This document shows positions 1-64,000 of a stretch of 64,000 bases of DNA, in pieces. A program made the translations under genes and the position numbers. The notes under the pieces were generated by a model. It had not been told where the DNA came from. It saw only the letters and a list, made by a program, of their open reading frames with translations, and searched no databases. The stretch comes from Candidatus Aldehydirespirator catecholifindens (GTDB lineage Bacteria > Actinomycetota > Acidimicrobiia > Acidimicrobiales > Aldehydirespiratoraceae), in contig JAPYNU010000057.1 in the NCBI GenBank assembly GCA_028283245.1, positions 1 to 64,000 of the forward strand. The letters are read 5' to 3'. The stretch's first letter is position 1, and every line of letters begins with the position of its first letter.

Positions 1-70
1 CAAAGATGCGAAAAGACGCAAAGATGCGAAAAGACGAATAAAAACGAAAAGACGAAAAGACGCGAAAAAG
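1..70. repeat. Short tandem repeats upstream of the ATPase gene
   Basis: An 18-bp unit (caaagatgcgaaaagacg) occurs twice back to back at 1-18 and 19-36. A shorter acgaaaag-type repeat follows to about position 66. The array may continue beyond the window edge. The reading frame of the following gene stays open through this stretch, so it could be either leader DNA or a repetitive N-terminal extension. Confidence 0.75.
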
Positions 71-81
71 TTGCGGCTAGA

Positions 82-1245
82 GTGTCTGTCGTGGCTGAGC
101 GCTCCCCCACCAACCCGTTCTCACCATCATTCGGGACTACTCCTCCGCTACTTGCTGGTCGCGATAAGGTTTTGGAGCGGTTCACCGAAGCGATTGAGTC
201 TGGCCCGACCCATCCCGACTACACGCTGTTAGTGACAGGTGACCGTGGCACAGGCAAGACAGCACTGTTGAATACATTGGAAGCGACAGTCGCCGAGCGG
301 GGATGGTTAACCGTCACGGCTGCCGCATCCTCAGAGCCGTTGTCTGAGCGCATCTTGACTGAGGCGCTGCGTTGCTTTGAACAACTGTCGGGTGGAAGTC
401 GACATATCAAGCTTGGAGCGCTCAGCGTGCTCGGGGTCGGTCTAGAACTTGAACATGGCGACGCGTCCCCTACCAAAGCCGGGAGCCTCACCAGTGCGCT
501 TGAGCATCTGGGCACAGCACTGGCAGACAAGCAAACCGGGCTACTACTCACTGTCGACGAACTCCACGATGTAGAGCGCGACGATGTTCGCAATGTTGCA
601 TCCGCCGTGCAAATCGCAACTCGACGACAGCAGAGCCCGATTGCATTCGCAGCAGCCGCTTTACCACTCATTGAGCACAGCCACCTCGCAGACCCTCACA
701 TGACCTTCTTGCAGCGCTGCGCGCGAGCACCGCTGGGGCCCTTGTCCACCGATGAGACACGACGCGCCCTACGCGAGCCGATATTCAGTCGGGGTGGCAC
801 CATTGACGATGATGCCCTTGCAGAGGCTGTGGAATCGACTCTCGGCTATCCGTACATGATTCAGCTAGTCGGATTCCATGCCTGGCAGATGCGCTCAACA
901 CCAGACGAACCCATCAATTCCGTAAACATCAGAGCAGCCATCGTAGAAGCCGAACATGCGATGGTAGAGCAGGTCGCAGGCCCGGTCTGGAACCGGCTGT
1001 CTCTCATGGACCGACGATTTCTACTGGCGATGCTCCAAGACGAAAAGGGCTCATCGCTGGCTGATATCGCTGCAAGACTGGATCGATCCCTCCAATACAT
1101 ACGGACCTACCGGCGACGACTGTTAGCTGCAGGCGCGCTGAGCCCCACCTCCGAAGGTCGGGTCCGCTTCCGTCACCACTCCCTAAGAAAGCGCGCTCAA
1201 GATGCCGCCCGAGACGATCCCAACCTTTCCCAAGATAGTGCTTAA
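82..1245 (+). CDS. AAA-family ATPase with C-terminal winged-helix-like domain
   Basis: A 387-residue ATP-binding protein. Walker A is visible as GDRGTGKT (about residues 53-60) and Walker B as LLLTVDELHD (about 153-162). The last 80 residues contain a helix-turn-helix-like stretch (LADIAARLDRS...YIRTYRRRLL), so an Orc1/Cdc6- or AAA_16-like ATPase with a DNA-binding tail is plausible. The start used is GTG at 82. A second GTG lies at 91, and the frame is open upstream to the window edge, so the true N-terminus is uncertain. It converges on coxL, ending 28 nt from it, and does not resemble the MoxR-type CoxD ATPase. The cellular role is unknown. Confidence 0.8.
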   Translation: MSVVAERSPTNPFSPSFGTTPPLLAGRDKVLERFTEAIESGPTHPDYTLLVTGDRGTGKTALLNTLEATVAERGWLTVTAAASSEPLSERILTEALRCFEQLSGGSRHIKLGALSVLGVGLELEHGDASPTKAGSLTSALEHLGTALADKQTGLLLTVDELHDVERDDVRNVASAVQIATRRQQSPIAFAAAALPLIEHSHLADPHMTFLQRCARAPLGPLSTDETRRALREPIFSRGGTIDDDALAEAVESTLGYPYMIQLVGFHAWQMRSTPDEPINSVNIRAAIVEAEHAMVEQVAGPVWNRLSLMDRRFLLAMLQDEKGSSLADIAARLDRSLQYIRTYRRRLLAAGALSPTSEGRVRFRHHSLRKRAQDAARDDPNLSQDSA

Positions 1246-1273
1246 GAGTTTGATTTGGGCGGGATGCGATCGG

Positions 1274-3631
1274 TTAGGTGTTGGCGGTTTCTATTGCTTC
1301 CCATACTCGGTCGGGCAGCACTGGCATGTCGATGTTGCGCACCCCGAGATGAGCCACGGCATCAACTACTGCGTTAACGAAAGCCGCTGGCGAACCCACA
1401 GTGGCTGACTCACCGATGCCTTTAGCACCGATCGGGTGATGCGGTGAAGGCGTAACCGTCTCAAGCAACTCGAAACGCGGCGTCTCCCAGGCTGTCGGGA
1501 TCAAATAATCCATGAAGTTCGAGCCGATGCAGTTGCCATCATCATCGAAAGTGATCCACTGCATCGAAGACATAGCGAAACCCTCGGTCAAGCCGCCATG
1601 GATCTGGCCTTCTACGATCATCGGGTTGATACGAACCCCGCAATCATCAAGCGCGACCATGCGGCGAACCTTCCACACTCCAGTGTCAGGATCCACATCA
1701 ACCACCACCACATATGACCCGTATGGGAACGTGAGGTTGGGGGGGTTGTAGTAGGTGACATCCTCAAGGCCGTATTCCATGCCCTCAGGCAGGTTGGTGT
1801 AGGCCGCAAAGGCAGCATCTTGGATAGACACCGACTGATCAGGTGAACCAGCCACAAAGAACTTGTCGGCGTCACGCTCAATGTCTTCGGGCGCAGCCTC
1901 AAGCAGATGAGCGGCAATATGGCGAGCCTTATCAGCAATCTTGCGAGCCACCATGGCCGTAGCTGCCCCACCCACAGGGGTTGAGCGCGAGGCGTAAGTG
2001 CCGAGCCCGTAAGGCGTGTCATCGGTGTCGCCGTGGATCACTTTGATGTCACTAGCGGGGATGCCGGTCTCTTCAGCAACGATCTGAGCGAAGGTGGTCT
2101 CATGGCCTTGGCCTTGAGTCTTGACACCGATCTTCAAAACAGCTTTACCGGTGGGATGCACTCTCAACTCAGCAGAGTCGATCATCTTCAAACCAGCAAT
2201 GTCGTAGGTGTGAGCCGGGCCTGCACCAACCGCTTCGGTGAAATGCGCTATGCCGATCCCCATCAACTTGCCTTGCTCGCGTGATGCTGCCTGCTCGGCA
2301 CGCAACTCGTCGTAACCAGCAGCATCCAGCGCTTTGCGCAGCGCGGTCGGGTAATCACCCGAGTCGTAAACAAACCCAGTGGGTGTTTCATACGGGAACT
2401 GCTCGGGCTGGATGAAGTTGCGCATCCTAAGTTCGGCAGGGTCAATACCAAGCTCATCAGCAGCGGTCTGCATCAATCGCTCAATTAAAAACGATGCTTC
2501 GGTGATACGGAATGAGCAACGGTAAGCCACCCCGCCCGGTGCCTTGTTGGTGAAGGCACCACGACATTTGATGTGTGCATTACCGAAGTCGTAGCTGCCG
2601 GTGCAGACATGGAACAGCCCGGCCTTGTAACGCGTCGGTTGAGCATCAGCATAAAAAGCACCCTGATCTGAGAGCATGTCCACCCGCATCGCTTGGATCC
2701 GTCCATCGTTGGAGAGAGCTAGTTCGCCGGTCATGTAATAGTCACGCCCGAAGCCTGTTGAGATCAGGTTGCCGGTGCGGGTCTCCACCCATTTGACGGG
2801 CTGGCCGATCAACAGGCTGGCTGCGGTTGCCACCACATAGCCGGGATAGATCGGCACCTTGTTGCCGAAACCCCCACCGATGTCAGGGCTGACAATGCGG
2901 ATGTTCTGCTCGGGCAGTCCGGCCACCAGCGCAAACAGTGTGCGATGGGCGTGCGGTGCCTGCGAAGTCATATACAGCGTGGCCTGACCGGTCACAGAAT
3001 TGACATCAGCCACGATCCCGCAAGTCTCAAGCGGTGAAGGATGCGAACGCGGATAGTGGGTGGTGAGCGACACCACCCGATCAGCGTTGGCGAAAGCAGC
3101 CTCAGTGGCGGCTGCGTCACCAGTCTCCCAGGTGTAAGCCAGATTGTCGGTCTGGCCTTCCTTTTCGTTGCGGATCAGCTCAGCCCCATCAGCCAGAGAC
3201 TGTTGAGGCGTGGTGATGGCATCAAGCATTTCGTAATCGACATCAACCAGCTCAGCGGCATCGGTAGCGATGTATGGGTCGGTAGCGACAACGGCGGCCA
3301 CCTCCTGGCCCTGATAGCGGACCTTGTCGGTGGCCAGCACGGCCTGCGTGTCGCCCGAGAGGGTAGGCATCCAAGCCAGCCCGTGAGCGTCCATCAGCTC
3401 GCCCGTAACCACGGCTACGACACCGTCAACGGCAGCAGCGGCCTCAGTGTTGATGCTGTTGATGCGGGCGTGCGCCACCGGTGAGCGCACCAGAGCCATA
3501 TACAGCATTCCGGGCATGGCTATGTCGTCAACGAAGTTGCCTTGGCCTTCGATCAGACGAGCATCTTCAGCACGCTTGACGCTGTGTCCGATGCCTCCAA
3601 TCTCGGGAGACGTTGTGGTGGTGTCAGTCAT
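1274..3631 (-). CDS. coxL: Aerobic carbon monoxide dehydrogenase large subunit (form I)
   Basis: Molybdenum-copper catalytic subunit of aerobic CO dehydrogenase, which oxidises CO to CO2 and passes electrons through CoxS and CoxM. It has 785 residues, a usual length. The active-site loop AYRCSFR (residues 369-375, Cys372 as the copper ligand) is the signature of form I enzymes; form II and other xanthine-oxidase-family proteins have a different loop. The C-terminal GAKGIGESATVGSP contains the conserved catalytic glutamate. The ATG start is preceded by AGGAGG at a good distance. It is the last gene of coxM-coxS-coxL, the gene order typical of form I operons, 20 nt after coxS. Confidence 0.96.
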   Translation of the reverse strand: MTDTTTTSPEIGGIGHSVKRAEDARLIEGQGNFVDDIAMPGMLYMALVRSPVAHARINSINTEAAAAVDGVVAVVTGELMDAHGLAWMPTLSGDTQAVLATDKVRYQGQEVAAVVATDPYIATDAAELVDVDYEMLDAITTPQQSLADGAELIRNEKEGQTDNLAYTWETGDAAATEAAFANADRVVSLTTHYPRSHPSPLETCGIVADVNSVTGQATLYMTSQAPHAHRTLFALVAGLPEQNIRIVSPDIGGGFGNKVPIYPGYVVATAASLLIGQPVKWVETRTGNLISTGFGRDYYMTGELALSNDGRIQAMRVDMLSDQGAFYADAQPTRYKAGLFHVCTGSYDFGNAHIKCRGAFTNKAPGGVAYRCSFRITEASFLIERLMQTAADELGIDPAELRMRNFIQPEQFPYETPTGFVYDSGDYPTALRKALDAAGYDELRAEQAASREQGKLMGIGIAHFTEAVGAGPAHTYDIAGLKMIDSAELRVHPTGKAVLKIGVKTQGQGHETTFAQIVAEETGIPASDIKVIHGDTDDTPYGLGTYASRSTPVGGAATAMVARKIADKARHIAAHLLEAAPEDIERDADKFFVAGSPDQSVSIQDAAFAAYTNLPEGMEYGLEDVTYYNPPNLTFPYGSYVVVVDVDPDTGVWKVRRMVALDDCGVRINPMIVEGQIHGGLTEGFAMSSMQWITFDDDGNCIGSNFMDYLIPTAWETPRFELLETVTPSPHHPIGAKGIGESATVGSPAAFVNAVVDAVAHLGVRNIDMPVLPDRVWEAIETANT

Positions 3632-3651
3632 TTGCTATTGCCTCCTGAGTT

Positions 3652-4137
3652 TCAGGCGTCTGCGCCAGCGGCACCGTTGCTGGCTACCGCGGCTGCGGCT
3701 TGGATTGATTTGACAATGTTCATGTAGCCGGTGCAGCGGCACAGGTTCCCAGATATGGCCCAGCGGATCTCGTCATCTGAGGGATTCGGGTTCTCGTCAA
3801 TGAGAGCAGCCCCTACGAGCATCATTGCTGGAGTGCAGAAACCGCACTGCAGGCCGTGTTCATCGCTGAACGCCTGCTGGATCGGATGCAGTCCGTCGGC
3901 GGATTTGAGGCCTTCGACGGTGGTTACATTTCGCCCATCGGCTTGCACTGCCAGCATGGTGCATGACTTGACCGGCTTGCCATCCACTAGCACAGTGCAA
4001 ACCCCACAGCTAGTGGTGTCACAACCAATGTGGGTGCCGGTCAGCCTGGCATCGGTGCGTATGTGATCAACCAGCAGTTTGCGAGGCTCGACATCAGCTG
4101 TGTGATCGGTTCCGTTGATGTTGACGGTGATCTCCAT
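3652..4137 (-). CDS. coxS: CO dehydrogenase small iron-sulfur subunit
   Basis: A 161-residue 2Fe-2S protein that relays electrons from the Mo-Cu site to the flavoprotein. The N-terminal plant-ferredoxin-type cluster is visible as CDTTSCGVC plus a later Cys (about residues 39-59). The C-terminal helical cluster domain shows CGFCTPAMM and CRCTGYMNI. The ATG start has a GGAAGG ribosome-binding site. It lies between coxM and coxL with 30- and 20-nt gaps, consistent with one transcript. Confidence 0.96.
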   Translation of the reverse strand: MEITVNINGTDHTADVEPRKLLVDHIRTDARLTGTHIGCDTTSCGVCTVLVDGKPVKSCTMLAVQADGRNVTTVEGLKSADGLHPIQQAFSDEHGLQCGFCTPAMMLVGAALIDENPNPSDDEIRWAISGNLCRCTGYMNIVKSIQAAAAVASNGAAGADA

Positions 4138-4167
4138 GATTCTTCGATTCTTCCTTCCAGATCTTGT

Positions 4168-5028
4168 TCAGCTCTGAGCCTGCTCAGCGGCTTCGGTGAG
4201 TGCTCTTCGGGTGAAAGCGGCTACGACTTGGCGCTTCCAGCGTGCTGTTCCTCTGACATCGTCACGAGGTTCCGACGCTGCGGCTGCTGCTGCGCCAGCT
4301 TCAGCGAACAGTTCTGCGCTGGGCGCGTTGCCGACCAGCAGCGCCTCAGCATCACGGGCTTTGCAGTTGATCGGTGCAACCGAGGTCATAGCCACACCTG
4401 CAGCGCTGATCCTGCCGTCAGCACCAAGCTCCAAATGGGCGGCCACGCCTACCGTGGCGTAGTCACCAACCTTGCGCTCAAGTTTCTGATATGAGCCACC
4501 TGAAGCACCAGCAGCTGCCGGGATGCGAAGAGCGACCACCATTTCGTCGTCAGCTAGAGAGTTGGTGAAGAAGTCCACCACAAAGTCGTCAATAGCGATC
4601 ATGCGCCGACCTGCCGGACCTTGAGCGATGACTTCAGCACCGGTTGCGAGCAGCACCGTGTTCCAGTCGCCTTCGGGATCGCAGTGCGCCACAGATCCAC
4701 ACATGGTGCCCAGGTTGCGCACCAGCGGATCGGCGATCCAAGGCGCAGCCGAGGCAACCACACCAGATACTTGGTCAGATGCGGCAACGTCGGCGTGTCG
4801 CACGAGAGCCCCAACCTCCACATGGCCGTTGTGGCGCTCAATAGTGTCAAGTCCGCTGATCCGGTTGATGTCAACTAGATGTGTCGGGGTGGCGAAACGC
4901 AGCTTCATCATCGGCAGCAAACTCTGCCCTCCTGCTAGGAAGCGTGCTTCGTCGCCTCCTTGCGTCTTGGCAGCGACTGCTTCCTCCACAGAGGAGACAA
5001 TCTGATATTCAAACCGGGCAGGTAACAC
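4168..5028 (-). CDS. coxM: CO dehydrogenase medium FAD-binding subunit
   Basis: A 286-residue flavoprotein of the CO dehydrogenase/xanthine dehydrogenase FAD-subunit family. It accepts electrons from CoxS and delivers them to the respiratory chain. FAD-binding signatures are FLAGGQSLLPMMKLR (about residues 30-44) and the glycine-rich LGTMCGSVAHCDP. The start is GTG at 5028, giving MLPARFEY. It is the first gene of the coxMSL operon, so the promoter should lie in the 366-nt region before TauE/SafE. No coxD, coxE, coxF or coxG accessory gene is adjacent. Confidence 0.95.
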   Translation of the reverse strand: MLPARFEYQIVSSVEEAVAAKTQGGDEARFLAGGQSLLPMMKLRFATPTHLVDINRISGLDTIERHNGHVEVGALVRHADVAASDQVSGVVASAAPWIADPLVRNLGTMCGSVAHCDPEGDWNTVLLATGAEVIAQGPAGRRMIAIDDFVVDFFTNSLADDEMVVALRIPAAAGASGGSYQKLERKVGDYATVGVAAHLELGADGRISAAGVAMTSVAPINCKARDAEALLVGNAPSAELFAEAGAAAAAASEPRDDVRGTARWKRQVVAAFTRRALTEAAEQAQS

Positions 5029-5394
5029 CCTGAGACCCCCAATCGCTTAGGTGAGCGTGGGATCCCACGCTCTCAGCGACAATAGCACAATCACGACCCA
5101 AGCTGTCATATTGGCCGCGAATTTGTTTCTAAGACATCGCAGAGATGCCACGAAATCGTGCCGAGGGTTCGGCTGCGAAGATGCCTAGATGCGCCTGAAC
5201 GCTCATTGTCCGCTACCCGACACAACCGTTTCAGCTGCCCGTTCAAAGGTACGCTGACGGATGTGCTCTCAGATGCGTGCCACCGCTGATGCCCTAGGTG
5301 CCAAAAGTTACGCAGCGCTCCACGATCCCGACCAACGTCACGATCCCGACCAACGTCTGCTTTTTAGCGAAGTTGCAAGAATGAGCAACAAGAC
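5029..5394. other. Divergent intergenic region between coxM and the TauE/SafE gene
   Basis: This 366-nt gap separates the divergent cox operon and the permease gene, so promoters for both should lie here. No convincing -35/-10 pair or inverted repeat could be assigned by eye. The clearest structure is the 18-bp tandem duplication at 5321-5356. A five-codon ORF (ATG at 5381) ends at the TGA that overlaps the GTG start of the permease. Confidence 0.6.
5321..5356. repeat. Two-copy 18-bp tandem repeat
   Basis: The unit cacgatcccgaccaacgt occurs twice with no mismatch at 5321-5338 and 5339-5356, about 40 nt upstream of the GTG start of the TauE/SafE gene. Confidence 0.95.
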
Positions 5395-6138
5395 GTGAGC
5401 GTCACCGAACTGCTGTTAGTGGCTGTGGCCTCGGCTTTGGCGATGCTGGTGAAAAGCGTTACCGGGCTCGGCTATCCGATGATAAGCATCCCGATCATCG
5501 CCAGCGTGGCAGGCGTAGAAACGGCTGTAGTGGTGGTGAGCCTCCCCAACGCGGCAGCTAACATCTTGATCGGCTGGCGCACTCGTGCGGCGCTATCAGA
5601 AACCCGAGACTTGGTGCCGTTGTCGGTTACTGCGTTGCTGGCAGCAATCGCTGGCAGTTTCGTGCTAGTCAAAGTCGCCGAGCGTCCGCTGTTGATTGTG
5701 CTAGCGGCAACGGTTCTGCTGTTCGTGGTGCGGTCGTTGTGGTTAGGCGATGTGGTGGTGGCACCTGAGCAGGGGCGGCGTGCAGCACCTTTCGTGGGTC
5801 TAGCTGCGGGTCTGATGCAGGGAGCTGTAGGCGTTTCTGGGCCTGTGATCGGTTCATGGTTTTATGCCTACCGACTAAAGCGCGACGCCTACATATTTTC
5901 TTTGGCGGTGGTCTTCTTATGTTCAGGGTCAGCACAGATCGCGACTCTGGCGCTCATCGGAGAGTTCAGCAGTGAGCGCCTGCTCGCTTCGGCGGTGGGG
6001 TTGATACCGGTGCTGATGTTGCTACCTGTGGGTGAACGGCTACGGGCTAGGCTGTCAAGCACGCAGTTCGACAGAGCGGTGCTGGCGCTGCTAGCGACGG
6101 CGGGCGTGGTTCTGGTGGCACGGGTCATCACCGGCTAG
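5395..6138 (+). CDS. TauE/SafE-family membrane permease
   Basis: A 247-residue integral membrane protein with about eight hydrophobic segments and the repeated-half architecture of the TauE/SafE (DUF81) family, members of which export sulfite, sulfoacetate or other small anions. The first half starts LLLVAVASALAMLVKSVTGLG, and the second contains FVGLAAGLMQGAVGVSGP, the matching glycine-rich helix of the family. The start is GTG at 5395; the nearby ATG at 5381 is out of frame. It is divergent from the cox operon. The substrate cannot be told from sequence. Confidence 0.85.
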   Translation: MSVTELLLVAVASALAMLVKSVTGLGYPMISIPIIASVAGVETAVVVVSLPNAAANILIGWRTRAALSETRDLVPLSVTALLAAIAGSFVLVKVAERPLLIVLAATVLLFVVRSLWLGDVVVAPEQGRRAAPFVGLAAGLMQGAVGVSGPVIGSWFYAYRLKRDAYIFSLAVVFLCSGSAQIATLALIGEFSSERLLASAVGLIPVLMLLPVGERLRARLSSTQFDRAVLALLATAGVVLVARVITG

Positions 6139-6144
6139 ACGAGA

Positions 6145-6172
6145 GGCCAGCCAGACGAAGAAGAAGCTGGCC
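6145..6172. terminator. Possible bidirectional hairpin between convergent genes
   Basis: A perfect 7-bp inverted repeat, GGCCAGC (6145-6151) and GCTGGCC (6166-6172), with a 14-nt loop lies between the stop codons of the permease gene and the LivHMG gene. There is no clear T-run, so it would be a weak or Rho-assisted terminator at best. Confidence 0.3.
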
Positions 6173-6224
6173 AGATGAATCGGGATCGTCACCGGCTGGC
6201 TGTCGATTAGCAGCGATCGGCGAC

Positions 6225-9158
6225 CTACTCGTAGGTGCCCAGATAGCTGGCTATCACCAACTCGTCTCGGCGGATCTCGTCGGGCGAGCCCTCGGCGATC
6301 ACAGAACCTGCCTCTAGACAGTAGACGCGGTCGCTTATCCCCATCAGCAAAGCCATATCGTGCTCGATGACGACCACAGCGGCATTAAGTTCGTTCTGTA
6401 GCTGCTTGATAAGCGGAGCGAACGCTTCGGCTTCTCTCTGTGCCACACCAGCGGTGGGTTCATCAAGCAGTAACACTCTGGCATCGACCGCCAGCAGGCC
6501 CGACAACTCAACTATGCGTCGCGTGCCTGTGGAAAGCGTGCCCACAAAATGATCGGCGTAACGTTTCAAGCCCATGTAATCGATGATCTCGTCGGCTTCA
6601 GCACGTTTGAGTCGCTCCTGGCGCGGCGACGGTGGCAGAGCGGTCATTGATGCCAGCAGCCGTGACGACGACCTCGCCTCGAGAGCGACCATCAGCGACT
6701 CGCGGACTGTGAGATCGGGGTAAACGCGGGCACTCTGGAAGCTGCGGCCCAGACCGTTGGCGTGGCGTTCATGCGAACTCTTGTCAGTGACATCGGCACC
6801 GAGCACGAAGATTCTTCCCTCAGCTTCAACGAAGCCGCAGACGGCGTTGAGCAACGTGGACTTGCCAGCACCGTTGGTGCCGATCAAACCCACTAGCTCA
6901 CCGTGATCCACATGCATCGACACCCTGTCGACAGCAACGTTGCCTCCGAAGCGCACCGTCACTTCCTCGGTCTTCAAAGCCGCAACAGCTCCGACGGACG
7001 CGGAAACCTTTGCTGGCTGTGATCGGTTGTATGCCGACACGGGCACCGGCACCGTGCGAGTCGAGTTCGCCGCAGAATCAGCCGGGGACTGCTTCGAGGG
7101 CTTCAAGGGCTGCGAGGGCTGCGTCTCAGGCTCTTCGTAAGGCACCACGACGGACTGCGTCTGAGGCTGCGGCGGCAGCCTTCGTTCGGCGAGCGCTAAG
7201 AGCCTGTCGCGCGCGCCGTAGACCAACTGCATCAGACCACCCGGAAAATACATGAGCAGAACCAGCAGACCGATGTTGCTGGTCAAAAGCCTCACTAGGT
7301 CATCGAGTTGATCGGGAGTCAGCTGGGGAACACCTCGGACCCACAGCGCCCCGAGGATCGGGCCTGCCACCGAGCCAAGGCCGCCGACGATCGCGGTCGC
7401 CACCACCGCAATCGATTCGCCTGCCCTGAACGTGAAGGTGGGCTGAAGCGCAGGAACCAGGGTCACGAACAAACCGCCGGAGTATGCGGCGATGCCCCCT
7501 GCCACCCCGAAAGCTGTCAGCTTCATGCGAATCGGCGACACGGTAGACGCAGCGGCCATCTCCTCGTTGTCGCGCACCGCCATCCATGATCTCCCTATGC
7601 CGGTGCGGCGAAGCCGCGCAACCACAACAGCCACCACCGCCAGCGATAGCAGGCATAAGAAGTAATAGTTGCGCCGTGAAGCTTCGAAGTTGATGCATAC
7701 GGGGCCGATGTCGAGCACCGGCTTGGAGGCGGGCTGCAAGAAGCCAGCGCCTCCGGTGAAGAAGTCCTGATCGAACAGCCAGGCAGCCGCCGCCACCGCG
7801 AACGCAAGGGTGGTAACAGCCAGGAAAAGCCCCCGCACGCGCAGCGCGGGGAGGCCCACTATCACTGCGGCCAACACGCCGACGGCAGTAGCTATCACCA
7901 TGGCTTGAGCCCATTGCAGTTCTAGCGACAGGTCGAACAAGTCAAAAGGCACCGGGATGTCGTTGCCCTGAGTCAGCCCGATCACGGTCAAGCCGCCCAG
8001 TCCCACAAAAGCGTATTGACCCAGCGAGAGCTGGCCAGCCCAGCCGGTGAGCACCGTCATCGACATCACCACCATCGCGAACAGCAGAATGCTGGTCCAG
8101 ATAAACAGCGCGCTGCTGCTGGTGAGCGACAATCCCAGAACCACAAAAAAACCGAAGAGCGCTATGAACCCCATGGTGTTGAGGTGGCGCACCCACCACA
8201 CATACTCCAAGCGACTGGGAACGGCTTTCAGCCGCGGCGACAACGACCAAGGCTCCTGTTCGCCGTTGCTGCGAACTACAAGCACCACCACTGCCAGCAC
8301 AGCCACGAACAGGTAAACGTCGACCAGTGAACGGTTAGCTGACTCCACGTTGGCGCGGATCAGCGTCTCGGCCAGACCCACCCCAACTCCAGCAACGATC
8401 GTGGCTGGCAGCGAACGCATCCGTGCCAGAAGCGACACCACCAACACCTTCAGAAGCAGCGGCTCGGCTATTGCGGCGGTGCCTGCCTCAGCCGAGTTGA
8501 TGCCCTGCAACGGTGCCAGAAAGATTGCGGTGGCGGCCGCGAAAGCCCCCGAGACGGTCCACACGATCGTTGAGGTGCGTCGGGGCGAGGTGCCGTAGAC
8601 ACGCGCTGTGTCGGGATTGGAGGCTGATGCCCTGACCGCCAGCCCTAAGCGAGTTCGCGCCATGAACCAGGCCAATGCGAAGATCAAAACCGGGATCACC
8701 GCCAAGACGACCAGTTCTCGAGCTTGCAGACGAATGTGGTCGGTGGGTGTCCAAGTCACCTCGAACGCTGCGGGGATCGGTCCTGGGGTGACCACGCTGG
8801 GCAGGTTGACCTTGGCGAACAGCACTACCTGACCGACACCTATGGTGGCGATCAGCAAAACTAGACGGGGTGCATCGAAGAGTCGGCGGATAACTACCAG
8901 TTCGATGAGCATCCCGAGCACCGCGCAGACCGCCATAGCCAGCACGAACGACAGCCACCAACCGACTCCGTAAGAGACCAGCAGCAGCACGAACACCGCC
9001 ACCCCGAAAGCCCCAATCTCGCCGTGAGCGAAGTTGAGCACTCCGGTAGATCGATAGACCAGCACGAACCCAGCGGCGAAAGCGGCATAGGTGAGCCCTG
9101 TCACCAGGCCGAGCGCCACGGCCTGCTGGCTCACGGTAAGTCCCAGAAACTCGATCAC
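6225..9158 (-). CDS. LivH-LivM-LivG fusion: branched-chain amino acid-type ABC importer, two permeases plus ATPase
   Basis: One uninterrupted 977-residue chain holds three units that are usually separate. Residues about 1-300 are a LivH-type permease (GLVTGLTYAAFAAGFVLVYR, VLNFAHGEIGAFG). About 325-640 are a LivM-type permease (LTGWAGQLSLGQYAFVGLGG). A Pro/Ser/Gln-rich linker (about 645-735) leads to a LivG-type ATPase with Walker A GTNGAGKST (about 759-767), signature LSTGTRRIVELSG and Walker B LLLDEPTAG. The family imports branched-chain amino acids, amides or urea through the membrane with a periplasmic binding protein. It lies 31 nt after the MFS-LivF gene and is probably co-transcribed with it. 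The substrate is unknown. Confidence 0.93.
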   Translation of the reverse strand: MIEFLGLTVSQQAVALGLVTGLTYAAFAAGFVLVYRSTGVLNFAHGEIGAFGVAVFVLLLVSYGVGWWLSFVLAMAVCAVLGMLIELVVIRRLFDAPRLVLLIATIGVGQVVLFAKVNLPSVVTPGPIPAAFEVTWTPTDHIRLQARELVVLAVIPVLIFALAWFMARTRLGLAVRASASNPDTARVYGTSPRRTSTIVWTVSGAFAAATAIFLAPLQGINSAEAGTAAIAEPLLLKVLVVSLLARMRSLPATIVAGVGVGLAETLIRANVESANRSLVDVYLFVAVLAVVVLVVRSNGEQEPWSLSPRLKAVPSRLEYVWWVRHLNTMGFIALFGFFVVLGLSLTSSSALFIWTSILLFAMVVMSMTVLTGWAGQLSLGQYAFVGLGGLTVIGLTQGNDIPVPFDLFDLSLELQWAQAMVIATAVGVLAAVIVGLPALRVRGLFLAVTTLAFAVAAAAWLFDQDFFTGGAGFLQPASKPVLDIGPVCINFEASRRNYYFLCLLSLAVVAVVVARLRRTGIGRSWMAVRDNEEMAAASTVSPIRMKLTAFGVAGGIAAYSGGLFVTLVPALQPTFTFRAGESIAVVATAIVGGLGSVAGPILGALWVRGVPQLTPDQLDDLVRLLTSNIGLLVLLMYFPGGLMQLVYGARDRLLALAERRLPPQPQTQSVVVPYEEPETQPSQPLKPSKQSPADSAANSTRTVPVPVSAYNRSQPAKVSASVGAVAALKTEEVTVRFGGNVAVDRVSMHVDHGELVGLIGTNGAGKSTLLNAVCGFVEAEGRIFVLGADVTDKSSHERHANGLGRSFQSARVYPDLTVRESLMVALEARSSSRLLASMTALPPSPRQERLKRAEADEIIDYMGLKRYADHFVGTLSTGTRRIVELSGLLAVDARVLLLDEPTAGVAQREAEAFAPLIKQLQNELNAAVVVIEHDMALLMGISDRVYCLEAGSVIAEGSPDEIRRDELVIASYLGTYE

Positions 9159-9189
9159 AGCCGCTGCGTCCTCGAGCGCCTCGTGGTGT

Positions 9190-11514
9190 TCACCGGTCTT
9201 CGCCTCCCAAAAGCACCGCCTGAGCTATGTCGTCCTGCTCGGCCAGCTGCTGAGCCGATCCTTCAAAATGAATCCTGCCCTTCTCTAAGAAGATCGCCCG
9301 GTCAGCGAGAGCCAGTGCCACATTGATCGACTGCTCGACTATCACCATCGTCTGACCCTCAGCACGCAGCCTTTCGATCACCTCCAGCAGTTCCTGCACC
9401 ACTACCGGCGCCAGCCCTAGGCTCAGCTCGTCGATGAGCAGCACCGCAGGGTCGTGCATCAAGGCCATAGCCAGAGCGAGTTGCTGCTGCTGGCCTCCAG
9501 AAAGGTCACCCGCTTTGATGCCCGCACGATCAGCAAGCCACGGGAACAGGCTCAGAGCCCGATCGGTGCGCTCTTTGACCTCATCTTTGCCGAGTTTCGA
9601 TTCCAGCAGCGAAACCTTGAGATTGTCGGTCACCGAAAGAGACTCGAAAACGCCAGCACCGCCTCTGAGATGCACCAGCCCGGCCGCAAAACGGTCTTCG
9701 GCCGTGGCGTAGGTGATGGTGCGGCCCCCTAGACGCACCACTCCGCGGCTTGGTATGCCGAGTCCGCTGACAGCACGCAGCAGGGTGGACTTGCCTGCGC
9801 CGTTGGCACCGAGCAACGCCAGCACCTCGCCTTTCGCCACTTCGAGCGATACGTCGAAAAGCACCTGCACGCTGCTGTAGGCGAAGTCAAGGTTGTTGAC
9901 TTGCAGTGCTGGGAGCGATTCGGGATCAGCCTCTATCCGAGCTCGTTCTTGATGTTCTTCACGCAGCTCCTCAACCGAGCGATAAATGTCATAGCGGATG
10001 AAGCGGCTGCCGTAGAAGATCAACCCGCCACCAGCCAGAGCCGCCGATGGTGCCATTACTAGCATGGCGGTGCGTTCGTTGAGGGCATCTGAAAACTGCC
10101 CCGATATCAACCCGCAGAAGAAGCCACCTACCAACAAGACGAACATCGGCAGCAGAGCGAAAGCTTGAGCACGAATACGATAGGGCGACACTGCCGCTAT
10201 CACCGCTGGAGCCGCTACCAGAGCCATGGCCGCAAGGGTCTGGGCAACCGCTGTCAGCGCTACCAGCAACCCGATGGTCTTGATGGACAGAGCCACTGCG
10301 AAGAGCAAACCCGAAGCCATAGCGCACCAACCCGCTAGGCGCATCATCAAAGCGGGATCACTGCGGAATCGGCTATCGAAAAGCCTTCGCGCCAGAGGCA
10401 ATCCGGCCAGCGCCGCCACCCAGATGAGTGACTCGACCACACCGCGCTGAAAGGGTCCCATGGCGTATTTGTCTTCCAACAGCAGATTGAACTGGACAGG
10501 CAAAGCGACCGAAACGAAGCCCAGAATCCCTGCTCCAGTGGACACATACCAGAAAGTCTTGGATTTGCGCAATCGTGCGTAGGCCACGCCGATCGGCACA
10601 GGCAGCGTGTCCGCCTCATGGCAGTTGTCTCCAGAAACGATGGCCTTGTCGAAACGGCCGCGCGGCGGTTCACGCAGCATCACCGACGATACGACTGCGG
10701 CTACCAGAGGTGCCACCGCAACAGCGAAGAAGGCTGACCGCCACGGCTCGTCGCCGCCCATCAGCACAGCGATCCCGCCGATCATCAGCGGACCCAGCAG
10801 CCGGCCAGCACAACTTCCGATTCTTTCTAGAGCGAAGATGCGGCTGCGAGCCGGAAGCGGATAAGTGTCTGCCAGGATCGAGTTCGTCACAACAATGCGA
10901 TAAGACTGACCCAGCCCGGTAGCCGCATTTGTCAAAAACAGCTGGAAAGAGGTGACAACGAGACCGCTCAAAAACGTGGCGACACCCCAGAAAATAGAAG
11001 CAACAGGGATGATGAACGCCCGCTTGAAGCGGTCCGCGAACACAGCCATTGGGATCGCGCCGAGCGCCAAGACGACACCGCCAAAACCGAAGATTCCCAA
11101 AAGCGCTGTGTCGCTAATATTGAGAGAGTGCTGGATGTCGGGCGCGAGCACCCGAATGGCACGGGGCAACTCGTCAATGAACGCCAGCAGTGCCATCACG
11201 AACACCGTGGCCCGGCCGCCTGCACGTAAAGACTCTCGCAAAGTCATGGGCTCAGCACCGACTCCCGGCAGCAGGTCATCGGGGAGAACAGCTTCGGGGT
11301 CGCGTTCTGCTTGCTCGGCTCGGGGGCTGAGCTCTTCGGTGAGGATCTCTTCAGCCAATTCAGCAGCCGAGCGATCCACCGGGACCGCCCGGTTTGCGAC
11401 CGCACCCTGGGAACGCTTGCGGTGCCTTTCAGGAGCCTCGTATTCAGTCGTCTCAGACTGGTCCTGTGACTCAGACTGGTCTTGTGACTCAGACTGGTCC
11501 TGTGACATAGGCAT
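9190..11514 (-). CDS. MFS transporter fused to LivF-type ABC ATPase
   Basis: A single chain of about 774 residues. After a hydrophilic N-terminal tail, about residues 95-500 form a 12-helix MFS domain (AVFADRFKRAFIIPV is the loop between helices 2 and 3). About 530-774 form a complete LivF-type ATPase with Walker A GANGAGKST, signature LSGGQQQQLALA, Walker B VLLIDELSLGLAP and switch His/Gln region IVEQS. ATG at 11514 is preferred; an upstream TTG at 11562 and an ATG at 11508 are alternatives. It precedes the LivHMG gene by 31 nt and supplies the second ATPase that system needs. The reading frame is intact, so the fusion is not an assembly frameshift visible here. What the MFS part moves is unknown. 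Confidence 0.9.
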   Translation of the reverse strand: MPMSQDQSESQDQSESQDQSETTEYEAPERHRKRSQGAVANRAVPVDRSAAELAEEILTEELSPRAEQAERDPEAVLPDDLLPGVGAEPMTLRESLRAGGRATVFVMALLAFIDELPRAIRVLAPDIQHSLNISDTALLGIFGFGGVVLALGAIPMAVFADRFKRAFIIPVASIFWGVATFLSGLVVTSFQLFLTNAATGLGQSYRIVVTNSILADTYPLPARSRIFALERIGSCAGRLLGPLMIGGIAVLMGGDEPWRSAFFAVAVAPLVAAVVSSVMLREPPRGRFDKAIVSGDNCHEADTLPVPIGVAYARLRKSKTFWYVSTGAGILGFVSVALPVQFNLLLEDKYAMGPFQRGVVESLIWVAALAGLPLARRLFDSRFRSDPALMMRLAGWCAMASGLLFAVALSIKTIGLLVALTAVAQTLAAMALVAAPAVIAAVSPYRIRAQAFALLPMFVLLVGGFFCGLISGQFSDALNERTAMLVMAPSAALAGGGLIFYGSRFIRYDIYRSVEELREEHQERARIEADPESLPALQVNNLDFAYSSVQVLFDVSLEVAKGEVLALLGANGAGKSTLLRAVSGLGIPSRGVVRLGGRTITYATAEDRFAAGLVHLRGGAGVFESLSVTDNLKVSLLESKLGKDEVKERTDRALSLFPWLADRAGIKAGDLSGGQQQQLALAMALMHDPAVLLIDELSLGLAPVVVQELLEVIERLRAEGQTMVIVEQSINVALALADRAIFLEKGRIHFEGSAQQLAEQDDIAQAVLLGGEDR
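11443..11510 (-). repeat. In-frame 18-bp repeats encoding SQDQSE units
   Basis: Near-identical 18-bp units (gtcctgtgactcagactg type) are repeated about three times at roughly 11461-11510. Being 18 bp they stay in frame and encode repeated SQDQSE hexapeptides at the very N-terminus of the MFS-LivF protein. Confidence 0.85.
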
Positions 11515-11740
11515 CCCCGCTAAACTCTCAGCAGCCAAAATTGACGTATCCAGCGCCTGCAACAGTAGTCGCCATGACCAGGGCGACAGAACGCCCGTTC
11601 ACCGCAACGCAGAGGCGATGCAGACGCTGCGAGACCGATCCAGAAACTGCTGTGCAACCCCTTATATGATGGCAGTCGTCATAAACGCTTGATCATTCAG
11701 GGTCATCTTTGAGACCGCAGACGCTAAAGAGAGAACAGCA

Positions 11741-13480
11741 ATGACTTCTAGGCTGAGTCGAGGGCTTGCAATCTTTGCATGTGCAGTTGTTGTGGCTGCT
11801 GGCTGCGGAGGCGAGGTCAGCGACTCCGACACAGACAGCGACAGCACCACAGCGTTTGGGGCTTCAGCGACCAACAGCGACGAGACCCAGCCGCTGGAGT
11901 CGGACGATTCCAATGCGAGTTCCACCAGCGCCGAAGCCGCCGAGCCAACAATGCCAGCAGCAGCCGCTGATGTGCCGCCTGCAGCACCTGAGAAGTCACC
12001 AGCCAGCGAAACCGAAGACGAGGATGAAACTGCTGGTAGCGAGCAGCAGAGCGCGACTCGCAACATTTATGACGACCCACGCGATGGCCTGTTCGACGAG
12101 TTCCAAGCCACTATGGACCGTGGCGATCATCCTTTCATGCAGATTGATGCTTTCTGCAAAGCCCACGACCCCGCTCCCGAGCGTGTCGCCACAGACGCGG
12201 GCATCCAAGCAGACTCCATTTCGGTGGTGCATTTTCGCCAGAAGATCGAGAATCTGGTGCAGATCGGTTTCGCCAGCGATGTGGGCGACACCCGCGAGAT
12301 GGGCGAGACTTTCGTCGCTTACGTGAACGAGCAGTGTGGCGGCGTGCGAGGCCGCACGATCGACCTTCACACCATCGAGGTCGACGTGATCGACAATCAA
12401 GCGCAGGAACTCCAATTTGCGGCCTGCATCGAAGCCACAGAGGATCACAACGCCGTCATTGTTTTGAACACGACCGGAATCTTTGAGGAGGCGGCGCTGT
12501 GCATTGTTGATCAGCAACAGACCATGCTCATACTCAACACCTCTATGCCGGAGTTGATCATAGAGCGCAGCGAAGGCCGTCTGATCTCTTCGACAAACAG
12601 CGCCGAGCAGGCACTGCGAACACTTGCTCTCGATCTGATCGAAAGCGGTGAACTCGAAGGCAAAACCGTCGGTGTTGCGGCATCGGACGCACCGGGCAGG
12701 TACGAGGCGGTAGAAACCGCCCTCGTTGATGTGCTGCGAGCCAACGGAGTTAACGTCGCCGTGTTCGACAAACTCGGCTGCACTGGAGTCCCTTGCATGG
12801 TCGGAGGCGTGGAAACGGTGGGTCGGATGCGCAGCGCCGGAGTGGACGTGTTCTTCAACGTGCTCAACATCTTGACCGCCCCGCCCTTCTTTAACGAGAT
12901 GGCCAACCAGGGATTCGAGCCTGGAGATGTGCAGTTCTATGCAAGCACCTTCAACAGTCAAGCCAACGAGCTTGTCAGTTCCAAGATCGTGCAGTTTGGT
13001 GGCGCTGGCGCTGGCGAACTCTACAACGGGGCGGTCATGCTGGACTCGCGCGACATCGGCGGCTACCGACTAGATGATTACGAACCGAAGGCGTTCAACG
13101 AAATGTGCGCTGAAACCTACGCAAGCTACAGCCCCTCGCGAACGCGCCACGATATCGAGAGCGCTCCGGGTGAAGCCAGCGCCCCCTACGGAATGGTCAC
13201 CAACGTGTGCAGTTTTCTGCGGATGACAATGCGAGCGATTTACGACGCTGGGGACAACCCCACCACCGATGACATCCATTCCGCTCTTGTTAACCTGGGG
13301 GCTGTCGACGGCAACGAGATGCTCCCCAACTCGATCCGGCCAGACAAGACAACTACCCCCGACGTGTACCGCATTTTTCAGTGGGAGTTTCCTTGCACCA
13401 AAAACTACGAATTTGTTGTGCCCGGCTCACCCGACGGAATCTGTATCTACCCGATAAGCGAGTTCCTGCCCATCTCCTGA
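11741..13480 (+). CDS. Liv-type ABC transporter substrate-binding lipoprotein
   Basis: A 579-residue extracytoplasmic solute-binding protein of the periplasmic-binding-protein type 1 (LivK/amide-binding) class. A lipoprotein signal ends in VVAAGC at about residue 21, followed by a long Ser/Asp/Thr/Ala-rich acidic tether to about residue 110 and then the ligand-binding fold. It is longer than typical LivK (about 370-400 residues) mainly because of the tether. It is divergent from the MFS-LivF and LivHMG genes and is the obvious receptor for that importer. A weak purine-rich ribosome-binding site (gagagaac) precedes the ATG. Confidence 0.88.
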   Translation: MTSRLSRGLAIFACAVVVAAGCGGEVSDSDTDSDSTTAFGASATNSDETQPLESDDSNASSTSAEAAEPTMPAAAADVPPAAPEKSPASETEDEDETAGSEQQSATRNIYDDPRDGLFDEFQATMDRGDHPFMQIDAFCKAHDPAPERVATDAGIQADSISVVHFRQKIENLVQIGFASDVGDTREMGETFVAYVNEQCGGVRGRTIDLHTIEVDVIDNQAQELQFAACIEATEDHNAVIVLNTTGIFEEAALCIVDQQQTMLILNTSMPELIIERSEGRLISSTNSAEQALRTLALDLIESGELEGKTVGVAASDAPGRYEAVETALVDVLRANGVNVAVFDKLGCTGVPCMVGGVETVGRMRSAGVDVFFNVLNILTAPPFFNEMANQGFEPGDVQFYASTFNSQANELVSSKIVQFGGAGAGELYNGAVMLDSRDIGGYRLDDYEPKAFNEMCAETYASYSPSRTRHDIESAPGEASAPYGMVTNVCSFLRMTMRAIYDAGDNPTTDDIHSALVNLGAVDGNEMLPNSIRPDKTTTPDVYRIFQWEFPCTKNYEFVVPGSPDGICIYPISEFLPIS

Positions 13481-13506
13481 TGCCGGGTGCCTGTAGTTCC
13501 CTGTAG

Positions 13507-13546
13507 TTGGAGCCAGCGGCCAGCAATTGGAGCCAGCGGCTAGCAA
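13507..13546. repeat. Two-copy 20-bp tandem repeat
   Basis: The unit ttggagccagcggccagcaa (13507-13526) is repeated with a single C-to-T difference at 13527-13546. It lies between the convergent binding-protein and recombinase genes. Confidence 0.95.
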
Positions 13547-13594
13547 TTTCGGTGAACGCCGCACGCTGGCGCTCTCTCAGAGGCTGAGAAACTC

Positions 13595-14482
13595 TCAAGC
13601 GCGAGGATGCGAACTGCGATGCACCTCGCGGAGGCGCTCACGGCTGACATGCGTGTAAATCTGTGTGGTGGCAATATCAGCGTGACCCAGCAGTTCCTGC
13701 ACTGCGCGCAGATCGGCACCACCATCAAGTAGATGAGTGGCGAAAGTGTGACGCAGAGCATGAGGATGAGTGGGTGCCACACTGCGACGGTCGATCACCC
13801 GGCGCACATCGCGAGGAGTCATGGCACGACCGCGCAGGTTCAAGAAGATCGCATCTGCGGATGTGTGCTCGGTGATGAAGTCTCTGCGATGAACTTTCAT
13901 CCAGTCGCGCAGAGCTTCACAAGCAGGATCACTCAAAGGCACGAGCCGCTCCTTGGCACCCTTGCCCCAGATCCGCGCTTCGCCAGCAGCTAGGTTCAAA
14001 TGCTCACTGCGGAGGCCGCATAACTCGCTGACCCGCAGGCCGCTGCCATAGAGCAACTCAACTATAGCTAGGTCACGAGCGTCACGAGCCGTATCTTCGC
14101 CTGCTCGGGCGGGTTTGTCGATGAGGGTGTGAACCTGTTCATCGGTGAGCACCTTAGGCAGTTTGGAAGGCCCTTTCGGGGAGGTTAGCCCGAGGGTGGG
14201 GTCGGCTGTGACTCGGCCAGTGCGTCGCGCCCAGTCGAAATAACGACGCAGCACTGCGGCTTTGCGGCTAACGGTGCGCGGCGCGTAGCCGTCTAAGGTC
14301 AAGCCCGCTAGATAACGCCGCGCTGTCTTGCGGTTCATCTCTGCGGGGCTGCTCACTCCAGCGGCGCTGAACCATTCAATGAAGGCATTGGCATCTCGAG
14401 CGTAGACCTCCCGAGTGGAGTCAGCCACGCTGATCAACGAGTCAAGCCAGTCGCCGACATCCCATCCATCGCAACTATTCAC
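13595..14482 (-). CDS. Tyrosine recombinase, XerC/XerD type
   Basis: A 295-residue site-specific recombinase of the length and domain layout of chromosomal XerC/XerD, which resolve chromosome dimers at dif. An N-terminal SAM-like core-binding domain (about 1-90) is followed by the catalytic domain. The catalytic set is visible as Arg in GSGLRVSELCG, Lys in IWGKGAKER, HxxR in HALRHTFATHLL, His in LLGHADIATTQ and Tyr in IYTHVS. It lies near dprA and comM, a common setting for an actinobacterial xer gene, which argues against a phage integrase. No att repeats flank it. Confidence 0.9.
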   Translation of the reverse strand: MNSCDGWDVGDWLDSLISVADSTREVYARDANAFIEWFSAAGVSSPAEMNRKTARRYLAGLTLDGYAPRTVSRKAAVLRRYFDWARRTGRVTADPTLGLTSPKGPSKLPKVLTDEQVHTLIDKPARAGEDTARDARDLAIVELLYGSGLRVSELCGLRSEHLNLAAGEARIWGKGAKERLVPLSDPACEALRDWMKVHRRDFITEHTSADAIFLNLRGRAMTPRDVRRVIDRRSVAPTHPHALRHTFATHLLDGGADLRAVQELLGHADIATTQIYTHVSRERLREVHRSSHPRA

Positions 14483-14502
14483 ACCCTAAGTGTAATTTCT
14501 AT

Positions 14503-15126
14503 GTGCTCGTTATTCGAGGATCTAGCCGAGGGCTCAACCTGCTGACGCATCCCACATCGACCAGAAATCGAAAAAACCCTAAGCTTGGAAGCATATGCGG
14601 GGGTAACTTATTTAGGCTACGGTGGATTCAATACTTAGTTTTATGCTCGGTATTCATTCTTTTCGCATCCTGCTCGAGGTCGGATTCTATTTGTGAAGTG
14701 TCGTCTGCTTCCGGTGATAAAACAGTTGAAATCCGCCCAAACGGCCTGCAGGAGGTAGAGCTTCACAGCCGTGTCGGAGACACTACCCAGATCATCAGCA
14801 CGCTCATCGGTCAACTTGAGTCAGTTTGGTTTGTGGCTCAAATAAGCGAAAGCGAAGCTGAGACTGTGTATGGATGGATTGCTCCGTTGAAGCCTGAGAT
14901 GCAGTACTACGATGAATCGGATCGAATCGAATCACAGCAGTATCCCCAGTGGCTCACCGCAGCGAACCGTGTCCCCATCGAACCCACGCTGTGCTGGAAC
15001 GGCCAACAGACTTTCTCGGTGGTCATCTCCGATGAAGCAGTGATTTTATTGGGCGAGACTACAGAGACCGTTCTTGAGGAACCCGCTGACATGATCAACT
15101 TCGGCAGCATCCCCATTTCTGAGTAA
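14503..15126 (+). CDS. Hypothetical small lipoprotein
   Basis: A 207-residue ORF starting at GTG 14503, not recognised as any family. About residues 41-57 are hydrophobic and end in FILFASCS, a lipobox-like motif, so the mature protein is probably an exported lipoprotein of about 150 residues. The 40 residues before the signal are too long for a normal signal peptide, so the real start may be downstream at a non-standard codon. The mature part is acidic, rich in Glu and Thr, and has paired Cys residues. The gene is AT-richer than its neighbours and divergent from the xer gene. Confidence 0.5.
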   Translation: MLVIRGSSRGLNLLTHPTSTRNRKNPKLGSICGGNLFRLRWIQYLVLCSVFILFASCSRSDSICEVSSASGDKTVEIRPNGLQEVELHSRVGDTTQIISTLIGQLESVWFVAQISESEAETVYGWIAPLKPEMQYYDESDRIESQQYPQWLTAANRVPIEPTLCWNGQQTFSVVISDEAVILLGETTETVLEEPADMINFGSIPISE

Positions 15127-15237
15127 GGCCGAGCGGATAGAAGAGCCGAAAGCTCCACCATTAATCGAATCACCCAAAAATGCAAGTTCGGATGGACACC
15201 ACGCCGGTTGTAGTAAAAGCTGGCATAGAGCGGGTGG

Positions 15238-16431
15238 TTAGGCGCGCATTACTAGGGAACCGTCGCGGGCCAGCAGTCCACAACGTTCAAGGGCCTCAGC
15301 GGCGACCAGCACTTCAGGCACTGGGGAAGCTGCCCTCAGCACCAGCGCGTCAAGGCTCACCGGGCCGTCATCAAGCAGTTGCAGCAAGCGTTTCTGGAGC
15401 GGGTTGAGGCTGTTTTGGGCAACTCGATTCGCCTGCGGAGACTCTGCCTTGCCAGCATCTTTTGCAGCAGTTCCTGCGGTAGCGAGATCCAACGCAACCA
15501 GCACATCATCAGTGGAGCACACTGGCGGGCAGCCTTCACTCAACAGCAGGTTGGTGCCCTCCGCTGCGGGATTGCGCACCGAACCTGGCACTGCCATCAC
15601 AACCACATCACGCCGCACGGCTTCTTCGACGGTATGCATTGAGCCCCCAGCACGTTTTGATTCAATCACCACAACCACATCAGCCAGCGCCACCAGAAGC
15701 CGATTGCGAGCCGGAAAGCGCCAGCCCTCTGGTTCAGCGCCCAAAGGTGCTTCGCTCAGCAGTGTGCCTGATGCTGTCACCTCATCCCAAAGATCAAGGT
15801 TGCGGTAGGGATAGACCCGATCAAGGCCACTTCCGACTACCCCTACAACCGGCGCGGCTGCAGCGGCTAGAGCCCCACGATGCGCTGCCCCATCAATACC
15901 GAGAGCCAGCCCCGACACCACTGTTACCCCAGCCTCTGCCAAGCCCGCACCCAGTTCCATTGCGACTGAACGGCCCGTGGGTGTGCAGCGCCGCGTGCCC
16001 ACAATGGCCACCGCTGGCGATCCCGAATCGGGCACTCGACCCCGGCGGAACAGGATCGGTGCTGGGTCGATGTCATCAACCAAAGCGGGTGGATGTTCAG
16101 GGCTAACTGGCGTGGTGACCCAAGCGTCAAGCGACTCAAGCTGCTCAGCCAAAGCACCAAGATCACAGTCACGGGCGTGCCGATACCAAAGGTCAGCGAA
16201 ATCCTCACTAGATGCCCAGCGGGGCAGTTCACCAGCGACAACCTGAGACCACACTTCGGCAGGATCTTGCTGCTTCAGCAGTTTGTGGAGTCGAGCAGAA
16301 GATGCGCGCGGTAACGCTGCCAGAGCCGCAGCGTGAACACCTCGTGCAGTCGCATCTAGGTCAGCAGCCGGGCTCGCAGATACTGCCAAAATCGGCTCTG
16401 GTGATGGTGCTTGTGCTTGTGCTTCAGCCAT
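15238..16431 (-). CDS. dprA: DNA processing protein DprA
   Basis: A 397-residue DprA/Smf family protein, which binds incoming single-stranded DNA and loads RecA during transformation. The Rossmann-like core shows VAIVGTRRCTPTGR and VVSGLALGIDGAAHRGAL, both family hallmarks. A C-terminal winged-helix-like domain follows (LNPLQKRLLQLLDDGPVSLDAL). It overlaps the 3' end of comM by 8 nt, so the two are translationally coupled, as in many actinobacteria. Confidence 0.95.
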   Translation of the reverse strand: MAEAQAQAPSPEPILAVSASPAADLDATARGVHAAALAALPRASSARLHKLLKQQDPAEVWSQVVAGELPRWASSEDFADLWYRHARDCDLGALAEQLESLDAWVTTPVSPEHPPALVDDIDPAPILFRRGRVPDSGSPAVAIVGTRRCTPTGRSVAMELGAGLAEAGVTVVSGLALGIDGAAHRGALAAAAAPVVGVVGSGLDRVYPYRNLDLWDEVTASGTLLSEAPLGAEPEGWRFPARNRLLVALADVVVVIESKRAGGSMHTVEEAVRRDVVVMAVPGSVRNPAAEGTNLLLSEGCPPVCSTDDVLVALDLATAGTAAKDAGKAESPQANRVAQNSLNPLQKRLLQLLDDGPVSLDALVLRAASPVPEVLVAAEALERCGLLARDGSLVMRA

Positions 16432-17935
16432 GGATCAGGCTCCCAGTGCTATCGAGACGCATCCGCAGCGACAAAGCCGCCAACAGATCCTGAGCTCGCA
16501 GTTCAAGGCCACCGTCGTCAAGATCGCGGATGGTGCGAGCCACTGTCTGCACTCGGCGCAGTCCCCTAGCGCTGAGACGCCCCTCATCAAGCGCAGTGCG
16601 CAACACCTTTGTTGCTTCGGCATCAAGAGGCGCATGCTGATCCAGAGCGCTGCCGTGCAAATCAGCGTTGCGGGCCACACCACGCTTTCGAGTCAGGGTT
16701 CGCACTTCTGCCACCCGTTGAGCGACCTCTGCGCTTGAAACACTGGGTCTGCTGTCGAGCAGGTCAGCCGGGTCGGGTCGATCCACGCGCACCACCAAGT
16801 CGAGACGATCAACGAAAGGACCAGAAAGCCGTCGCTGGTAACGAGCCAATGCTGCTGGAGCGCAACGGCAACCAACCGTGCCACCAGCACCGCAGGGACA
16901 GGGGTTCATGGCCGCCACTAACAGGAACCGCGCCGGATGCTCAATCATGCCTTGCGAGCGAGCCACCCGGATCTTGCCCTCCTCCAAAGGCTGACGCAAC
17001 GCGTCAAGCACCGACGGCGCGAACTCACCGAGTTCATCAAGGAACAGCACACCGCTGGTGGCTGCGCTGACTTCACCAGGTCGAGCCATGTGGGTGCCGC
17101 CACCCACCAGCGCGGCCATTGACGAAGAATGATGAGGTGCTCTAAACGGTGGCCTAGTGATCAAACCGTCGGGCAATACCAAACCCGCAGCCGAATGCAC
17201 TCGTGTGACTTCCAGTGATTCCTGAGGTGTCAAATCCGGCAGCAGACCCACCATGCGACGCGCCAGCATCGTCTTACCAGCACCAGGAGGCCCCACGAAC
17301 AGCAGATGATGTCCACCCGCTGCGGCCACCTCCAACGCCCAACGAGCTAATGGCTGGCCTGAAATGTCGCAAAGGTCTGGTTCGGGATCAGCACGTCGAG
17401 GTGGCGGTGGAGGCGGCGGTTCCGGCCAAGGCGCGGTGCCTGACAACGCCTTAAACATTTCTTTGAGATTGTTGATCGGCCGGACTCCTTCGCGCGCCAC
17501 CAGCTCAGCAACGCAACGGTCACGGGCGGCGACCACCACAGGCGAATCGCCTATGGCATCTACTAAAGGAAGAGCCCCTGGAACCGGTCGAACCGAACCG
17601 TCAAGACCCAACTGCCCGAGAACCCCCATATTTTTCAACGTTTCTGGTGCTAGCTGTTGGTCTGCTGCAAGCACACCTACTGCTACGGCTAGGTCAAGGC
17701 CTGCGCCGGATTTGGGCATGTCGTTAGGGGCCAGGTTGACAGTGATGCGTTTGGGCGGCCATTTCAGCTTGCTAGAGATGATGGCGGCCCTGACCCGGTC
17801 ACGCGCCTCTCGACACGACGCGTCGGGCAAGCCCACCACCGTGAACCCTGGCAGCCCGTCGGCGACATGGACTTCAACTGAAACCTGATGACCCCATACA
17901 CCGACGAGGGTGGCGGAACGAATTGTTGCGAGCAC
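16424..17935 (-). CDS. comM: ComM/YifB-family magnesium-chelatase-like ATPase
   Basis: A 503-residue AAA+ protein of the ComM (YifB) family, a hexameric helicase aiding branch migration during natural transformation. The N-terminal ChlI-type domain (about 1-120) has VNLAPNDMPKSGAGLDLAVA. The central AAA core has Walker A VGPPGAGKTMLARRM (about 215-229) and Walker B GVLFLDELGEF. The C-terminal domain contains a CPCGAGG Cys motif and the AAA sensor region. A proline-rich insert (PEPPPPPPPRR) precedes the AAA core. It is the first gene of a comM-dprA pair. Confidence 0.95.
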   Translation of the reverse strand: MLATIRSATLVGVWGHQVSVEVHVADGLPGFTVVGLPDASCREARDRVRAAIISSKLKWPPKRITVNLAPNDMPKSGAGLDLAVAVGVLAADQQLAPETLKNMGVLGQLGLDGSVRPVPGALPLVDAIGDSPVVVAARDRCVAELVAREGVRPINNLKEMFKALSGTAPWPEPPPPPPPRRADPEPDLCDISGQPLARWALEVAAAGGHHLLFVGPPGAGKTMLARRMVGLLPDLTPQESLEVTRVHSAAGLVLPDGLITRPPFRAPHHSSSMAALVGGGTHMARPGEVSAATSGVLFLDELGEFAPSVLDALRQPLEEGKIRVARSQGMIEHPARFLLVAAMNPCPCGAGGTVGCRCAPAALARYQRRLSGPFVDRLDLVVRVDRPDPADLLDSRPSVSSAEVAQRVAEVRTLTRKRGVARNADLHGSALDQHAPLDAEATKVLRTALDEGRLSARGLRRVQTVARTIRDLDDGGLELRAQDLLAALSLRMRLDSTGSLIHG

Positions 17936-17969
17936 AGCGGCCTCTTTTGGGAAGTAGACAAGTGAGATA

Positions 17970-17991
17970 ATGAGTTTACCTAAAAACTCAT
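17970..17991. terminator. Inverted repeat between cytochrome c and comM genes
   Basis: A perfect 8-bp inverted repeat, ATGAGTTT (17970-17977) and AAACTCAT (17984-17991), with a 6-nt loop lies just after the stop of the cytochrome c gene and 35 nt before the comM start. It could be a weak terminator or an operator for comM. The stem is AT-rich, so termination would be inefficient. Confidence 0.4.
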
Positions 17992-17997
17992 CAAATA

Positions 17998-18408
17998 TTA
18001 TAATACTTCCCGTGTGTATCTGACAACTGCATCAATTTCGTTGGGTTCCAACACCTCAGCGAAGCCGGGCATTGACCGCACACCTTCGGCTACGACACGA
18101 ACCTGGTCACCAAAGTCGGGGTACTGGGCAACCATGCGACCCTCAGAGAGCTTGTTGCCTCTTCCTCCGCCACCGTCGTTGCCGTGACAGTTGGCGCAGC
18201 GCGCTATGTAGACCTGCCTGCCTGTTACTAGCTGCGGGTCGGGGTAGCCGTCCACTCCGATTGGTATCTCCGGCACGTCATCAACAGAGCAGGCCCCCAC
18301 CAGAGTTGCAACGGCGATCACCGCAAGCAACAGGCTGAACTTGACGAAACCAGCGAGAAGGCGACGAGGCAGAGCAGAACTCAACACGGTGCTTGGGTGC
18401 GGTAACAA
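17998..18408 (-). CDS. Monohaem c-type cytochrome lipoprotein
   Basis: A 136-residue exported electron carrier. The hydrophobic signal ends in a lipobox (TLVGAC, Cys40), so the protein is probably lipid-anchored outside the membrane. The haem-binding motif is CANCH (residues 71-75), with Met113 in VRSMPGF as the likely sixth ligand, as in class I cytochromes c. The gene sits alone among informational genes, divergent from two small ORFs. No oxidase or other partner is nearby. Confidence 0.85.
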   Translation of the reverse strand: MLPHPSTVLSSALPRRLLAGFVKFSLLLAVIAVATLVGACSVDDVPEIPIGVDGYPDPQLVTGRQVYIARCANCHGNDGGGGRGNKLSEGRMVAQYPDFGDQVRVVAEGVRSMPGFAEVLEPNEIDAVVRYTREVL

Positions 18409-18431
18409 CGTTGCGCCACGATACTTGAGTT

Positions 18432-18542
18432 ATGGGGTTTGATCCCACACGCCCTCAGCGACGCCGACCGACCGACTTGCTGTTCGTGGCTGCTGGACTG
18501 CTTGTGGCGATCGCTCTGCTGCTTTGGGCACTGCTGGGCTGA
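18432..18542 (+). CDS. 36-residue single-span membrane microprotein (hypothetical)
   Basis: A small ORF from ATG 18432 to TGA 18542. The first 15 residues are basic (many Arg), followed by a continuous hydrophobic span of about 20 residues rich in Leu/Ala that ends at the C-terminus. The layout suggests a single-pass membrane peptide with its positive N-terminus inside. It is followed after 3 nt by the zinc-ribbon-like gene starting at TTG 18546, so coupling is likely. No family is recognised. Confidence 0.5.
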   Translation: MGFDPTRPQRRRPTDLLFVAAGLLVAIALLLWALLG

Positions 18543-18545
18543 GCC

Positions 18546-18743
18546 TTGGATAATCCAGAACTTCTCGGCGAAGTAGAGGTTCGCTTCATTGCTTCGTATC
18601 AGGCCGTCAAGGATTACGTCTGTCCGGGATGCAATCGCCTCGTGCCAGCACGAACCGCCCACTTAGTGGTGGTGCCAATTGAAGCAGTCGACCTGCGCCG
18701 CCACTGGCATCGCGGATGCTGGCAGCGACGCACCAAACGCTAG
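18546..18743 (+). CDS. Small CPGC/HWHxxCW zinc-binding-type protein
   Basis: A 65-residue protein starting at TTG 18546. A CPGC pair (about residues 26-29) and a terminal HWHRGCW motif (about 53-59) look like a four-ligand metal site. Similar short proteins are conserved in actinobacteria, often misnamed ATP/GTP-binding protein; the function is not known. The first 20 residues would form a beta-rich lead-in. It converges on yraN, the two stop codons sharing the tetranucleotide CTAG at 18740-18743. Confidence 0.7.
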   Translation: MDNPELLGEVEVRFIASYQAVKDYVCPGCNRLVPARTAHLVVVPIEAVDLRRHWHRGCWQRRTKR

Positions 18744-19096
18744 AAGGCACCCTCAATCACGGCGACTTCAATACCGGTGACAGTGGCCACATCGAAACGC
18801 ACCCGTCCGTGGTGCCCGGTGGCTCGCAGCCACTGAGCAGCAAGAGCCCTGATTTTGAGTTGTTTGCGACGATCCACCGCCTCTGAAGGCATCCCGAAAC
18901 GTTCTGAGCGGCGGGCTTTCACCTCACAGAACACGATTTCGTCGTCTCGCAACAGCACCAGATCAATCTCACCCGAGCGCACCCTCCAGTTGCGATCGAG
19001 TATCTCATACCCGGCCTCAAGGTACCAGCGAGCCACTTTGCGCTCACCCCACGCACCGCGGGCTTGCCTGGAACGGTTGACAGCAGTTTCGGCCAT
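18740..19096 (-). CDS. YraN-family (UPF0102) endonuclease-like protein
   Basis: A 118-residue protein with the predicted restriction-endonuclease-like fold of UPF0102. Diagnostic stretches are GERKVARWYLEAGYEILDRNWR (the Glu-containing helix), EIDLVLL and FCEVKARR, which supply the ExD...ExK-type catalytic residues. The exact function is unresolved. It normally lies between rnhB and comM in actinobacteria; here it directly follows rplS, with lepB and rnhB absent from the gap. Confidence 0.9.
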   Translation of the reverse strand: MAETAVNRSRQARGAWGERKVARWYLEAGYEILDRNWRVRSGEIDLVLLRDDEIVFCEVKARRSERFGMPSEAVDRRKQLKIRALAAQWLRATGHHGRVRFDVATVTGIEVAVIEGAF

Positions 19097-19155
19097 GAAG
19101 AGACCTTAACAGCTATATGAGACTTTCAAATCTTTTTAGTAATTCTGATGCTGTC

Positions 19156-19509
19156 TCAGTTGCTGACTTGTCGTTTTTCTTTGACTTTGGCTGCCTTGCC
19201 GACTCGATCACGCAGGTAGTAGAGCTTGGCTCGGCGCACATCACCTGACGTAACACGCTCAATTCGCTCAATCACTGGAGTATGCACCGGGAAGGTTCGC
19301 TCCACGCCCACACCGAAACTCACTTTCCGCACGGTGAACGACTCGCGGACTCCGCTTCCTTGACGTCGCAGCACGATGCCTTCGAACATCTGAGTTCGGG
19401 CCCTGTTGCCTTCCACCACGCGCACATGGACGCGCACAGTGTCGCCGGGCTGGAACTCTGGGATGTCGCTGCGCAAGCTTCTGGCATCAACAAGATCGGT
19501 GGGATTCAT
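19156..19509 (-). CDS. rplS: 50S ribosomal protein L19
   Basis: A 117-residue large-subunit protein at the 30S-50S interface, of the usual length. Family stretches are [26 protein letters not shown] and [19 protein letters not shown]. The ATG start gives [17 protein letters not shown]. It is downstream of trmD in the classical rpsP-rimM-trmD-rplS order, but separated from trmD by about 200 nt of repeats, so it may have its own promoter. Confidence 0.97.
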
Positions 19510-19591
19510 GGCATGTCTCCACTCGCATCGGCAGCTTTTGCGAGCCGGGAGAGTCTACGGCTTACAACGCACGCTGCCACCTTCGCTTGCT

Positions 19592-19715
19592 CGCTCAATG
19601 AAGTGCGCCCAAAGAAGTGCGCCCAATCTGTGCGCTCAATGAAGTACGCCCAAAGAAGTGCGCCCAACTTCTGTGATCAGGTGCCGAGCTTCTGTGACCG
19701 CGCGCTCAGTTTCTG
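19592..19715. repeat. Nested tandem repeats between rplS and trmD
   Basis: A 41-bp unit (beginning cgctcaatgaagtgcgccca) occurs twice from 19592 and from 19633; it contains an internal gaagtgcgcccaa duplication. It is followed by a roughly 21-bp unit starting (c/t)ttctgtga at 19668, 19689 and 19710. The last copy runs into the trmD stop codon and encodes its final residues. The spacing and lack of unique spacers rule out a CRISPR array. Confidence 0.85.
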
Positions 19716-20464
19716 TGATCTGAGGCTTGATCGGTGAAATCGAAACCGTGGTCAGCTAACAACTCGATCTCTGGGTCGCTCAGCCCGCCGCGTGCCGCGA
19801 TTAGATCCGGGCGTCGCTCAATGGTGCGCACCAGCGACTGGACTCGCCGCCAGCGGGCGATTTTTTCGTGGTTGCCCGATAACAGCACCTCAGGAACTGG
19901 CCAGTCACGGAACTCAGCAGGTCGTGTGTAATGCGGGTACTCCAGCAGCCCTTCACTAAAGGACTCCTCGCTGGCAGAGTCGGCGTTGGACAAGACCCCG
20001 GGAACGCAACGCGCTACTGCCTCCATCATTATCAGCGCAGCTGATTCGCCGCCAGCAAGCACCACATCACCAACAGATATTTCGCCATCAACCAAATGCT
20101 CACAGACCCGCTCATCAACACCTTCATAGCGACCGCACAGCAACGAGAACCCGTCACCGCAAGAAAGTTCGACAGCAAGAGCCTGATCAAGGTGCCGTCC
20201 CGCAGGCGAAAGGTAAAAAAGTGGGCGCTGCGGCTGAATCTCCTCGACTGCGTCGAACAACGGTTGCGGCATCATCACCATCCCAGCCCCACCACCGTAG
20301 GGGGCATCATCCACGCTGCGATGACGCCCTTCAGCTGCCATTCGCAGGTCATGGATCCTTATGTCGATGATGCCATCGGTTCGGCTGCGCCCGATAACAG
20401 AGGCCGATGCCATGGTCTCCACCAAGTCGGGGAAGATCGTAAAAATTTCGATCCTGAAGCTCAT
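19706..20464 (-). CDS. trmD: tRNA (guanine37-N1)-methyltransferase
   Basis: A 252-residue SPOUT-class enzyme that methylates G37 of tRNAs using S-adenosylmethionine and so protects the reading frame. The trefoil-knot motifs LLCGRYEGVDERV and SVGDVVLAGGESAA are clear, and the N-terminus starts MSFRIEIFTIFPDL. The ATG overlaps the rimM stop by 4 nt (ATGA), indicating coupling. Its last few codons lie in the third unit of a 21-bp tandem repeat. Confidence 0.97.
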   Translation of the reverse strand: MSFRIEIFTIFPDLVETMASASVIGRSRTDGIIDIRIHDLRMAAEGRHRSVDDAPYGGGAGMVMMPQPLFDAVEEIQPQRPLFYLSPAGRHLDQALAVELSCGDGFSLLCGRYEGVDERVCEHLVDGEISVGDVVLAGGESAALIMMEAVARCVPGVLSNADSASEESFSEGLLEYPHYTRPAEFRDWPVPEVLLSGNHEKIARWRRVQSLVRTIERRPDLIAARGGLSDPEIELLADHGFDFTDQASDHRN

Positions 20465-20946
20465 GGCGTGTCTTCAAGTTCAGCGAACAGCCCTGCTGGA
20501 GCATCCACCTCAACACGTTCGCCGGGCACTGCGTCAACCATGAAGCGCAGCGGCACCAGAGTGCCGTCATCAAGTTCAAGCAGGTCACCCGCCGGATTCG
20601 CCACAACCGCAACGACAAGCCCCCGGTCGGCACCAGAAATCTCCAGCAGCCGTGCCCCGATCAACTCATGCACCCAAAGTTCATCAGGATCGACGATCGC
20701 AGGAGCTCGCAGCACCAAGCCTCTCAAGGCTTCTGCCGCGTTGCGATCTTCAACGCCAGCAAAATGCACCAGATAGCGCTGTTGGTGTGGCCTAGAGGCG
20801 GACACTACAAGCGTGCCCTCATCTGTTTGGAACTCTGACCCAGGGTTAAGACGCTCTAAGCGGTTGCTAACCAAAGTTACGGTCACTTCGCCGCGAGTGC
20901 CGTGCGGGCGGCCGACACGTCCGATCTCAAGCAGCGGCTCAGCCAC
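20461..20946 (-). CDS. rimM: Ribosome maturation factor RimM
   Basis: A 161-residue 16S rRNA-processing factor that binds S19 during 30S assembly. The N-terminal RimM barrel starts LLEIGRVGRPHGTRGEVTV, and the PRC-barrel half contains ELIGARLLEISG. The frame is open much further upstream (to 21213), but that part overlaps khpA out of frame and shows no RimM similarity, so GTG 20946 is chosen; it gives a normal length. ATG codons at 21030/21033 are possible alternatives overlapping the khpA end. Confidence 0.9.
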   Translation of the reverse strand: MAEPLLEIGRVGRPHGTRGEVTVTLVSNRLERLNPGSEFQTDEGTLVVSASRPHQQRYLVHFAGVEDRNAAEALRGLVLRAPAIVDPDELWVHELIGARLLEISGADRGLVVAVVANPAGDLLELDDGTLVPLRFMVDAVPGERVEVDAPAGLFAELEDTP

Positions 20947-20998
20947 AGAGCCCGAAGGCAGGCCAGCAGCGGCAAGCTCGGCAGAGGGTTCTCCAGAA

Positions 20999-21265
20999 TC
21001 AGTCGACGAACTCGACCTCAATGTCCACATCATCGCGCGACCCGGCGGCGCGCACCAGTGTGCGAATGGAGTTAGCCACACGGCCTCGCTTGCCGATAAC
21101 TCGACCCATCTCGCCTTGGGCGACCTGCACATCAAGTCGCACCGTGTCGTTATCGGTGTGAGTGTCGGGAGTGCTGATATCGATCTGCACGGCATCGGCA
21201 TCATCAACGACATTGCTGACCAAATAGCGGCACATCGCCACCGCGGTGGGGGCTAAGTCGCTCAT
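20999..21265 (-). CDS. khpA: KH-domain RNA-binding protein KhpA
   Basis: An 88-residue protein with a single KH domain, whose GxxG loop is seen in MGRVIGKRGRVANSIRTLV. KhpA binds RNA and, with KhpB, affects cell division and elongation in Gram-positive bacteria. It lies between rpsP and rimM, its standard position, and its start overlaps the rpsP stop by 4 nt. Confidence 0.93.
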   Translation of the reverse strand: MSDLAPTAVAMCRYLVSNVVDDADAVQIDISTPDTHTDNDTVRLDVQVAQGEMGRVIGKRGRVANSIRTLVRAAGSRDDVDIEVEFVD

Positions 21266-21657
21266 GATGCTTGCGAAGCGGGTTCAGCTTGGGCAGTTTC
21301 GCCTGAAGCCTCTTGCGCTTCTCCAGAGCTGGCTTCAATCAGAGACGGCTCAACTTGAGGCGTTGACGCAGCTTGGGCTTCCTTAGCTTGGGCTTCCTTA
21401 GGGTCGCGGAAGTTATCCCAAGCGCCGCTGATCTTCAAGAGCTTCTCAACACGCTCAGTGGGCTGAGCACCATGTCGCAGCCAATGCAGGGCTCGATCAT
21501 TGTCGATTCTCACCACCGAAGGTTCTTGGCGCGGTTCATAGAACCCGATTATCTCAATAAACCGCCCGTTTCGAGGCGAGCGCGAGTCGGCGGCCACGAC
21601 ACGGTAGGTGGGCTGCTTCTTCTTCCCCATCCGCATGAGGCGCAACTTGACTGCCAA
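21262..21657 (-). CDS. rpsP: 30S ribosomal protein S16
   Basis: A 131-residue S16. The core (about residues 1-85) shows MAVKLRLMRMGKKKQPTYR, VVAADSRSPRNGRFIE and GFYEPRQEP. The C-terminal 45 residues are a Glu/Ala/Gln-rich low-complexity tail, longer than in E. coli but common in actinobacteria. It is the first gene of rpsP-khpA-rimM-trmD. Confidence 0.97.
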   Translation of the reverse strand: MAVKLRLMRMGKKKQPTYRVVAADSRSPRNGRFIEIIGFYEPRQEPSVVRIDNDRALHWLRHGAQPTERVEKLLKISGAWDNFRDPKEAQAKEAQAASTPQVEPSLIEASSGEAQEASGETAQAEPASQAS

Positions 21658-21660
21658 TTG

Positions 21661-21720
21661 TGTTTCCTTTGTCTTGTGCTTGTCTTGTGCTTGTGCTTGT
21701 CTTGTCTTTGCTGTTTGCGT
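21661..21720. repeat. cttgt-rich low-complexity repeat between ffh and rpsP
   Basis: A run of cttgtgcttgt / cttgtctt units fills most of the 105-nt gap between ffh and rpsP and would form part of the rpsP leader. No hairpin was recognised. Confidence 0.7.
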
Positions 21721-21762
21721 GCTTCAGAATCTTCGCCGAGTCGGTTCTGCGAGATTCAAGGA

Positions 21763-23223
21763 TCAATTGAACCCGGGCCAGTCACCTTTTTCCAACCCTG
21801 GAAGAGTTAAAGGCACTTTGGGCACCGGCTGTGGACCCTTCGGAGTGGTGCGACCACCACTACCACGCCGCTTCGATTTGGATCTCCCTAACTGCCTTGA
21901 GGCACCAGATCTTGACATAGCAGTTCTACGCTTGCCACCGCCGGGATCTCCGAAACCTTTCATCATTGATCGCATCTGTTTGAACTGATCCACCAGCGCT
22001 TTCACATCGCTGGGACGACAACCCGAACCCGCAGCGATGCGTTGACGCCGTGAAGAGTCGATAATGTCAGGCTGGGCGCGCTCAGCAGTCGTCATGGAGT
22101 GGATCATGCCAGTGATGCGAGTGATGCGGCTCTCATCAATGTCGGCACCACGTAATTGTTGCGACATGCCCGGCATCATCGACATGATGCTGCGCAGATT
22201 GCCCATACCGAGAACTTGCTGCATCGTTGACAGAAAGTCGTCGAAAGTGAAACTGCCTTCAAGCAGTCTCGTCGCTGCCTCCTCGGCTTGCTCAGCTTCG
22301 AAAGCAGCTTCCGCCTTGTCAATAAGCGTTTCGACATCGCCCATTCCCAAGATGCGACTGGCGAGACGATCTGGGTGGAACGGCTCAAAGTCTTCGAGCT
22401 TCTCGCCCACCGACGCAAACGCAATAGGACGGCCCACAACCTCTTTCACAGAGAGCGCTGCGCCCCCGCGGGCATCACCGTCGAGTTTTGTGAGGATCAC
22501 GCCGTCAAGTTCCAGCGTGTCGTGAAACGCTTTAGCTGTGTTCACCGCATCGGAGCCGACCGTGGAATCAACCACTAAGAAGGTGTAGTGAGGTTGCACC
22601 GCCTTGGAGATGCGCCGGGCCTGATCCATCATCTCGGTATCAACAGCCAGCCGCCCGGCTGTGTCAACTATCACCACATCACGACCGGTTCGTGCAGCTT
22701 CAGACAGCGAAGCAGATGCCGCTTTCACTGGATTGCGGGGATGGCTGAAGACGGGCACCCCGACGCGGTCGGCAAGCGTGCGTAGCTGCTCTAGCGCTGC
22801 CGGGCGTTGCAAATCGGCACCCACCAGAAGCGGGCTGCGACCTTGACGCAAGAACCATTGAGCGAGTTTGGCGGCGTTGGTGGTCTTGCCTGCTCCCTGC
22901 AAACCAGCCAGCATGATCACGGTCGGCGGTTTAGGCGCGTAAGTGATCGAAAGTTGCTCGCCACCCAAAGTGGTGGTGAGTTCCGACAACACGATCTTGA
23001 CCACCTGCTGAGCGGGGTTGAGAGCACCCGAAAGCTCCTCACCTACCGCTCGCCGCCGGATCCGCTCAGTGAGGCTGGTGACCACGTCAAGGTTGACATC
23101 GGCCTCAATCAGCGCAACACGTATCTCTTGTAGTGCCTCGTCAACATCGGCCTCAGAAAGCCGTCCCTTACCTCGAAGCTTTGAGAACGCAGCCTCGAAA
23201 CGTCCAGTGAGTGTGTCAAACAT
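21763..23223 (-). CDS. ffh: Signal recognition particle protein Ffh
   Basis: A 486-residue SRP54 GTPase that binds signal sequences and SRP RNA and delivers ribosomes to FtsY. The N domain is followed by the G domain with G1 LQGAGKTTNAAKLA (about residues 108-121), DTAGRLAVD and TKLDGDARGGAALS. The methionine-rich M domain (about 330-430) contains GMGNLRSIMSMMPGMS and the SRRQRIAAGSG RNA-binding helix. The basic tail is typical of actinobacteria. It is separated from ftsY by 113 nt. Confidence 0.97.
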   Translation of the reverse strand: MFDTLTGRFEAAFSKLRGKGRLSEADVDEALQEIRVALIEADVNLDVVTSLTERIRRRAVGEELSGALNPAQQVVKIVLSELTTTLGGEQLSITYAPKPPTVIMLAGLQGAGKTTNAAKLAQWFLRQGRSPLLVGADLQRPAALEQLRTLADRVGVPVFSHPRNPVKAASASLSEAARTGRDVVIVDTAGRLAVDTEMMDQARRISKAVQPHYTFLVVDSTVGSDAVNTAKAFHDTLELDGVILTKLDGDARGGAALSVKEVVGRPIAFASVGEKLEDFEPFHPDRLASRILGMGDVETLIDKAEAAFEAEQAEEAATRLLEGSFTFDDFLSTMQQVLGMGNLRSIMSMMPGMSQQLRGADIDESRITRITGMIHSMTTAERAQPDIIDSSRRQRIAAGSGCRPSDVKALVDQFKQMRSMMKGFGDPGGGKRRTAMSRSGASRQLGRSKSKRRGSGGRTTPKGPQPVPKVPLTLPGLEKGDWPGFN

Positions 23224-23336
23224 GGCCGAGCCACACTATCGGCAGCACGCTTGGGGGACTCTGCTTTAGGGGATCAACGCAGCGAAGGGGTCGACGGTGT
23301 GGCTGAACTGGCGAAGTTGCGTGGTGAGTGGCGCTC

Positions 23337-24428
23337 TCAGTCAAACAGCGCTTCCACAAACTCTGCAGCATCGAAGGCCATGAGATCATCAATCCCTTCA
23401 CCCACTCCGATGAGCTTGACCGGCGCTTTGATCTCGGCTTGCACAGATACCACTATCCCGCCTTTAGCTGAACCGTCAAGTTTGGTGAGCACGACCCCGG
23501 TGAGGTCAACAGCCTGAGTGAACTGCCGCGCCTGCGCTAAGCCGTTCTGGCCGGTGGAAGCATCAAGCACCAACAGCGTTTCGGTGACTGTGCCTGCTCC
23601 TTTATCTGCCACTCTTCGCACTTTGCGAAGTTCGGCCATGAGGTTCTGTTCGGTGTGGAAACGGCCCGCGGTGTCGGCCAGCACTAGATCCGCTCCACGA
23701 GCTGCGGCAGATGACACTGCGTCATACACCACCGACGAGGGATCAGCACCCTCGGCACCGCCAACGAAGTGCGCCGAAGCACGCTCAGCCCACATGGCGA
23801 GTTGATCGCCCGCCGCGGCACGAAACGTGTCACCCGCGGCTAGGACTACTTGAGCACCTTGATCCGTTTGCTGTTTGGCAAGCTTGCCAACTGTGGTGGT
23901 CTTGCCGGTGCCGTTAACTCCAACAAAGAGCCACACCGCAGGGCCTGCATTCTCGTCAAGCCGCTTTAGTGACCGGTCATAGCCTTCGAGCCGTTCAAGC
24001 AGTTCGGCCTTGAGCGCTGCTATCGCCCCTTGATGCCCACTGCCATCCATATCGGCACGCTCCCTGGCTGCTGACACAATCTCAGAACTGCTCGCCAAGC
24101 CGACATCAGCTCTGATCAAAGCCTCGGTCACCTCGGTCCAGGCCTCATCAGGCACCGCGGCACGGTCAAAGGCTGTGCTCAGCGGTCCGCTTAATGCATT
24201 GCGCGCTTTCGACAGCCGGTCACGCAAAGCAGGTCGCCCAGTGGAGGTTGCGCCGCGTGTTGCGGCTTTCTGGGCCAGCCGATCAACTACCTGATCTGCG
24301 ACCTTTGCGGTGTCTGACGCACTAGGGACACCCTTTGATCTGCGGTGCCGGAGCACCAGCACAACAACGGTTGCAACAATCGCGCACAGCAAAGCTGCAA
24401 GAATCGCTAGTTCCGCGACTCCGATCAT
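23337..24428 (-). CDS. ftsY: Signal recognition particle receptor FtsY
   Basis: A 363-residue SRP receptor GTPase. An N-terminal membrane helix (VAELAILAALLCAIVATVVVLV, about residues 4-25) is followed by a short linker and the NG domain. G motifs include FVGVNGTGKTTTVGKLA, DTAGRFHTEQNL and TKLDGSAKGGIVVS. The membrane anchor replaces the acidic A domain of E. coli FtsY. It lies upstream of ffh on the same strand, giving adjacent SRP protein and receptor genes. Confidence 0.97.
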   Translation of the reverse strand: MIGVAELAILAALLCAIVATVVVLVLRHRRSKGVPSASDTAKVADQVVDRLAQKAATRGATSTGRPALRDRLSKARNALSGPLSTAFDRAAVPDEAWTEVTEALIRADVGLASSSEIVSAARERADMDGSGHQGAIAALKAELLERLEGYDRSLKRLDENAGPAVWLFVGVNGTGKTTTVGKLAKQQTDQGAQVVLAAGDTFRAAAGDQLAMWAERASAHFVGGAEGADPSSVVYDAVSSAAARGADLVLADTAGRFHTEQNLMAELRKVRRVADKGAGTVTETLLVLDASTGQNGLAQARQFTQAVDLTGVVLTKLDGSAKGGIVVSVQAEIKAPVKLIGVGEGIDDLMAFDAAEFVEALFD

Positions 24429-24443
24429 TTCTAGGATCTCAAT

Positions 24444-24475
24444 TCAAGTGTTAGCTGAGTCAAGTGTTAGCCGAG
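24444..24475. repeat. Two-copy 16-bp tandem repeat at the HtrA gene end
   Basis: tcaagtgttagctgag (24444-24459) is repeated with one mismatch at 24460-24475. The second copy contains the stop codon of the HtrA gene (24467-24469). Confidence 0.9.
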
Positions 24476-25894
24476 CGCGCCTAGCACGACACTGGCAACG
24501 TAGAACTCACCGTCACGTCTGATGGTCAACTCAATAGTGTCGCCAGGCCGCAGCAGCTTGATGGCGGCTGAAAGCTCGGCTATGTCCATCATGGTTTCAT
24601 CTTTGAGTTTGATAATCACATCGCCTGCGGCTAGTTCAGCCTCAGCGGCTGGAGATCCTTCCATAACATCAACGATCAGCACGCCGCTATCAGAGCCGTC
24701 GCTGGCTTGACCAGTTATGCCCAGATAACCGAGTTCTAGAGATTCGCCAGCAATGATGCGTTCGGCGATCAACTCAATCGTGTCGCCGGGAATAGCGAAA
24801 CCCACTCCGGCGCTGCCACCGCTCGGGGTGAGAATCTTGGAGTTCATCCCGATCACTCGACCTTGTGAATCGGCTAGCGCACCACCAGAGTTGCCGCGGT
24901 TAATGGCGGCATCGGTCTGAATCATCTCAATAGGAATCGCTGGGCAGCGAAGATCGCCCAAGCGCTGGTCGCCTTGCAGAACTTCAATGCGCACTGCGCT
25001 GACGATCCCGGCGGTGACTGTTCCGGTCAGGTTGAAGGGACTGCCGATAGCCACAGCCAACTGTCCTACCCGCACCGACGAGACCGGGGCGAAGGGGGCC
25101 GCTACCAGCTCAGCAGCCTGAGGGTCTACTTGCACTACCGCCACATCGTGCTCACATGATCCGCCGAGGACCTCACCATCTAGCTGCGTTCCGTCCGGAA
25201 GGGTGACCGAAACTTCGGTGACACCTTCAACGACATGCTCATTGGTGACGATGTAGCCGTTGCGGGCGTCCCAGACAATGCCTGAACCCAGCCCGAACAA
25301 AGCGCTGGGTGCAAGGTCTGAGTCGGAGAACACTTCAATACGCACAACCGACGGACTCAGCGCCTCAGCCACAGCCACAACCGGCTCATCAGAGTCAAAC
25401 GGCACCAGCGACGGCTGAAGACCTCCTTCGGCGGCTTGCTCAGGGGGTTCGTTGATAGGCATCAAAGATGACGATGACGATGATGAACCGGGGGCAGCGT
25501 CGTTAGCGGTTGGAGTTCCGACAGTGGCCGACGGCTCAACGGTTCTTGACGGCTCCACAGCAGATGGATCAGCTGCTTCGTTGACGGCAGCAGAGGACTC
25601 CGCATCGGGCGCTTCGCTATTTTCGATCGCAGCGATCTCTTCAGTTGATGCCGGTCTCAATCTAGAACCTGCCGTCGCATCGGAGGACTCCTCGGAAACG
25701 ACCACACCCACAACAGCGCCAGCACCAAAAAGCAGACAAGCACAAAGCGCTACCAAAGCAGTCAGCCACGCCCGACGCCGCGTCGAAGGCTCAGCTCTCA
25801 AAGTCGTCGGTTCAATCGCAGGTGGCCGCAGCACCGCAGTGGCTTCAGCAGGCCTGATAGTCGCAGTTGTTGTAACAGCTTCAAAGTTTTTCAT
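24467..25894 (-). CDS. HtrA/DegP-type serine protease with PDZ domain, membrane-anchored
   Basis: A 475-residue trypsin-like protease for envelope protein quality control. A single transmembrane helix (about 43-70, ending before the extracytoplasmic part) is followed by a disordered Ser/Glu/Ala/Pro-rich linker and the protease domain. The catalytic triad is visible as His in TNEHVVEG, Asp in CEHDVAVVQVD and Ser in NRGNSGGALAD. A C-terminal PDZ domain (about 385-475) contains YLGITGQ and the carboxylate-binding loop region. Actinobacterial PepD/HtrA proteins share this layout. It is upstream of ftsY on the same strand. Confidence 0.93.
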   Translation of the reverse strand: MKNFEAVTTTATIRPAEATAVLRPPAIEPTTLRAEPSTRRRAWLTALVALCACLLFGAGAVVGVVVSEESSDATAGSRLRPASTEEIAAIENSEAPDAESSAAVNEAADPSAVEPSRTVEPSATVGTPTANDAAPGSSSSSSSLMPINEPPEQAAEGGLQPSLVPFDSDEPVVAVAEALSPSVVRIEVFSDSDLAPSALFGLGSGIVWDARNGYIVTNEHVVEGVTEVSVTLPDGTQLDGEVLGGSCEHDVAVVQVDPQAAELVAAPFAPVSSVRVGQLAVAIGSPFNLTGTVTAGIVSAVRIEVLQGDQRLGDLRCPAIPIEMIQTDAAINRGNSGGALADSQGRVIGMNSKILTPSGGSAGVGFAIPGDTIELIAERIIAGESLELGYLGITGQASDGSDSGVLIVDVMEGSPAAEAELAAGDVIIKLKDETMMDIAELSAAIKLLRPGDTIELTIRRDGEFYVASVVLGALG

Positions 25895-26208
25895 CAGGAC
25901 TACAAGCTACGACCCAACCAGCAAAACGCAATCAAGAAACGACCTCAATCCAAGCCGTTGAGAGCTATTAGAGAGCCCACATTATACCCAAAGCACCGCA
26001 ACACAAGAAGAACTCTGCGCTCGGATTCGGTTGTTGCGAAACTGTGGCTGGCATCAACAGGATTTGTTGCTAGCAGCCTCGGAGGCAAGGGCGGGTTGCG
26101 TTATACGCGGATCAACCGTTGCTGCCGAAGGCTAGCTTCTGCTGTGATAAGCAATATTTTTGTGTGAAAGGGGTTGCTTTGTCACACCCATAGACTATAC
26201 TGCTGTTC
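25895..26208. other. Divergent intergenic region before the DUF222/HNH gene
   Basis: A 314-nt, comparatively AT-rich gap between the divergent HtrA and DUF222/HNH genes. Apart from the promoter near 26174-26201, no RNA gene, repeat or convincing ORF was seen. A 69-codon ORF at 25958-26167 has no recognisable features and was not called. Confidence 0.6.
26174..26201 (+). promoter_or_regulatory. Sigma-70-like promoter of the DUF222/HNH gene
   Basis: TTGCTT (26174-26179) and TATACT (26196-26201) are spaced 16 bp apart. The start codon ATG is at 26209, only 7 nt after the -10 box, so the predicted transcript start falls at or next to the ATG. There is no Shine-Dalgarno, so the message would be leaderless. 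Confidence 0.6.
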
Positions 26209-27630
26209 ATGATCTTAGAAGACGCTCAACAAGCGGTCTCAGCCACCCAACGCATGCTTGTAGCAGTGCGCTCTGGTGTGGTGGCCTCAGATGAGTTGCG
26301 TGCCGCGTTGGAAGCAACGCGAGAGTTGATGGCTGCTGGTGCAGCATTCCAGACCACTGCTGCTGAGCTGATCGCCGCTCGCGAACGCCACGGTGACGGC
26401 GGTGCTGAGGTGCTGGCCGTATCGGCTGGACTCACTCAAAGCGAAGCGCATAACCAAGTCAAAACCGCTCAAGTGCTGCGCCAAGTCCCGCAGCTACGAG
26501 ACGCAGTGCAATCAGGTGAAGTGTCCTCAGCGAACGCACGGCGATTAGCTGACGTGATCACCAAAACCAGCTCTGCAGCAGTCGCAGATGATGCTGAACT
26601 GTTGCAGCAAGCATCTTCTCTGCGGCCTGAACAGTTCAAACACACTGCGCAACGCTGGATCACAGCCCAGCAGGCCGACAAAGGGGCTTCAGAGCATGCC
26701 CGACAGCGTGCTAAACGATATCTGAAGTTCTATGACACAGACGACGGCATGATCGCTATGCACGGCGAGTTCGACAAGATCACCGGCACACGTATACATA
26801 ACCGGATACGCCACATCGCAGGCAAGTTGTTCGACAACGACAAGAAGCTCCCCAAAGACAACAGACGCCAGTTCACGCAATGCATGGCCGATGCTCTAGA
26901 CCACAACACCATCCCTGCTGCGACAACCAGAAGCAGAGATCGCAGCCATCAAAGTGCCGTAACCGGCTGCACTGAAAACGCCGTAACTAGTGCAACAACA
27001 GCAGTTGGTGATGCTAACACCGCTAGCAATGACGAGGTAATCGGTGTGGCTGGTGGTTGGGTGGCTGATATCACACTGGTTGCTCGTGTAGATGACACCA
27101 CCGGTGAACTAATCGCTGAACTCTCAGACGGATCACGGCTACCACCAGCAGTGTTGGAGGAACTCTCCTGCAACACACGTTGGACAGGTCTCGTGTATGA
27201 CCGGGTTGGTGACGCAATCTGGCGTAACCGCTCACGCCGAACAGTCACAGACTCTCAATGGCAAACACTGCTCACCATCTACGGCGGCTGCTTCCACTGC
27301 GGAGCGCCACCATCCATATGTCAAGCCCATCACATCACCCCGTATTCCCAAGGTGGGGCTACCAGCGTCAAAAACATGGTCATGGTGTGCTGGAACTGCC
27401 ACCATCACATTCACCACAACAACTGGCGCATCCAAACCCACGACGACGGCAGCCATACCCTGCACCCACCAGCTAACCCAGCCACCCAACCCCGACACGG
27501 GCCAGCCCACGCCGAAGACCTGCCAATGCCAGCACCACCACCCCTCAGACGTGGGCGATCACCAACCAGAACCCAGAACAAGCCAAATCGAACCAAAACT
27601 AGTGCTAGAGACCCGGCCACGCTCTGGTAA
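26209..27630 (+). CDS. DUF222 / HNH endonuclease domain protein (13E12-type)
   Basis: A 473-residue protein with an N-terminal alpha-helical DUF222 region (about 1-300) and a C-terminal HNH nuclease. Zinc- and metal-binding motifs are CFHCG, CQAHHITPY and CWNCHHHIHHNNW (about residues 361-410). These proteins are multicopy in actinobacteria (13E12 repeat family of mycobacteria), may be mobile or intron-like, and their role is unsettled. The tail after the HNH is Pro/His/Thr-rich and low in complexity. It lies in a small accessory patch next to a pseudogene. Confidence 0.9.
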   Translation: MILEDAQQAVSATQRMLVAVRSGVVASDELRAALEATRELMAAGAAFQTTAAELIAARERHGDGGAEVLAVSAGLTQSEAHNQVKTAQVLRQVPQLRDAVQSGEVSSANARRLADVITKTSSAAVADDAELLQQASSLRPEQFKHTAQRWITAQQADKGASEHARQRAKRYLKFYDTDDGMIAMHGEFDKITGTRIHNRIRHIAGKLFDNDKKLPKDNRRQFTQCMADALDHNTIPAATTRSRDRSHQSAVTGCTENAVTSATTAVGDANTASNDEVIGVAGGWVADITLVARVDDTTGELIAELSDGSRLPPAVLEELSCNTRWTGLVYDRVGDAIWRNRSRRTVTDSQWQTLLTIYGGCFHCGAPPSICQAHHITPYSQGGATSVKNMVMVCWNCHHHIHHNNWRIQTHDDGSHTLHPPANPATQPRHGPAHAEDLPMPAPPPLRRGRSPTRTQNKPNRTKTSARDPATLW

Positions 27631-27834
27631 AGACTGTCACTACATTGGGCGGACAACCACACCAACGCAGTACCAGATCAAGAGATCAAATCAAAACATC
27701 AACTAGTCCAGTGAGTGAAAGACGGGCAGCCCAACCAAGGCTCCATACCGGTAACAGCGTCTCCCCTGTCTGGAACAGCAAGCCATCCTGATCTTTGCTG
27801 CTGTGTGGATATACGGATGCCGCATACCCGGTAA

Positions 27835-28140
27835 CCGAGCGAGCGAGCGCTGCTACTCGCAGCAGCGTGGCAACGTTTTGCGGAACCGCCACTTTGCGTA
27901 ACGATCGGCGTTACGGACACCCCTTCCGATGACCGTGAGCGCGCAGCAGCAGCCGCAGCACACCTTGGACTTAATCATGTCGCTGTGGAGCTTGAACCTG
28001 GCGACATTCAGCAACTTGCAGCTTCGGCGGTAGGAGTTCTTGGTATTGACGAGCTATGGGAGATCGGCGGCGGCGGTACCGAGCATGGCTGCGAACCCAG
28101 TTGCCACATCGAGAAAATCTCTGCAACGAGACCCTCGAGA
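27835..28140 (+). pseudogene. Remnant of a PP-loop (asparagine synthase C-terminal-like) ATPase
   Basis: A frame open from 27835 reads RALLLAAAWQRF, then PLCVTIGVTDTPSDD, then a helix ending HLGLNHVAVELEPGD and a further AVGVLGIDELWEIGGG. This order (helix after the P-loop, beta-strand, Asp-rich turn, LGxxH, VELxxxD, DELWE) resembles asparagine synthase C-terminal-like PP-loop ATPases. The SGGxDS nucleotide loop expected before it is not in frame, and the rest of the domain is missing, so it looks truncated or frameshifted. Start and family assignment are inferred by eye. Confidence 0.45.
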
Positions 28141-28631
28141 AAATCTCCCAACTCTGCTGGAGGGTCTACGAAAAAGGTCGGGACGTGTGTGCCGGGTTTG
28201 AGCATAATGAAGCCGGGCGACCAATTTTCTTAAGCGAGTCAGAAGCAGAACTGCTCGTGGACGGGATGCTTTATCTTTACAGTGCTCGCTACGCCTTAGA
28301 CATTGATCGGATGCGGGCAGCTCTCAAGTCGCTTGATGCTGCGGCACCTGCTGGCATTTTACTGTCGGACCATCCTATATTCGAAGCTGCTGAGGTTTGG
28401 TGCGAGGTCGGGGAAGCAAGCCGTGCAGCAAGAAAAGGTACAGCAAGAGGAGGTGCAGCAAATAGTCCTCAAGACACTGGGCTTCCAACACCAGAGCGCG
28501 TCAGAGCCATAGCCGACCGTGCCCGCAGCGAGGGCTACATCAAAGCTGTCGACTGGTTTAGGCGAAGAGGGTTAGGAGTATGGGAAGAGGAGCTAAGCAG
28601 CTTCAGAGACACGCTCGGATACGATCACTGA
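28056..28631 (+). CDS. Hypothetical protein next to smc
   Basis: A 191-residue ORF with no recognised domain. It has a basic N-terminus, a helical middle (ESEAELLVDGMLYLYSARYA) and an amphipathic C-terminus (RVRAIADRARSEGYIKAVDWF). Codon use looks protein-coding over most of its length. It begins inside the remnant ORF in another frame, and its last 39 nt overlap the convergent 3' end of smc. It may be an accessory gene or part of the same decayed locus. Confidence 0.5.
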   Translation: MGDRRRRYRAWLRTQLPHRENLCNETLEKISQLCWRVYEKGRDVCAGFEHNEAGRPIFLSESEAELLVDGMLYLYSARYALDIDRMRAALKSLDAAAPAGILLSDHPIFEAAEVWCEVGEASRAARKGTARGGAANSPQDTGLPTPERVRAIADRARSEGYIKAVDWFRRRGLGVWEEELSSFRDTLGYDH

Positions 28632-31600
28632 CGAGCCGCCAGGCTTCATTGACACGCCCTGCAGGCAGTCAGCCGCTTCCATGGTGCGCTTTTGGTGAGT
28701 AACGATCACCAGCTGGGCGTCGCTGCGGAACTCGTCAAGCAGTTTCAAGAAGCGATGCAGGTTGATGTCATCAAGCGCTGCTTCCACCTCGTCCATCACA
28801 TAGAAGGGCGCTGGCCGACTGCGGAAAACTGCGAACAGGAACGCAAGCGCCACCAAGGTCCGCTCCCCACCAGACAGCAGCGACAACCTCTTGATGTTCT
28901 TGCCTGAGGGTTTGGCCGAGATCTCAATGCCGCTATCGAGCAGGTCTTCGGGGTCGCTGAGGCTCAATCGACCCTCCCCGCCTGGGAACAGTGCTGCGAA
29001 CAGCGCCTCAAAGTTGGAAGCCACATCCACGAAAGCGGAACTGAAAGTCGCTTTGATCTCACGGTCAATGAGACGAATCACCTTGTTGAGGTCTCTGCGA
29101 GCGGCTCGAATGTCTTCAAGTTGGCCTTTCATCAACTCGTAACGCTCATAGAGTTCGTCGTATTCTGCTAAAGCAAGCGGGTTGACCGGGCCGATGATCT
29201 CCAACTCGGCACTCAGTTGAGTCATCCGCGCTGAGGCATCTAGCCCTTCAGGCAGCTCTGGCAGAGGCATCTGGGCTGCCTGTTGAGGTGAAAGCCCGTG
29301 ATCATCGCGCAGCCGCTCAACCGCTCCCTGCAGCAGGGTGCGCAACTCCGCCTCCTCGACATCGCGGCGGTTTTCGGCGCGACGTATCGCCTCGTAACGG
29401 TCTTCTGCTTCGGCGTGACGACACCGTAGTTCTTTGAGCCCCGAAGCTAGAACTCTCACCTCTTGAGATGATCTACGGTGCAGATCGCGGATCTCGCTGA
29501 GGTTGCCGTCAACTACGCCAGTCTTGTGCTCAAGTACCTGCTTGAGAGCGTTGAGCACTGCTGTTTCACGCTGCCATGTAGCTATGCGGCTTGCGATTTC
29601 GGCGCGCGAATCTTGGTGGCGCAAAAGTCTGCTTTGCAGTTCTTGGACGCGAGATTCAAGCATTCGTTGCTGCTGTTTCAGTCCGGCTTCGCTGGCTTTC
29701 TGCCCTGCGACGGCAGCAGCGACCTCAGCGCTTCTTTGCTGCAAGCTACTACGAGCGTCTGCTGCGGCGCTTTCGGCTGCTGCAAGAAGCGCAGCGGCTT
29801 CTTGGGCCTCTTCGCTGGCCAGACTGTGTTGATGCCGAACCTGCTCACAGGTGTCCACTGCCTGCAAGCAAGCTTTCTCAGTGTCTTTGATCCGCTGATT
29901 GGCTTCGTTGAGAGCAGGTCTAAGCCCGGCCGTGCTGTCAGCGCCAAGCCTCCAACCTCTCGCGCTTACACGATCTCCAGTTGGTGTCACCACCACCAGA
30001 TGGCGGTGCCGCATCCAAGTGTCGGCTGCGGCACGCCAGTTGCCATCAACTAGGATCGTGTTGACTAGCAGCAGGTCTAGGAACTGTTCCACTTCAGGGT
30101 TTTTGCTGCTCACATGACTTCGTAACAAATCCAGATTGAGGTCGTCGCTGAGAGGTGCCCGGCTGAGACTGGCTTCATTGACTGTGCTGTCGCAGTCCAC
30201 TGCAATGACCAATGCACCCGTGTCACCAGCCTCAAAGCTTTGCAACAGGCGACGCGCTGCTGCAACATCACGCACCACCACCGCGCTGATCGCATCTCCT
30301 GCTGCGGCTGAGAAAGCTGCTTCAAGACCTGGATCAACTCTTACCAGTTCGCTCAACCGCCCTAAGACTCCTTGAGTTGATGCATCTAAAGCGACCGATG
30401 CCGCTGTGGTGGCTTCTTGAAGAGCCATCGCCAAAGCCTCGCTGCGCGCCTTCCAGTGTCGCAGTTCGCCTTCGGCTCGCGAACGTGCCTCTACCGCTTC
30501 GGCCAGCATCGAAGCGGCATCGCTCAAAGCCTCCTCGGCAACCGTAAGCCGGTTTCGTCTCAGTTTGCATTCGTTCATTTCTGAGCTTCGTGCCTCGAAG
30601 TCAGCGACTTCAGCCTCCCAACGCTCATGCAAGCCCGCTACACGGCTCCGCTCGGAGTGGGCCGCATCCAGCGACTTCACAACCTTGTCAAGCTCTTGAC
30701 GACACTGATTCGCCTCGGCTTGCAGCACCGCCAGCAAATCCTGATCCGCTTCGGTGGCTTGCTGACGCTCAATGCTTCGCAGGCGCTCCCCAACAACCGC
30801 TGCCTGACCTTGCGCCCTAGCGCGCAGACCCTCAAGTTGAGCGAGATGCTCTGAATGGTCGGTCATCCCATGCCGGGCGAGGCTCTGCTCGTCGGCAGCG
30901 ACCTGCTCGCCGAGTTGCTCTAGTTCAGCTCGCAGATCGGCTTGCAGCGCCAGCTGCTGCTCACGGCGCTCTTTATGTTGTCGAAGCTGATCACGCATCC
31001 CAGCTATCTCACGACCGGCCAGACAGATCCTGAGATTCGTCAGTTCTGTCAGCAGATCGGAATGGCGTCGAGCCGCTGAAGCTTGCTTCTCTAAGGGGCT
31101 CAAACGTCGGCGCTGCTCACGCAGCAGATCACTCATACGAGTGAGATCAGCGTCGCTGGCAAAGAGACGCCGTTCGGCTCGCTCGCGACGTTTGCGGAAT
31201 TTGAGGATCCCGGCCGCCTCCTCCACCACGATGCGGCGATCAGTGGGGCGTGCGTTGAGGACCGCGTCAATCTGGTTCTGCGACACGATCATGTGCTGTT
31301 GACGACCGATACCAGCATCAGACAGCAGTTCGTTGATATCAAGCAGACGACAAGGGCTGCCGTTGAGCGCATAGCTTGACTCGCCGTTGCGGAACAAGCA
31401 GCGGGTGATCTGCACTTCACTGGCTGCTACGGGCAGGGACGCGTCAGAGTTGTCGATCGTCAACGAGACTTCCGCGCGTCCTAGAGCGGACTTGTTGGTC
31501 GTGCCCGCAAAGATCACATCATCCATACGACCAGAACGCACTGCGCTCGGCGCCTGAGCTCCAAGCACCCAAGCCAACGCGTCAACGACATTGGATTTGC

Positions 31601-31706
31601 CGCTGCCATTGGGGCCGACAACCACAGTGATCCCCGGCTCCAGCCTGATTGAGGCTGGCTCAGCGAAAGACTTGAAGCCTTTGAGCGTCAGCGTCTTCAG
31701 GTGCAT
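28593..31706 (-). CDS. smc: Chromosome segregation protein SMC
   Basis: A 1037-residue SMC ATPase that compacts and segregates the chromosome with ScpA/ScpB. The N-terminal head has Walker A GPNGSGKSNVVDAL (about residues 32-45). The hinge lies near 450-560 (GVLGRLSELVRVDPGLEAAF). The C-terminal head has LSLLSGGERTLVALAFLFA and Walker B PFYVMDEVEAALDD. It is clearly shorter than the usual 1150-1200 residues, mostly in the coiled-coil arms, while both heads and the hinge are intact. It heads smc-mutM-rnc in the usual actinobacterial cluster, reversed here. Confidence 0.95.
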   Translation of the reverse strand: MHLKTLTLKGFKSFAEPASIRLEPGITVVVGPNGSGKSNVVDALAWVLGAQAPSAVRSGRMDDVIFAGTTNKSALGRAEVSLTIDNSDASLPVAASEVQITRCLFRNGESSYALNGSPCRLLDINELLSDAGIGRQQHMIVSQNQIDAVLNARPTDRRIVVEEAAGILKFRKRRERAERRLFASDADLTRMSDLLREQRRRLSPLEKQASAARRHSDLLTELTNLRICLAGREIAGMRDQLRQHKERREQQLALQADLRAELEQLGEQVAADEQSLARHGMTDHSEHLAQLEGLRARAQGQAAVVGERLRSIERQQATEADQDLLAVLQAEANQCRQELDKVVKSLDAAHSERSRVAGLHERWEAEVADFEARSSEMNECKLRRNRLTVAEEALSDAASMLAEAVEARSRAEGELRHWKARSEALAMALQEATTAASVALDASTQGVLGRLSELVRVDPGLEAAFSAAAGDAISAVVVRDVAAARRLLQSFEAGDTGALVIAVDCDSTVNEASLSRAPLSDDLNLDLLRSHVSSKNPEVEQFLDLLLVNTILVDGNWRAAADTWMRHRHLVVVTPTGDRVSARGWRLGADSTAGLRPALNEANQRIKDTEKACLQAVDTCEQVRHQHSLASEEAQEAAALLAAAESAAADARSSLQQRSAEVAAAVAGQKASEAGLKQQQRMLESRVQELQSRLLRHQDSRAEIASRIATWQRETAVLNALKQVLEHKTGVVDGNLSEIRDLHRRSSQEVRVLASGLKELRCRHAEAEDRYEAIRRAENRRDVEEAELRTLLQGAVERLRDDHGLSPQQAAQMPLPELPEGLDASARMTQLSAELEIIGPVNPLALAEYDELYERYELMKGQLEDIRAARRDLNKVIRLIDREIKATFSSAFVDVASNFEALFAALFPGGEGRLSLSDPEDLLDSGIEISAKPSGKNIKRLSLLSGGERTLVALAFLFAVFRSRPAPFYVMDEVEAALDDINLHRFLKLLDEFRSDAQLVIVTHQKRTMEAADCLQGVSMKPGGSSVIVSERVSEAA

Positions 31707-31784
31707 AACGGCGACGATAGCTGACCCAGCCGCAACGATCGATGCTTTTGCGGATTGCTTTGCTGCCCAGAGTTTCGAGAGCTT

Positions 31785-32660
31785 TCAGACCTGGGTATCG
31801 CAGTAGTAGGTCCATTGGCCGCGGAACTTAGTGCGCTTGATTGGTGCCCTTGATCTTTCGCTGAGTTCACCGTGGCGTCCCCACACTTTGAGATGGTTTG
31901 CGAAATTGCCCGGCTCGCCGAAAGGATCTAGGAACGGACGCTGAGGAACCGAAGTCCCGCGGTACTTCATGGCATCGTGCAAAGTGCCCACAAGTGCTCG
32001 GTGGAGGCGACGGATCTCTTGCGTAGACAGCGTGTTCGCTTTGCGATCAAAGCGCAGCCCAGCCTCAAAAAGTATCTCATCGGCGTAAATCTGGCCGATG
32101 CCGACCACGAAACGGTCGTCAGTGATCAGAGGCTTAAGTTGGGTATCTTGCTGCAGCAGCAGCCGTCCCATCTCGGTCCACGAAATGGGCGCAGACACTG
32201 GATCAAGCCCAAGCTGGGTAACTTCCGGCAAAACGGTATTGAGATCCTCGCTAGGTATAACGAAAAGCTGCCCGGTGCCTTCAGTGTCCACAAAACGCAG
32301 CTGTCCGTATTGAGTGAAAGAGATCACCACTTCAGTTCCCGGCACGGTGGGGTGCTTGTTGGCGTTGCGACGAGGCGAACCTGAGGAGCCGAGCGACATG
32401 ACCAGCAACATTCCAGTGCTGAGTTCGATCACCAGATGAAGGCCGACCCGTCTGACGTCGATCATCTTGGCGCCATCAAGCTGAGAAGTGAAGGACTTGC
32501 GATTGCGGTAACGGCGCAGGCATTTCATGCTGGCCGCCTCTACGGCCTTTATTTTGCGACCGACCACTTCACGTTCAAGATCACGTCGGACGGTCTCAAC
32601 TTCGGGTAGTTCAAAGACTAGGGCCTTGACGCTGCTGGATTTGGCTCGTGCAGCGCTCAT
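31785..32660 (-). CDS. Fpg/MutM-family DNA glycosylase homologue with altered active site
   Basis: A 291-residue member of the Fpg/Nei family in the normal mutM position between smc and rnc. The family N-terminus is recognisable (ELPEVETVRRDLE at residues 17-29), but a 16-residue extension precedes it and the catalytic N-terminal proline is replaced by Phe16. The helix-two-turn-helix is present (FVVGIGQIYADEILFEAGL), with Gln where the family has Asn. The C-terminal zinc finger lacks its four Cys; only one remains. The start is fixed by the 4-nt ATGA overlap with rnc. It probably binds DNA, but normal bifunctional glycosylase chemistry looks unlikely. Confidence 0.85.
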   Translation of the reverse strand: MSAARAKSSSVKALVFELPEVETVRRDLEREVVGRKIKAVEAASMKCLRRYRNRKSFTSQLDGAKMIDVRRVGLHLVIELSTGMLLVMSLGSSGSPRRNANKHPTVPGTEVVISFTQYGQLRFVDTEGTGQLFVIPSEDLNTVLPEVTQLGLDPVSAPISWTEMGRLLLQQDTQLKPLITDDRFVVGIGQIYADEILFEAGLRFDRKANTLSTQEIRRLHRALVGTLHDAMKYRGTSVPQRPFLDPFGEPGNFANHLKVWGRHGELSERSRAPIKRTKFRGQWTYYCDTQV

Positions 32661-33388
32661 GGGTGGACCTGCTTGACGAGAACCTTGTATGCGATCTCTG
32701 CGGCTTGCTGTTCAGCGTCTTTTTTGGTGCTGCCTTGACCGCTTCCTGTGGCTGACCCTGTGGTCACTGTTGCCTCAAACAACTTGTCGTGAGCTGGTCC
32801 GCTGTCGGTCATGCAATAGACAGGCGGTGCTGAACCCAGGCGTGCGGCTAGTTCTTGGAGCCTGCTCTTGAAATCGCTTTCGCCTGGAGCCAGTGTCGCA
32901 TCCTCAATCCGCGAGCCAAATGTTGTGCCAACCACTGCATCAGCGGACACGAAACCTCCGTCAAGAAACACTGCGCCGATCACCGCTTCCATGGCATCGG
33001 CCAGAATTGAACGCTTGTCGCTGCCGCCTGATGCCTGCTCTCCAACCGAGAGGCGTAATTGAGCACCCAGACCGACCGCACGCGCTAAATCAGCCAAAGT
33101 CGCGGCATTAACCAGCGAAGAAAGAATTTTGGCTAGGTCGCCTTCACTGCATTGACGATTGTGCGAATAAAGCCGTTGCGCGACAGAAAGCCCCAATACA
33201 GCGTCGCCAAGAAACTCAAGCCTCTCATTGGAGGAAGCTCCTGGGTGTTCGGCACACCAGGAGCGATGCGTCAAAGCCAACTCCAGCAACCCAACATCAT
33301 CAAAGCTGTAACCGAGCCGCTCCATCAGCACTGCGTGACCTGTCGCGTTCCGTGACTCGACTATCGAATGTCCGTTCAGGTTCTTCAA
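32657..33388 (-). CDS. rnc: Ribonuclease III
   Basis: A 243-residue double-strand-specific RNase for rRNA and mRNA processing. The signature NERLEFLGDAVLGLSVA (about residues 59-75) and a second acidic site in KRSILADAMEAVIGAVFLD make up the catalytic domain. The C-terminal double-stranded RNA-binding domain ends GSGQGSTKKDAEQQAAEIA. It overlaps the mutM-like gene by 4 nt and follows acpP by 18 nt, suggesting one operon. Confidence 0.96.
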   Translation of the reverse strand: MKNLNGHSIVESRNATGHAVLMERLGYSFDDVGLLELALTHRSWCAEHPGASSNERLEFLGDAVLGLSVAQRLYSHNRQCSEGDLAKILSSLVNAATLADLARAVGLGAQLRLSVGEQASGGSDKRSILADAMEAVIGAVFLDGGFVSADAVVGTTFGSRIEDATLAPGESDFKSRLQELAARLGSAPPVYCMTDSGPAHDKLFEATVTTGSATGSGQGSTKKDAEQQAAEIAYKVLVKQVHP

Positions 33389-33406
33389 CTGCTTGTTCCG
33401 CGGTGC

Positions 33407-33709
33407 TCAGCCGAGTTTCGCCACGACGTAATCGACTGCATCGCGAACTGAACGCAGATCTTCAAGGTCTTCGTCCTCAATGCGGAAACCGACCGCACGT
33501 TCAGCCAGATCCTCTTCTATCCCTTCCACTAACTCAATGAGCGCCAGTGAGTCTGCATCAAGATCGTCTGCGAAGGAAGCCCCTTCAGAGATGTCGGAAG
33601 GGTCAATCTCCAAGATGTCGGCAAGGCGGTCACGGATCAACGCCAAGACCTCTTCACGCCCTACAGGCGACTGCACTACATGGGTCTCTGCGGGCATTTG
33701 CACCTCCAT
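33407..33709 (-). CDS. acpP: Acyl carrier protein
   Basis: A 100-residue ACP. The phosphopantetheine-attachment Ser is in DADSLALIELVEGIEE (about residue 55), and the protein is acidic as expected. The N-terminal 20 residues are longer than in E. coli AcpP. It sits between plsX and rnc, a conserved context linking acyl-phosphate synthesis with fatty acid supply. Confidence 0.93.
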   Translation of the reverse strand: MEVQMPAETHVVQSPVGREEVLALIRDRLADILEIDPSDISEGASFADDLDADSLALIELVEGIEEDLAERAVGFRIEDEDLEDLRSVRDAVDYVVAKLG

Positions 33710-33889
33710 ACACCGCTGACGGGCCAGCGCTGCCAGTAGTAGACGGGATTGTGACGATACCTTAGATAATGCACAAATGGGTGATGCTCTATCGGGTGAT
33801 GCACTGTCGCAGCAATGCTAGGTGCCTCGCGTTCTTGCTCGTATGCGCTCACATCGTCGTCCAGGTCACAGCAGACGCTTCGATAAAAA

Positions 33890-34876
33890 CTAGCTGTGGG
33901 CCGTCGCTGCGATATGTCCCACCATGCCAGCGTTGACCATCTCACGGGCGACTCTCACCGCATTCATCACCGCCGCCGCTCGACTGGCCCCGTGAGAAAT
34001 CACGCACACCCCTCTCACTCCCAGCAGCAAAGCGCCACCTACGCTGTCGGGGTGGATTTCCTGGGCCATTGAGTCAAGCGCCGGGGCGAGCATTTCGCCA
34101 GCTTTGCGCGAGGTGTCGTCGGTGTCTATCGCCACCAACATGCGACCAAACAATGCTCGCAGTGACCCCTCTAACGCTTTGAGCGTGACATTGCCGGTGA
34201 AGCCGTCGGTCACAACCACATCAACATCAGAGGTCATGATGTCACGACCCTCCACATTGCCGATCCAATCCGCAGCAACATCTTGCGCCCAGCTACCGTC
34301 AGACAACTTCTCGAAAGCACTCTTGGTGAAATCGTTGCCCTTGCCAGCTTCTTCACCTATCGACAAGAGCCCCACACGCGGCCTTTTGATGCCGAAACGG
34401 TCACGGGCGTATACCGACCCCATGCGAGCGAACTGCACCAACCATTCTGGGCGGCATTCGGCGTTAGCACCCGAGTCAAGTAAGGTGGTAGGACTGGCCC
34501 CCGGGGTGGGAATGGGCGTAGCTATCGCTGGCCTGGTGATGCCACGCACGCGCCCCATGCGAAGTAGCGCCGCTCCCATCGCAGCGCCAGTGTTGCCAGC
34601 CGAAACCATCGCAGAAGCTAGCCCGTCACGTACCGCTTCAGCGGCCCTGACCAGCGACGAATCCTTCATAGTGCGCACGCTTGAGCCTGGTTCGGCGTCC
34701 ATGGGGATCACTTCAGAAGCTTCGATTACTTCAAGTCCGCCAGTGTCACCCATTTCGTCTGGGCGACCTACCAGCACTACGGGGATTCCCAACTCGTCGG
34801 CAGCACGGCGGGCACCAGCCACAATCTCACCGGGAGCGCTATCGCCTCCCATGGCATCAACAGCCACCGGCTCCAT
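33890..34876 (-). CDS. plsX: Phosphate acyltransferase PlsX
   Basis: A 328-residue enzyme that makes acyl-phosphate from acyl-ACP for phospholipid synthesis. The N-terminal VAVDAMGGDSAPGEIVAGA and the SAGNTGAAMGAALLRMGR stretch are family hallmarks. ATG 34876 is preferred because homologues begin just before VAVDAMGGD; an ATG at 34912 would add 12 residues but lies inside a 17-bp tandem duplication. It is downstream of rpmF on the same strand, as in many bacteria. Confidence 0.95.
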   Translation of the reverse strand: MEPVAVDAMGGDSAPGEIVAGARRAADELGIPVVLVGRPDEMGDTGGLEVIEASEVIPMDAEPGSSVRTMKDSSLVRAAEAVRDGLASAMVSAGNTGAAMGAALLRMGRVRGITRPAIATPIPTPGASPTTLLDSGANAECRPEWLVQFARMGSVYARDRFGIKRPRVGLLSIGEEAGKGNDFTKSAFEKLSDGSWAQDVAADWIGNVEGRDIMTSDVDVVVTDGFTGNVTLKALEGSLRALFGRMLVAIDTDDTSRKAGEMLAPALDSMAQEIHPDSVGGALLLGVRGVCVISHGASRAAAVMNAVRVAREMVNAGMVGHIAATAHS

Positions 34877-34904
34877 GTTTATTAGACCAGCCGGACCCGA
34901 CAAA

Positions 34905-34938
34905 GGTTCCATTAGCTATCTGGTTCCATTAGCTATCT
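34905..34938. repeat. Two-copy 17-bp tandem repeat before plsX
   Basis: ggttccattagctatct occurs twice without mismatch (34905-34921, 34922-34938). Each copy carries a minus-strand ATG; the copies are 17 nt apart, so only one of the two is in the plsX frame. Confidence 0.95.
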
Positions 34939-34977
34939 CAGCTCGTAGGGCTCGTGCCTCAGCCGAGACTTCTCAAC

Positions 34978-35157
34978 CTAAGCCACCTCAATAGCTTGAC
35001 GGTTGCTATACCAACCGCATTGCCCGCAGGCATAATGCGGACGCTTGACTGCCCCGCAACGGGGACAGACACTGCGGCCCGCTGAACGGACACGCCAAGC
35101 CGAAGCCCGTCGGCTACGTCCTTTGGCTTTAGAGGTCTTCTTCTTGGGGACAGCCAT
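34978..35157 (-). CDS. rpmF: 50S ribosomal protein L32
   Basis: A 59-residue L32. The N-terminus is MAVPKKKTSKAKGRSRR, as in other L32 proteins. Two Cys pairs, CPRC (31-34) and CGQC (44-47), form a zinc ribbon, so this is the zinc-dependent C+ form. It lies between the DUF177 gene and plsX in the conserved DUF177-rpmF-plsX order. The stop is at 34978-34980. Confidence 0.96.
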   Translation of the reverse strand: MAVPKKKTSKAKGRSRRASAWRVRSAGRSVCPRCGAVKRPHYACGQCGWYSNRQAIEVA

Positions 35158-35271
35158 CTCAGATCCTGATCTTTTGGTTAGAGAATCCCCACCACAGGAG
35201 AATCCTCACTTCGGGAGAACCTTCACCAGCAAAGCGAATTGCAGCGGGTGAGCATACCGGCATCAACTTTA

Positions 35272-35307
35272 GGGGCCTACATGTCGGTTTGGGGGCCTAC
35301 ATGTCGG
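35272..35307. repeat. Two-copy 16-bp direct repeat at the DUF177 gene end
   Basis: ggggcctacatgtcgg at 35272-35287 is repeated at 35292-35307 with a 4-nt spacer. The second copy contains the stop codon of the DUF177 gene (35297-35299) and its last codons. Confidence 0.9.
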
Positions 35308-35806
35308 CATTCGCTGGCGGCGGAGCTGCTGAACCGGTCGGGAAGCGTTCTGGGACAGGCCCGGCGCAATCCGACGAACAAAGCGGTGCCATAGGCAACG
35401 ACAAGATGGCTACTTGATGACTGGCTGGTGCCAAATCAACGCGTTGATCGCGGATCGGCCAGGTTTCTCCTTCGAGCGGTTCCCACTCAAACACCTCATC
35501 TAGGGCCGCCTCCAGCGGGCCGCGCACTTCTTCAAGACAGCGACGGCATTCTGCCACCCAAATCCCTCTCACTTGTCCGACAGCCAGGTATGTGGCTGCC
35601 GCCTTTCGCAGCATCACCTCCACCTCAAGCAGGTCATCTAGCACTCGGGCACACGGCAAAACAAGATCACTCAACTGGCATCGGCGCAAAACCTCAATGC
35701 AGTCAACCGTTCCCGCCTCTAAGCGCGCACAGTCAACGATCAGGTTGCTGCTGAGTCGCTCGCTACTGTTGGGCGGTTCGCTGCTGGGTTGCTTGCTGCT
35801 GGGCAT
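35297..35806 (-). CDS. DUF177 (YceD) family protein
   Basis: A 169-residue DUF177/YceD protein, a family tied to 23S rRNA or ribosome accumulation and nearly always found before rpmF. Diagnostic Cys-containing stretches are AECRRCLEEVRGPLEA (about residues 91-106) and APLCSSDCAGPVPE near the C-terminus. The second Cys pair is only partly preserved. The codons at its end overlap a 16-bp repeat. Confidence 0.88.
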   Translation of the reverse strand: MPSSKQPSSEPPNSSERLSSNLIVDCARLEAGTVDCIEVLRRCQLSDLVLPCARVLDDLLEVEVMLRKAAATYLAVGQVRGIWVAECRRCLEEVRGPLEAALDEVFEWEPLEGETWPIRDQRVDLAPASHQVAILSLPMAPLCSSDCAGPVPERFPTGSAAPPPANADM

Positions 35807-35839
35807 TGCTGCACAGGTCGGATTTGTGAAAAGAATCGC

Positions 35840-36439
35840 TCAGGTGCCGTTGGTGCCAGCACTGAGACCACCCAGATCTTGATCGAAGACATCGTCTTCT
35901 TGCTTGGCTGGCTCAGGTACCGGCTCGGGTCTCGGCATTCTCGTGTCTTGCAGCCTCTGACGCCCGGCCGCCACCGCCGTAACGGTCTTTTGGAGCGTCG
36001 CCTCAAATGCCGCTAAGCGCTGATCGCACCAGTCTTCGGTTTCGAGTTTCATCCTCTTGGCGCGGGCTTCTGCTTCGTCAACAGTGCGTCGGGCTCGCAG
36101 GTCAGCGGCCTTGACAACTTCGCTGCGCTGCACCATCTGCTCGGCACGAGCTCGAGCCGCAGCGATTATTTCCTCTCCTTCTCGCTGAGCACGCTGGCGC
36201 ATGTCTTCTCGCTCTTTGAGCATCCACCGTGCCGCACGAAGCTCTTCAGGCAAAGCTGCTGACGCTCTCTGCAGAATCGCTGTCAGTTCGTCGCCGTTGA
36301 TCATCACCGAAGTCGAAAACGGCATCGCGCGAGAGCGCTCCAGAATGCGGATTGCTTGGGCCAGCAACTGTTCAACAGTCAACTGGCGAGCCTCGTGTGA
36401 GTTGCCGGGAGGTGACGACATGGGGGCATTCGAACTCAT
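35840..36439 (-). CDS. Coiled-coil protein (Rv2927c-like position)
   Basis: A 199-residue protein that is mostly charged alpha-helix. A long coiled coil runs from about residue 60 to 160 (EELRAARWMLKEREDMRQRA, ARARAEQMVQRSE), reminiscent of DivIVA-like or ATP-synthase-b-like helices. A similar coiled-coil protein sits between coaD and the DUF177 gene in actinobacteria such as mycobacteria (Rv2927c). A scaffold or cell-pole role is possible but not shown. Confidence 0.75.
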   Translation of the reverse strand: MSSNAPMSSPPGNSHEARQLTVEQLLAQAIRILERSRAMPFSTSVMINGDELTAILQRASAALPEELRAARWMLKEREDMRQRAQREGEEIIAAARARAEQMVQRSEVVKAADLRARRTVDEAEARAKRMKLETEDWCDQRLAAFEATLQKTVTAVAAGRQRLQDTRMPRPEPVPEPAKQEDDVFDQDLGGLSAGTNGT

Positions 36440-36521
36440 TGTTCCCGCCGTATCTGGACTGCCTTTGGCTTGGTCAAGCCTAGAGACACCCTCGGGTTAT
36501 ATGACGCACCGGCTGCCGGTT

Positions 36522-37007
36522 TCATTGCTGCTGCTCGAAACGCTCTGCCAGACGCTTTTGAACCGGCTCAGGCACCATGGACGAAACGTCGCCTCCGAAG
36601 CGCACCACTTCACGGATCAGCTTGGAAGCGACGAAAGATCTCTTGCTGGCAGAAGGAATAAAAACCGTCTGCACGCCAGCCAACGCTTGGTTCATTTGCG
36701 CCATCTGTAGCTCGCTCTCGAAATCTGAGACCGCCCGCAAGCCTTTCACGATGAAGTCTGCTTCAAGGTCACGAGCCAGATTCACCACCAGACTGGAGAA
36801 CATCGCTACCGAGACATTGGGCAGATCAGCGCAGCATTCCTTGATCATCTGCTCACGCTCATCAAGGCTGAACAAGCCCTGACCTTTTTGAGGGTTGCGC
36901 ATCGCGGCAACGACCACCTCATCAAAGAGCTGCGCGCTGGTCACAATAATCTCAAGATGGCCGTAGTGGATCGGGTCGAAAGATCCTGGATACAGCACAC
37001 GGGTCAC
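36522..37007 (-). CDS. coaD: Phosphopantetheine adenylyltransferase
   Basis: A 161-residue enzyme of coenzyme A synthesis that joins AMP to 4'-phosphopantetheine. The nucleotidyltransferase HxGH motif is in YPGSFDPIHYGHLEII (residues 6-21). The KxxxxK-like/ISS region is KRSFVASKLIREVVRFGGDV. Length is standard. It is followed upstream by rsmD, the usual rsmD-coaD pair. Confidence 0.96.
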   Translation of the reverse strand: MTRVLYPGSFDPIHYGHLEIIVTSAQLFDEVVVAAMRNPQKGQGLFSLDEREQMIKECCADLPNVSVAMFSSLVVNLARDLEADFIVKGLRAVSDFESELQMAQMNQALAGVQTVFIPSASKRSFVASKLIREVVRFGGDVSSMVPEPVQKRLAERFEQQQ

Positions 37008-37056
37008 GGCTTGAATCGCTTTCTTTCTGTCGGCTTTTTGGCTGATCTACTGCTAG

Positions 37057-37587
37057 TCATTCAGTAACTGTTGCGAACGTCACCACGGTAGTCCCGTGAC
37101 GGCGGCGATGTTGGACAACGAAACGCGAGCCCACCTCAACTGGACGATCCGACTCAATCACTACCAGCTCTGCGGGCACACATGCCAGCAACTCAGGCCA
37201 AGCATCGAAAGCATACGGAGGGTCAATAAGCGCCACATCGAAGCGGCGTGCAGCCAGTTCATCCAGCGCTGTCTCCACATCGGCAGCTATCACAGTGGCC
37301 GCCTCGCTGAAGCCTGTGAGCGCTAAGTTGCTTTGCAAAAGATCAGCCACAGCAGGGTTGCGTTCAACAAAAACTGCGTGAGCGGCACCTCGGCTCAACG
37401 CTTCGATCCCTAACGCGCCCGTACCGGCGAAAAGATCAAGAACCTGTGTGTCTGTCACAGCACCCAAGGAATAAAGCGAGTTGAACACAGCCTGGCGTAC
37501 CTTGTTGGGCGTGGGTCGCGTGCCGGTGCCGTCGGGTGCTGCCAGCAGGCGTCCCTTGGCTGAGCCAGCCGATACACGGATGCTCAC
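37057..37587 (-). CDS. rsmD: 16S rRNA (guanine966-N2)-methyltransferase RsmD
   Basis: A 176-residue Rossmann-fold methyltransferase acting on 16S rRNA. SAM-binding motif I is VLDLFAGTGALGIEALSRG, and the catalytic motif is DPPYAF (about residues 121-126). The N-terminus (RVSAGSAKGRLLAAPDGTGT) matches the family. The start is GTG 37587, which lies in the first unit of a 20-bp tandem duplication. Confidence 0.95.
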   Translation of the reverse strand: MSIRVSAGSAKGRLLAAPDGTGTRPTPNKVRQAVFNSLYSLGAVTDTQVLDLFAGTGALGIEALSRGAAHAVFVERNPAVADLLQSNLALTGFSEAATVIAADVETALDELAARRFDVALIDPPYAFDAWPELLACVPAELVVIESDRPVEVGSRFVVQHRRRHGTTVVTFATVTE

Positions 37588-37630
37588 CGTCTAACCCTTC
37601 TGCTCATCGTCTAACTCTTCCTAACTCTTA
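37581..37630. repeat. 20-bp tandem repeat between rsmD and recG
   Basis: tgctcaccgtctaacccttc (37581-37600) is repeated with two mismatches at 37601-37620 and followed by a partial third unit. The first copy contains the rsmD start codon. Confidence 0.85.
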
Positions 37631-39765
37631 AGCAAGAACTCGGCTTCACGGTCACCGAGCATTAGTTCTATTTCATCAGCTAGCGCTGGAAGCTTTAACA
37701 GATCTGGATCATCGTCAAGGATTTCGATTGCGACCTCGCGAGCCTTTTCGACCCATTCCTTGTCGCGTCGCAGCGAAGCCAGCCGCAGGTCGTTGCGTCC
37801 CTTCTGGCGCTCCCCCATGATCGTGCCCTCTCCGCGCAGTTCTAAATCAACTTCAGCTAGATGGAAACCGTCATCGGAGTCCACCAGAGCTTGCAGGCGA
37901 GCCTCGGCTTCAGGCGTGGCGGCTTCTCCAACCAGATAGCAGTTGGATGCATATTGAGCGCGGCCTACCCGACCCCGCAACTGATGAAGCTGCGCTATAC
38001 CGAATCGACCCGCATCAATAACTACCATCACGGTGGCATTGGCAACATCAACACCTACCTCAATGACGGTGGTGGACACCAGCACATCAAGCTGATTCGA
38101 GCGGAACAGGCTCATCGTGGCCTCTTTCTCTGCGGCTGAAACCCGCCCATGTAATAAACCAACCCGAAGTCCCGCTAGTTCACCTCCCTCGCCGCTGAGA
38201 CGCTCGTAGGTTTCCATAGCGGAACGAACATCAATCACTTCGGACTCCTCAATCAGCGGGCAAACCACATACGCCTGATGCCCTTTTGCTGCAGCATCAC
38301 GAACCGCTTCCCAAACCAGTGCCTCCCCAAGAGGGCCTCTGGCCCAAGTGGTGTCAATCCGCACGCGACCAGAGGGAAGCTCATCAAGCACCGACACGTC
38401 CAAATCGCCGTAGACGGTCATTGCTGCGGTGCGCGGAATTGGGGTTGCGGTCATCACCAGCAAATCTGGTGTCAGCGACTGCGGCCCGCGGTCACGCAGA
38501 ACTGCCCGCTGCTCCACACCGAAACGATGCTGCTCGTCGATCACCACCACCCCCAGAGACTCATATTGCAGATCATCTGAGATGAGCGCATGGGTACCGA
38601 CCACGATGTCAACCTCTCCAGCAGCCAGCCCGGCTGCCGTCTTGCGGCGCTGCGCTGCGGGGCAACTCGCTGTCAATAGTTCCATCCGCAGAGGGCGACT
38701 AGCTGTAAGGCGGGTCTCGTCGGGCACCGAGAAGTCTCCGAGCAGTTTCGTCATCGTCTGATGGTGCTGTTCGGCGAGCACCTCCGTCGGTGCCATCAAA
38801 GCACCTTGATAGCCGCCCTGCACTGCGGTCAACAAAGCGCACAATGCCACCACTGTTTTACCTGCACCGACATCACCTTGCAGCAGTCGATGCATGGGGT
38901 GAGCCTTGGCTAAGTCCTCGCTGATCACTGAGATCGCCTGCTGTTGAGCATCGGTCAACTCAAACGGCAAACCCGCCACAAAGAGGTTCACAAGTTCCCC
39001 GCCGACAGCGTGCGACAAACCGGCGGTGTTTTGCTCCATCCGGCGCTTGCGTTGCACCAGACGCAGCTGCAAACGCAAAAGCTCATCGAACATGAGACGC
39101 TGCCTCGCCCGGCTCGACTCTGCCATGGTCTCAGGACGGTGTATCCCACAGAACGCGGCGTGACGGTTCATCAATTTGAGCCGGGTCGGCAGTTCGTCTG
39201 GTAACGGGTCATCTATGCTGCGGGCTTCGCAACGGTCTAGCACGTTGGCGACATGATCAGCGATATGCCAGGTTCTCAGACCTGACTTCTCCGACTGCGG
39301 ATAGACGGCAATGATGCGACCGGTGCGGTCACCTACCAGATCCACCACTGGATTGGTCATCTGCAAAGCACCCTGATAACGGCTCGGCTTGCCATGCACC
39401 ACAACCGTGCGACCCACGTTAAGGCTCTGCTCTAGCCACGGCTGATTGAAGAAGACCAGCTTGAGCCTGCCGCTGTCGTCTGAGACGACCACTTCGACCA
39501 GCTTTTGACGCCGCCTGGTTCGCCGCGAAGCACTGCGCTCAACACGAGCCACCACAAAGACTTCTTCATCGACCATCAGATCAACTATTCGTGCCTGGCG
39601 GGTGCGGTCAAGGTAGCGGCGTGGATAATGCTGCAGCAGATCAAGCACGCTGCGTATCTCGAGTTCGGCTAGGGCTGCTGCGCGTTTGGTTCCTAGATTT
39701 TTGAGGCGCTCGACGGCTATGGCATCAAGGTCACGGAAACTCAGAGGTGGGTCACCTGCAGGCAT
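37621..39765 (-). CDS. recG: ATP-dependent DNA helicase RecG
   Basis: A 714-residue helicase that remodels stalled forks and branched DNA. An N-terminal wedge/OB domain (about 50-190) precedes the SF2 core. Walker A is LLQGDVGAGKTVVALCA, motif II is VVIDEQHRFGVEQR, and motif VI is QLHQLRGRVGRA. ATG 39765 (MPAGDPPLSFRDLD) is preferred; ATG 39873 would add 36 unrelated residues and overlap the DAK gene by 44 nt. It lies directly downstream of the DAK-domain gene, a conserved pair. Confidence 0.95.
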   Translation of the reverse strand: MPAGDPPLSFRDLDAIAVERLKNLGTKRAAALAELEIRSVLDLLQHYPRRYLDRTRQARIVDLMVDEEVFVVARVERSASRRTRRRQKLVEVVVSDDSGRLKLVFFNQPWLEQSLNVGRTVVVHGKPSRYQGALQMTNPVVDLVGDRTGRIIAVYPQSEKSGLRTWHIADHVANVLDRCEARSIDDPLPDELPTRLKLMNRHAAFCGIHRPETMAESSRARQRLMFDELLRLQLRLVQRKRRMEQNTAGLSHAVGGELVNLFVAGLPFELTDAQQQAISVISEDLAKAHPMHRLLQGDVGAGKTVVALCALLTAVQGGYQGALMAPTEVLAEQHHQTMTKLLGDFSVPDETRLTASRPLRMELLTASCPAAQRRKTAAGLAAGEVDIVVGTHALISDDLQYESLGVVVIDEQHRFGVEQRAVLRDRGPQSLTPDLLVMTATPIPRTAAMTVYGDLDVSVLDELPSGRVRIDTTWARGPLGEALVWEAVRDAAAKGHQAYVVCPLIEESEVIDVRSAMETYERLSGEGGELAGLRVGLLHGRVSAAEKEATMSLFRSNQLDVLVSTTVIEVGVDVANATVMVVIDAGRFGIAQLHQLRGRVGRAQYASNCYLVGEAATPEAEARLQALVDSDDGFHLAEVDLELRGEGTIMGERQKGRNDLRLASLRRDKEWVEKAREVAIEILDDDPDLLKLPALADEIELMLGDREAEFLLKS

Positions 39766-39829
39766 AGTCGAGATCGCAGCCGTCGTGTAGTTATCGCCTC
39801 GCCGCTGTCCCCGTTGAACCGCCGACGCT

Positions 39830-41590
39830 CTATTCGACGCCGAAATAGTAGGGGTAGAGTGGCTGACCGCCATCTGTGACCTCGACTTCGATGTCGCTGT
39901 GATGCTCGGTCATGTGGCTAACGATCGCTGCGGTGGCGGCGTCGTCTGCGTCTTCCCCAGCGATCACGGTCAGCAGCTCGTGGTGGTCGGTGACAATCGA
40001 ATCCAGCAAGGCAGTCGCAGCGGTAGTCATGTCAGAAGTCACCGCTTCTATTCCCGCCGGGCCGATGCCGAGCCAGTCTCCAGTGGAGATCGAAGCCGCC
40101 GAACTAGAGGCTTCACGCACGGCCTGAGTGACTTCGCCGCTGATCACACAATCTGCAGCTCGGGCCATCTCCTGGAGGTTCGCGGTGATGGTGGCTGTGC
40201 CATTGAAAGACATCAGCGCTGCTAGCCCTTCAACCACGCTGCGGGTCGGCACCACGCCCACATTTCGCCGAGTTTCGCCGTCAAGTTGCTCGGCAACACC
40301 GATGATGTTCTTATTGTTGGGCAATACCACCACATTGCCGGTTGGCAGCGAATCAACGGCTGCCAACAGTTCGGCGGTGGACGGGTTCATGGACTGACCG
40401 CCGGTCACTACTCGCTGCGCCCCCATTGACTCAAGAATCTCAACTAAGCCTGCGCCAGCTCCAACCGCCACCACGGCACAGCTATCAACCTCAGTGATCT
40501 CAACCGGCTCGAAAGCCTGCACGGTAACCCGATCATCGTTGGCGGTATCGGTGTCTGTGGGGGGTTGATTGAACCATTCGGTGTGATCACCTGCTTGTTC
40601 TAATATGTCGGTGACCTCAATACGGTGAGGTCGTCCAACCGCGATACCCGCCTCAATGGCTGCACCAATGTGGTCGGTGTGGATATGGCAGTTCCAGATG
40701 CCGTCGCCGCCAACCACGACTATCGAGTCGCCGATGTCTTTCCAGGCAGCTTTGAAGCTGTCCACAGCAGAGTCGGGCGCATCCAGCAGGAACATCACCT
40801 CATAACGCAAATCCGCTACCGAAAACTCGCTGGCGGGATGCTCAGCATCGCTAGGGGCATCGCTTACAGCTCTGCCAGAGGCGTCAGAAGTGCCAGCGTG
40901 TGCTGCAGCTTGCGAGGGTGGTGCTTCGGGGGGTTCTGGCATGGGGCGACCGTCAAACACGTTCAAGCAGGCGTCAAACAGCAGAAGCAGCCCGGCACCG
41001 CCCGCGTCCACCACTCCCGCCGCAGCTAGCACTGGCAGCATTTCGGGGGTGCGAGCCAGTGCGTCATGACCACGGTCGCTTGCCGCGTCAAGCACTTCGA
41101 CCAGACTGGCACCTTGTGAGGCTGTGCTTTGGGCAGCTTCAGCAGCTTCACGGACGACGGTCAAGATGGTGCCTTCCACGGGTCGGGCCACTGCCGAGTA
41201 GGCACCGTCGCTGGCAGCTTGCAAAGCCGCAGCCATAGTTGCAGCGTCAGGTTCGGTGGATTGAGTGGATTGGGTGGATTGGCTCAACGCCCCACAGATG
41301 CCTCGAAGTATCTGAGCCAGGATCACTCCAGAGTTGCCGCGAGCCCCCATGAGCGCCCCGTGTGAGATAGCTGCACACAGAGCCTCAAGATCGTCAGCGG
41401 TGTCTTCGCAGCTTTCAAGCACCGACTGCAGGGTCGAGGACATGTTCAGGCCGGTGTCGCCGTCGGGTACCGGATAGACGTTCAGATTGTCAAGCACCTG
41501 CCGGTGGGAGGTGAGCCCGTCGTGGAATTTGGTGATGACGCGGCGCAAGGTGACTGCATCAACGACAGGTGATACCACCGCGGAGGTCAT
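39830..41590 (-). CDS. DAK2-domain protein, FakA/YloV-like fatty acid kinase
   Basis: An approximately 586-residue protein. The N-terminal DAK2/DhaL-type kinase domain has NVYPVPDGDTGLNMSSTLQ and GARGNSGVILAQILRG, whose acids bind Mg-ATP. A central linker precedes a C-terminal FakA-type region (VVVLPNNKNIIGVAEQ). FakA phosphorylates fatty acids bound to FakB for phospholipid synthesis; the actinobacterial homologue is probably similar. ATG 41590 fits the family N-terminus; the frame is open to 41869, but that part looks non-coding. Internal low-complexity insert (about 230-270). Confidence 0.88.
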   Translation of the reverse strand: MTSAVVSPVVDAVTLRRVITKFHDGLTSHRQVLDNLNVYPVPDGDTGLNMSSTLQSVLESCEDTADDLEALCAAISHGALMGARGNSGVILAQILRGICGALSQSTQSTQSTEPDAATMAAALQAASDGAYSAVARPVEGTILTVVREAAEAAQSTASQGASLVEVLDAASDRGHDALARTPEMLPVLAAAGVVDAGGAGLLLLFDACLNVFDGRPMPEPPEAPPSQAAAHAGTSDASGRAVSDAPSDAEHPASEFSVADLRYEVMFLLDAPDSAVDSFKAAWKDIGDSIVVVGGDGIWNCHIHTDHIGAAIEAGIAVGRPHRIEVTDILEQAGDHTEWFNQPPTDTDTANDDRVTVQAFEPVEITEVDSCAVVAVGAGAGLVEILESMGAQRVVTGGQSMNPSTAELLAAVDSLPTGNVVVLPNNKNIIGVAEQLDGETRRNVGVVPTRSVVEGLAALMSFNGTATITANLQEMARAADCVISGEVTQAVREASSSAASISTGDWLGIGPAGIEAVTSDMTTAATALLDSIVTDHHELLTVIAGEDADDAATAAIVSHMTEHHSDIEVEVTDGGQPLYPYYFGVE

Positions 41591-41626
41591 GGTTCGAGGA
41601 TACCTGTCGCTTTGGACGGGCTCGTT

Positions 41627-41660
41627 GATATGCGTCGCTTGGAGATATGCGTCGCTTGGA
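41627..41660. repeat. Two-copy 17-bp tandem repeat upstream of the DAK gene
   Basis: gatatgcgtcgcttgga is repeated perfectly at 41627-41643 and 41644-41660, in the leader of the DAK-domain gene (start 41590). Confidence 0.95.
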
Positions 41661-41731
41661 GTGCGCCGCCAAATTGATCTAGTTGATCTAGGCACGCTAA
41701 ACACGGCCAGTTTCAAGATGTGCCCACTACG

Positions 41732-41962
41732 ATGCGTTTCGTGCAGGGCGTAATTAAGAGCTATGACCCAGTCACCGGCGACGGTGTGCTTGTGAACGAA
41801 GCCGACCTGCAAGATGTCGATTTGGCAGCGAATGCGTTGGAGGGGTCGCTGTTCCGGATGCTGCGCCAAGGCCAGCGAGTGCAGTTCGATCTTGACAGCC
41901 AGGGTCGAGCCACTAGGCTGCGTCTGGGCTCCGAAGTCGACATGGCCACACCAGACTTCTAA
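41732..41962 (+). CDS. Cold-shock-domain-like small protein
   Basis: A 76-residue protein whose N-terminus, VQGVIKSYDPVTGDGVLVNE, matches the start of the cold-shock OB fold (GxVKxYDxxxGxG). The aromatic RNP1 residues of true cold-shock proteins are not obvious, and a central insert is present, so nucleic-acid binding is inferred only. ATG 41732 is used; a GTG at 41720 would add four residues. It is divergent from the DAK gene. Confidence 0.7.
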   Translation: MRFVQGVIKSYDPVTGDGVLVNEADLQDVDLAANALEGSLFRMLRQGQRVQFDLDSQGRATRLRLGSEVDMATPDF

Positions 41963-41981
41963 AGCCCATTAACCAGAAGGC

Positions 41982-42359
41982 TCATATTGCGGAATCCAGG
42001 ATCACTGCACGAATGCCGAGCCCCATCAAGAACAACCCGGTAAAGCCGTAAAGCAGACACAAGTAGGCACGCAGATGCGGCCTGTAGCTGTAAGCGATGC
42101 CTACCGCGACCAGACCCGAAAACCCGTAGAGAGCGTGAAGTTCGGGTGCCTCACGGTTCTCGGCGACCATGAGCCACGTCCCCAGCCCTGCCTGCACAAA
42201 CACGGTGAGCTGGGCTGCTGCTGTGGCGATCCACAACGCAGATGTGCGCAGGCTTGTGCGCCGATGCGCCACCAGAGCCCATAATCCCACCGCCGCGTTG
42301 GCGAAGATCACTACCCATGAGAACCAGTCATGCGTGGCGCTCACAGTCGCGAACATCAA
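41982..42359 (-). CDS. Four-helix membrane protein of unknown function
   Basis: A 125-residue integral membrane protein with about four hydrophobic spans: FSWVVIFANAAVGLWALVA, TAAAQLTVFVQAGLGTWLMV, ALYGFSGLVAVGIAYSY and LCLLYGFTGLFLMGLGI. No named domain is recognised. The ATG start at 42359 lies inside the first copy of a 32-bp direct repeat shared with the end of the CoA-transferase gene. Confidence 0.7.
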   Translation of the reverse strand: MMFATVSATHDWFSWVVIFANAAVGLWALVAHRRTSLRTSALWIATAAAQLTVFVQAGLGTWLMVAENREAPELHALYGFSGLVAVGIAYSYRPHLRAYLCLLYGFTGLFLMGLGIRAVILDSAI

Positions 42360-42439
42360 GCCACAACCACTTCACAGTGCATCATTTTGGGGGCACAGAC
42401 CGCGTGTGTGGCGCTCACAGTCGCGAACATCAAGCCACA
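42334..42439. repeat. 32-bp direct repeat pair
   Basis: A 32-bp sequence beginning gtggcgctcacagtcgcgaa is present at 42334-42365 and again at 42408-42439. The first copy carries the N-terminal codons and start of the membrane protein gene. The second lies at the 3' end of the CaiB gene and carries its stop at 42430-42432. Confidence 0.95.
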
Positions 42440-43572
42440 GCGCCGCTGGCACGCAATGACGCTATGGCATCGGAGTCGAGTCCCGCCTCAAGCAGGATCT
42501 CGTCGGTGTGCTGACCAGCGTGAGGTGGAGGTCGGCGGATGCTGCCTGGGGTTCGGCTAAAGCGCGGTGCTGGATTCGGTTGAACCGTGCCAGCCACTTC
42601 ACCGAAAGTGTCGCGCGCTGCGTTGTGCGGATGATCAGGTGCCTCAGTCAGTGACAGCACTGGAGCGAAACAGCAGTCGCTGCCCTCAAACAGTTCGCAC
42701 CACTCATCTCTAGTGCGCTGCGCTATCACGGCAGCGAGTTTCTTTTTGAGGTCAGGCCAGGCCGCTCTGTCCATCTGCTGATCCCATTCGCTGCCATCCA
42801 AACCCAAACGCTGGCGAAGCTCAGCATAGAACTGCGGCTCCAAAGGGCCCAAAGTGATGAACTTGCTATCAGCGGTTTCATACACGTTGTAGAAGTGGGC
42901 ACCGGTGTCAAGCATGTTGGTGCCACGTTCTTCACTCCAAAAAGGCGTGCCAGCCAGCCCAAAGAACGCAGTCATCAACGAGGCTGCACCGTCAACCATG
43001 GCTGCGTCCACCACTTGGCCTTGGCCCGAAGTGCGAGCCTCCAGCAAAGCGCACACCATCCCGAAAGCTAGATACATGCCCCCGCCACCGAAATCCCCAA
43101 CAAGGTTGAGTGGTGGCACTGGAGCTTCACCGGCACGCCCGATGCTGTGCAGTGCGCCCGCAAGGGCGATGTAGTTGAGATCATGGCCCGCGCTTGAGGC
43201 GTAAGGGCCTTCCTGCCCCCAGCCCGTCATTCTGCCGTAGACCAGACGAGGGTTGAGTTCTAGGCAGTCGTCGGGACCGATCCCCAGACGTTCAGCCACA
43301 CCCGGTCGGAACCCCTCCAACATGGCATCAGCGCCTGATGCCAGCGTCATTACCAGATCCACCCCGTCAGACGACTTCAGGTCAACACCAATCGAGCGTC
43401 TGCCACGGTTAAGTAGATCTCTGGGAGGTTCAGATGGGTCACCTCCGCGCACGGCTCCGGCACGATCAACACGGATCACGTCCGCGCCCATGTCGGCAAG
43501 CATCATGGCACAAAACGGCCCAGGCCCGATGCCCGCGATCTCAATGACTCGAATTCCTGTCAAAGGCCCCAT
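42430..43572 (-). CDS. CaiB/BaiF-family CoA-transferase, alpha-methylacyl-CoA racemase type
   Basis: A 380-residue class III CoA-transferase family protein. The N-terminus (LTGIRVIEIAGIGPGPFCAM) and the ADMGADVIRVDR stretch are typical of alpha-methylacyl-CoA racemases. The racemase His is in SAGHDLNYIALAGAL and the catalytic Asp in LVGDFGGGGMYLAFG. AMACR inverts the 2-methyl stereocentre of branched acyl-CoAs for beta-oxidation, which fits an organism degrading branched lipids or sterols. It starts at ATG 43572 and has no obvious operon partner. Confidence 0.9.
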   Translation of the reverse strand: MGPLTGIRVIEIAGIGPGPFCAMMLADMGADVIRVDRAGAVRGGDPSEPPRDLLNRGRRSIGVDLKSSDGVDLVMTLASGADAMLEGFRPGVAERLGIGPDDCLELNPRLVYGRMTGWGQEGPYASSAGHDLNYIALAGALHSIGRAGEAPVPPLNLVGDFGGGGMYLAFGMVCALLEARTSGQGQVVDAAMVDGAASLMTAFFGLAGTPFWSEERGTNMLDTGAHFYNVYETADSKFITLGPLEPQFYAELRQRLGLDGSEWDQQMDRAAWPDLKKKLAAVIAQRTRDEWCELFEGSDCCFAPVLSLTEAPDHPHNAARDTFGEVAGTVQPNPAPRFSRTPGSIRRPPPHAGQHTDEILLEAGLDSDAIASLRASGAVA

Positions 43573-43594
43573 GTCTTCACCTTCCTTCGCTATT

Positions 43595-43632
43595 GATTAC
43601 CTGTCGATTACCTGTTCCGATTACCTATTCGC
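43595..43632. repeat. Three imperfect 12-13-bp repeats upstream of the CaiB gene
   Basis: gattacctgtc, gattacctgttcc and gattacctattc follow one another in the leader region upstream of the CaiB gene. Confidence 0.75.
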
Positions 43633-43753
43633 TCAGCGTCTTTTGACACTCCCAACATGTTGGAGTAAAGCCCGTGCATAAGTATCAGCGCAGGATCAGC
43701 GCGGGATCGGTTTCGTTACCGAAAATTTCATAAGCGATCTCAATCTCGCCGTT

Positions 43754-45049
43754 GTGAGCGCTGAGCATGTCACCGGCAAGTTATCGTCATCGTTGGTGTC
43801 GGAGATTCAACGTCGCACCATCGCCGTGACCATGAGTTCGGTGATACCCACCTCAATGGCCATGGCTGCCGCGTTTGCCGCCTCTGCGGTGCTCGCCGAG
43901 GAGATCACCGGCAGCGCCACTCTGGCGACTCTGGCCGCCGGGTCAATGGCGCTGGGCAGCATGGCCGCAGCGGTTCCTTTGTCGCGCCGCATGGCTCGGC
44001 TGGGAAGACGCCGGGGTCTTGTAGCTGGCTGGTGGCTGGGCGCTCTCGGGGCGGCGATTGCTGTTCTAGCAGCGGTGTTCAATGTGTATCTGTTGGTGGT
44101 GGTGGGAATGATCGGAGTGGGCATCGGGCAGACCGCCAACCTGGCAGCCCGCTACGCGGTGGCCGACAATGCGTCCGAGGACCGCTTGGCGCGCTCTATA
44201 GGGATGCTGATATGGGCCTCCACCTTCGGGGCTGCTGCGGGACCGACGATCGCGCTGGGGGCTGTAGCCGACTTAGCCGGATTTTTCGGCTTTCCTGAAC
44301 TAGCTGGCCCTTACCTGCTGAGCACTGCAATGTTTGTGACCGGACTGGTCATCACCCACACCTGGCTACGCCCCGATCCGCTTGAGGTGCTCGGCACTAT
44401 CGGAGCCAAAGCCCCCAAACCAGAGTCGCCTTTCGTAGTGATCCGCCGGATCGCGGCTCTGCCAGCGGCTCGACTGGCCCTGCTAGCGATGCTGATGGGG
44501 CAGTTGGTGATGGTCGGAGTGATGACAGCCACACCGCTGCATATGACTAGCGGCGATCAAGACTTGGCTGTAATCGGTCAGGTGATCTCGCTTCACATTG
44601 TGGGTATGTACGCTTTCTCGCCGATTGTGGGATGGCTGGTCGACCGGCTTGGCACCCATGTCATGGTCACAGTCGGCGGGCTGACTTTGTTTGTCGGGGC
44701 TGAACTCGCTGGGCACACCAATCCTGAGCACAGTGCTGGTTTGTTCAGCGGGCTAATGCTTATAGGCATCGGCTGGAGTTGTGGACTGATCGCTGGAAGC
44801 ACGCTTTTGACCAACGCTTTTGCTGTCGAACACAGAGTGGAGGTTCAAGGTGCAGCCGACTTCGTGATGATTAGCGGCGGGGCTCTGGGTGCGATGTCAT
44901 CGGGTGCGCTAGTGGAACTGCTGGGATTTCAGTTGCTGAGTCACTATTCCGGCATTGCGTCTCTGCTGCTGGTCGCTGCTGCCGCAGGGGCCTGGTTCAA
45001 TGCACGCTTCAACCGCACACGGCTCACTCAGGCAACTCCATCGTCTTGA
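43754..45049 (+). CDS. MFS-type transporter
   Basis: A 431-residue major facilitator protein with about 12 hydrophobic segments. The loop-2/3 region reads PLSRRMARLGRRRGLVAGWW, and the central loop separates two six-helix halves. The start is GTG 43754; internal ATG codons at about residues 27-36 are alternatives. Its last 22 nt overlap the convergent 3' end of thiQ. The substrate cannot be inferred; a drug or metabolite exporter is the generic expectation. Confidence 0.85.
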   Translation: MSAEHVTGKLSSSLVSEIQRRTIAVTMSSVIPTSMAMAAAFAASAVLAEEITGSATLATLAAGSMALGSMAAAVPLSRRMARLGRRRGLVAGWWLGALGAAIAVLAAVFNVYLLVVVGMIGVGIGQTANLAARYAVADNASEDRLARSIGMLIWASTFGAAAGPTIALGAVADLAGFFGFPELAGPYLLSTAMFVTGLVITHTWLRPDPLEVLGTIGAKAPKPESPFVVIRRIAALPAARLALLAMLMGQLVMVGVMTATPLHMTSGDQDLAVIGQVISLHIVGMYAFSPIVGWLVDRLGTHVMVTVGGLTLFVGAELAGHTNPEHSAGLFSGLMLIGIGWSCGLIAGSTLLTNAFAVEHRVEVQGAADFVMISGGALGAMSSGALVELLGFQLLSHYSGIASLLLVAAAAGAWFNARFNRTRLTQATPSS

Positions 45050-46083
45050 TCGTCAAGAATGGCGATGCGATCAGGGTCAAGGCGGTAGCTGAGTTTCTCG
45101 CCGACCTGCGCTGGCTGCGGATCCATCACCACAAGTTTGCAATCACCAGGATCACTGCTTAGTACCAGTTCAAAACGATCACCGCGGAAACGCACTTCGC
45201 TCACCGTTGCCGTCAACGAATTCGTGGCGGTGAAATCTGTGGACTCAGTAGACGCTTCAAACTTAGGAGACGCTTCGTTGAGTCGCGAAAAGGCATCACT
45301 ACGAAGCAGTACCCGGCCCGCAGCAACACTGAGACACCCCCAAGGCACTTCACCGCGTGGTCCGACATTCACTAAATTGGTATGACCCAAAAATCTGGCT
45401 GTGTTGCTTTGTCGGGGATCACGCCAAACCTCCGCTGGGGTGCCGATCCTGGCGATCTGTCCCGCCCGCATCAAAGCCACCCTGTCTGCTACCGCGAAAG
45501 CTTCGTCGTGGTCATGGGTGACATGCAGCGCCGTCACGCCGACACGTCGCAGCACCGTGCGCAGTTCTGCGGTAAGTTGCTCACGACGGGGGCGGTCCAG
45601 CGACCCGAGCGGCTCATCAAGCATCAACAGCCGAGGTTCGGGGGCCAGCGATCGCGCTAACGCGACTCGCTGGGCTTCACCTCCCGAAAGCGTGGCGATC
45701 GACCGACGCTGATAGCCAGCCAGACCTACTAGATCAAGCACTTCTTCAACCCGTCGGTCGCGCCTAGGCGCGTCTAGTTTCTTCATGTGCAAACCGAAAG
45801 CCACGTTGGCTGCCACATCACGATGCGAAAACAGGGCGTGCTCCTGAAACATCAACCCAAAATCACGGCGATGCACAGGCTTTGCGTCTAGGTTCTCGCC
45901 GTTCCAACGAACCTCGCCGTCATCAAGTGGCTGCAATCCCGAAATGGCACGCAACAACGTGCTTTTGCCGCAGCCGCTAGGGCCAAGCACTGCAAGGATT
46001 TCACCGGTTGCTACTTGCAGATCCAATCCAGAGAGGGCAACAACATCTGCGAAGCTGACCTTGGCACCGGTGACTGTCAGCAT
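45028..46083 (-). CDS. thiQ: Thiamine-type ABC transporter ATPase
   Basis: A 351-residue importer ATPase. Walker A is GPSGCGKSTLLRAISG (about residues 34-49), the signature LSGGEAQRVALARSLA, and Walker B LLMLDEPLGSLD. A C-terminal TOBE-like regulatory domain (about 240-350) is present, as in CUT1/PotA-type ATPases. It is third in thiB-thiP-thiQ behind a TPP riboswitch, so thiamine or a thiamine precursor is the likely cargo. Its end overlaps the convergent MFS gene. Confidence 0.88.
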   Translation of the reverse strand: MLTVTGAKVSFADVVALSGLDLQVATGEILAVLGPSGCGKSTLLRAISGLQPLDDGEVRWNGENLDAKPVHRRDFGLMFQEHALFSHRDVAANVAFGLHMKKLDAPRRDRRVEEVLDLVGLAGYQRRSIATLSGGEAQRVALARSLAPEPRLLMLDEPLGSLDRPRREQLTAELRTVLRRVGVTALHVTHDHDEAFAVADRVALMRAGQIARIGTPAEVWRDPRQSNTARFLGHTNLVNVGPRGEVPWGCLSVAAGRVLLRSDAFSRLNEASPKFEASTESTDFTATNSLTATVSEVRFRGDRFELVLSSDPGDCKLVVMDPQPAQVGEKLSYRLDPDRIAILDDQDDGVA

Positions 46084-46101
46084 CTGCGAACCACCCGAGA
46101 C

Positions 46102-47763
46102 CTAGAAGACACCCGAGCGCGCATCGCCCCACAGATCCATCAAGAACACAACCAAAGCGGTGAGCACCATAAGCGAAACAGCCAACGCCATGGCTTGTCC
46201 TCTCAACGCGTCACCGGGAGTGCCCAGCAGCCTAAACAATGCCAGCGGCGCAGTCAGTGTCTCGGGCCTGCGAGGAATGAACGATGTCGCCCCGAACTCA
46301 CCAAGCGACACAGCAAAAGCGAACCCGGCACCGACTGCTGCGCCGCGTGCGGCAGCAGGTAGGTCTACCTCACGGCGTGCCCGCCAAGGCGATGCCCCCA
46401 ACATCGCTGCCGCTTCACGCACCCGGGGGCTGACACTGCGCAGCATTGGCACCAGTGTGCGTACTACGAAAGGAATCCCCACCACGGCGTGCGCTATCGG
46501 AACCACAATCACCGCTGTGCGAATGTCAATCGGTGGACGGTTCAGCACCAGCAAGAAACCCAGCCCGACTGTTACCGCCGAAGTGCCTAGCGGCAGCGTC
46601 AAGGTGACATCGGTTAGCCCCGCTACGGTGCGGCCAGTGAGTGAAGCTGAGCGCAACACCACGATGGCAGCCGCGCCACCCACCAGCAGAGCCAAAGCGG
46701 CGGCTGGCACAGCGAACTGCAACGAATTAGCCAGAGCAGCCAAAGCAGTGTCGGGCAGCAGGTTGACCCGCTGAGCCATAGCGCTGTAGTGACGCAACGT
46801 GTAGCTGCCGTCGCCTGCTATCAGCGAACGTTCAACTAGCAGCGCTAGGGGCAAACCCAGAACTAATCCCATAACCCCCAAGTTGAACATCAATCCGATG
46901 CCTCGATGTCGGGGGGCGGGCGCTGCCACGATTGCTGGTGCCGAAGAAGCGCGACGGCGCTCCAGCAGGATCGACACGATCACCAAAGCCAGCACTGCCG
47001 CAAGTTGTATGACGGCCAATGAGGCCGCAACCGACAAGTCGAGACGCACCACGGCTTGTCGGTAGATCTCGGTTTCGATGGTGGCGCGTGTTGGGCCTCC
47101 CAGGATTAGCACCACCCCGAAAGAAGTAAACGAGAACAAAAAAACGATAGCTGACGCAGCGGCCAGCGAAGGTGCCAGTCGAGGCAGCACAACATGGCGA
47201 AAAACCGCGAAACGTGAGGCACCCAACACGCGGGCTTGATCCTCAACGCGGGCATCAAGGCTCTCCCAATGCGCTCCGACTATGCGGAGCACCACCGCAT
47301 AGTTGAAGAACATGTGCGCCAAAAGGATCGCCCATATCGTGTGACGCAAGCTCAGAGCACCGTCGCCTGCTAGTCCGAGACGGTCGAATGTGCCTTCGAA
47401 CGCTGCCGCCACAACCACAGTCGGCAAAGTGAATGGCACCGTGGCCACAGCTCGCACCAACCGGCGACCACGAAAACGAAGCCGAGCCACCGCGGCGGCT
47501 GCGGGCAGCGCCACCGCCACAGTCAACGCTGTTGACGCTGCAGCCTGCCAGAAGGTGAACCAGATCACCGAGCGATGCGACGGCGAAGCGAAGACCTCGC
47601 CTAGGCCTCCAGCCGCCCCAGATCCTCCGAAGCCTCGGTGAATAACAGCAGCGACAGGCCACACAAAAAACAGCCCCATGAACAAGATCACCAAACCCGC
47701 AGGCAGCAGCACCCAGCTGTGGCGGGCTGCTGCGGCGAGTCTCGTTGTTGTCGGTTTCGGCAC
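46102..47763 (-). CDS. thiP: Thiamine-type ABC transporter permease (two fused membrane halves)
   Basis: A 553-residue permease with about 12 hydrophobic helices in two homologous halves, as in ThiP. The cytoplasmic EAA-type loops are visible in each half (VEDQARVLGASRFAVFRHV and VREAAAMLGASPWRARREV). The in-frame start is GTG 47763. A tandem 22-bp duplication places a strong-looking ATG (47785) in a different frame just upstream, so start selection is unusual. It is flanked by thiB and thiQ. Confidence 0.9.
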   Translation of the reverse strand: MPKPTTTRLAAAARHSWVLLPAGLVILFMGLFFVWPVAAVIHRGFGGSGAAGGLGEVFASPSHRSVIWFTFWQAAASTALTVAVALPAAAAVARLRFRGRRLVRAVATVPFTLPTVVVAAAFEGTFDRLGLAGDGALSLRHTIWAILLAHMFFNYAVVLRIVGAHWESLDARVEDQARVLGASRFAVFRHVVLPRLAPSLAAASAIVFLFSFTSFGVVLILGGPTRATIETEIYRQAVVRLDLSVAASLAVIQLAAVLALVIVSILLERRRASSAPAIVAAPAPRHRGIGLMFNLGVMGLVLGLPLALLVERSLIAGDGSYTLRHYSAMAQRVNLLPDTALAALANSLQFAVPAAALALLVGGAAAIVVLRSASLTGRTVAGLTDVTLTLPLGTSAVTVGLGFLLVLNRPPIDIRTAVIVVPIAHAVVGIPFVVRTLVPMLRSVSPRVREAAAMLGASPWRARREVDLPAAARGAAVGAGFAFAVSLGEFGATSFIPRRPETLTAPLALFRLLGTPGDALRGQAMALAVSLMVLTALVVFLMDLWGDARSGVF

Positions 47764-47784
47764 TCGTTGTTGTCGGTTTCGGCA
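47741..47784. repeat. Two-copy 22-bp tandem repeat at the thiP start codon
   Basis: A 22-bp unit beginning ctcgttgttgtcggtttcgg is repeated perfectly at 47741-47762 and 47763-47784. The gene-proximal copy supplies the in-frame GTG start of thiP, and the distal copy supplies an out-of-frame ATG. Confidence 0.95.
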
Positions 47785-47831
47785 TGGTCTGCGCTGTGAT
47801 CACGGAACCGGAGGTTCCCAGAGCAACACCT

Positions 47832-48995
47832 TCAGCGAAGCACTATCTCCACCCAGCGGTCGGTCCAAGCGTCACGCTGAGCCTCGACCTCAGCTGGATC
47901 CAAAATGAACGGATCCTCTGCGATCTCGGCGTGTGCCACAAACTCTGGTGGCAGGGTGGCAGCGGTGTTCACTGGGAATACGAACATGTTCAAAGGAACA
48001 TCGTTTTGGAATGTTTCACTGAGCATGAAGTCGATCAACGCTCTTGCGCCTGCTGGGTTGTCGGCACCTGCCAGCACACCAGCAAACTCAATCTGGCGGT
48101 AACAACTGTCAATTATCACCCCTGTGGGTGGATTATCGACAGGAGGATCAGCGAAGATCACCTCCGCAGGCGGGCTGGATGCATATGACACGACTATCGG
48201 CCGGTCGCCGCCGCCGACGGTGAACTCGCCGTAGTAGGCATCGGACCATCCAGAGGTAACTGACACGCCGTTGTCGCGCAGAGCAGCCCAGTAGTCCTCA
48301 TAACCTTCGCCGTAGCGGGCAATGGTGGCCAATAAGAACGCAAGTCCAGGCGAAGAAGTTTCGGGGCTCGGCACTACGAGCATGTCTTTGTAGGCCTCAT
48401 CGGTGAGGTCGTCGAGGTCGGTGGGCGGCGGCGTGTCGCCAGCGAATGCATCAATCCAGTAGTTGAGGCAGACATCGCCGAAATCGACGGGTGTTACCCG
48501 GTGCTGTGAGTCGAGCTCGAATCGGTCGGGCACATTTGTGAGCCCCGGTGATTCGTAGGGCTCAAAAAGATCGCAGTCCAAGCCTCGCTGCAAGAACGTG
48601 TTGTCGATACCGAACAGCACATCGCCGAGCGGTTCGCCGGCGGTAAGGCACGCTTGCGCTACTAAGGCACCGGCATCACCAGAGGCGAGTTGCTCTACTT
48701 CGATGCCAGTAGAGGATGTGAACGCTTCCAATGTCTCTGGAGAAACCGCGAACGAGTCGTGGGTGAGCAACGTCACGGTGGTTCCAGACAGGTCTTCGCT
48801 TCCTGTGCTGTTGCTAGCGTCGCTGTCAGTGTCGTTGTCGTTGCTGTCGCCGCAGGCCGCAGACAGAAGCGCCAGCGCTACCAGCGCCGCGACCACACTT
48901 AGAGCCTTGGGCAACTTGTGCCTTTTGCACGAAACCCTGTGCGCTCGCTTTTTGGGGCGCGCTTGTCGAACAGTGTTTGAGATTTGGTGATCCAT
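47832..48995 (-). CDS. thiB: Thiamine-type ABC transporter substrate-binding lipoprotein
   Basis: A 387-residue solute-binding lipoprotein. The signal region ends in LLSAAC (lipobox, Cys at about residue 47), followed by an Asp/Asn-rich tether. The mature protein opens with TVTLLTHDSFAVSPETLEAF and continues GDAGALVAQACL and DVLFGIDNTFLQRGLDCDLF, the pattern of ThiB thiamine-binding proteins. It is the first gene after the TPP riboswitch and starts at ATG 48995. Confidence 0.93.
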   Translation of the reverse strand: MDHQISNTVRQARPKKRAHRVSCKRHKLPKALSVVAALVALALLSAACGDSNDNDTDSDASNSTGSEDLSGTTVTLLTHDSFAVSPETLEAFTSSTGIEVEQLASGDAGALVAQACLTAGEPLGDVLFGIDNTFLQRGLDCDLFEPYESPGLTNVPDRFELDSQHRVTPVDFGDVCLNYWIDAFAGDTPPPTDLDDLTDEAYKDMLVVPSPETSSPGLAFLLATIARYGEGYEDYWAALRDNGVSVTSGWSDAYYGEFTVGGGDRPIVVSYASSPPAEVIFADPPVDNPPTGVIIDSCYRQIEFAGVLAGADNPAGARALIDFMLSETFQNDVPLNMFVFPVNTAATLPPEFVAHAEIAEDPFILDPAEVEAQRDAWTDRWVEIVLR

Positions 48996-49336
48996 GGGGT
49001 TCTTCCTCCGCTGGCATTACCCAGATCAGGTCGGCGGGTCGACACCGCTGTAGGTGCCCTCTCAGCCCGGCTGCCCCGAGCTCCCCGGTTTGTTGTTGTC
49101 ACAGCACTATAGAAGCAACCAGCGACACCTGCGCTCGGCGAGGTTCAACAGACAATGTGAAAATCAGTTCGGCTAATGTCACACCCTGTCTCTACGTTGT
49201 TGGGTCATGTCCCTAACCACATCTTTTGCACAATCTTTTCAAGCCGCTGCGCGCAGCCACTACATCGCACTTGCCTACCGGCTTGATGCGTTCACTCACA
49301 CGATTCAGCTGATTGCAGTGCTTGCAGCGTTGACGG
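48996..49336. other. Leader of the thiamine operon and upstream intergenic DNA
   Basis: A 341-nt gap before thiB. About 48996-49092 is the TPP riboswitch. From about 49093 to 49336 no gene, tRNA or clear repeat was found. The promoter for the thi operon should lie just upstream of 49092 on the minus strand. Confidence 0.6.
49003..49092 (-). ncRNA. TPP riboswitch (THI element)
   Basis: On the minus strand the leader reads GGGGAGC near the 5' end, then the invariant GGGCTGAGA (about 49058-49066), and finally ACCTGATCTGGGTAATGCCA followed by GCGGAGG. These are the conserved pyrimidine- and pyrophosphate-sensing elements of the TPP aptamer, in correct order and spacing. GGAGG at the 3' end, about 8 nt before the thiB ATG, serves as Shine-Dalgarno, so TPP binding would directly hide the ribosome-binding site. 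Confidence 0.95.
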
Positions 49337-49687
49337 TCAGCCCCAGCCGAGTTGATGCAGGGTTTTGTCGTCGATGCCGAAGTGATGGGCGACCTCATGA
49401 ACCACCGTGACAGTTACTTCATGGCGCAGTTCGTGCTCGTCATCGCAGACCTCACATATCGGCAGCCGGTAGACGGTTACCTGGTCGGGCATCACCATTG
49501 CGCCGTAATCTTGGCGCTCCGTCAACGGAATCCCCTCGTAGAGACCCAGAAGATCCTCGCTGGGATGCCTGTCGCGCACTACCACAGCAATGTTCTCCAT
49601 CATTTCGCCAAGCGCTGGAGGCATCGAGTCGAGGGCTTCGGCCACGAGCTGCTCGAAACGCTCGACATCAACTAGGAACACCATCAC
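49337..49687 (-). CDS. Small zincin-like metallopeptidase family protein
   Basis: A 116-residue protein of the short actinobacterial metallopeptidase family (Zincin_1-type). The zinc-binding motif HEVAHHFGID contains HExxH (about residues 96-100), with Asp/His residues after it as possible third ligands. There is no signal peptide, so it is cytoplasmic. The substrate is unknown. It is divergent from the UvrD-like helicase gene. Confidence 0.88.
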   Translation of the reverse strand: MMVFLVDVERFEQLVAEALDSMPPALGEMMENIAVVVRDRHPSEDLLGLYEGIPLTERQDYGAMVMPDQVTVYRLPICEVCDDEHELRHEVTVTVVHEVAHHFGIDDKTLHQLGWG

Positions 49688-49774
49688 CCACAGTAATGAC
49701 CGTCTGCATCACTGTGCCGACCACTGCTTGGAGATTGTCGTCTCGCCTAGTCGCTCGGCTTCTAAAGTTCACCG

Positions 49775-51619
49775 GTGACCCAAGCTGACCATCCGCTGCT
49801 TGAAGGCCTCACCGCAGAGCAACGCGACGCGGTAACTACCCGAGCCTCACCGCTGTGTTTGATCGCGGGTGCAGGATCAGGCAAGACCCGCGTTTTGACC
49901 CGGCGTATCGCCTGGCACGCCGACCAAGGCCACATAGACCCGCGGCGCACCTTGGCCGTGACTTTCACCCGGCGAGCCGCACGCGAGCTGCGATCTAGGC
50001 TGCGCCAACTGAGAGTCGCCAACACAGTGAAGGCTGGCACCTTCCATTCGATTGCGTTGGCTCAACTGCGTCGCTATGCCGCCGACTCCGACAAGCGCCC
50101 ACCCCTGATTCTTGACAATCCGGCCAAACTCATTTCCGAGTTGCATCCTTCGTCTGACCGTAGAACTGTTAGCAGTATCGTTAGCGAGATCAGCTGGTGC
50201 CGAGCCCGTCTGGTGGCACCTGAGGATTATCCAGCTGCAGCAAAGCCCGCTGGACGTCGTGCGCCGCTGGGGCACTCCGAGCGCTTCGTTCGAACATTCA
50301 CCGACTACCAGCAGGCCAAACGCAAGCGCAGAGTGCTCGACTTTGACGATGTGCTGACTCGAGCCACCGAAATCATGAAGTCGCAGCCTCGCCACGCTGC
50401 TGCACAACGCTGGCTGCATCAGCACCTGCTCGTTGACGAGTTCCAAGACATCAACCCGCTGCAGTTCGGTTTGTTGCAATCGTGGTTAGGCGACGACTCA
50501 ACTCTGTTGGTTGTGGGCGATCCTGACCAGGCCATCTACGGCTGGAACGGTGCTGACCCGAAGCTGATCGACTCGGTAGCGGAACACTTCCCAGGTTGTG
50601 CAGTGCTGCACATGCGCACCAACTTCCGCTCGACTCCTGAGGTGCTCGTCGCTGCGGGGCGGGTGCTGGGGCGGGAAGCTCAGCCAGCATTCCGGCCTGC
50701 TGGGGCAGAGCCCACCATCACAGTCTGTGACGGCGCTGATGAGCCCGACATCCTGGCTCGGCTGATCCGCCAACGACACCGACCCGGGTCGCGCTGGCGG
50801 CGTCAAGCGGTGCTGGCGCGAACTAACTCTCAGCTTGAACCACTGCGCCAAGCGCTTAAGCGACGCAATATCCCAGTAGCAGCAAGTAGCGAAACCGGTT
50901 TGCTGCGCCAGCCTGAGATCGCAGCCGTGCGTCAAGCCTGGGCAGGCAACGCCCGTCTCGCGTCATGTGTCGCCGACACCCGTCAATGGCTCAGCGAAAC
51001 CTCAGACGGATCCTCAGACGAATCCATCGCTGCAAGCAGCGGCAGTGTTACTAGCCGCAGAGGCACCAGAGCTACAGGTGTTGCCGGTGGTGATGGCGCT
51101 TTCATCAGCCCCTCCAGTAGCGACACACCTGCAGTTGAGGACAACATCAAGGCTTTCATTGAGGTGTTCTTGGAGTTTGCTGATGATCATCTGTCACTAG
51201 ACCCTGATGCCACAGCGGGTGCATTCTTCACTGCGTTGCGCTCCGATGATCGTGTGCTGGGCACCAGCGACGGTGTCGACTTGACCACATTTCACGGTGC
51301 TAAAGGCCAAGAATGGCCGGTTGTTTATCTGGTCGGACTTGAAGACGGTTATGTCCCAATACATCATGCCCGCACCTCAGAAGCCCGAGCTGAAGAGCAG
51401 CGTCTGCTACATGTGGCAATCACACGGGCGCAACAGGAACTGCATCTCCTCTGGTGCAATCAACGCCAGCGCGGCGACAAGATTTTCCAAAACGAGCCCT
51501 CACCGTGGGTTACGACAATCGCGGAAGGCATTCAAGCTGAATCTAGCCAAGTTGATCATGTAGCAGCCGTGGCCCGAGCCCGTGAGATGCTGCGCTCCCA
51601 ACGCGACAAGCAGCACTAA
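49775..51619 (+). CDS. UvrD/Rep-type DNA helicase (superfamily 1)
   Basis: A 614-residue SF1A helicase. Walker A is IAGAGSGKTRVLTRRIAW (about residues 29-46), motif II LLVDEFQDINPLQ, motif III GDPDQAIYGWNGAD, motif V TFHGAKGQEWPVVYL and motif VI HVAITRAQQELHLLW. It resembles actinobacterial UvrD2 but is shorter and lacks an HRDC domain; the 2B-domain region carries a Ser/Thr/Gly-rich low-complexity insert (about 405-445). The start is GTG 49775. It is followed by the DinG-like helicase. Confidence 0.92.
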   Translation: MTQADHPLLEGLTAEQRDAVTTRASPLCLIAGAGSGKTRVLTRRIAWHADQGHIDPRRTLAVTFTRRAARELRSRLRQLRVANTVKAGTFHSIALAQLRRYAADSDKRPPLILDNPAKLISELHPSSDRRTVSSIVSEISWCRARLVAPEDYPAAAKPAGRRAPLGHSERFVRTFTDYQQAKRKRRVLDFDDVLTRATEIMKSQPRHAAAQRWLHQHLLVDEFQDINPLQFGLLQSWLGDDSTLLVVGDPDQAIYGWNGADPKLIDSVAEHFPGCAVLHMRTNFRSTPEVLVAAGRVLGREAQPAFRPAGAEPTITVCDGADEPDILARLIRQRHRPGSRWRRQAVLARTNSQLEPLRQALKRRNIPVAASSETGLLRQPEIAAVRQAWAGNARLASCVADTRQWLSETSDGSSDESIAASSGSVTSRRGTRATGVAGGDGAFISPSSSDTPAVEDNIKAFIEVFLEFADDHLSLDPDATAGAFFTALRSDDRVLGTSDGVDLTTFHGAKGQEWPVVYLVGLEDGYVPIHHARTSEARAEEQRLLHVAITRAQQELHLLWCNQRQRGDKIFQNEPSPWVTTIAEGIQAESSQVDHVAAVARAREMLRSQRDKQH

Positions 51620-51670
51620 CCCCCCATCAATGAGTTGCAAGCGCTTGGAGTGACACAGCCGCGTCACGAT

Positions 51671-51739
51671 CATGCTGGGCTTGCTGCCATGCTGGGCTTG
51701 CTGCGCGATCTCATAGTGATCTCATCGTGATCTCATATT
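51671..51739. repeat. 17-bp x2 and 11-bp x3 tandem repeats between the helicase genes
   Basis: catgctgggcttgctgc is repeated perfectly at 51671-51687 and 51688-51704. It is followed by three 11-bp gatctcat(agt/cgt/att) units from 51707 to 51739. The DinG-like gene begins 31 nt later. Confidence 0.95.
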
Positions 51740-51769
51740 GGCTGCCCAGCTTGAGGCTGTGCCTAGGTA

Positions 51770-53692
51770 ATGTCGCTGACCGTGGATGCATCACAAGAAG
51801 CCGTCAAAGCGCTCCATGAAGTCATCTCAGCGATGCCAGACGGCGGCGAGAACCGGACCGGACAGTTTGAGATGTGTGAGGCTGTCGCGTCCGCTGTTGA
51901 GCGGGGCCAGCATCTGCTGGTAGCTGCTGGCACCGGGATCGGCAAATCGATGGCCTACCTTGTGCCGCTGGTTGTTAGCGGGCAGAAGGCTGTCGTTGCG
52001 ACTGCTACCAAAGCTCTCCAAGACCAGTTGGTGGATAAGGATCTGCCCTTGTTGGCTAGAGCGCTGGGTTTGCCGCTCAAGTTCGGCGTATTAAAGGGCA
52101 GATCGAACTACATATGTCGTAAGAAACTCGCCGACCTAGGGGCGGATGCCAGCAGTGGGCAGCAGCAACTAATCGCTGCGGACTCCGCAGCCGAGGCGAG
52201 CCTCGTCTTTGATGAGATCAAGAAGCTGGTCGCTTGGTCTGAAACAACTACCGACGGTGACCGGGCTGGACTTGACTTCGAGCCGTCAGTGAGTGCCTGG
52301 GAGTCGGTGAGCGTGTCTGGGAGGGAATGCCCGGGCGCTTCGAATTGCCCGTCTGGGTCGGAGTGTTTCGCTGAGCAGTCCCATGACAGAGCTGCTGAGG
52401 CGGATGTGTTGGTGGTGAACCATCATCTCTACTGTTTGCATGTATTTACCGAAGCAGACATTCTGCCTTCGCATGATGCGGTAGTTTTTGACGAAGCTCA
52501 CACGCTTGAAGACATTGCATCTAGTGCCGCCGGGGTTTCGATCACTAGAGGCCGGTTCAGGCACGCTGCTCGTGCGGTTAGAGCAGCGGTGGCACATTCG
52601 GAGACTGCCGCCGACTTGGAAGGGGCAGGCAATATTCTGCAGGACGCTCTTAGCTCCCACAGCGACACGCTCCTTACTTCGCTTTCCGACTATCTGATTG
52701 AGACGGTCGCCGTGTGCCGGGGGCGTCTTGATGCTGCCAGCACCGAAGTCCGCGAGGCCGAAGGTGACGAGACGCGACGGAGAATGGCTCGACGACTTCT
52801 TGACGCTCTCACAGAGGACCTCGCCAGAGCGTCTGACCCAGACAACGAAGATGCCGTCTGGGTGGAGGACTCTGGAGGCAGGCAGACCTGGCGGACCGCT
52901 CCCGTTGATGTCGGCCCGATGCTTGAGAAGGGCTTGTGGGCGCATACTCCTGCGGTGCTCACCAGTGCGACTGTGCCCTTCAACCTCGCCGAAAGACTTG
53001 GTCTGTCCGATGATGCCCATGACAACCTCGCCGTGAGCAGTCCCTTCGACTATCGCAACTGCGGTTTGCTCTATTGCGCTAAGCATCTGCCGAGCCCTAA
53101 GGACCCTGGATGGGCACAGGCTGCACAACACGAGATTGCTCAGATGGCTGTGGCGGCGGGAGGGCGTACTTTGGCACTGTTCACGAGCTACGGAGCTATG
53201 CGGAATGCCGCCGAAGCTGTAGGTGAGGCGACAGGACTGCGGATCTACTGCCAGGGCGATTTGCCTAATCGTGAACTGATCGACCGTTTCGCGGCGGAGG
53301 AGGAGAGCTGCCTGTTCGCCACGATGACTATGTGGCAGGGAGTGGATGTGCCTGGGCGGTCGCTGTCACTAGTGGTGATCGACCGCATCCCCTTCTCGCG
53401 CCCTGACGAGCCGTTGATGGTCGCCCGCCGAAACCGACTGGGCCGAGACGCTTTCAACAAGATCGACGCTCCACGCGCAGCCACGCTGTTAGCGCAGGGT
53501 GCAGGCAGGCTAATACGCTCTACGCAAGATCGGGGTGTCGTGGCAGTGCTTGACTCGCGACTGGCGACGGCTAGTTACCGCCACGACCTGTTACAGGGCC
53601 TTCCGCCGCTGCGTCGCACAATCGATCTCGCCGAAGTCAAGACGTTCCTCGCCGACATCAGCCACTCCGCCGAAGCCGCGGGCTCGTCGTAG
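51770..53692 (+). CDS. DinG/XPD-family ATP-dependent helicase with Fe-S cluster
   Basis: A 640-residue SF2 helicase. Walker A is AAGTGIGKSMAYLVPLV (about residues 51-67). A Cys set, NYICRKKL, then CPGASNCPSGSECF, matches the iron-sulfur cluster ligands of XPD/DinG. Motif II is FDEAHTLED, and the C-terminal motor domain contains MTMWQGVDVPGRSLSLVVID and QGAGRLIRS. It unwinds 5'-overhang and R-loop or G4 structures in characterised members. The ATG start is at 51770. Confidence 0.92.
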   Translation: MSLTVDASQEAVKALHEVISAMPDGGENRTGQFEMCEAVASAVERGQHLLVAAGTGIGKSMAYLVPLVVSGQKAVVATATKALQDQLVDKDLPLLARALGLPLKFGVLKGRSNYICRKKLADLGADASSGQQQLIAADSAAEASLVFDEIKKLVAWSETTTDGDRAGLDFEPSVSAWESVSVSGRECPGASNCPSGSECFAEQSHDRAAEADVLVVNHHLYCLHVFTEADILPSHDAVVFDEAHTLEDIASSAAGVSITRGRFRHAARAVRAAVAHSETAADLEGAGNILQDALSSHSDTLLTSLSDYLIETVAVCRGRLDAASTEVREAEGDETRRRMARRLLDALTEDLARASDPDNEDAVWVEDSGGRQTWRTAPVDVGPMLEKGLWAHTPAVLTSATVPFNLAERLGLSDDAHDNLAVSSPFDYRNCGLLYCAKHLPSPKDPGWAQAAQHEIAQMAVAAGGRTLALFTSYGAMRNAAEAVGEATGLRIYCQGDLPNRELIDRFAAEEESCLFATMTMWQGVDVPGRSLSLVVIDRIPFSRPDEPLMVARRNRLGRDAFNKIDAPRAATLLAQGAGRLIRSTQDRGVVAVLDSRLATASYRHDLLQGLPPLRRTIDLAEVKTFLADISHSAEAAGSS

Positions 53693-53849
53693 CGAAGAGT
53701 CAGTCGCTCATCAGAAAAGTCGACCAGATAGAGCTTTAAAAGAAAGACCCGGCACCTCCAAAAAGGCACCGGGTGGGTAAGGCTATGATAGCCACCACTA
53801 CACGGCGAAGCAACTCCGCGCCTTGGACATGCGCCTCACTTACTGCCCT

Positions 53850-54503
53850 CTACCAGATATCTGGCCTTTGATGCGTGTCGACTGTCTCTGGCAGTTGGCA
53901 TGAGAAAAAGTCGTCGGCTATGAGGGAATACCACCAGTGGCCTCCGATACCATCATCTGGATCGCCTTTGAGTGCGTCGGCTGTCGGGGTGCCCCTGGGA
54001 TTGACCGTCCCGAGCGGCACATGGAGGCGGGCATGACGGGCAGGTAGCCGCAGGTCACTATCGTTGGTGATGAGCACAGCTGCGTCGATCAAGTCCGAAT
54101 GCAAATCGATCAGAAGATGAGATGCCAAATTTACGTCTGAGCCCTTTTCTTCGGGCACCGTGATCGTCCGACGCACGCCGGACTCTATGTCCCCACCGGT
54201 AACTTGTCGAGTAGCGAACGTCCCTTTCTCAATGTTGACTCGCTCTGTGGCGAGCAGTGCCTTGAGATAGTTCTGCTGCCGTTCGCGTGCGTCGGCAGCT
54301 GGCCCGCCAGTGATCAGAGCTGTGCAGTAAGTGATGCGACTTGCTGTGGCCTGCTTGGCGCTCCAGTATGGGTTGCGGTCGATTAGACGATCGGCGAGCC
54401 CGGCCACATCAAGCCAGCGCCACCCACGCTTGCCTCGCCCGCACAAATGTCGGCCCCCGTAGTAGAGGTTGAGTCCGTCAACGTATACCCCAACGCGCAT
54501 CAC
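53850..54503 (-). CDS. NYN-domain (PIN-like) ribonuclease-type protein
   Basis: A 217-residue protein with the NYN/PIN-like nuclease fold. An N-terminal acidic site is in VYVDGLNLYYG (Asp9), and a second set is in KGSDVNLASHLLIDLHSD and AVLITNDSDL, matching the conserved acidic residues. NYN proteins are RNA or tRNA nucleases, sometimes part of defence or toxin systems. There is no clear antitoxin partner. It marks the left edge of the accessory island and is divergent from a small DUF2188-like gene. Confidence 0.85.
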   Translation of the reverse strand: MMRVGVYVDGLNLYYGGRHLCGRGKRGWRWLDVAGLADRLIDRNPYWSAKQATASRITYCTALITGGPAADARERQQNYLKALLATERVNIEKGTFATRQVTGGDIESGVRRTITVPEEKGSDVNLASHLLIDLHSDLIDAAVLITNDSDLRLPARHARLHVPLGTVNPRGTPTADALKGDPDDGIGGHWWYSLIADDFFSCQLPETVDTHQRPDIW

Positions 54504-54559
54504 AGCAGCTTAGGGTATTGTCATATTCATTTCACAACTAACAATGGAAGGTATCTCAA

Positions 54560-54727
54560 ATGCCTGAAAAACGATTCGTAGTAAAGAAGCGCGAAGATTT
54601 GTGGGAGGTGAGGTCGCCCGGCGCTCACAACCCCGAATCAACCCATTCGACTATGGCCGAGGCCGAGAGCGCTGCTGAGGACTTCCTGAAGACGTGTGGG
54701 GGCGGCTACCTCGACATTGTGCTTTAG
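54560..54727 (+). CDS. Small DUF2188-like protein
   Basis: A 55-residue protein from ATG 54560 with a GGAAGG ribosome-binding site about 9 nt upstream. Its arrangement, VVKKREDLWEVRSPG, then a stretch ending AEAESAAEDFLKTCGGG and a terminal hydrophobic strand, resembles DUF2188 (beta-beta-helix-beta, AEA motif). The function of DUF2188 is unknown. Its TAG stop overlaps the convergent VOC gene, sharing TTAG at 54724-54727. Confidence 0.65.
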   Translation: MPEKRFVVKKREDLWEVRSPGAHNPESTHSTMAEAESAAEDFLKTCGGGYLDIVL

Positions 54728-55125
54728 GGTTCGGGACTTGGAGCCGGGGTCACGATCTGGATCAGGTTCCCGCAAGTGTCGTCAAATATGGCCGCAACGA
54801 CAGTGTCGAGGTCAGTGGGCGGCTGAGTGAACTCAACGCCGGCGGCTTGTAGTCGTGCGTGTTCGGCATGGACATCGTCAACTGTGAACTGCGCTGATGG
54901 GATCCCGTCAGCGACGAGAGCGTCGCGGAATGTCTTGGAGGCTGGGTGTGCGGCAGACTCAAGGAGCAGTTCCGGTCCGTCAGGTTGCTCTGGGGAGACC
55001 ACAGTAAGCCACGAGTATTCCCCAACGGGCACATCGTGATGCTTGCGGAATCCGAGCACTTCGGTGTAGAAAGCAAGTGCTTTGGTCTGGTCGTCAACAA
55101 CGACGTTAGTCAATGTGATCCGCAT
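54724..55125 (-). CDS. VOC (glyoxalase/dioxygenase superfamily) protein
   Basis: A 133-residue vicinal-oxygen-chelate protein made of two beta-alpha-beta-beta-beta units (ALAFYTEVLGFRKHHDVPVG in the first, HAEHARLQAAGVEF in the second). It most resembles the small bleomycin-resistance/glyoxalase-like enzymes that detoxify small electrophiles; metal ligands are not all evident. No operon partner; it lies in the accessory island. Confidence 0.85.
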   Translation of the reverse strand: MRITLTNVVVDDQTKALAFYTEVLGFRKHHDVPVGEYSWLTVVSPEQPDGPELLLESAAHPASKTFRDALVADGIPSAQFTVDDVHAEHARLQAAGVEFTQPPTDLDTVVAAIFDDTCGNLIQIVTPAPSPEP

Positions 55126-55191
55126 GTGCCTCCGCCAGCGAGTTGTCCAGCATCGCCCGATTCTAAGCCCCTCTGACCGACTCTAGTAAGC

Positions 55192-55260
55192 AACGATTGC
55201 CGCGTCAAACGAGCGTCATGCTTCCACAACAGCACTCATGAGTTCGTCACATTGCCTCAT
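55192..55260 (-). pseudogene. 5' remnant of a second UDG-like gene
   Basis: Reading the minus strand from ATG 55260 gives MRQCDELMSAVVEA, then a stop, then RSFDAA. The intact gene starting at 56858 begins MRQCTELRRAVVEAW, then RLFESAAS. The match is interrupted by a Trp codon having become TGA. The DNA similarity continues upstream of the ATG for about 35 nt in both copies. Everything downstream of the first 23 codons is absent. Confidence 0.75.
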
Positions 55261-55361
55261 GTCGTTGTCCTACTGGAGATGCTGCTGCGACGAATGCGTC
55301 TTCCCGACGGAAACAATACAGCGCTGGCATTGCCCATATCACGGCATACCTGGCGGAATGA

Positions 55362-55403
55362 TCCCTGAATAATATTGGTTATTATAAAATGGGTATTCAG
55401 GGA
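55362..55403. promoter_or_regulatory. Perfect inverted repeat upstream of the DUF4258-DUF2283 pair
   Basis: TCCCTGAATA (55362-55371) and TATTCAGGGA (55394-55403) form a perfect 10-bp inverted repeat with a 22-nt AT-rich centre that itself contains ATAATA...TATTAT. It lies about 80 nt before the start of the DUF4258-like gene. It could be an operator or a hairpin. Confidence 0.5.
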
Positions 55404-55483
55404 CAAGTAAACGACTTGCTACCTCTCAGGCTGCCTAGTGGAGTTGCGATAGTGACACTCACCGCCTCTGTGAGCGCAGCCAG

Positions 55484-55738
55484 ATGATGCAACTAGTGTT
55501 TACTGAGCATGCACAGCGAGTTATGGCGGAGCTCAGGATTCTCCCTAAATGGGTAGAGCAAGCCGTGGACGCGCCCCAGCGACGGACTCTGGACCCCTAC
55601 GATGGAACTGTGGAGCGGTTCTACGCCCGAATCCCCGAGAATGGAGACAGAGTCCTACGAGTGGCGGTCAACACTGGCTTGGATCCGCGGCGCGTTGTGA
55701 CCGCATTCTTTGATCGTTCCATGAAAGGCATGAAATGA
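55484..55738 (+). CDS. DUF4258-like small protein (possible toxin half)
   Basis: An 84-residue protein of DUF4258-like pattern: FTEHAQRVMAELRILPKWVEQAV, then a beta region ending RVLRVAVNTGLDPRRVVTAF. This family is often found as the first gene of a pair with DUF2283 and is suspected to be a RelE-type toxin-like fold. It overlaps the DUF2283 gene by 4 nt (ATGA). ATG 55484 or the next ATG at 55487 may start it. Confidence 0.75.
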   Translation: MMQLVFTEHAQRVMAELRILPKWVEQAVDAPQRRTLDPYDGTVERFYARIPENGDRVLRVAVNTGLDPRRVVTAFFDRSMKGMK

Positions 55739-55935
55739 AACTCAGAGTGGATCAGCAGGCTGACGCACTTTACTTGCGCCTTGACGAGTCCAGTATCGTT
55801 GACTCCGTTGAAGTAGCGCCGGGCGTAATACTTGACTACAACGAGGCCGAAGAGGTCATTGGCATTGAAATGCAGAACCTGTCCTCAAGATCATCCGATC
55901 TAAAACTCTCAGCCTTGCAATTCGAAACTGCTTAA
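55735..55935 (+). CDS. DUF2283 small protein (possible antitoxin half)
   Basis: A 66-residue DUF2283 protein, with the family pattern VDQQADALYLRLDE, VAPGVILDYNEAEEVIGIEM. It is translationally coupled to the DUF4258-like gene. DUF4258-DUF2283 pairs are predicted toxin-antitoxin-like modules; this remains inference. A decayed DNA copy of this gene is found at 56999 in the same window. Confidence 0.85.
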   Translation: MKLRVDQQADALYLRLDESSIVDSVEVAPGVILDYNEAEEVIGIEMQNLSSRSSDLKLSALQFETA

Positions 55936-56024
55936 CGATCGCTTCGCGGTGACTGCCCACAGACTGCTAAGAGGTCGGCGAAGAGGCCGCTGAGCCAGGT
56001 GTCACAACAACTCAATGTCGGCTA

Positions 56025-56858
56025 TCAGCATTTAGTGTGCTTCGTCCACGACAACGCGGACAACCCTTTTCGTTGTTCGGTGTAGGCAGCGTTGCGGTAT
56101 GCCTTTGCGACGACGGTTCCTAGTTCACGCTTGTGGTCGTTGCCGATTAAACCAAGAGGTGTCCGCCTGGCGCGACAGAAGACGAATAAAGTCGATTCAT
56201 TGCCTACCAAATACCAGCAGCCCCGCGCCGTGTATGCAGACGAGCGTAGAGTGCCGTCGAGTTTGTGCTTGAAGCTGTGAATGGGTTTACAAGAACCTAG
56301 AGACTCGAACTTGATCTGTTGCAAGTGGTCTTCGGCTACTGACAGCACCACTACGTTCGGTAGTAGCGCTACAAGCAAATCGTGCCAGAGTCGCCTGCCA
56401 TCATCTTCAAGCACGCTCTGTTCAGCCTCGCTGAGCTGACTCCAAGTCGGATTAGTGGCAATCGGCGAGCAAATGTCCGTGTGCAGTGCCGTTGAGGTCT
56501 GACGATCGTAGTAGCTGTTACTCATTCCATTGAGCAAAGGCTCAAAGCTCTGAAACCAACTTCTGTAAGGATTAGTTCGAAAGTAGTCCGAGAGGGCATC
56601 AAGGTAGCGCTCTTGATCCTCAGGGTGAGCGCCCTTGGCGAGTGGGAACCGGTGGAACGGGTCCTCGGCAGGAAACTCGTTAAGTGACGGGTTCAAGCCA
56701 ACAGTCAGAACTCGTTGAGGCGATGCAGCATATGCGTCAATATCGCCGAAGAACAAAATCGGGATAGCAGGGCTGACACGCGCCTCAAGCGACGCTGCCG
56801 ACTCGAACAAGCGCCATGCCTCCACAACAGCCCTTCTGAGTTCAGTGCATTGCCTCAT
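56025..56858 (-). CDS. Uracil-DNA glycosylase-superfamily-like protein
   Basis: A 277-residue protein. RVLTVGLNPSLNEF (about residues 49-62) resembles motif A of the uracil-DNA glycosylase fold, and PNVVVLSVAEDHL occupies the place of the central strand. HTDICSPIATNPTW is probably a further active-site-adjacent loop. Catalytic activity is not certain, since the usual C-terminal HP(S/G) motif is not obvious. The start is ATG 56858. A 23-codon remnant of a paralogue is at 55192-55260. The gene is AT-richer than the housekeeping genes. Confidence 0.55.
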   Translation of the reverse strand: MRQCTELRRAVVEAWRLFESAASLEARVSPAIPILFFGDIDAYAASPQRVLTVGLNPSLNEFPAEDPFHRFPLAKGAHPEDQERYLDALSDYFRTNPYRSWFQSFEPLLNGMSNSYYDRQTSTALHTDICSPIATNPTWSQLSEAEQSVLEDDGRRLWHDLLVALLPNVVVLSVAEDHLQQIKFESLGSCKPIHSFKHKLDGTLRSSAYTARGCWYLVGNESTLFVFCRARRTPLGLIGNDHKRELGTVVAKAYRNAAYTEQRKGLSALSWTKHTKC

Positions 56859-56978
56859 GTCGCTGTCCTTCTGGAGAGTGCGATACGACGAGAGTAGTAG
56901 CCCCGTAGTAGCGAAAAGGCGCTTGCATCACCCAACTCACATCACACCGTGCTTAATGGTCACCCGCTACCCTCTCAT

Positions 56979-56995
56979 ATAATAACAGTTATTAT
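56979..56995. promoter_or_regulatory. AT-rich palindrome in front of the DUF2283 remnant
   Basis: ATAATAACAGTTATTAT is a perfect palindrome around one central base, placed 3 nt before the ATG of the DUF2283 remnant. A comparable ATAATA...TATTAT element precedes the intact DUF4258-DUF2283 pair at 55369-55385, suggesting a shared promoter or operator. Confidence 0.5.
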
Positions 56996-56998
56996 TTG

Positions 56999-57110
56999 AT
57001 GAGAAAGTCGGCTAGCAGGCTGAAGCGCCATACTTGCGTCTAGACAAGTTGAAGATAGTTGATTCTGCAGAGGCAGCACGGCCGAGACTGGCACGCACTA
57101 CAAGAGCCGT
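56999..57110 (+). pseudogene. DUF2283 gene remnant
   Basis: DNA from ATG 56999 aligns by eye with the intact DUF2283 gene at 55735. Shared words include agcaggctga, acttgcg and gttga in the same order and spacing, and similarity fades near 57110. Frameshifts and an in-frame stop after the first dozen codons make it non-coding. Confidence 0.75.
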
Positions 57111-57446
57111 ATGCACAAACTTGACAACCTTCAAGCATCCCACACCTACTGCAATAAGCGAAAAGGCAACACGGCAAATGTCCGCAAGTGGTGCCACCTT
57201 GACATGCCAGCGTTACCTGTTGCAGACGCCAAAGACGGAAAGATCTTCTTTCTGCCCTAGAAGCCTGCGGCTTAATCGGGCGCTTTGCGTTTAGATCGGA
57301 GTAGAGAGCGAGTAGCAGCCTGCAGTACGATGACTCGCTCTCAAGCACCGCAGCACTCCAAGCCATTCGTGACAAGCGGAACCCAAACCGTCCTACGCAA
57401 TTAGCTCACTGACAGGTTTGCGCTCTGCCTCAGTAGCTCTAGTATC

Positions 57447-57462
57447 TATAATGATACCATTA
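57447..57462 (+). promoter_or_regulatory. hicAB promoter -10 overlapping an inverted repeat
   Basis: A consensus TATAAT lies at 57447-57452 and overlaps an inverted repeat TAATG (57449-57453) / CATTA (57458-57462). The hicA start is 16-30 nt downstream. Binding of the HicAB complex over the -10 box would explain autorepression, the usual regulation of this family. Confidence 0.5.
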
Positions 57463-57467
57463 CTGGT

Positions 57468-57716
57468 GTGAATGTGGAGGCAATGTGTGAGTCATTTCGA
57501 AGCAACCCAAACGGTGTACGGTTCTCTGACCTCGTCAAGCTCTGTGATCAGATGTTCGGGCAACCACGCCAGACGCGAGGTAGTCACCGAGTCTACCGGA
57601 TGCCCTGGGCGGGCGATCCTCGGGTGAATATCCAGAGCCACAAGGGCATGGCCAAGGCGTATCAAGTTCGACAGGTGCTAAGAGCCATCAAGAAGTTGGA
57701 GGAACTGAGTGAGTGA
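57468..57716 (+). CDS. hicA: HicA-family toxin (mRNA interferase)
   Basis: An 82-residue HicA toxin, a small dsRBD-like RNase that cleaves mRNA. The catalytic His is in RGSHRVYR (His40), and the C-terminal AKAYQVRQVLRAIKKL helix is typical. The protein is longer than the 60-residue minimum, with an N-terminal extension. Start may be GTG 57468 or ATG 57483; GGAGG at 57476-57480 is only 2 nt before the latter. It overlaps hicB by 8 nt. Confidence 0.88.
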   Translation: MNVEAMCESFRSNPNGVRFSDLVKLCDQMFGQPRQTRGSHRVYRMPWAGDPRVNIQSHKGMAKAYQVRQVLRAIKKLEELSE

Positions 57717-58029
57717 TCATTACACGTATCGGGTTACTTGGTCAGCCGAGGATGGCGAACATGTGGGCTTGTGCTTGGAGTTCCCGTCACTGAGCTGGTT
57801 GGCACCGGCCCGTGACGAGGCCTTCTCGGGCATCTGTGAGTTAGTGCATGATGTTGTTGCCGACATGCAAGCGAACGGCGAGCCAATACCAACACCGCTG
57901 GCGGAACGGTCATACAGCGGACGTTTCCTTGTTCGTGTGCCACCAGAAACCCACCGCCAGTTAGTAGTGCGCGCAGCCGAGAACGGAGTAAGCCTCAACC
58001 GGCTCGTAAGTTCGCTGCTAGCCGACTGA
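57709..58029 (+). CDS. hicB: HicB-family antitoxin
   Basis: A 106-residue HicB antitoxin. The N-terminal partially degraded RNase H-like domain (YRVTWSAEDGEHVGLCLEFP) binds HicA, and the C-terminal ribbon-helix-helix DNA-binding domain (SGRFLVRVPPETHRQLVVRA) binds the operator. It overlaps hicA and is followed 27 nt later by a small HTH gene. Confidence 0.88.
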   Translation: MSDHYTYRVTWSAEDGEHVGLCLEFPSLSWLAPARDEAFSGICELVHDVVADMQANGEPIPTPLAERSYSGRFLVRVPPETHRQLVVRAAENGVSLNRLVSSLLAD

Positions 58030-58056
58030 GGTGGCTGCTGGCCTGCGGGAGGATCT

Positions 58057-58323
58057 ATGAGCTACACCGAAGCCGAAGTGTCTGCAGCCGTTGTGCGAAT
58101 GGACAAATATCGGTCGGGACTTGACTACGAGATCGGGACCGCTCTCGCCGTGGTCGGACTGAGTGCCGAGCGCGCCGACAAAGAACGCGCAATCCGCGGC
58201 GACATGATCTGGATCGCTCACCAAGCTGGTGCATCGCTGAGACAGATCGCAGAGGCATCGGGACTCGGGCGCAGGACCGTGACCGCTATTGTCGAAAGGG
58301 CTTCAGCCCGAACTGACAGTTAG
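58057..58323 (+). CDS. Small helix-turn-helix protein next to hicAB
   Basis: An 88-residue protein with a C-terminal helix-turn-helix (AGASLRQIAEASGLGRRTVTAI, about residues 57-78). It follows hicB by 27 nt on the same strand, so it may be a third gene of that operon and a candidate regulator. Its stop shares TTAG with the convergent antiporter gene (58320-58323). Confidence 0.65.
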   Translation: MSYTEAEVSAAVVRMDKYRSGLDYEIGTALAVVGLSAERADKERAIRGDMIWIAHQAGASLRQIAEASGLGRRTVTAIVERASARTDS

Positions 58324-60659
58324 CTGTTGGTGGGGCGGGGCATGGCTACTACGGCTACGTTGGCGGGGCATTGTTCCAGCACTGTCTCCACTGTGTGACC
58401 CAAAAACGGCCTGCCGTCCACATTGCGCAACGAAGCACCCAACACCACCAGATCAGCCTCCTGCTCAGCCGCCACAGTCACCAATGTTGAGGCTGCCGTA
58501 GCACCTTCAGACACCAGAGTGCGTGCCTCAACACCCATCTCAGCTCCCCGAGCCTGCGCTTCATCCATGAGAGCTTCCACCACCTGGCGATTACCGACAG
58601 GCGATGCCGACTCACCGAGCACACGAGCCGCCAGCCTGCTGCGGGCCAGTCGCCTCGGCAGCATCTGCATCTCAGCCCGAGAACGCTGCGTCACATGAGT
58701 GAGCACCACCTCGGTTCCCAGCTGGCTGCTCACCCCGAAAGCCACCTCTTGAGCCGCACTTGAAGACCGCGTCCCCGTCACCGGCACAATCGCACGAGTG
58801 AAAGCTCCTGGCAGTGGTGTCTCCAAACCCATCGCGCGCCTGACGATCAACACTGGAAGCGGCGAGTTCAACAACAGTTCATCAACCAGCGGCGAGTAAA
58901 GCTGCTCATCGTGACGGCCCGCCACCCCCACACAAATCACCCCGTAACCGAGACGAGCCTCAGCCACAATCGCATCAGCCACAGCAGCCGCCCCCGAAAC
59001 CACCCCTAGACCCGCCTCTGAACCCGAAACCCGCACTTGGCGATGATCTACCTCCCGACCGTCAAGCACGCTGCGGATGATGGTGATGTCAGGCCACTGA
59101 CTGCTAGCCGAAACGCTCTCAACGGCACCCGTAACACCAGCAGCACCAACAGCACCACCAGAATCGGTCACGGAACTCTCCCCTTGTAATCTGCCAGAGA
59201 TTCCTGCCGGACCTTTGTCAGCAGCTTTGTCAGGCGTGACCGAAATCACCGTTGCAGGCACTTGCATCGGCCAAGCGAAATGCATCAGTTGAGCAGCCGC
59301 AATAGACGCAGGCTCAGACCTCGAAGCCAGCAACAACCTAGAAGAACGCACCACAAGGTTGCGACTCAAAGCCTCTTCACGCTCTAAGCGCTCAACCTCT
59401 TCGGGCGAACCGATCCAGTCACGCACCACCAGACGCAGACTGACAGCAGCAAAGATCGAAGTCACTAGCGGCACCAGCACGATCACGGTGTAGGCCGTCT
59501 CACTAAACACACCCAAAGACAACCCGACAGAAGCAATCACGATCTCAAGCGCGCCACGAGCGTTAAGTCCCGCCCCCAGCGCTGAAGCGGCTCGCCGTGA
59601 CTGGCCCGCAAGCCTGGCACCCACAAACGCACCAGCGAACTTGGCGACAATCGCCACCACCATCACAGCCCCTGCCCAGATCAGCGCTTCGCTGTCGCCC
59701 AGCAGACCAAGATCCATACGCAGCCCGGCCATAGCAAAAAACACCGGCGCAAGAAAAGCGTTGGTGAGCGACTCAATGTGCTGCACCACTTCGTGCTGCT
59801 GAAAACGCGACCGGTTCAACACAACTCCAGCCACGAACGCCCCTAGCACAGCTTCGATGCCTAACGCCTGGGTAGCCACCCCGAACACCAGCATGGTTAT
59901 CACCGCAAGGCTCAGCGCGCCGTGCAGGTTGGGGCCGTCACGGCGAATCCGACGCAAACCGGCATCCACGACACGCTGCCCCAGCGTCATCGCCAAAATC
60001 AAAAAAGCCGCCAAACCCACCACGGTGCGCAAGGTGGCACCCAGCGACACTTCACCCGCCGTGGCAAAACCCGTGAACACGGCAAGCATCACCCAGCCGA
60101 CCACATCGTTAGCCATACCAGCGGCCACAGTGATCTGCCCGAAGTCACGCCGCATCAGGCCCAGCTCCGACAAGATCCTTGCGATTACCGCAAGCGCCGA
60201 CACCGACAAGGCCGCAGCAACAAACAGCGCAAACACTGTTCGGTCGGCGCCTCCGCCCACGAAATCATCAGGCAACAACAAGCCCGTCACCAAGCCTCCA
60301 GCCAACGGCACCACCAGACTGAATCCGGTCACCAAAGCCGCAGCACGACCGAGGCGTCGGATCAGCTCCAAGTCGGTCTCAAAGCCAGCAGTTACCAGCA
60401 GCAGCGCCACACCGAGCCATGTGACGGCAAAAAGCGCTCCAGATGAGATCACCTCATCGGGGATGAACCATCCGAAACCGCTCGGCCAAACCGCGCCGAA
60501 CACCGACGGGCCGAGCACCACTCCTGCACCTAGCTGGCCTATAACCGAAGGCAAACCCATTCGACGCGTCACGTAGCCCAGCGCCCGTGCCGCCGCCACA
60601 AGCACCAGCAGCTGGGTCCAAAACACCAGCAACGCGTGCTCATCAAGTGGTGTCAGCAT
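58320..60659 (-). CDS. CPA2-family cation/proton antiporter with C-terminal USP domains
   Basis: A 779-residue protein. The first about 410 residues form a 12-13-helix Kef/NhaS-type CPA2 antiporter (LGAGVVLGPSVFGAVWPS, GSxxLNARGALEIVIASVGL-type core), which exchanges Na+ or K+ for protons. The C-terminal half contains two universal-stress-protein-like folds, ending with the nucleotide-binding VVLGASLRNVDGRPFLGHT (G-x2-G-x9-G pattern). The USP part may bind ATP or cyclic nucleotides and regulate transport. It overlaps the xthA stop by 7 nt. Confidence 0.9.
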   Translation of the reverse strand: MLTPLDEHALLVFWTQLLVLVAAARALGYVTRRMGLPSVIGQLGAGVVLGPSVFGAVWPSGFGWFIPDEVISSGALFAVTWLGVALLLVTAGFETDLELIRRLGRAAALVTGFSLVVPLAGGLVTGLLLPDDFVGGGADRTVFALFVAAALSVSALAVIARILSELGLMRRDFGQITVAAGMANDVVGWVMLAVFTGFATAGEVSLGATLRTVVGLAAFLILAMTLGQRVVDAGLRRIRRDGPNLHGALSLAVITMLVFGVATQALGIEAVLGAFVAGVVLNRSRFQQHEVVQHIESLTNAFLAPVFFAMAGLRMDLGLLGDSEALIWAGAVMVVAIVAKFAGAFVGARLAGQSRRAASALGAGLNARGALEIVIASVGLSLGVFSETAYTVIVLVPLVTSIFAAVSLRLVVRDWIGSPEEVERLEREEALSRNLVVRSSRLLLASRSEPASIAAAQLMHFAWPMQVPATVISVTPDKAADKGPAGISGRLQGESSVTDSGGAVGAAGVTGAVESVSASSQWPDITIIRSVLDGREVDHRQVRVSGSEAGLGVVSGAAAVADAIVAEARLGYGVICVGVAGRHDEQLYSPLVDELLLNSPLPVLIVRRAMGLETPLPGAFTRAIVPVTGTRSSSAAQEVAFGVSSQLGTEVVLTHVTQRSRAEMQMLPRRLARSRLAARVLGESASPVGNRQVVEALMDEAQARGAEMGVEARTLVSEGATAASTLVTVAAEQEADLVVLGASLRNVDGRPFLGHTVETVLEQCPANVAVVAMPRPTNS

Positions 60660-61441
60660 GGGTCCTTAAGGTCAACCAGCACAGGAGCATGATCGCTGGG
60701 TGGATCATCTTTGGGGCCTTTGCGCTCGTTGCGGTCGATCAGCACGAAATCAGTGGCCTCAACAACACGACGGCTACCCAACGCAAGATCAATACGCATC
60801 CCTTTGCGTTTGTGGAAGTCACCTCCGCGATAATCCCACCAGCTAAAAAGCCCGCCGTCGTGATGATGTTCACGGAACACGTCCACGAGCCCCCAATCCA
60901 GCAGGCTTAACAGCCGCTGACGCTCAGCATCGCTGGTGTGGGTGGTGCCGACGAACTGTGCAGGGTCATGCACATCACGGTCATCTGGGGCGACATTGAA
61001 ATCTCCGCACACCAAAACCGGCATATCGGGATGGGCTTGCACATCAAGCGACGCTCGCAACCGCTGAAGCCAATCAAGTTTGTACCGATAGTGATCATGG
61101 CCGAGAGCACGTCCGTTGGGCACATAACACGATGCCACCCGCACCCCACCGCAGGTAGCCCACACAAGACGAGCTTCGCTGTCGGGTTCAATACCCTCGC
61201 CGAAGCCGCGCACTGGGTCGTCAAGTCCTACCCTGCTCAGCAACGCAACACCGTTCCAGCGCCCCTCGCCGTTGTGGATGCATTCATAACCAAAAGACCC
61301 GAAGTCCAGCTCAGCGAACGCATCATCCGCGAGCTTGGTCTCTTGGAGGCACAGCACATCAGGCTCAAACGCCTCAATCCAGCGCTCCACCCGGCTTAGG
61401 CGCGCTTTTAGCGAGTTGACATTCCAAGTGACCACCCGCAC
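60653..61441 (-). CDS. xthA: Exodeoxyribonuclease III (AP endonuclease)
   Basis: A 262-residue exonuclease III family protein for base-excision repair. Motifs are VVTWNVNSLKARL, CLQETKLADDAF, GDFNVAPDDRDVHD and PSDHAPVLVDL, supplying the catalytic Asn, Glu, Asp and His. GTG 61441 (MRVVTWNVNS) matches homologues better than the TTG at 61474, which would leave only 14 nt to the divergent kgd start. Confidence 0.92.
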   Translation of the reverse strand: MRVVTWNVNSLKARLSRVERWIEAFEPDVLCLQETKLADDAFAELDFGSFGYECIHNGEGRWNGVALLSRVGLDDPVRGFGEGIEPDSEARLVWATCGGVRVASCYVPNGRALGHDHYRYKLDWLQRLRASLDVQAHPDMPVLVCGDFNVAPDDRDVHDPAQFVGTTHTSDAERQRLLSLLDWGLVDVFREHHHDGGLFSWWDYRGGDFHKRKGMRIDLALGSRRVVEATDFVLIDRNERKGPKDDPPSDHAPVLVDLKDPC

Positions 61442-61488
61442 AACCGCGACCCTATCGGAGCTGTCAAGCGGCAACTAGGATCACAACC

Positions 61489-64000
61489 ATGCAAGGTCCG
61501 GCGCGTTCTGAGGCGCGTTCTGAAACCAGCGAATCTTTGGGGGCAAACGCCTGGATCATCGACGAGATGCGCGAACTCTGGGAGGACAACCCCGACTCGG
61601 TTGACGAATCGTGGCGCGCCCTGTTCGACAATGAGGCCTCTGAGGTTTCGACCAATCCCGCTCGGAGCGACTCAGCCAGCTCCGCCGACACCGACACCGG
61701 TGCAACCACCACAATCGAAGCCACAGCCACCGAAGTCGCCTCGCCTGTGACCACTACGGAACCCTCCGCTGCGACAGCTCCCACCAACACCGCACCCGCA
61801 GCCAAGCAAGCCGCCACCCGCGTTGAGCAGCCTCAAGGGCAAGACGATCCCGATGATCAGGCCACAGAAACCACACAAGACGCAGCGCCCGCAGATCACA
61901 CACAAGACGCAGATCACACACGAGCCGCAGATCACACACGAGCCGTATCACCATCAGATACCACAAAAGCACCAATGCAAACCGATCCCGAAGGGGAACT
62001 GATTAGAGGTATCGGCGCTCGCATCGTCGACAACATGGAAGCCAGCTTGGCTGTGCCCACCGCCACAAGCTTCCGTGACATCCCCGCCAAGCTCATAGAG
62101 GTCAATCGCAAGATCATCAACGGTCACTTGAGCCGCAAAATGATGCGGAAGATTTCTTTCACGCACTTGATCGGCTTTGCGGTGGTGAGAGCTATCAGCG
62201 AAACGATCCCGGTCATGAACAGCATCTACAGCCGAGACGCTCAAGGCAGGCCGCGCATCGCACGACCCGACCACATCGGGCTCGGTGTCGCAGTCGACAT
62301 TGAGCGTAAAGACGGCAGCCGGACGCTGATGGTGCCATGCATCCACGAAGCCGACAGCCTCAACTTTGCGGATTTCGTAGAACGCTACGACGACCAGATA
62401 ACCAAAGTTCGCAATAACGCAATCAGCCCTGAAGACCTTCAAGGTGTCACCGTCACCATCACTAATCCGGGCACTATCGGCACCAGACAGTCGGTGCCGC
62501 GCCTGATGTCCGGCCAAGGCACGATCGTCGGTGTGGGAGCGCTGGCATTCCCAACCGAATACGAGGCCGCTGATCCGTCGCTGCTGGCTGACCTAGGGGT
62601 CAGCAAACTGGTGACGATCAGCAGCACCTATGACCATCGGGTCATCCAGGGTGCCGAATCGGGAATTTTCCTGCAACGAGTGCATGATCTGCTGCTGGGT
62701 GCCGACGACTTCTACGGCGCTGCCTTTAGGTCGCTGCATATCCCCTATGAAGCGGTCAAGTGGCATCGCGACTTCAACCCGGTGGACCGTGAAGCCGCCA
62801 TGCTTGAAAAGCAGGCCAAAGTCAACCAGCTGATCAATCAGTATCGGGTGCGAGGGCATCTCATCGCTGATCTCAACCCGCTACGCGACGAAGCGCCAGA
62901 CATGCACGCCGAACTTGATCCAGCCACCTACGGGCTGACGATCTGGGATCTGGACCGAGAGTTTTTGACCGGCAGCGACACCGGCATCTATGCGACCGTC
63001 GGGCCGAAGCTCCGTATGAAGCTCGGCGACCTGCTCGGCGTGCTGCGTGATGCCTATTGCCGCAATGTCGGCGTGGAATACATGCACATCCAAGACCCGG
63101 CTGAGAAACGCTGGATCCAAGAACAGATTGAGGGTGCCGACACCACGCTCAAATCCGATGACCAGCAGCGCATTCTCAGCCAACTCAACGCCGCAGAAGC
63201 GCTCAGCAATTTTTTGGGCACCAAATATGTCGGCCAGAAGCGCTTCGGCCTTGAAGGTGCCGAGTCCACCATTCCCTTGATTGATGCACTGTTGACGTGT
63301 GCAGCCGATGCTCCCATGGCTGAAGTGGTGATGGGAATGGCCCACAGGGGGCGACTCAATGTGCTGGTCAACCTGGCAGGCAAGACCTACCACGAACTGT
63401 TCAAAGAGTTCGAGGGTGCCATCACCGAAGACCAGATCCAAGGCAGCGGCGATGTCAAATATCACCTAGGGCAGATAGCCGCCTACGAAAGCCCTTCAGG
63501 CAATCATCTGCTGGTGGAGTTGGCGGCCAACCCCTCACACCTAGAGGCCGTAGACCCGGTGGTGGTTGGCATGGCACGGGCTCGCCTAGACAACATCGAA
63601 GAATCGGGCAGCTACAGCCCCTATGCAGTGCTGCCGCTGCTGATTCACGGCGACGCTGCCTTCGCAGGCCAAGGCGTGGTCGCCGAAACCTTCAACTTGA
63701 GCCTGATTGACGGTTACCGCGTCGGGGGCACCATTCATCTGGTGATCAACAACCAGCTCGGCTTCACTACCACACCCGACTCTGCACGCTCCACTCAATA
63801 CTCAACCGACGTGGCCAAAATGGTGGGCGCGCCGATCTTTCATGTCAACGGCGACGACCCCGAGGCCTGCGTGCGAGTCGCTCGCATGGCTTTCGCCTAC
63901 CGCCAGCGATTCAACAAAGATGCCGTGATTGACATGATCTGCTACCGACGTCACGGCCACAACGAAGCCGATGACCCCAGCTACACACTGCCGGAGATGT
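61489..64000 (+). CDS. kgd: Multifunctional 2-oxoglutarate dehydrogenase/decarboxylase E1 with E2 domain (5' part)
   Basis: 837 residues are in the window, and the frame continues beyond the edge. The N-terminus (SLGANAWIIDEMRELWEDNP) is the E1o small domain, followed by a Thr/Ala/Asp-rich linker with repeats. Residues about 160-410 are an E2 succinyltransferase-type catalytic domain (TVTITNPGTIGTRQSVPRL, TYDHRVIQGAESG). Beyond about 445 the thiamine-diphosphate E1 domain begins (YMHIQDPAEKRWIQEQIE, MAHRGRLNVLVNLAG). This E2-E1 fusion is the actinobacterial KGD architecture of the TCA cycle. Confidence 0.95.
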   Translation, partial: MQGPARSEARSETSESLGANAWIIDEMRELWEDNPDSVDESWRALFDNEASEVSTNPARSDSASSADTDTGATTTIEATATEVASPVTTTEPSAATAPTNTAPAAKQAATRVEQPQGQDDPDDQATETTQDAAPADHTQDADHTRAADHTRAVSPSDTTKAPMQTDPEGELIRGIGARIVDNMEASLAVPTATSFRDIPAKLIEVNRKIINGHLSRKMMRKISFTHLIGFAVVRAISETIPVMNSIYSRDAQGRPRIARPDHIGLGVAVDIERKDGSRTLMVPCIHEADSLNFADFVERYDDQITKVRNNAISPEDLQGVTVTITNPGTIGTRQSVPRLMSGQGTIVGVGALAFPTEYEAADPSLLADLGVSKLVTISSTYDHRVIQGAESGIFLQRVHDLLLGADDFYGAAFRSLHIPYEAVKWHRDFNPVDREAAMLEKQAKVNQLINQYRVRGHLIADLNPLRDEAPDMHAELDPATYGLTIWDLDREFLTGSDTGIYATVGPKLRMKLGDLLGVLRDAYCRNVGVEYMHIQDPAEKRWIQEQIEGADTTLKSDDQQRILSQLNAAEALSNFLGTKYVGQKRFGLEGAESTIPLIDALLTCAADAPMAEVVMGMAHRGRLNVLVNLAGKTYHELFKEFEGAITEDQIQGSGDVKYHLGQIAAYESPSGNHLLVELAANPSHLEAVDPVVVGMARARLDNIEESGSYSPYAVLPLLIHGDAAFAGQGVVAETFNLSLIDGYRVGGTIHLVINNQLGFTTTPDSARSTQYSTDVAKMVGAPIFHVNGDDPEACVRVARMAFAYRQRFNKDAVIDMICYRRHGHNEADDPSYTLPEM
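61882..61945 (+). repeat. In-frame 21-bp repeats in the kgd linker
   Basis: A 21-bp unit beginning gcagatcacacac is repeated about three times and encodes ADHTQD/ADHTRA-like peptides in the linker between the first and E2-like domains of kgd. Confidence 0.85.

Follow-up and report, generated by a model that had tools for sequence, protein, structure and literature searches.

The window, i.e., the whole 64,000-nucleotide stretch of DNA that was analyzed, carries a minus-strand gene in which an MFS domain is joined to a LivF-type ABC ATPase (Table 1). The reading frame is free of stop codons from a TTG at 11562 down to the stop at 9190, and the ATG at 11514, the start chosen in the preliminary description, lies within this frame. 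Both domains are located in one chain, as that description had proposed for a single uninterrupted frame. Indeed, the profile search that it had suggested as a check matched Pfam MFS_1 (residues 136–469, E 2e-26) and ABC_tran (residues 569–712, E 6e-25) in the same protein. The NCBIfam UrtE and LivF models align over residues 551–788, with scores below their equivalog cut-offs. The ATPase part is complete, containing GANGAGKST as Walker A, LSGGQ as signature, and LLIDE as Walker B, and its best match among solved structures is the T. maritima ABC transporter 1ji0 (Z 23.2, 239 residues). Hydropathy averaged over 39 homologues gave ten peaks, two of them wide enough for helix pairs, which is consistent with the 12 helices initially assigned to the MFS domain.

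Table 1. Features of the MFS–LivF locus, in positions of the window.
Feature	Position	Strand	Basis or remark
MFS–LivF fusion gene	9190..11514	(-)	ATG start at 11514
Spinster-type MFS domain	9958..11250	(-)	fusion protein P0001, aa 105–535; Pfam MFS_1, E 2e-26; PDB 6e8j, HnSpns
Q219 in TM4, Gln where HnSpns has E129 (proton master switch)	10906..10908	(-)	alignment to HnSpns
Linker between MFS and LivF domains, about 15 residues	9913..9957	(-)	
LivF ATPase domain	9199..9912	(-)	aa 551–788; Pfam, NCBIfam; best solved fold match 1ji0
Walker A, GANGAGKST	9784..9810	(-)	motif reading; columns invariant in homologue alignment
ABC signature, LSGGQ, canonical	9490..9504	(-)	motif reading and homologue alignment
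Tandem repeat with an 18-base unit, coding for repeated SQDQSE; part of the fusion's variable N-terminal tail	11452..11506	(-)	
LivH–LivM–LivG fusion gene, 977 aa	6225..9158	(-)	Pfam, NCBIfam; neighbor of MFS–LivF gene
LivH part	about 8259–9158	(-)	within 6225..9158 gene
LivM part	about 7209–8183	(-)	within 6225..9158 gene
LivG part	6228–6980	(-)	within 6225..9158 gene
Substrate-binding protein gene, Peripla_BP_6	11741..13480	(+)	divergent; PF13458, E 2e-11

The adjacent gene encodes LivH, LivM, and LivG domains, as was first proposed, giving an importer encoded by two genes. The BPD_transp_2 permease family (PF02653) matches two stretches of its product (P0002). The window thus contains what characterizes a Liv/HAAT system: two permease domains, LivG and LivF ATPases, and a binding-protein gene with the operon. 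The window's own genome holds 25 BPD_transp_2 matches, yet one fused MFS only, and the other Liv loci sampled there lacked an MFS domain. PADLOC matches reflected generic ATPase similarity.

The fusion is not peculiar to this genome. Of the 395 class genomes scanned, at least about 100 carry full-length or near-full-length fused homologues, 33–75% identical to the query; this is a lower bound, since scoring was limited to two candidates in each genome. A scan of GTDB species, some of whose genomes overlap with the 395-genome set, yielded 13 contigs with full-length homologues (41–74% identity). Several homologues lie on single-contig chromosomes with no stop at the junction, and genomes of the same genus carry genes 75% identical to the window's fusion. 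The preliminary description had named separate MFS and LivF genes in relatives, with a frameshift or assembly join here, as the case against it; no such separate genes were seen at the equivalent locus in relatives, and the fusion is conserved instead. The window belongs to a draft genome of 104 contigs, but an assembly join or frameshift artefact has a negligible probability, since the same stop-free junction recurs in at least about 100 genomes, single-contig chromosomes included, and in the 75% identical genes of the same genus. The MFS–LivF fusion is therefore real, a conclusion that we regard as practically certain. One fused homologue (G378:C27:75916-78078) has an internal TGA and is likely a pseudogene or a sequencing error.

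All full-length homologues examined lie in Liv-type operons, which agrees with the earlier assignment of the MFS domain to the importer. A domain scan using window-derived queries revealed three gene orders. Type A is that of the window (MFS–LivF plus LivH–LivM–LivG), type B consists of LivH–LivM plus MFS–LivF–LivG, and type C, represented by locus L130, consists of LivH–LivM, MFS–LivF, and a separate LivG. In every gene order, the MFS domain is N-terminal to LivF. The linker comprises 13–17 residues in type A and 22–44 in type B. A gene carrying LivH adjoins 46/46 fused genes in one locus set, and LivH–LivM precedes the type B fused gene in 15/15 cases. Paralogous fused gene pairs about 5–10 kb apart occur at L012, L018, and L020, where they are divergent and each heads its own operon, and at G380:C16 and G388:C28.

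A substrate-binding protein gene is present at 29/32 type A loci. Type B loci have, at 20 of 22, a conserved N-terminally membrane-anchored protein of ~575 residues, which is probably the binding protein and was taken as such; the one member tested (L085:9234-10949) had no match in Pfam or among PDB sequences. Two binding-protein seeds searched against 400 kb of random regions gave zero matches. Genes for acyl-CoA synthetase, acyl-CoA dehydrogenase, enoyl-CoA hydratase, SDR, and luciferase-like proteins recur near the operons. Naming a substrate from these neighbors was rejected because their density is similar in random 20-kb regions of comparable genomes. Cytochrome P450 genes are enriched near type A operons (2.4 vs. 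0.5 per 100 kb in random regions; 11/32 vs. 1/20 loci), as at L011, L014, L021, L091, L171, and L178, and this excess is too weak to name the substrate.

The MFS domain belongs to the Spinster (Spns) branch. It matches HnSpns (PDB 6e8j) with E 1e-11 from the single sequence and E 3e-36 from a profile, and the same profile matches SPNS1 and SPNS2 at E 2e-28 to 4e-21. In HnSpns, Glu129 of TM4 has been termed the intracellular protonation master switch and is regulated by Asp41; the D41N/E129Q variant loses the proton-dependent change on the intracellular side, and the transition requires the relay Asp87–Arg91–Asp142 (PMC9440201). The same role has been reported for the TM4 Glu of a mycobacterial Spns in a preprint (PMC13192786).

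Residue columns were counted at 70% redundancy in 61 fused chains and in 16 lone Spns from outside the phylum. At the E129 column, all 16 lone Spns have Glu and none of the 61 fused chains does; the latter have Lys (19), Gln (15), Arg (11), and others, including Asp (3). Further lone Spns copies from an added scan also have Glu there. A scan of 446 columns for residues conserved in lone Spns and lost in fused chains identified three columns, with E129 alone at 100% vs. 0%. The motif-A relay, in contrast to this switch, is kept in the fused chains (D87 in 57/61, R91 in 61/61, and D142 in 60/61), and all three residues are present in the window. The window protein has Pro for D41, Asn for R122, Gln for E129, and Asp for R289. 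The periplasmic salt bridge D60:R289 is absent, as the window retains D60 but has Asp at 289; R289 is found in 7/61 fused chains, the alignment in TM7 being less certain. Of 24 type B chains, 23 retain the TM1 Asp. L136 and L138, two actinobacterial relatives that are lone carriers, have Gln at the E129 position, so loss of the TM4 Glu is not strictly tied to fusion, and the lineage of L137 and L227 has Asp at this position within the motif GxWDPCDNP. Since the TM4 Glu is absent, we class the MFS domain as a Spns relative and not as a proton-coupled Spns transporter. With the gating relay kept and the proton switch lost, the domain looks like a gating or transport module that has ceased to be driven by protons and forms part of a Liv ABC complex.

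The two ATPases differ in their motifs. LivF of the fused systems has a canonical Walker A, an LSGGQ-type signature, DELSLG, and VEQS at the switch. In LivG of most members, LSTG(T/S)RR replaces the signature, and the switch His is intact in most; the window has LSTGTRR (P0002, residues 874–880). This motif differs from the signatures of five ordinary LivGs read in the window's genome. As judged from these motifs, we expect the composite site formed by the LivG Walker motifs and the LivF signature to be fully competent and its counterpart to be degenerate. Values of dN/dS from nine pairs were 0.03–0.22 for the MFS part, like those for LivF (0.03–0.17); hence, purifying selection acts on the MFS part, which is no decaying passenger. 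AlphaFold2 models of MFS–LivF (pLDDT 61, with the N-terminal half of the MFS domain poor at about 30) and of LivHMG (pLDDT 42, too low for use) were of low quality, and structure searches therefore covered LivF only. In the former model, TM12 and the linker form a single helix (model residues 398–447, moderate pLDDT), and such a continuous helix would allow mechanical coupling between the two domains.

In a phylum sample of 396 genomes, the MFS profile identified 20 carriers, including 7 from other classes. One class outside Acidimicrobiia had several copies in each of the three genomes examined. Among 299 Pseudomonadota, 119 Acidobacteriota, and 117 Myxococcota genomes sampled (phyla assigned from the starting record titles), no fusion was detected and only lone Spns were found, at 192 bits or less; the long open frames of L158, L159, L228, and L231, from other phyla, contained no LivF. 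In the MFS tree, 63 sequences form a single clade (support 100/100) that is divided into A and B. The LivF tree reproduces the A and B clades, with the fused LivFs standing apart from ordinary LivFs (99/93). Lone MFS proteins without LivF, L124 (6647-9559)/L107 and L135 (5918-7780), nest on the B side of the fused clade, and this placement reads best as later loss of the ATPase. Similarly, L128:1-1098 is a LivG–LivF pair without MFS, at a distance of ~3 kb from one of the type B operons; its LivF (220-1098) nests among the fused LivFs, and from this position later loss appears the best reading. These cases show that the two domains can become separated again. A third small fused lineage (L137:5820-11274 and L227:826-3639) has an MFS domain nearer to lone Spns and a LivF beside the fused clade. 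Collectively, the tree topology fits one old fusion followed by losses, and there may have been two fusions.

We propose that the fusion protein would be a subunit of a Liv-type importer (binding protein, LivH/LivM, and LivG/LivF) with a Spinster MFS domain built in, one MFS per LivF. LivF pairs with LivG beneath LivH/LivM, so the MFS domain would have to sit beside the permease. If the docking of LivF on LivH/LivM follows that of other Liv importers, MFS–LivF very probably shares one complex with the permease. Because the gates are kept and the proton switch is gone, the MFS domain would most likely provide the same solute, or a related and probably amphiphilic one, with a second path or gate that protons do not drive. 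We slightly favor the view that it still moves or gates a solute. The nucleotide state of LivF could set the opening of the MFS domain via the continuous TM12–linker helix; we infer this coupling, and a drive by the ATP cycle is put forward tentatively. It is rather unlikely that the carrier has swapped a proton motor for an ATP motor, with one ATPase pair powering two membrane folds. The complete reading, a Liv importer whose MFS domain is a second non-proton path or gate set by the LivF cycle, has about an even chance of being correct.

Alternatively, the MFS domain may no longer transport and may serve as an accessory subunit by anchoring LivF, sensing a ligand in a transceptor-like manner, and tuning the ATPase. 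Loss of the proton switch and the short linker agree with such a role, as does the structural or gating nature of the residues in the most strongly retained columns. Yet the near-invariant motif-A relay and the LivF-like purifying selection exceed the needs of an anchor, and we consider this explanation unlikely. An ordinary autonomous carrier, operating by uniport or by ion coupling through other residues and tethered to LivF only so that the two are co-expressed or substrate is handed over, would account for the retained 12-helix fold and gating relay; the TM1 Asp of type B chains and the acidic TM4 residue of L137 and L227 could serve it as well. However, the conserved TM4 Glu is missing from all 61 fused chains, the window lacks the TM1 Asp (Pro), the TM4 Arg (Asn), and the TM7 Arg (Asp), and LivF as the sole fusion partner in any gene order suggests a mechanical link over co-expression. 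This explanation is accordingly judged improbable. The preliminary description had suggested a coupled exchanger in which the ABC part imports one molecule and the MFS part expels another. Both parts are indeed in one chain, and the Spns branch includes exporters, e.g., SPNS2, which exports sphingosine-1-phosphate (PMC11739509); nevertheless, there is no second substrate, no nearby export gene, and no counter-ion residue at hand, and such an exchanger is very improbable.

No description of such an MFS–LivF fusion was found in the open-access literature searched, and this combination of domains may already be present, unexamined, in protein databases. Textbooks keep ATP-driven ABC transporters and gradient-driven MFS carriers separate. 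Here, both transport types occur in one chain, and many genomes of the class, as well as some further Actinomycetota, keep this arrangement. The lost TM4 switch makes it a testable question whether ATP hydrolysis drives the alternating access of an MFS domain. It also matters for annotation, as the label "MFS transporter" or "LivF" each misses half of the protein. The Spinster branch, the missing switch, and the several gene orders are additions to the initial account.

Three known systems invite comparison. In ECF-type importers (CbiMNQO and relatives), ABC ATPases energize an additional kind of membrane component; the present system differs in having no S or T component and in possessing two ordinary Liv permeases besides the MFS domain. 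It resembles the Liv/HAAT importers (LivHMGF with LivJ/K; UrtABCDE) in its two BPD_transp_2 permeases, LivG and LivF, the Peripla_BP_6 protein, the canonical LivF motifs with VEQS at the switch, and the LivG switch His. Unlike in those importers, the subunits are fused as LivHMG or LivHM, a 12-helix MFS domain is attached to the N-terminus of LivF, and the LivG signature of most fused systems is the unusual LSTG(T/S)RR. With Spns proteins (HnSpns 6e8j, SPNS1, and SPNS2), the MFS domain shares sequence similarity, the 12-helix fold, the motif-A relay, and the REPxRG loop. In contrast to them, the fused chains examined are without the TM4 Glu (E129), often lose the TM1 Asp/Arg and the TM7 Arg, bear an ABC ATPase, and form a clade of their own (100/100).
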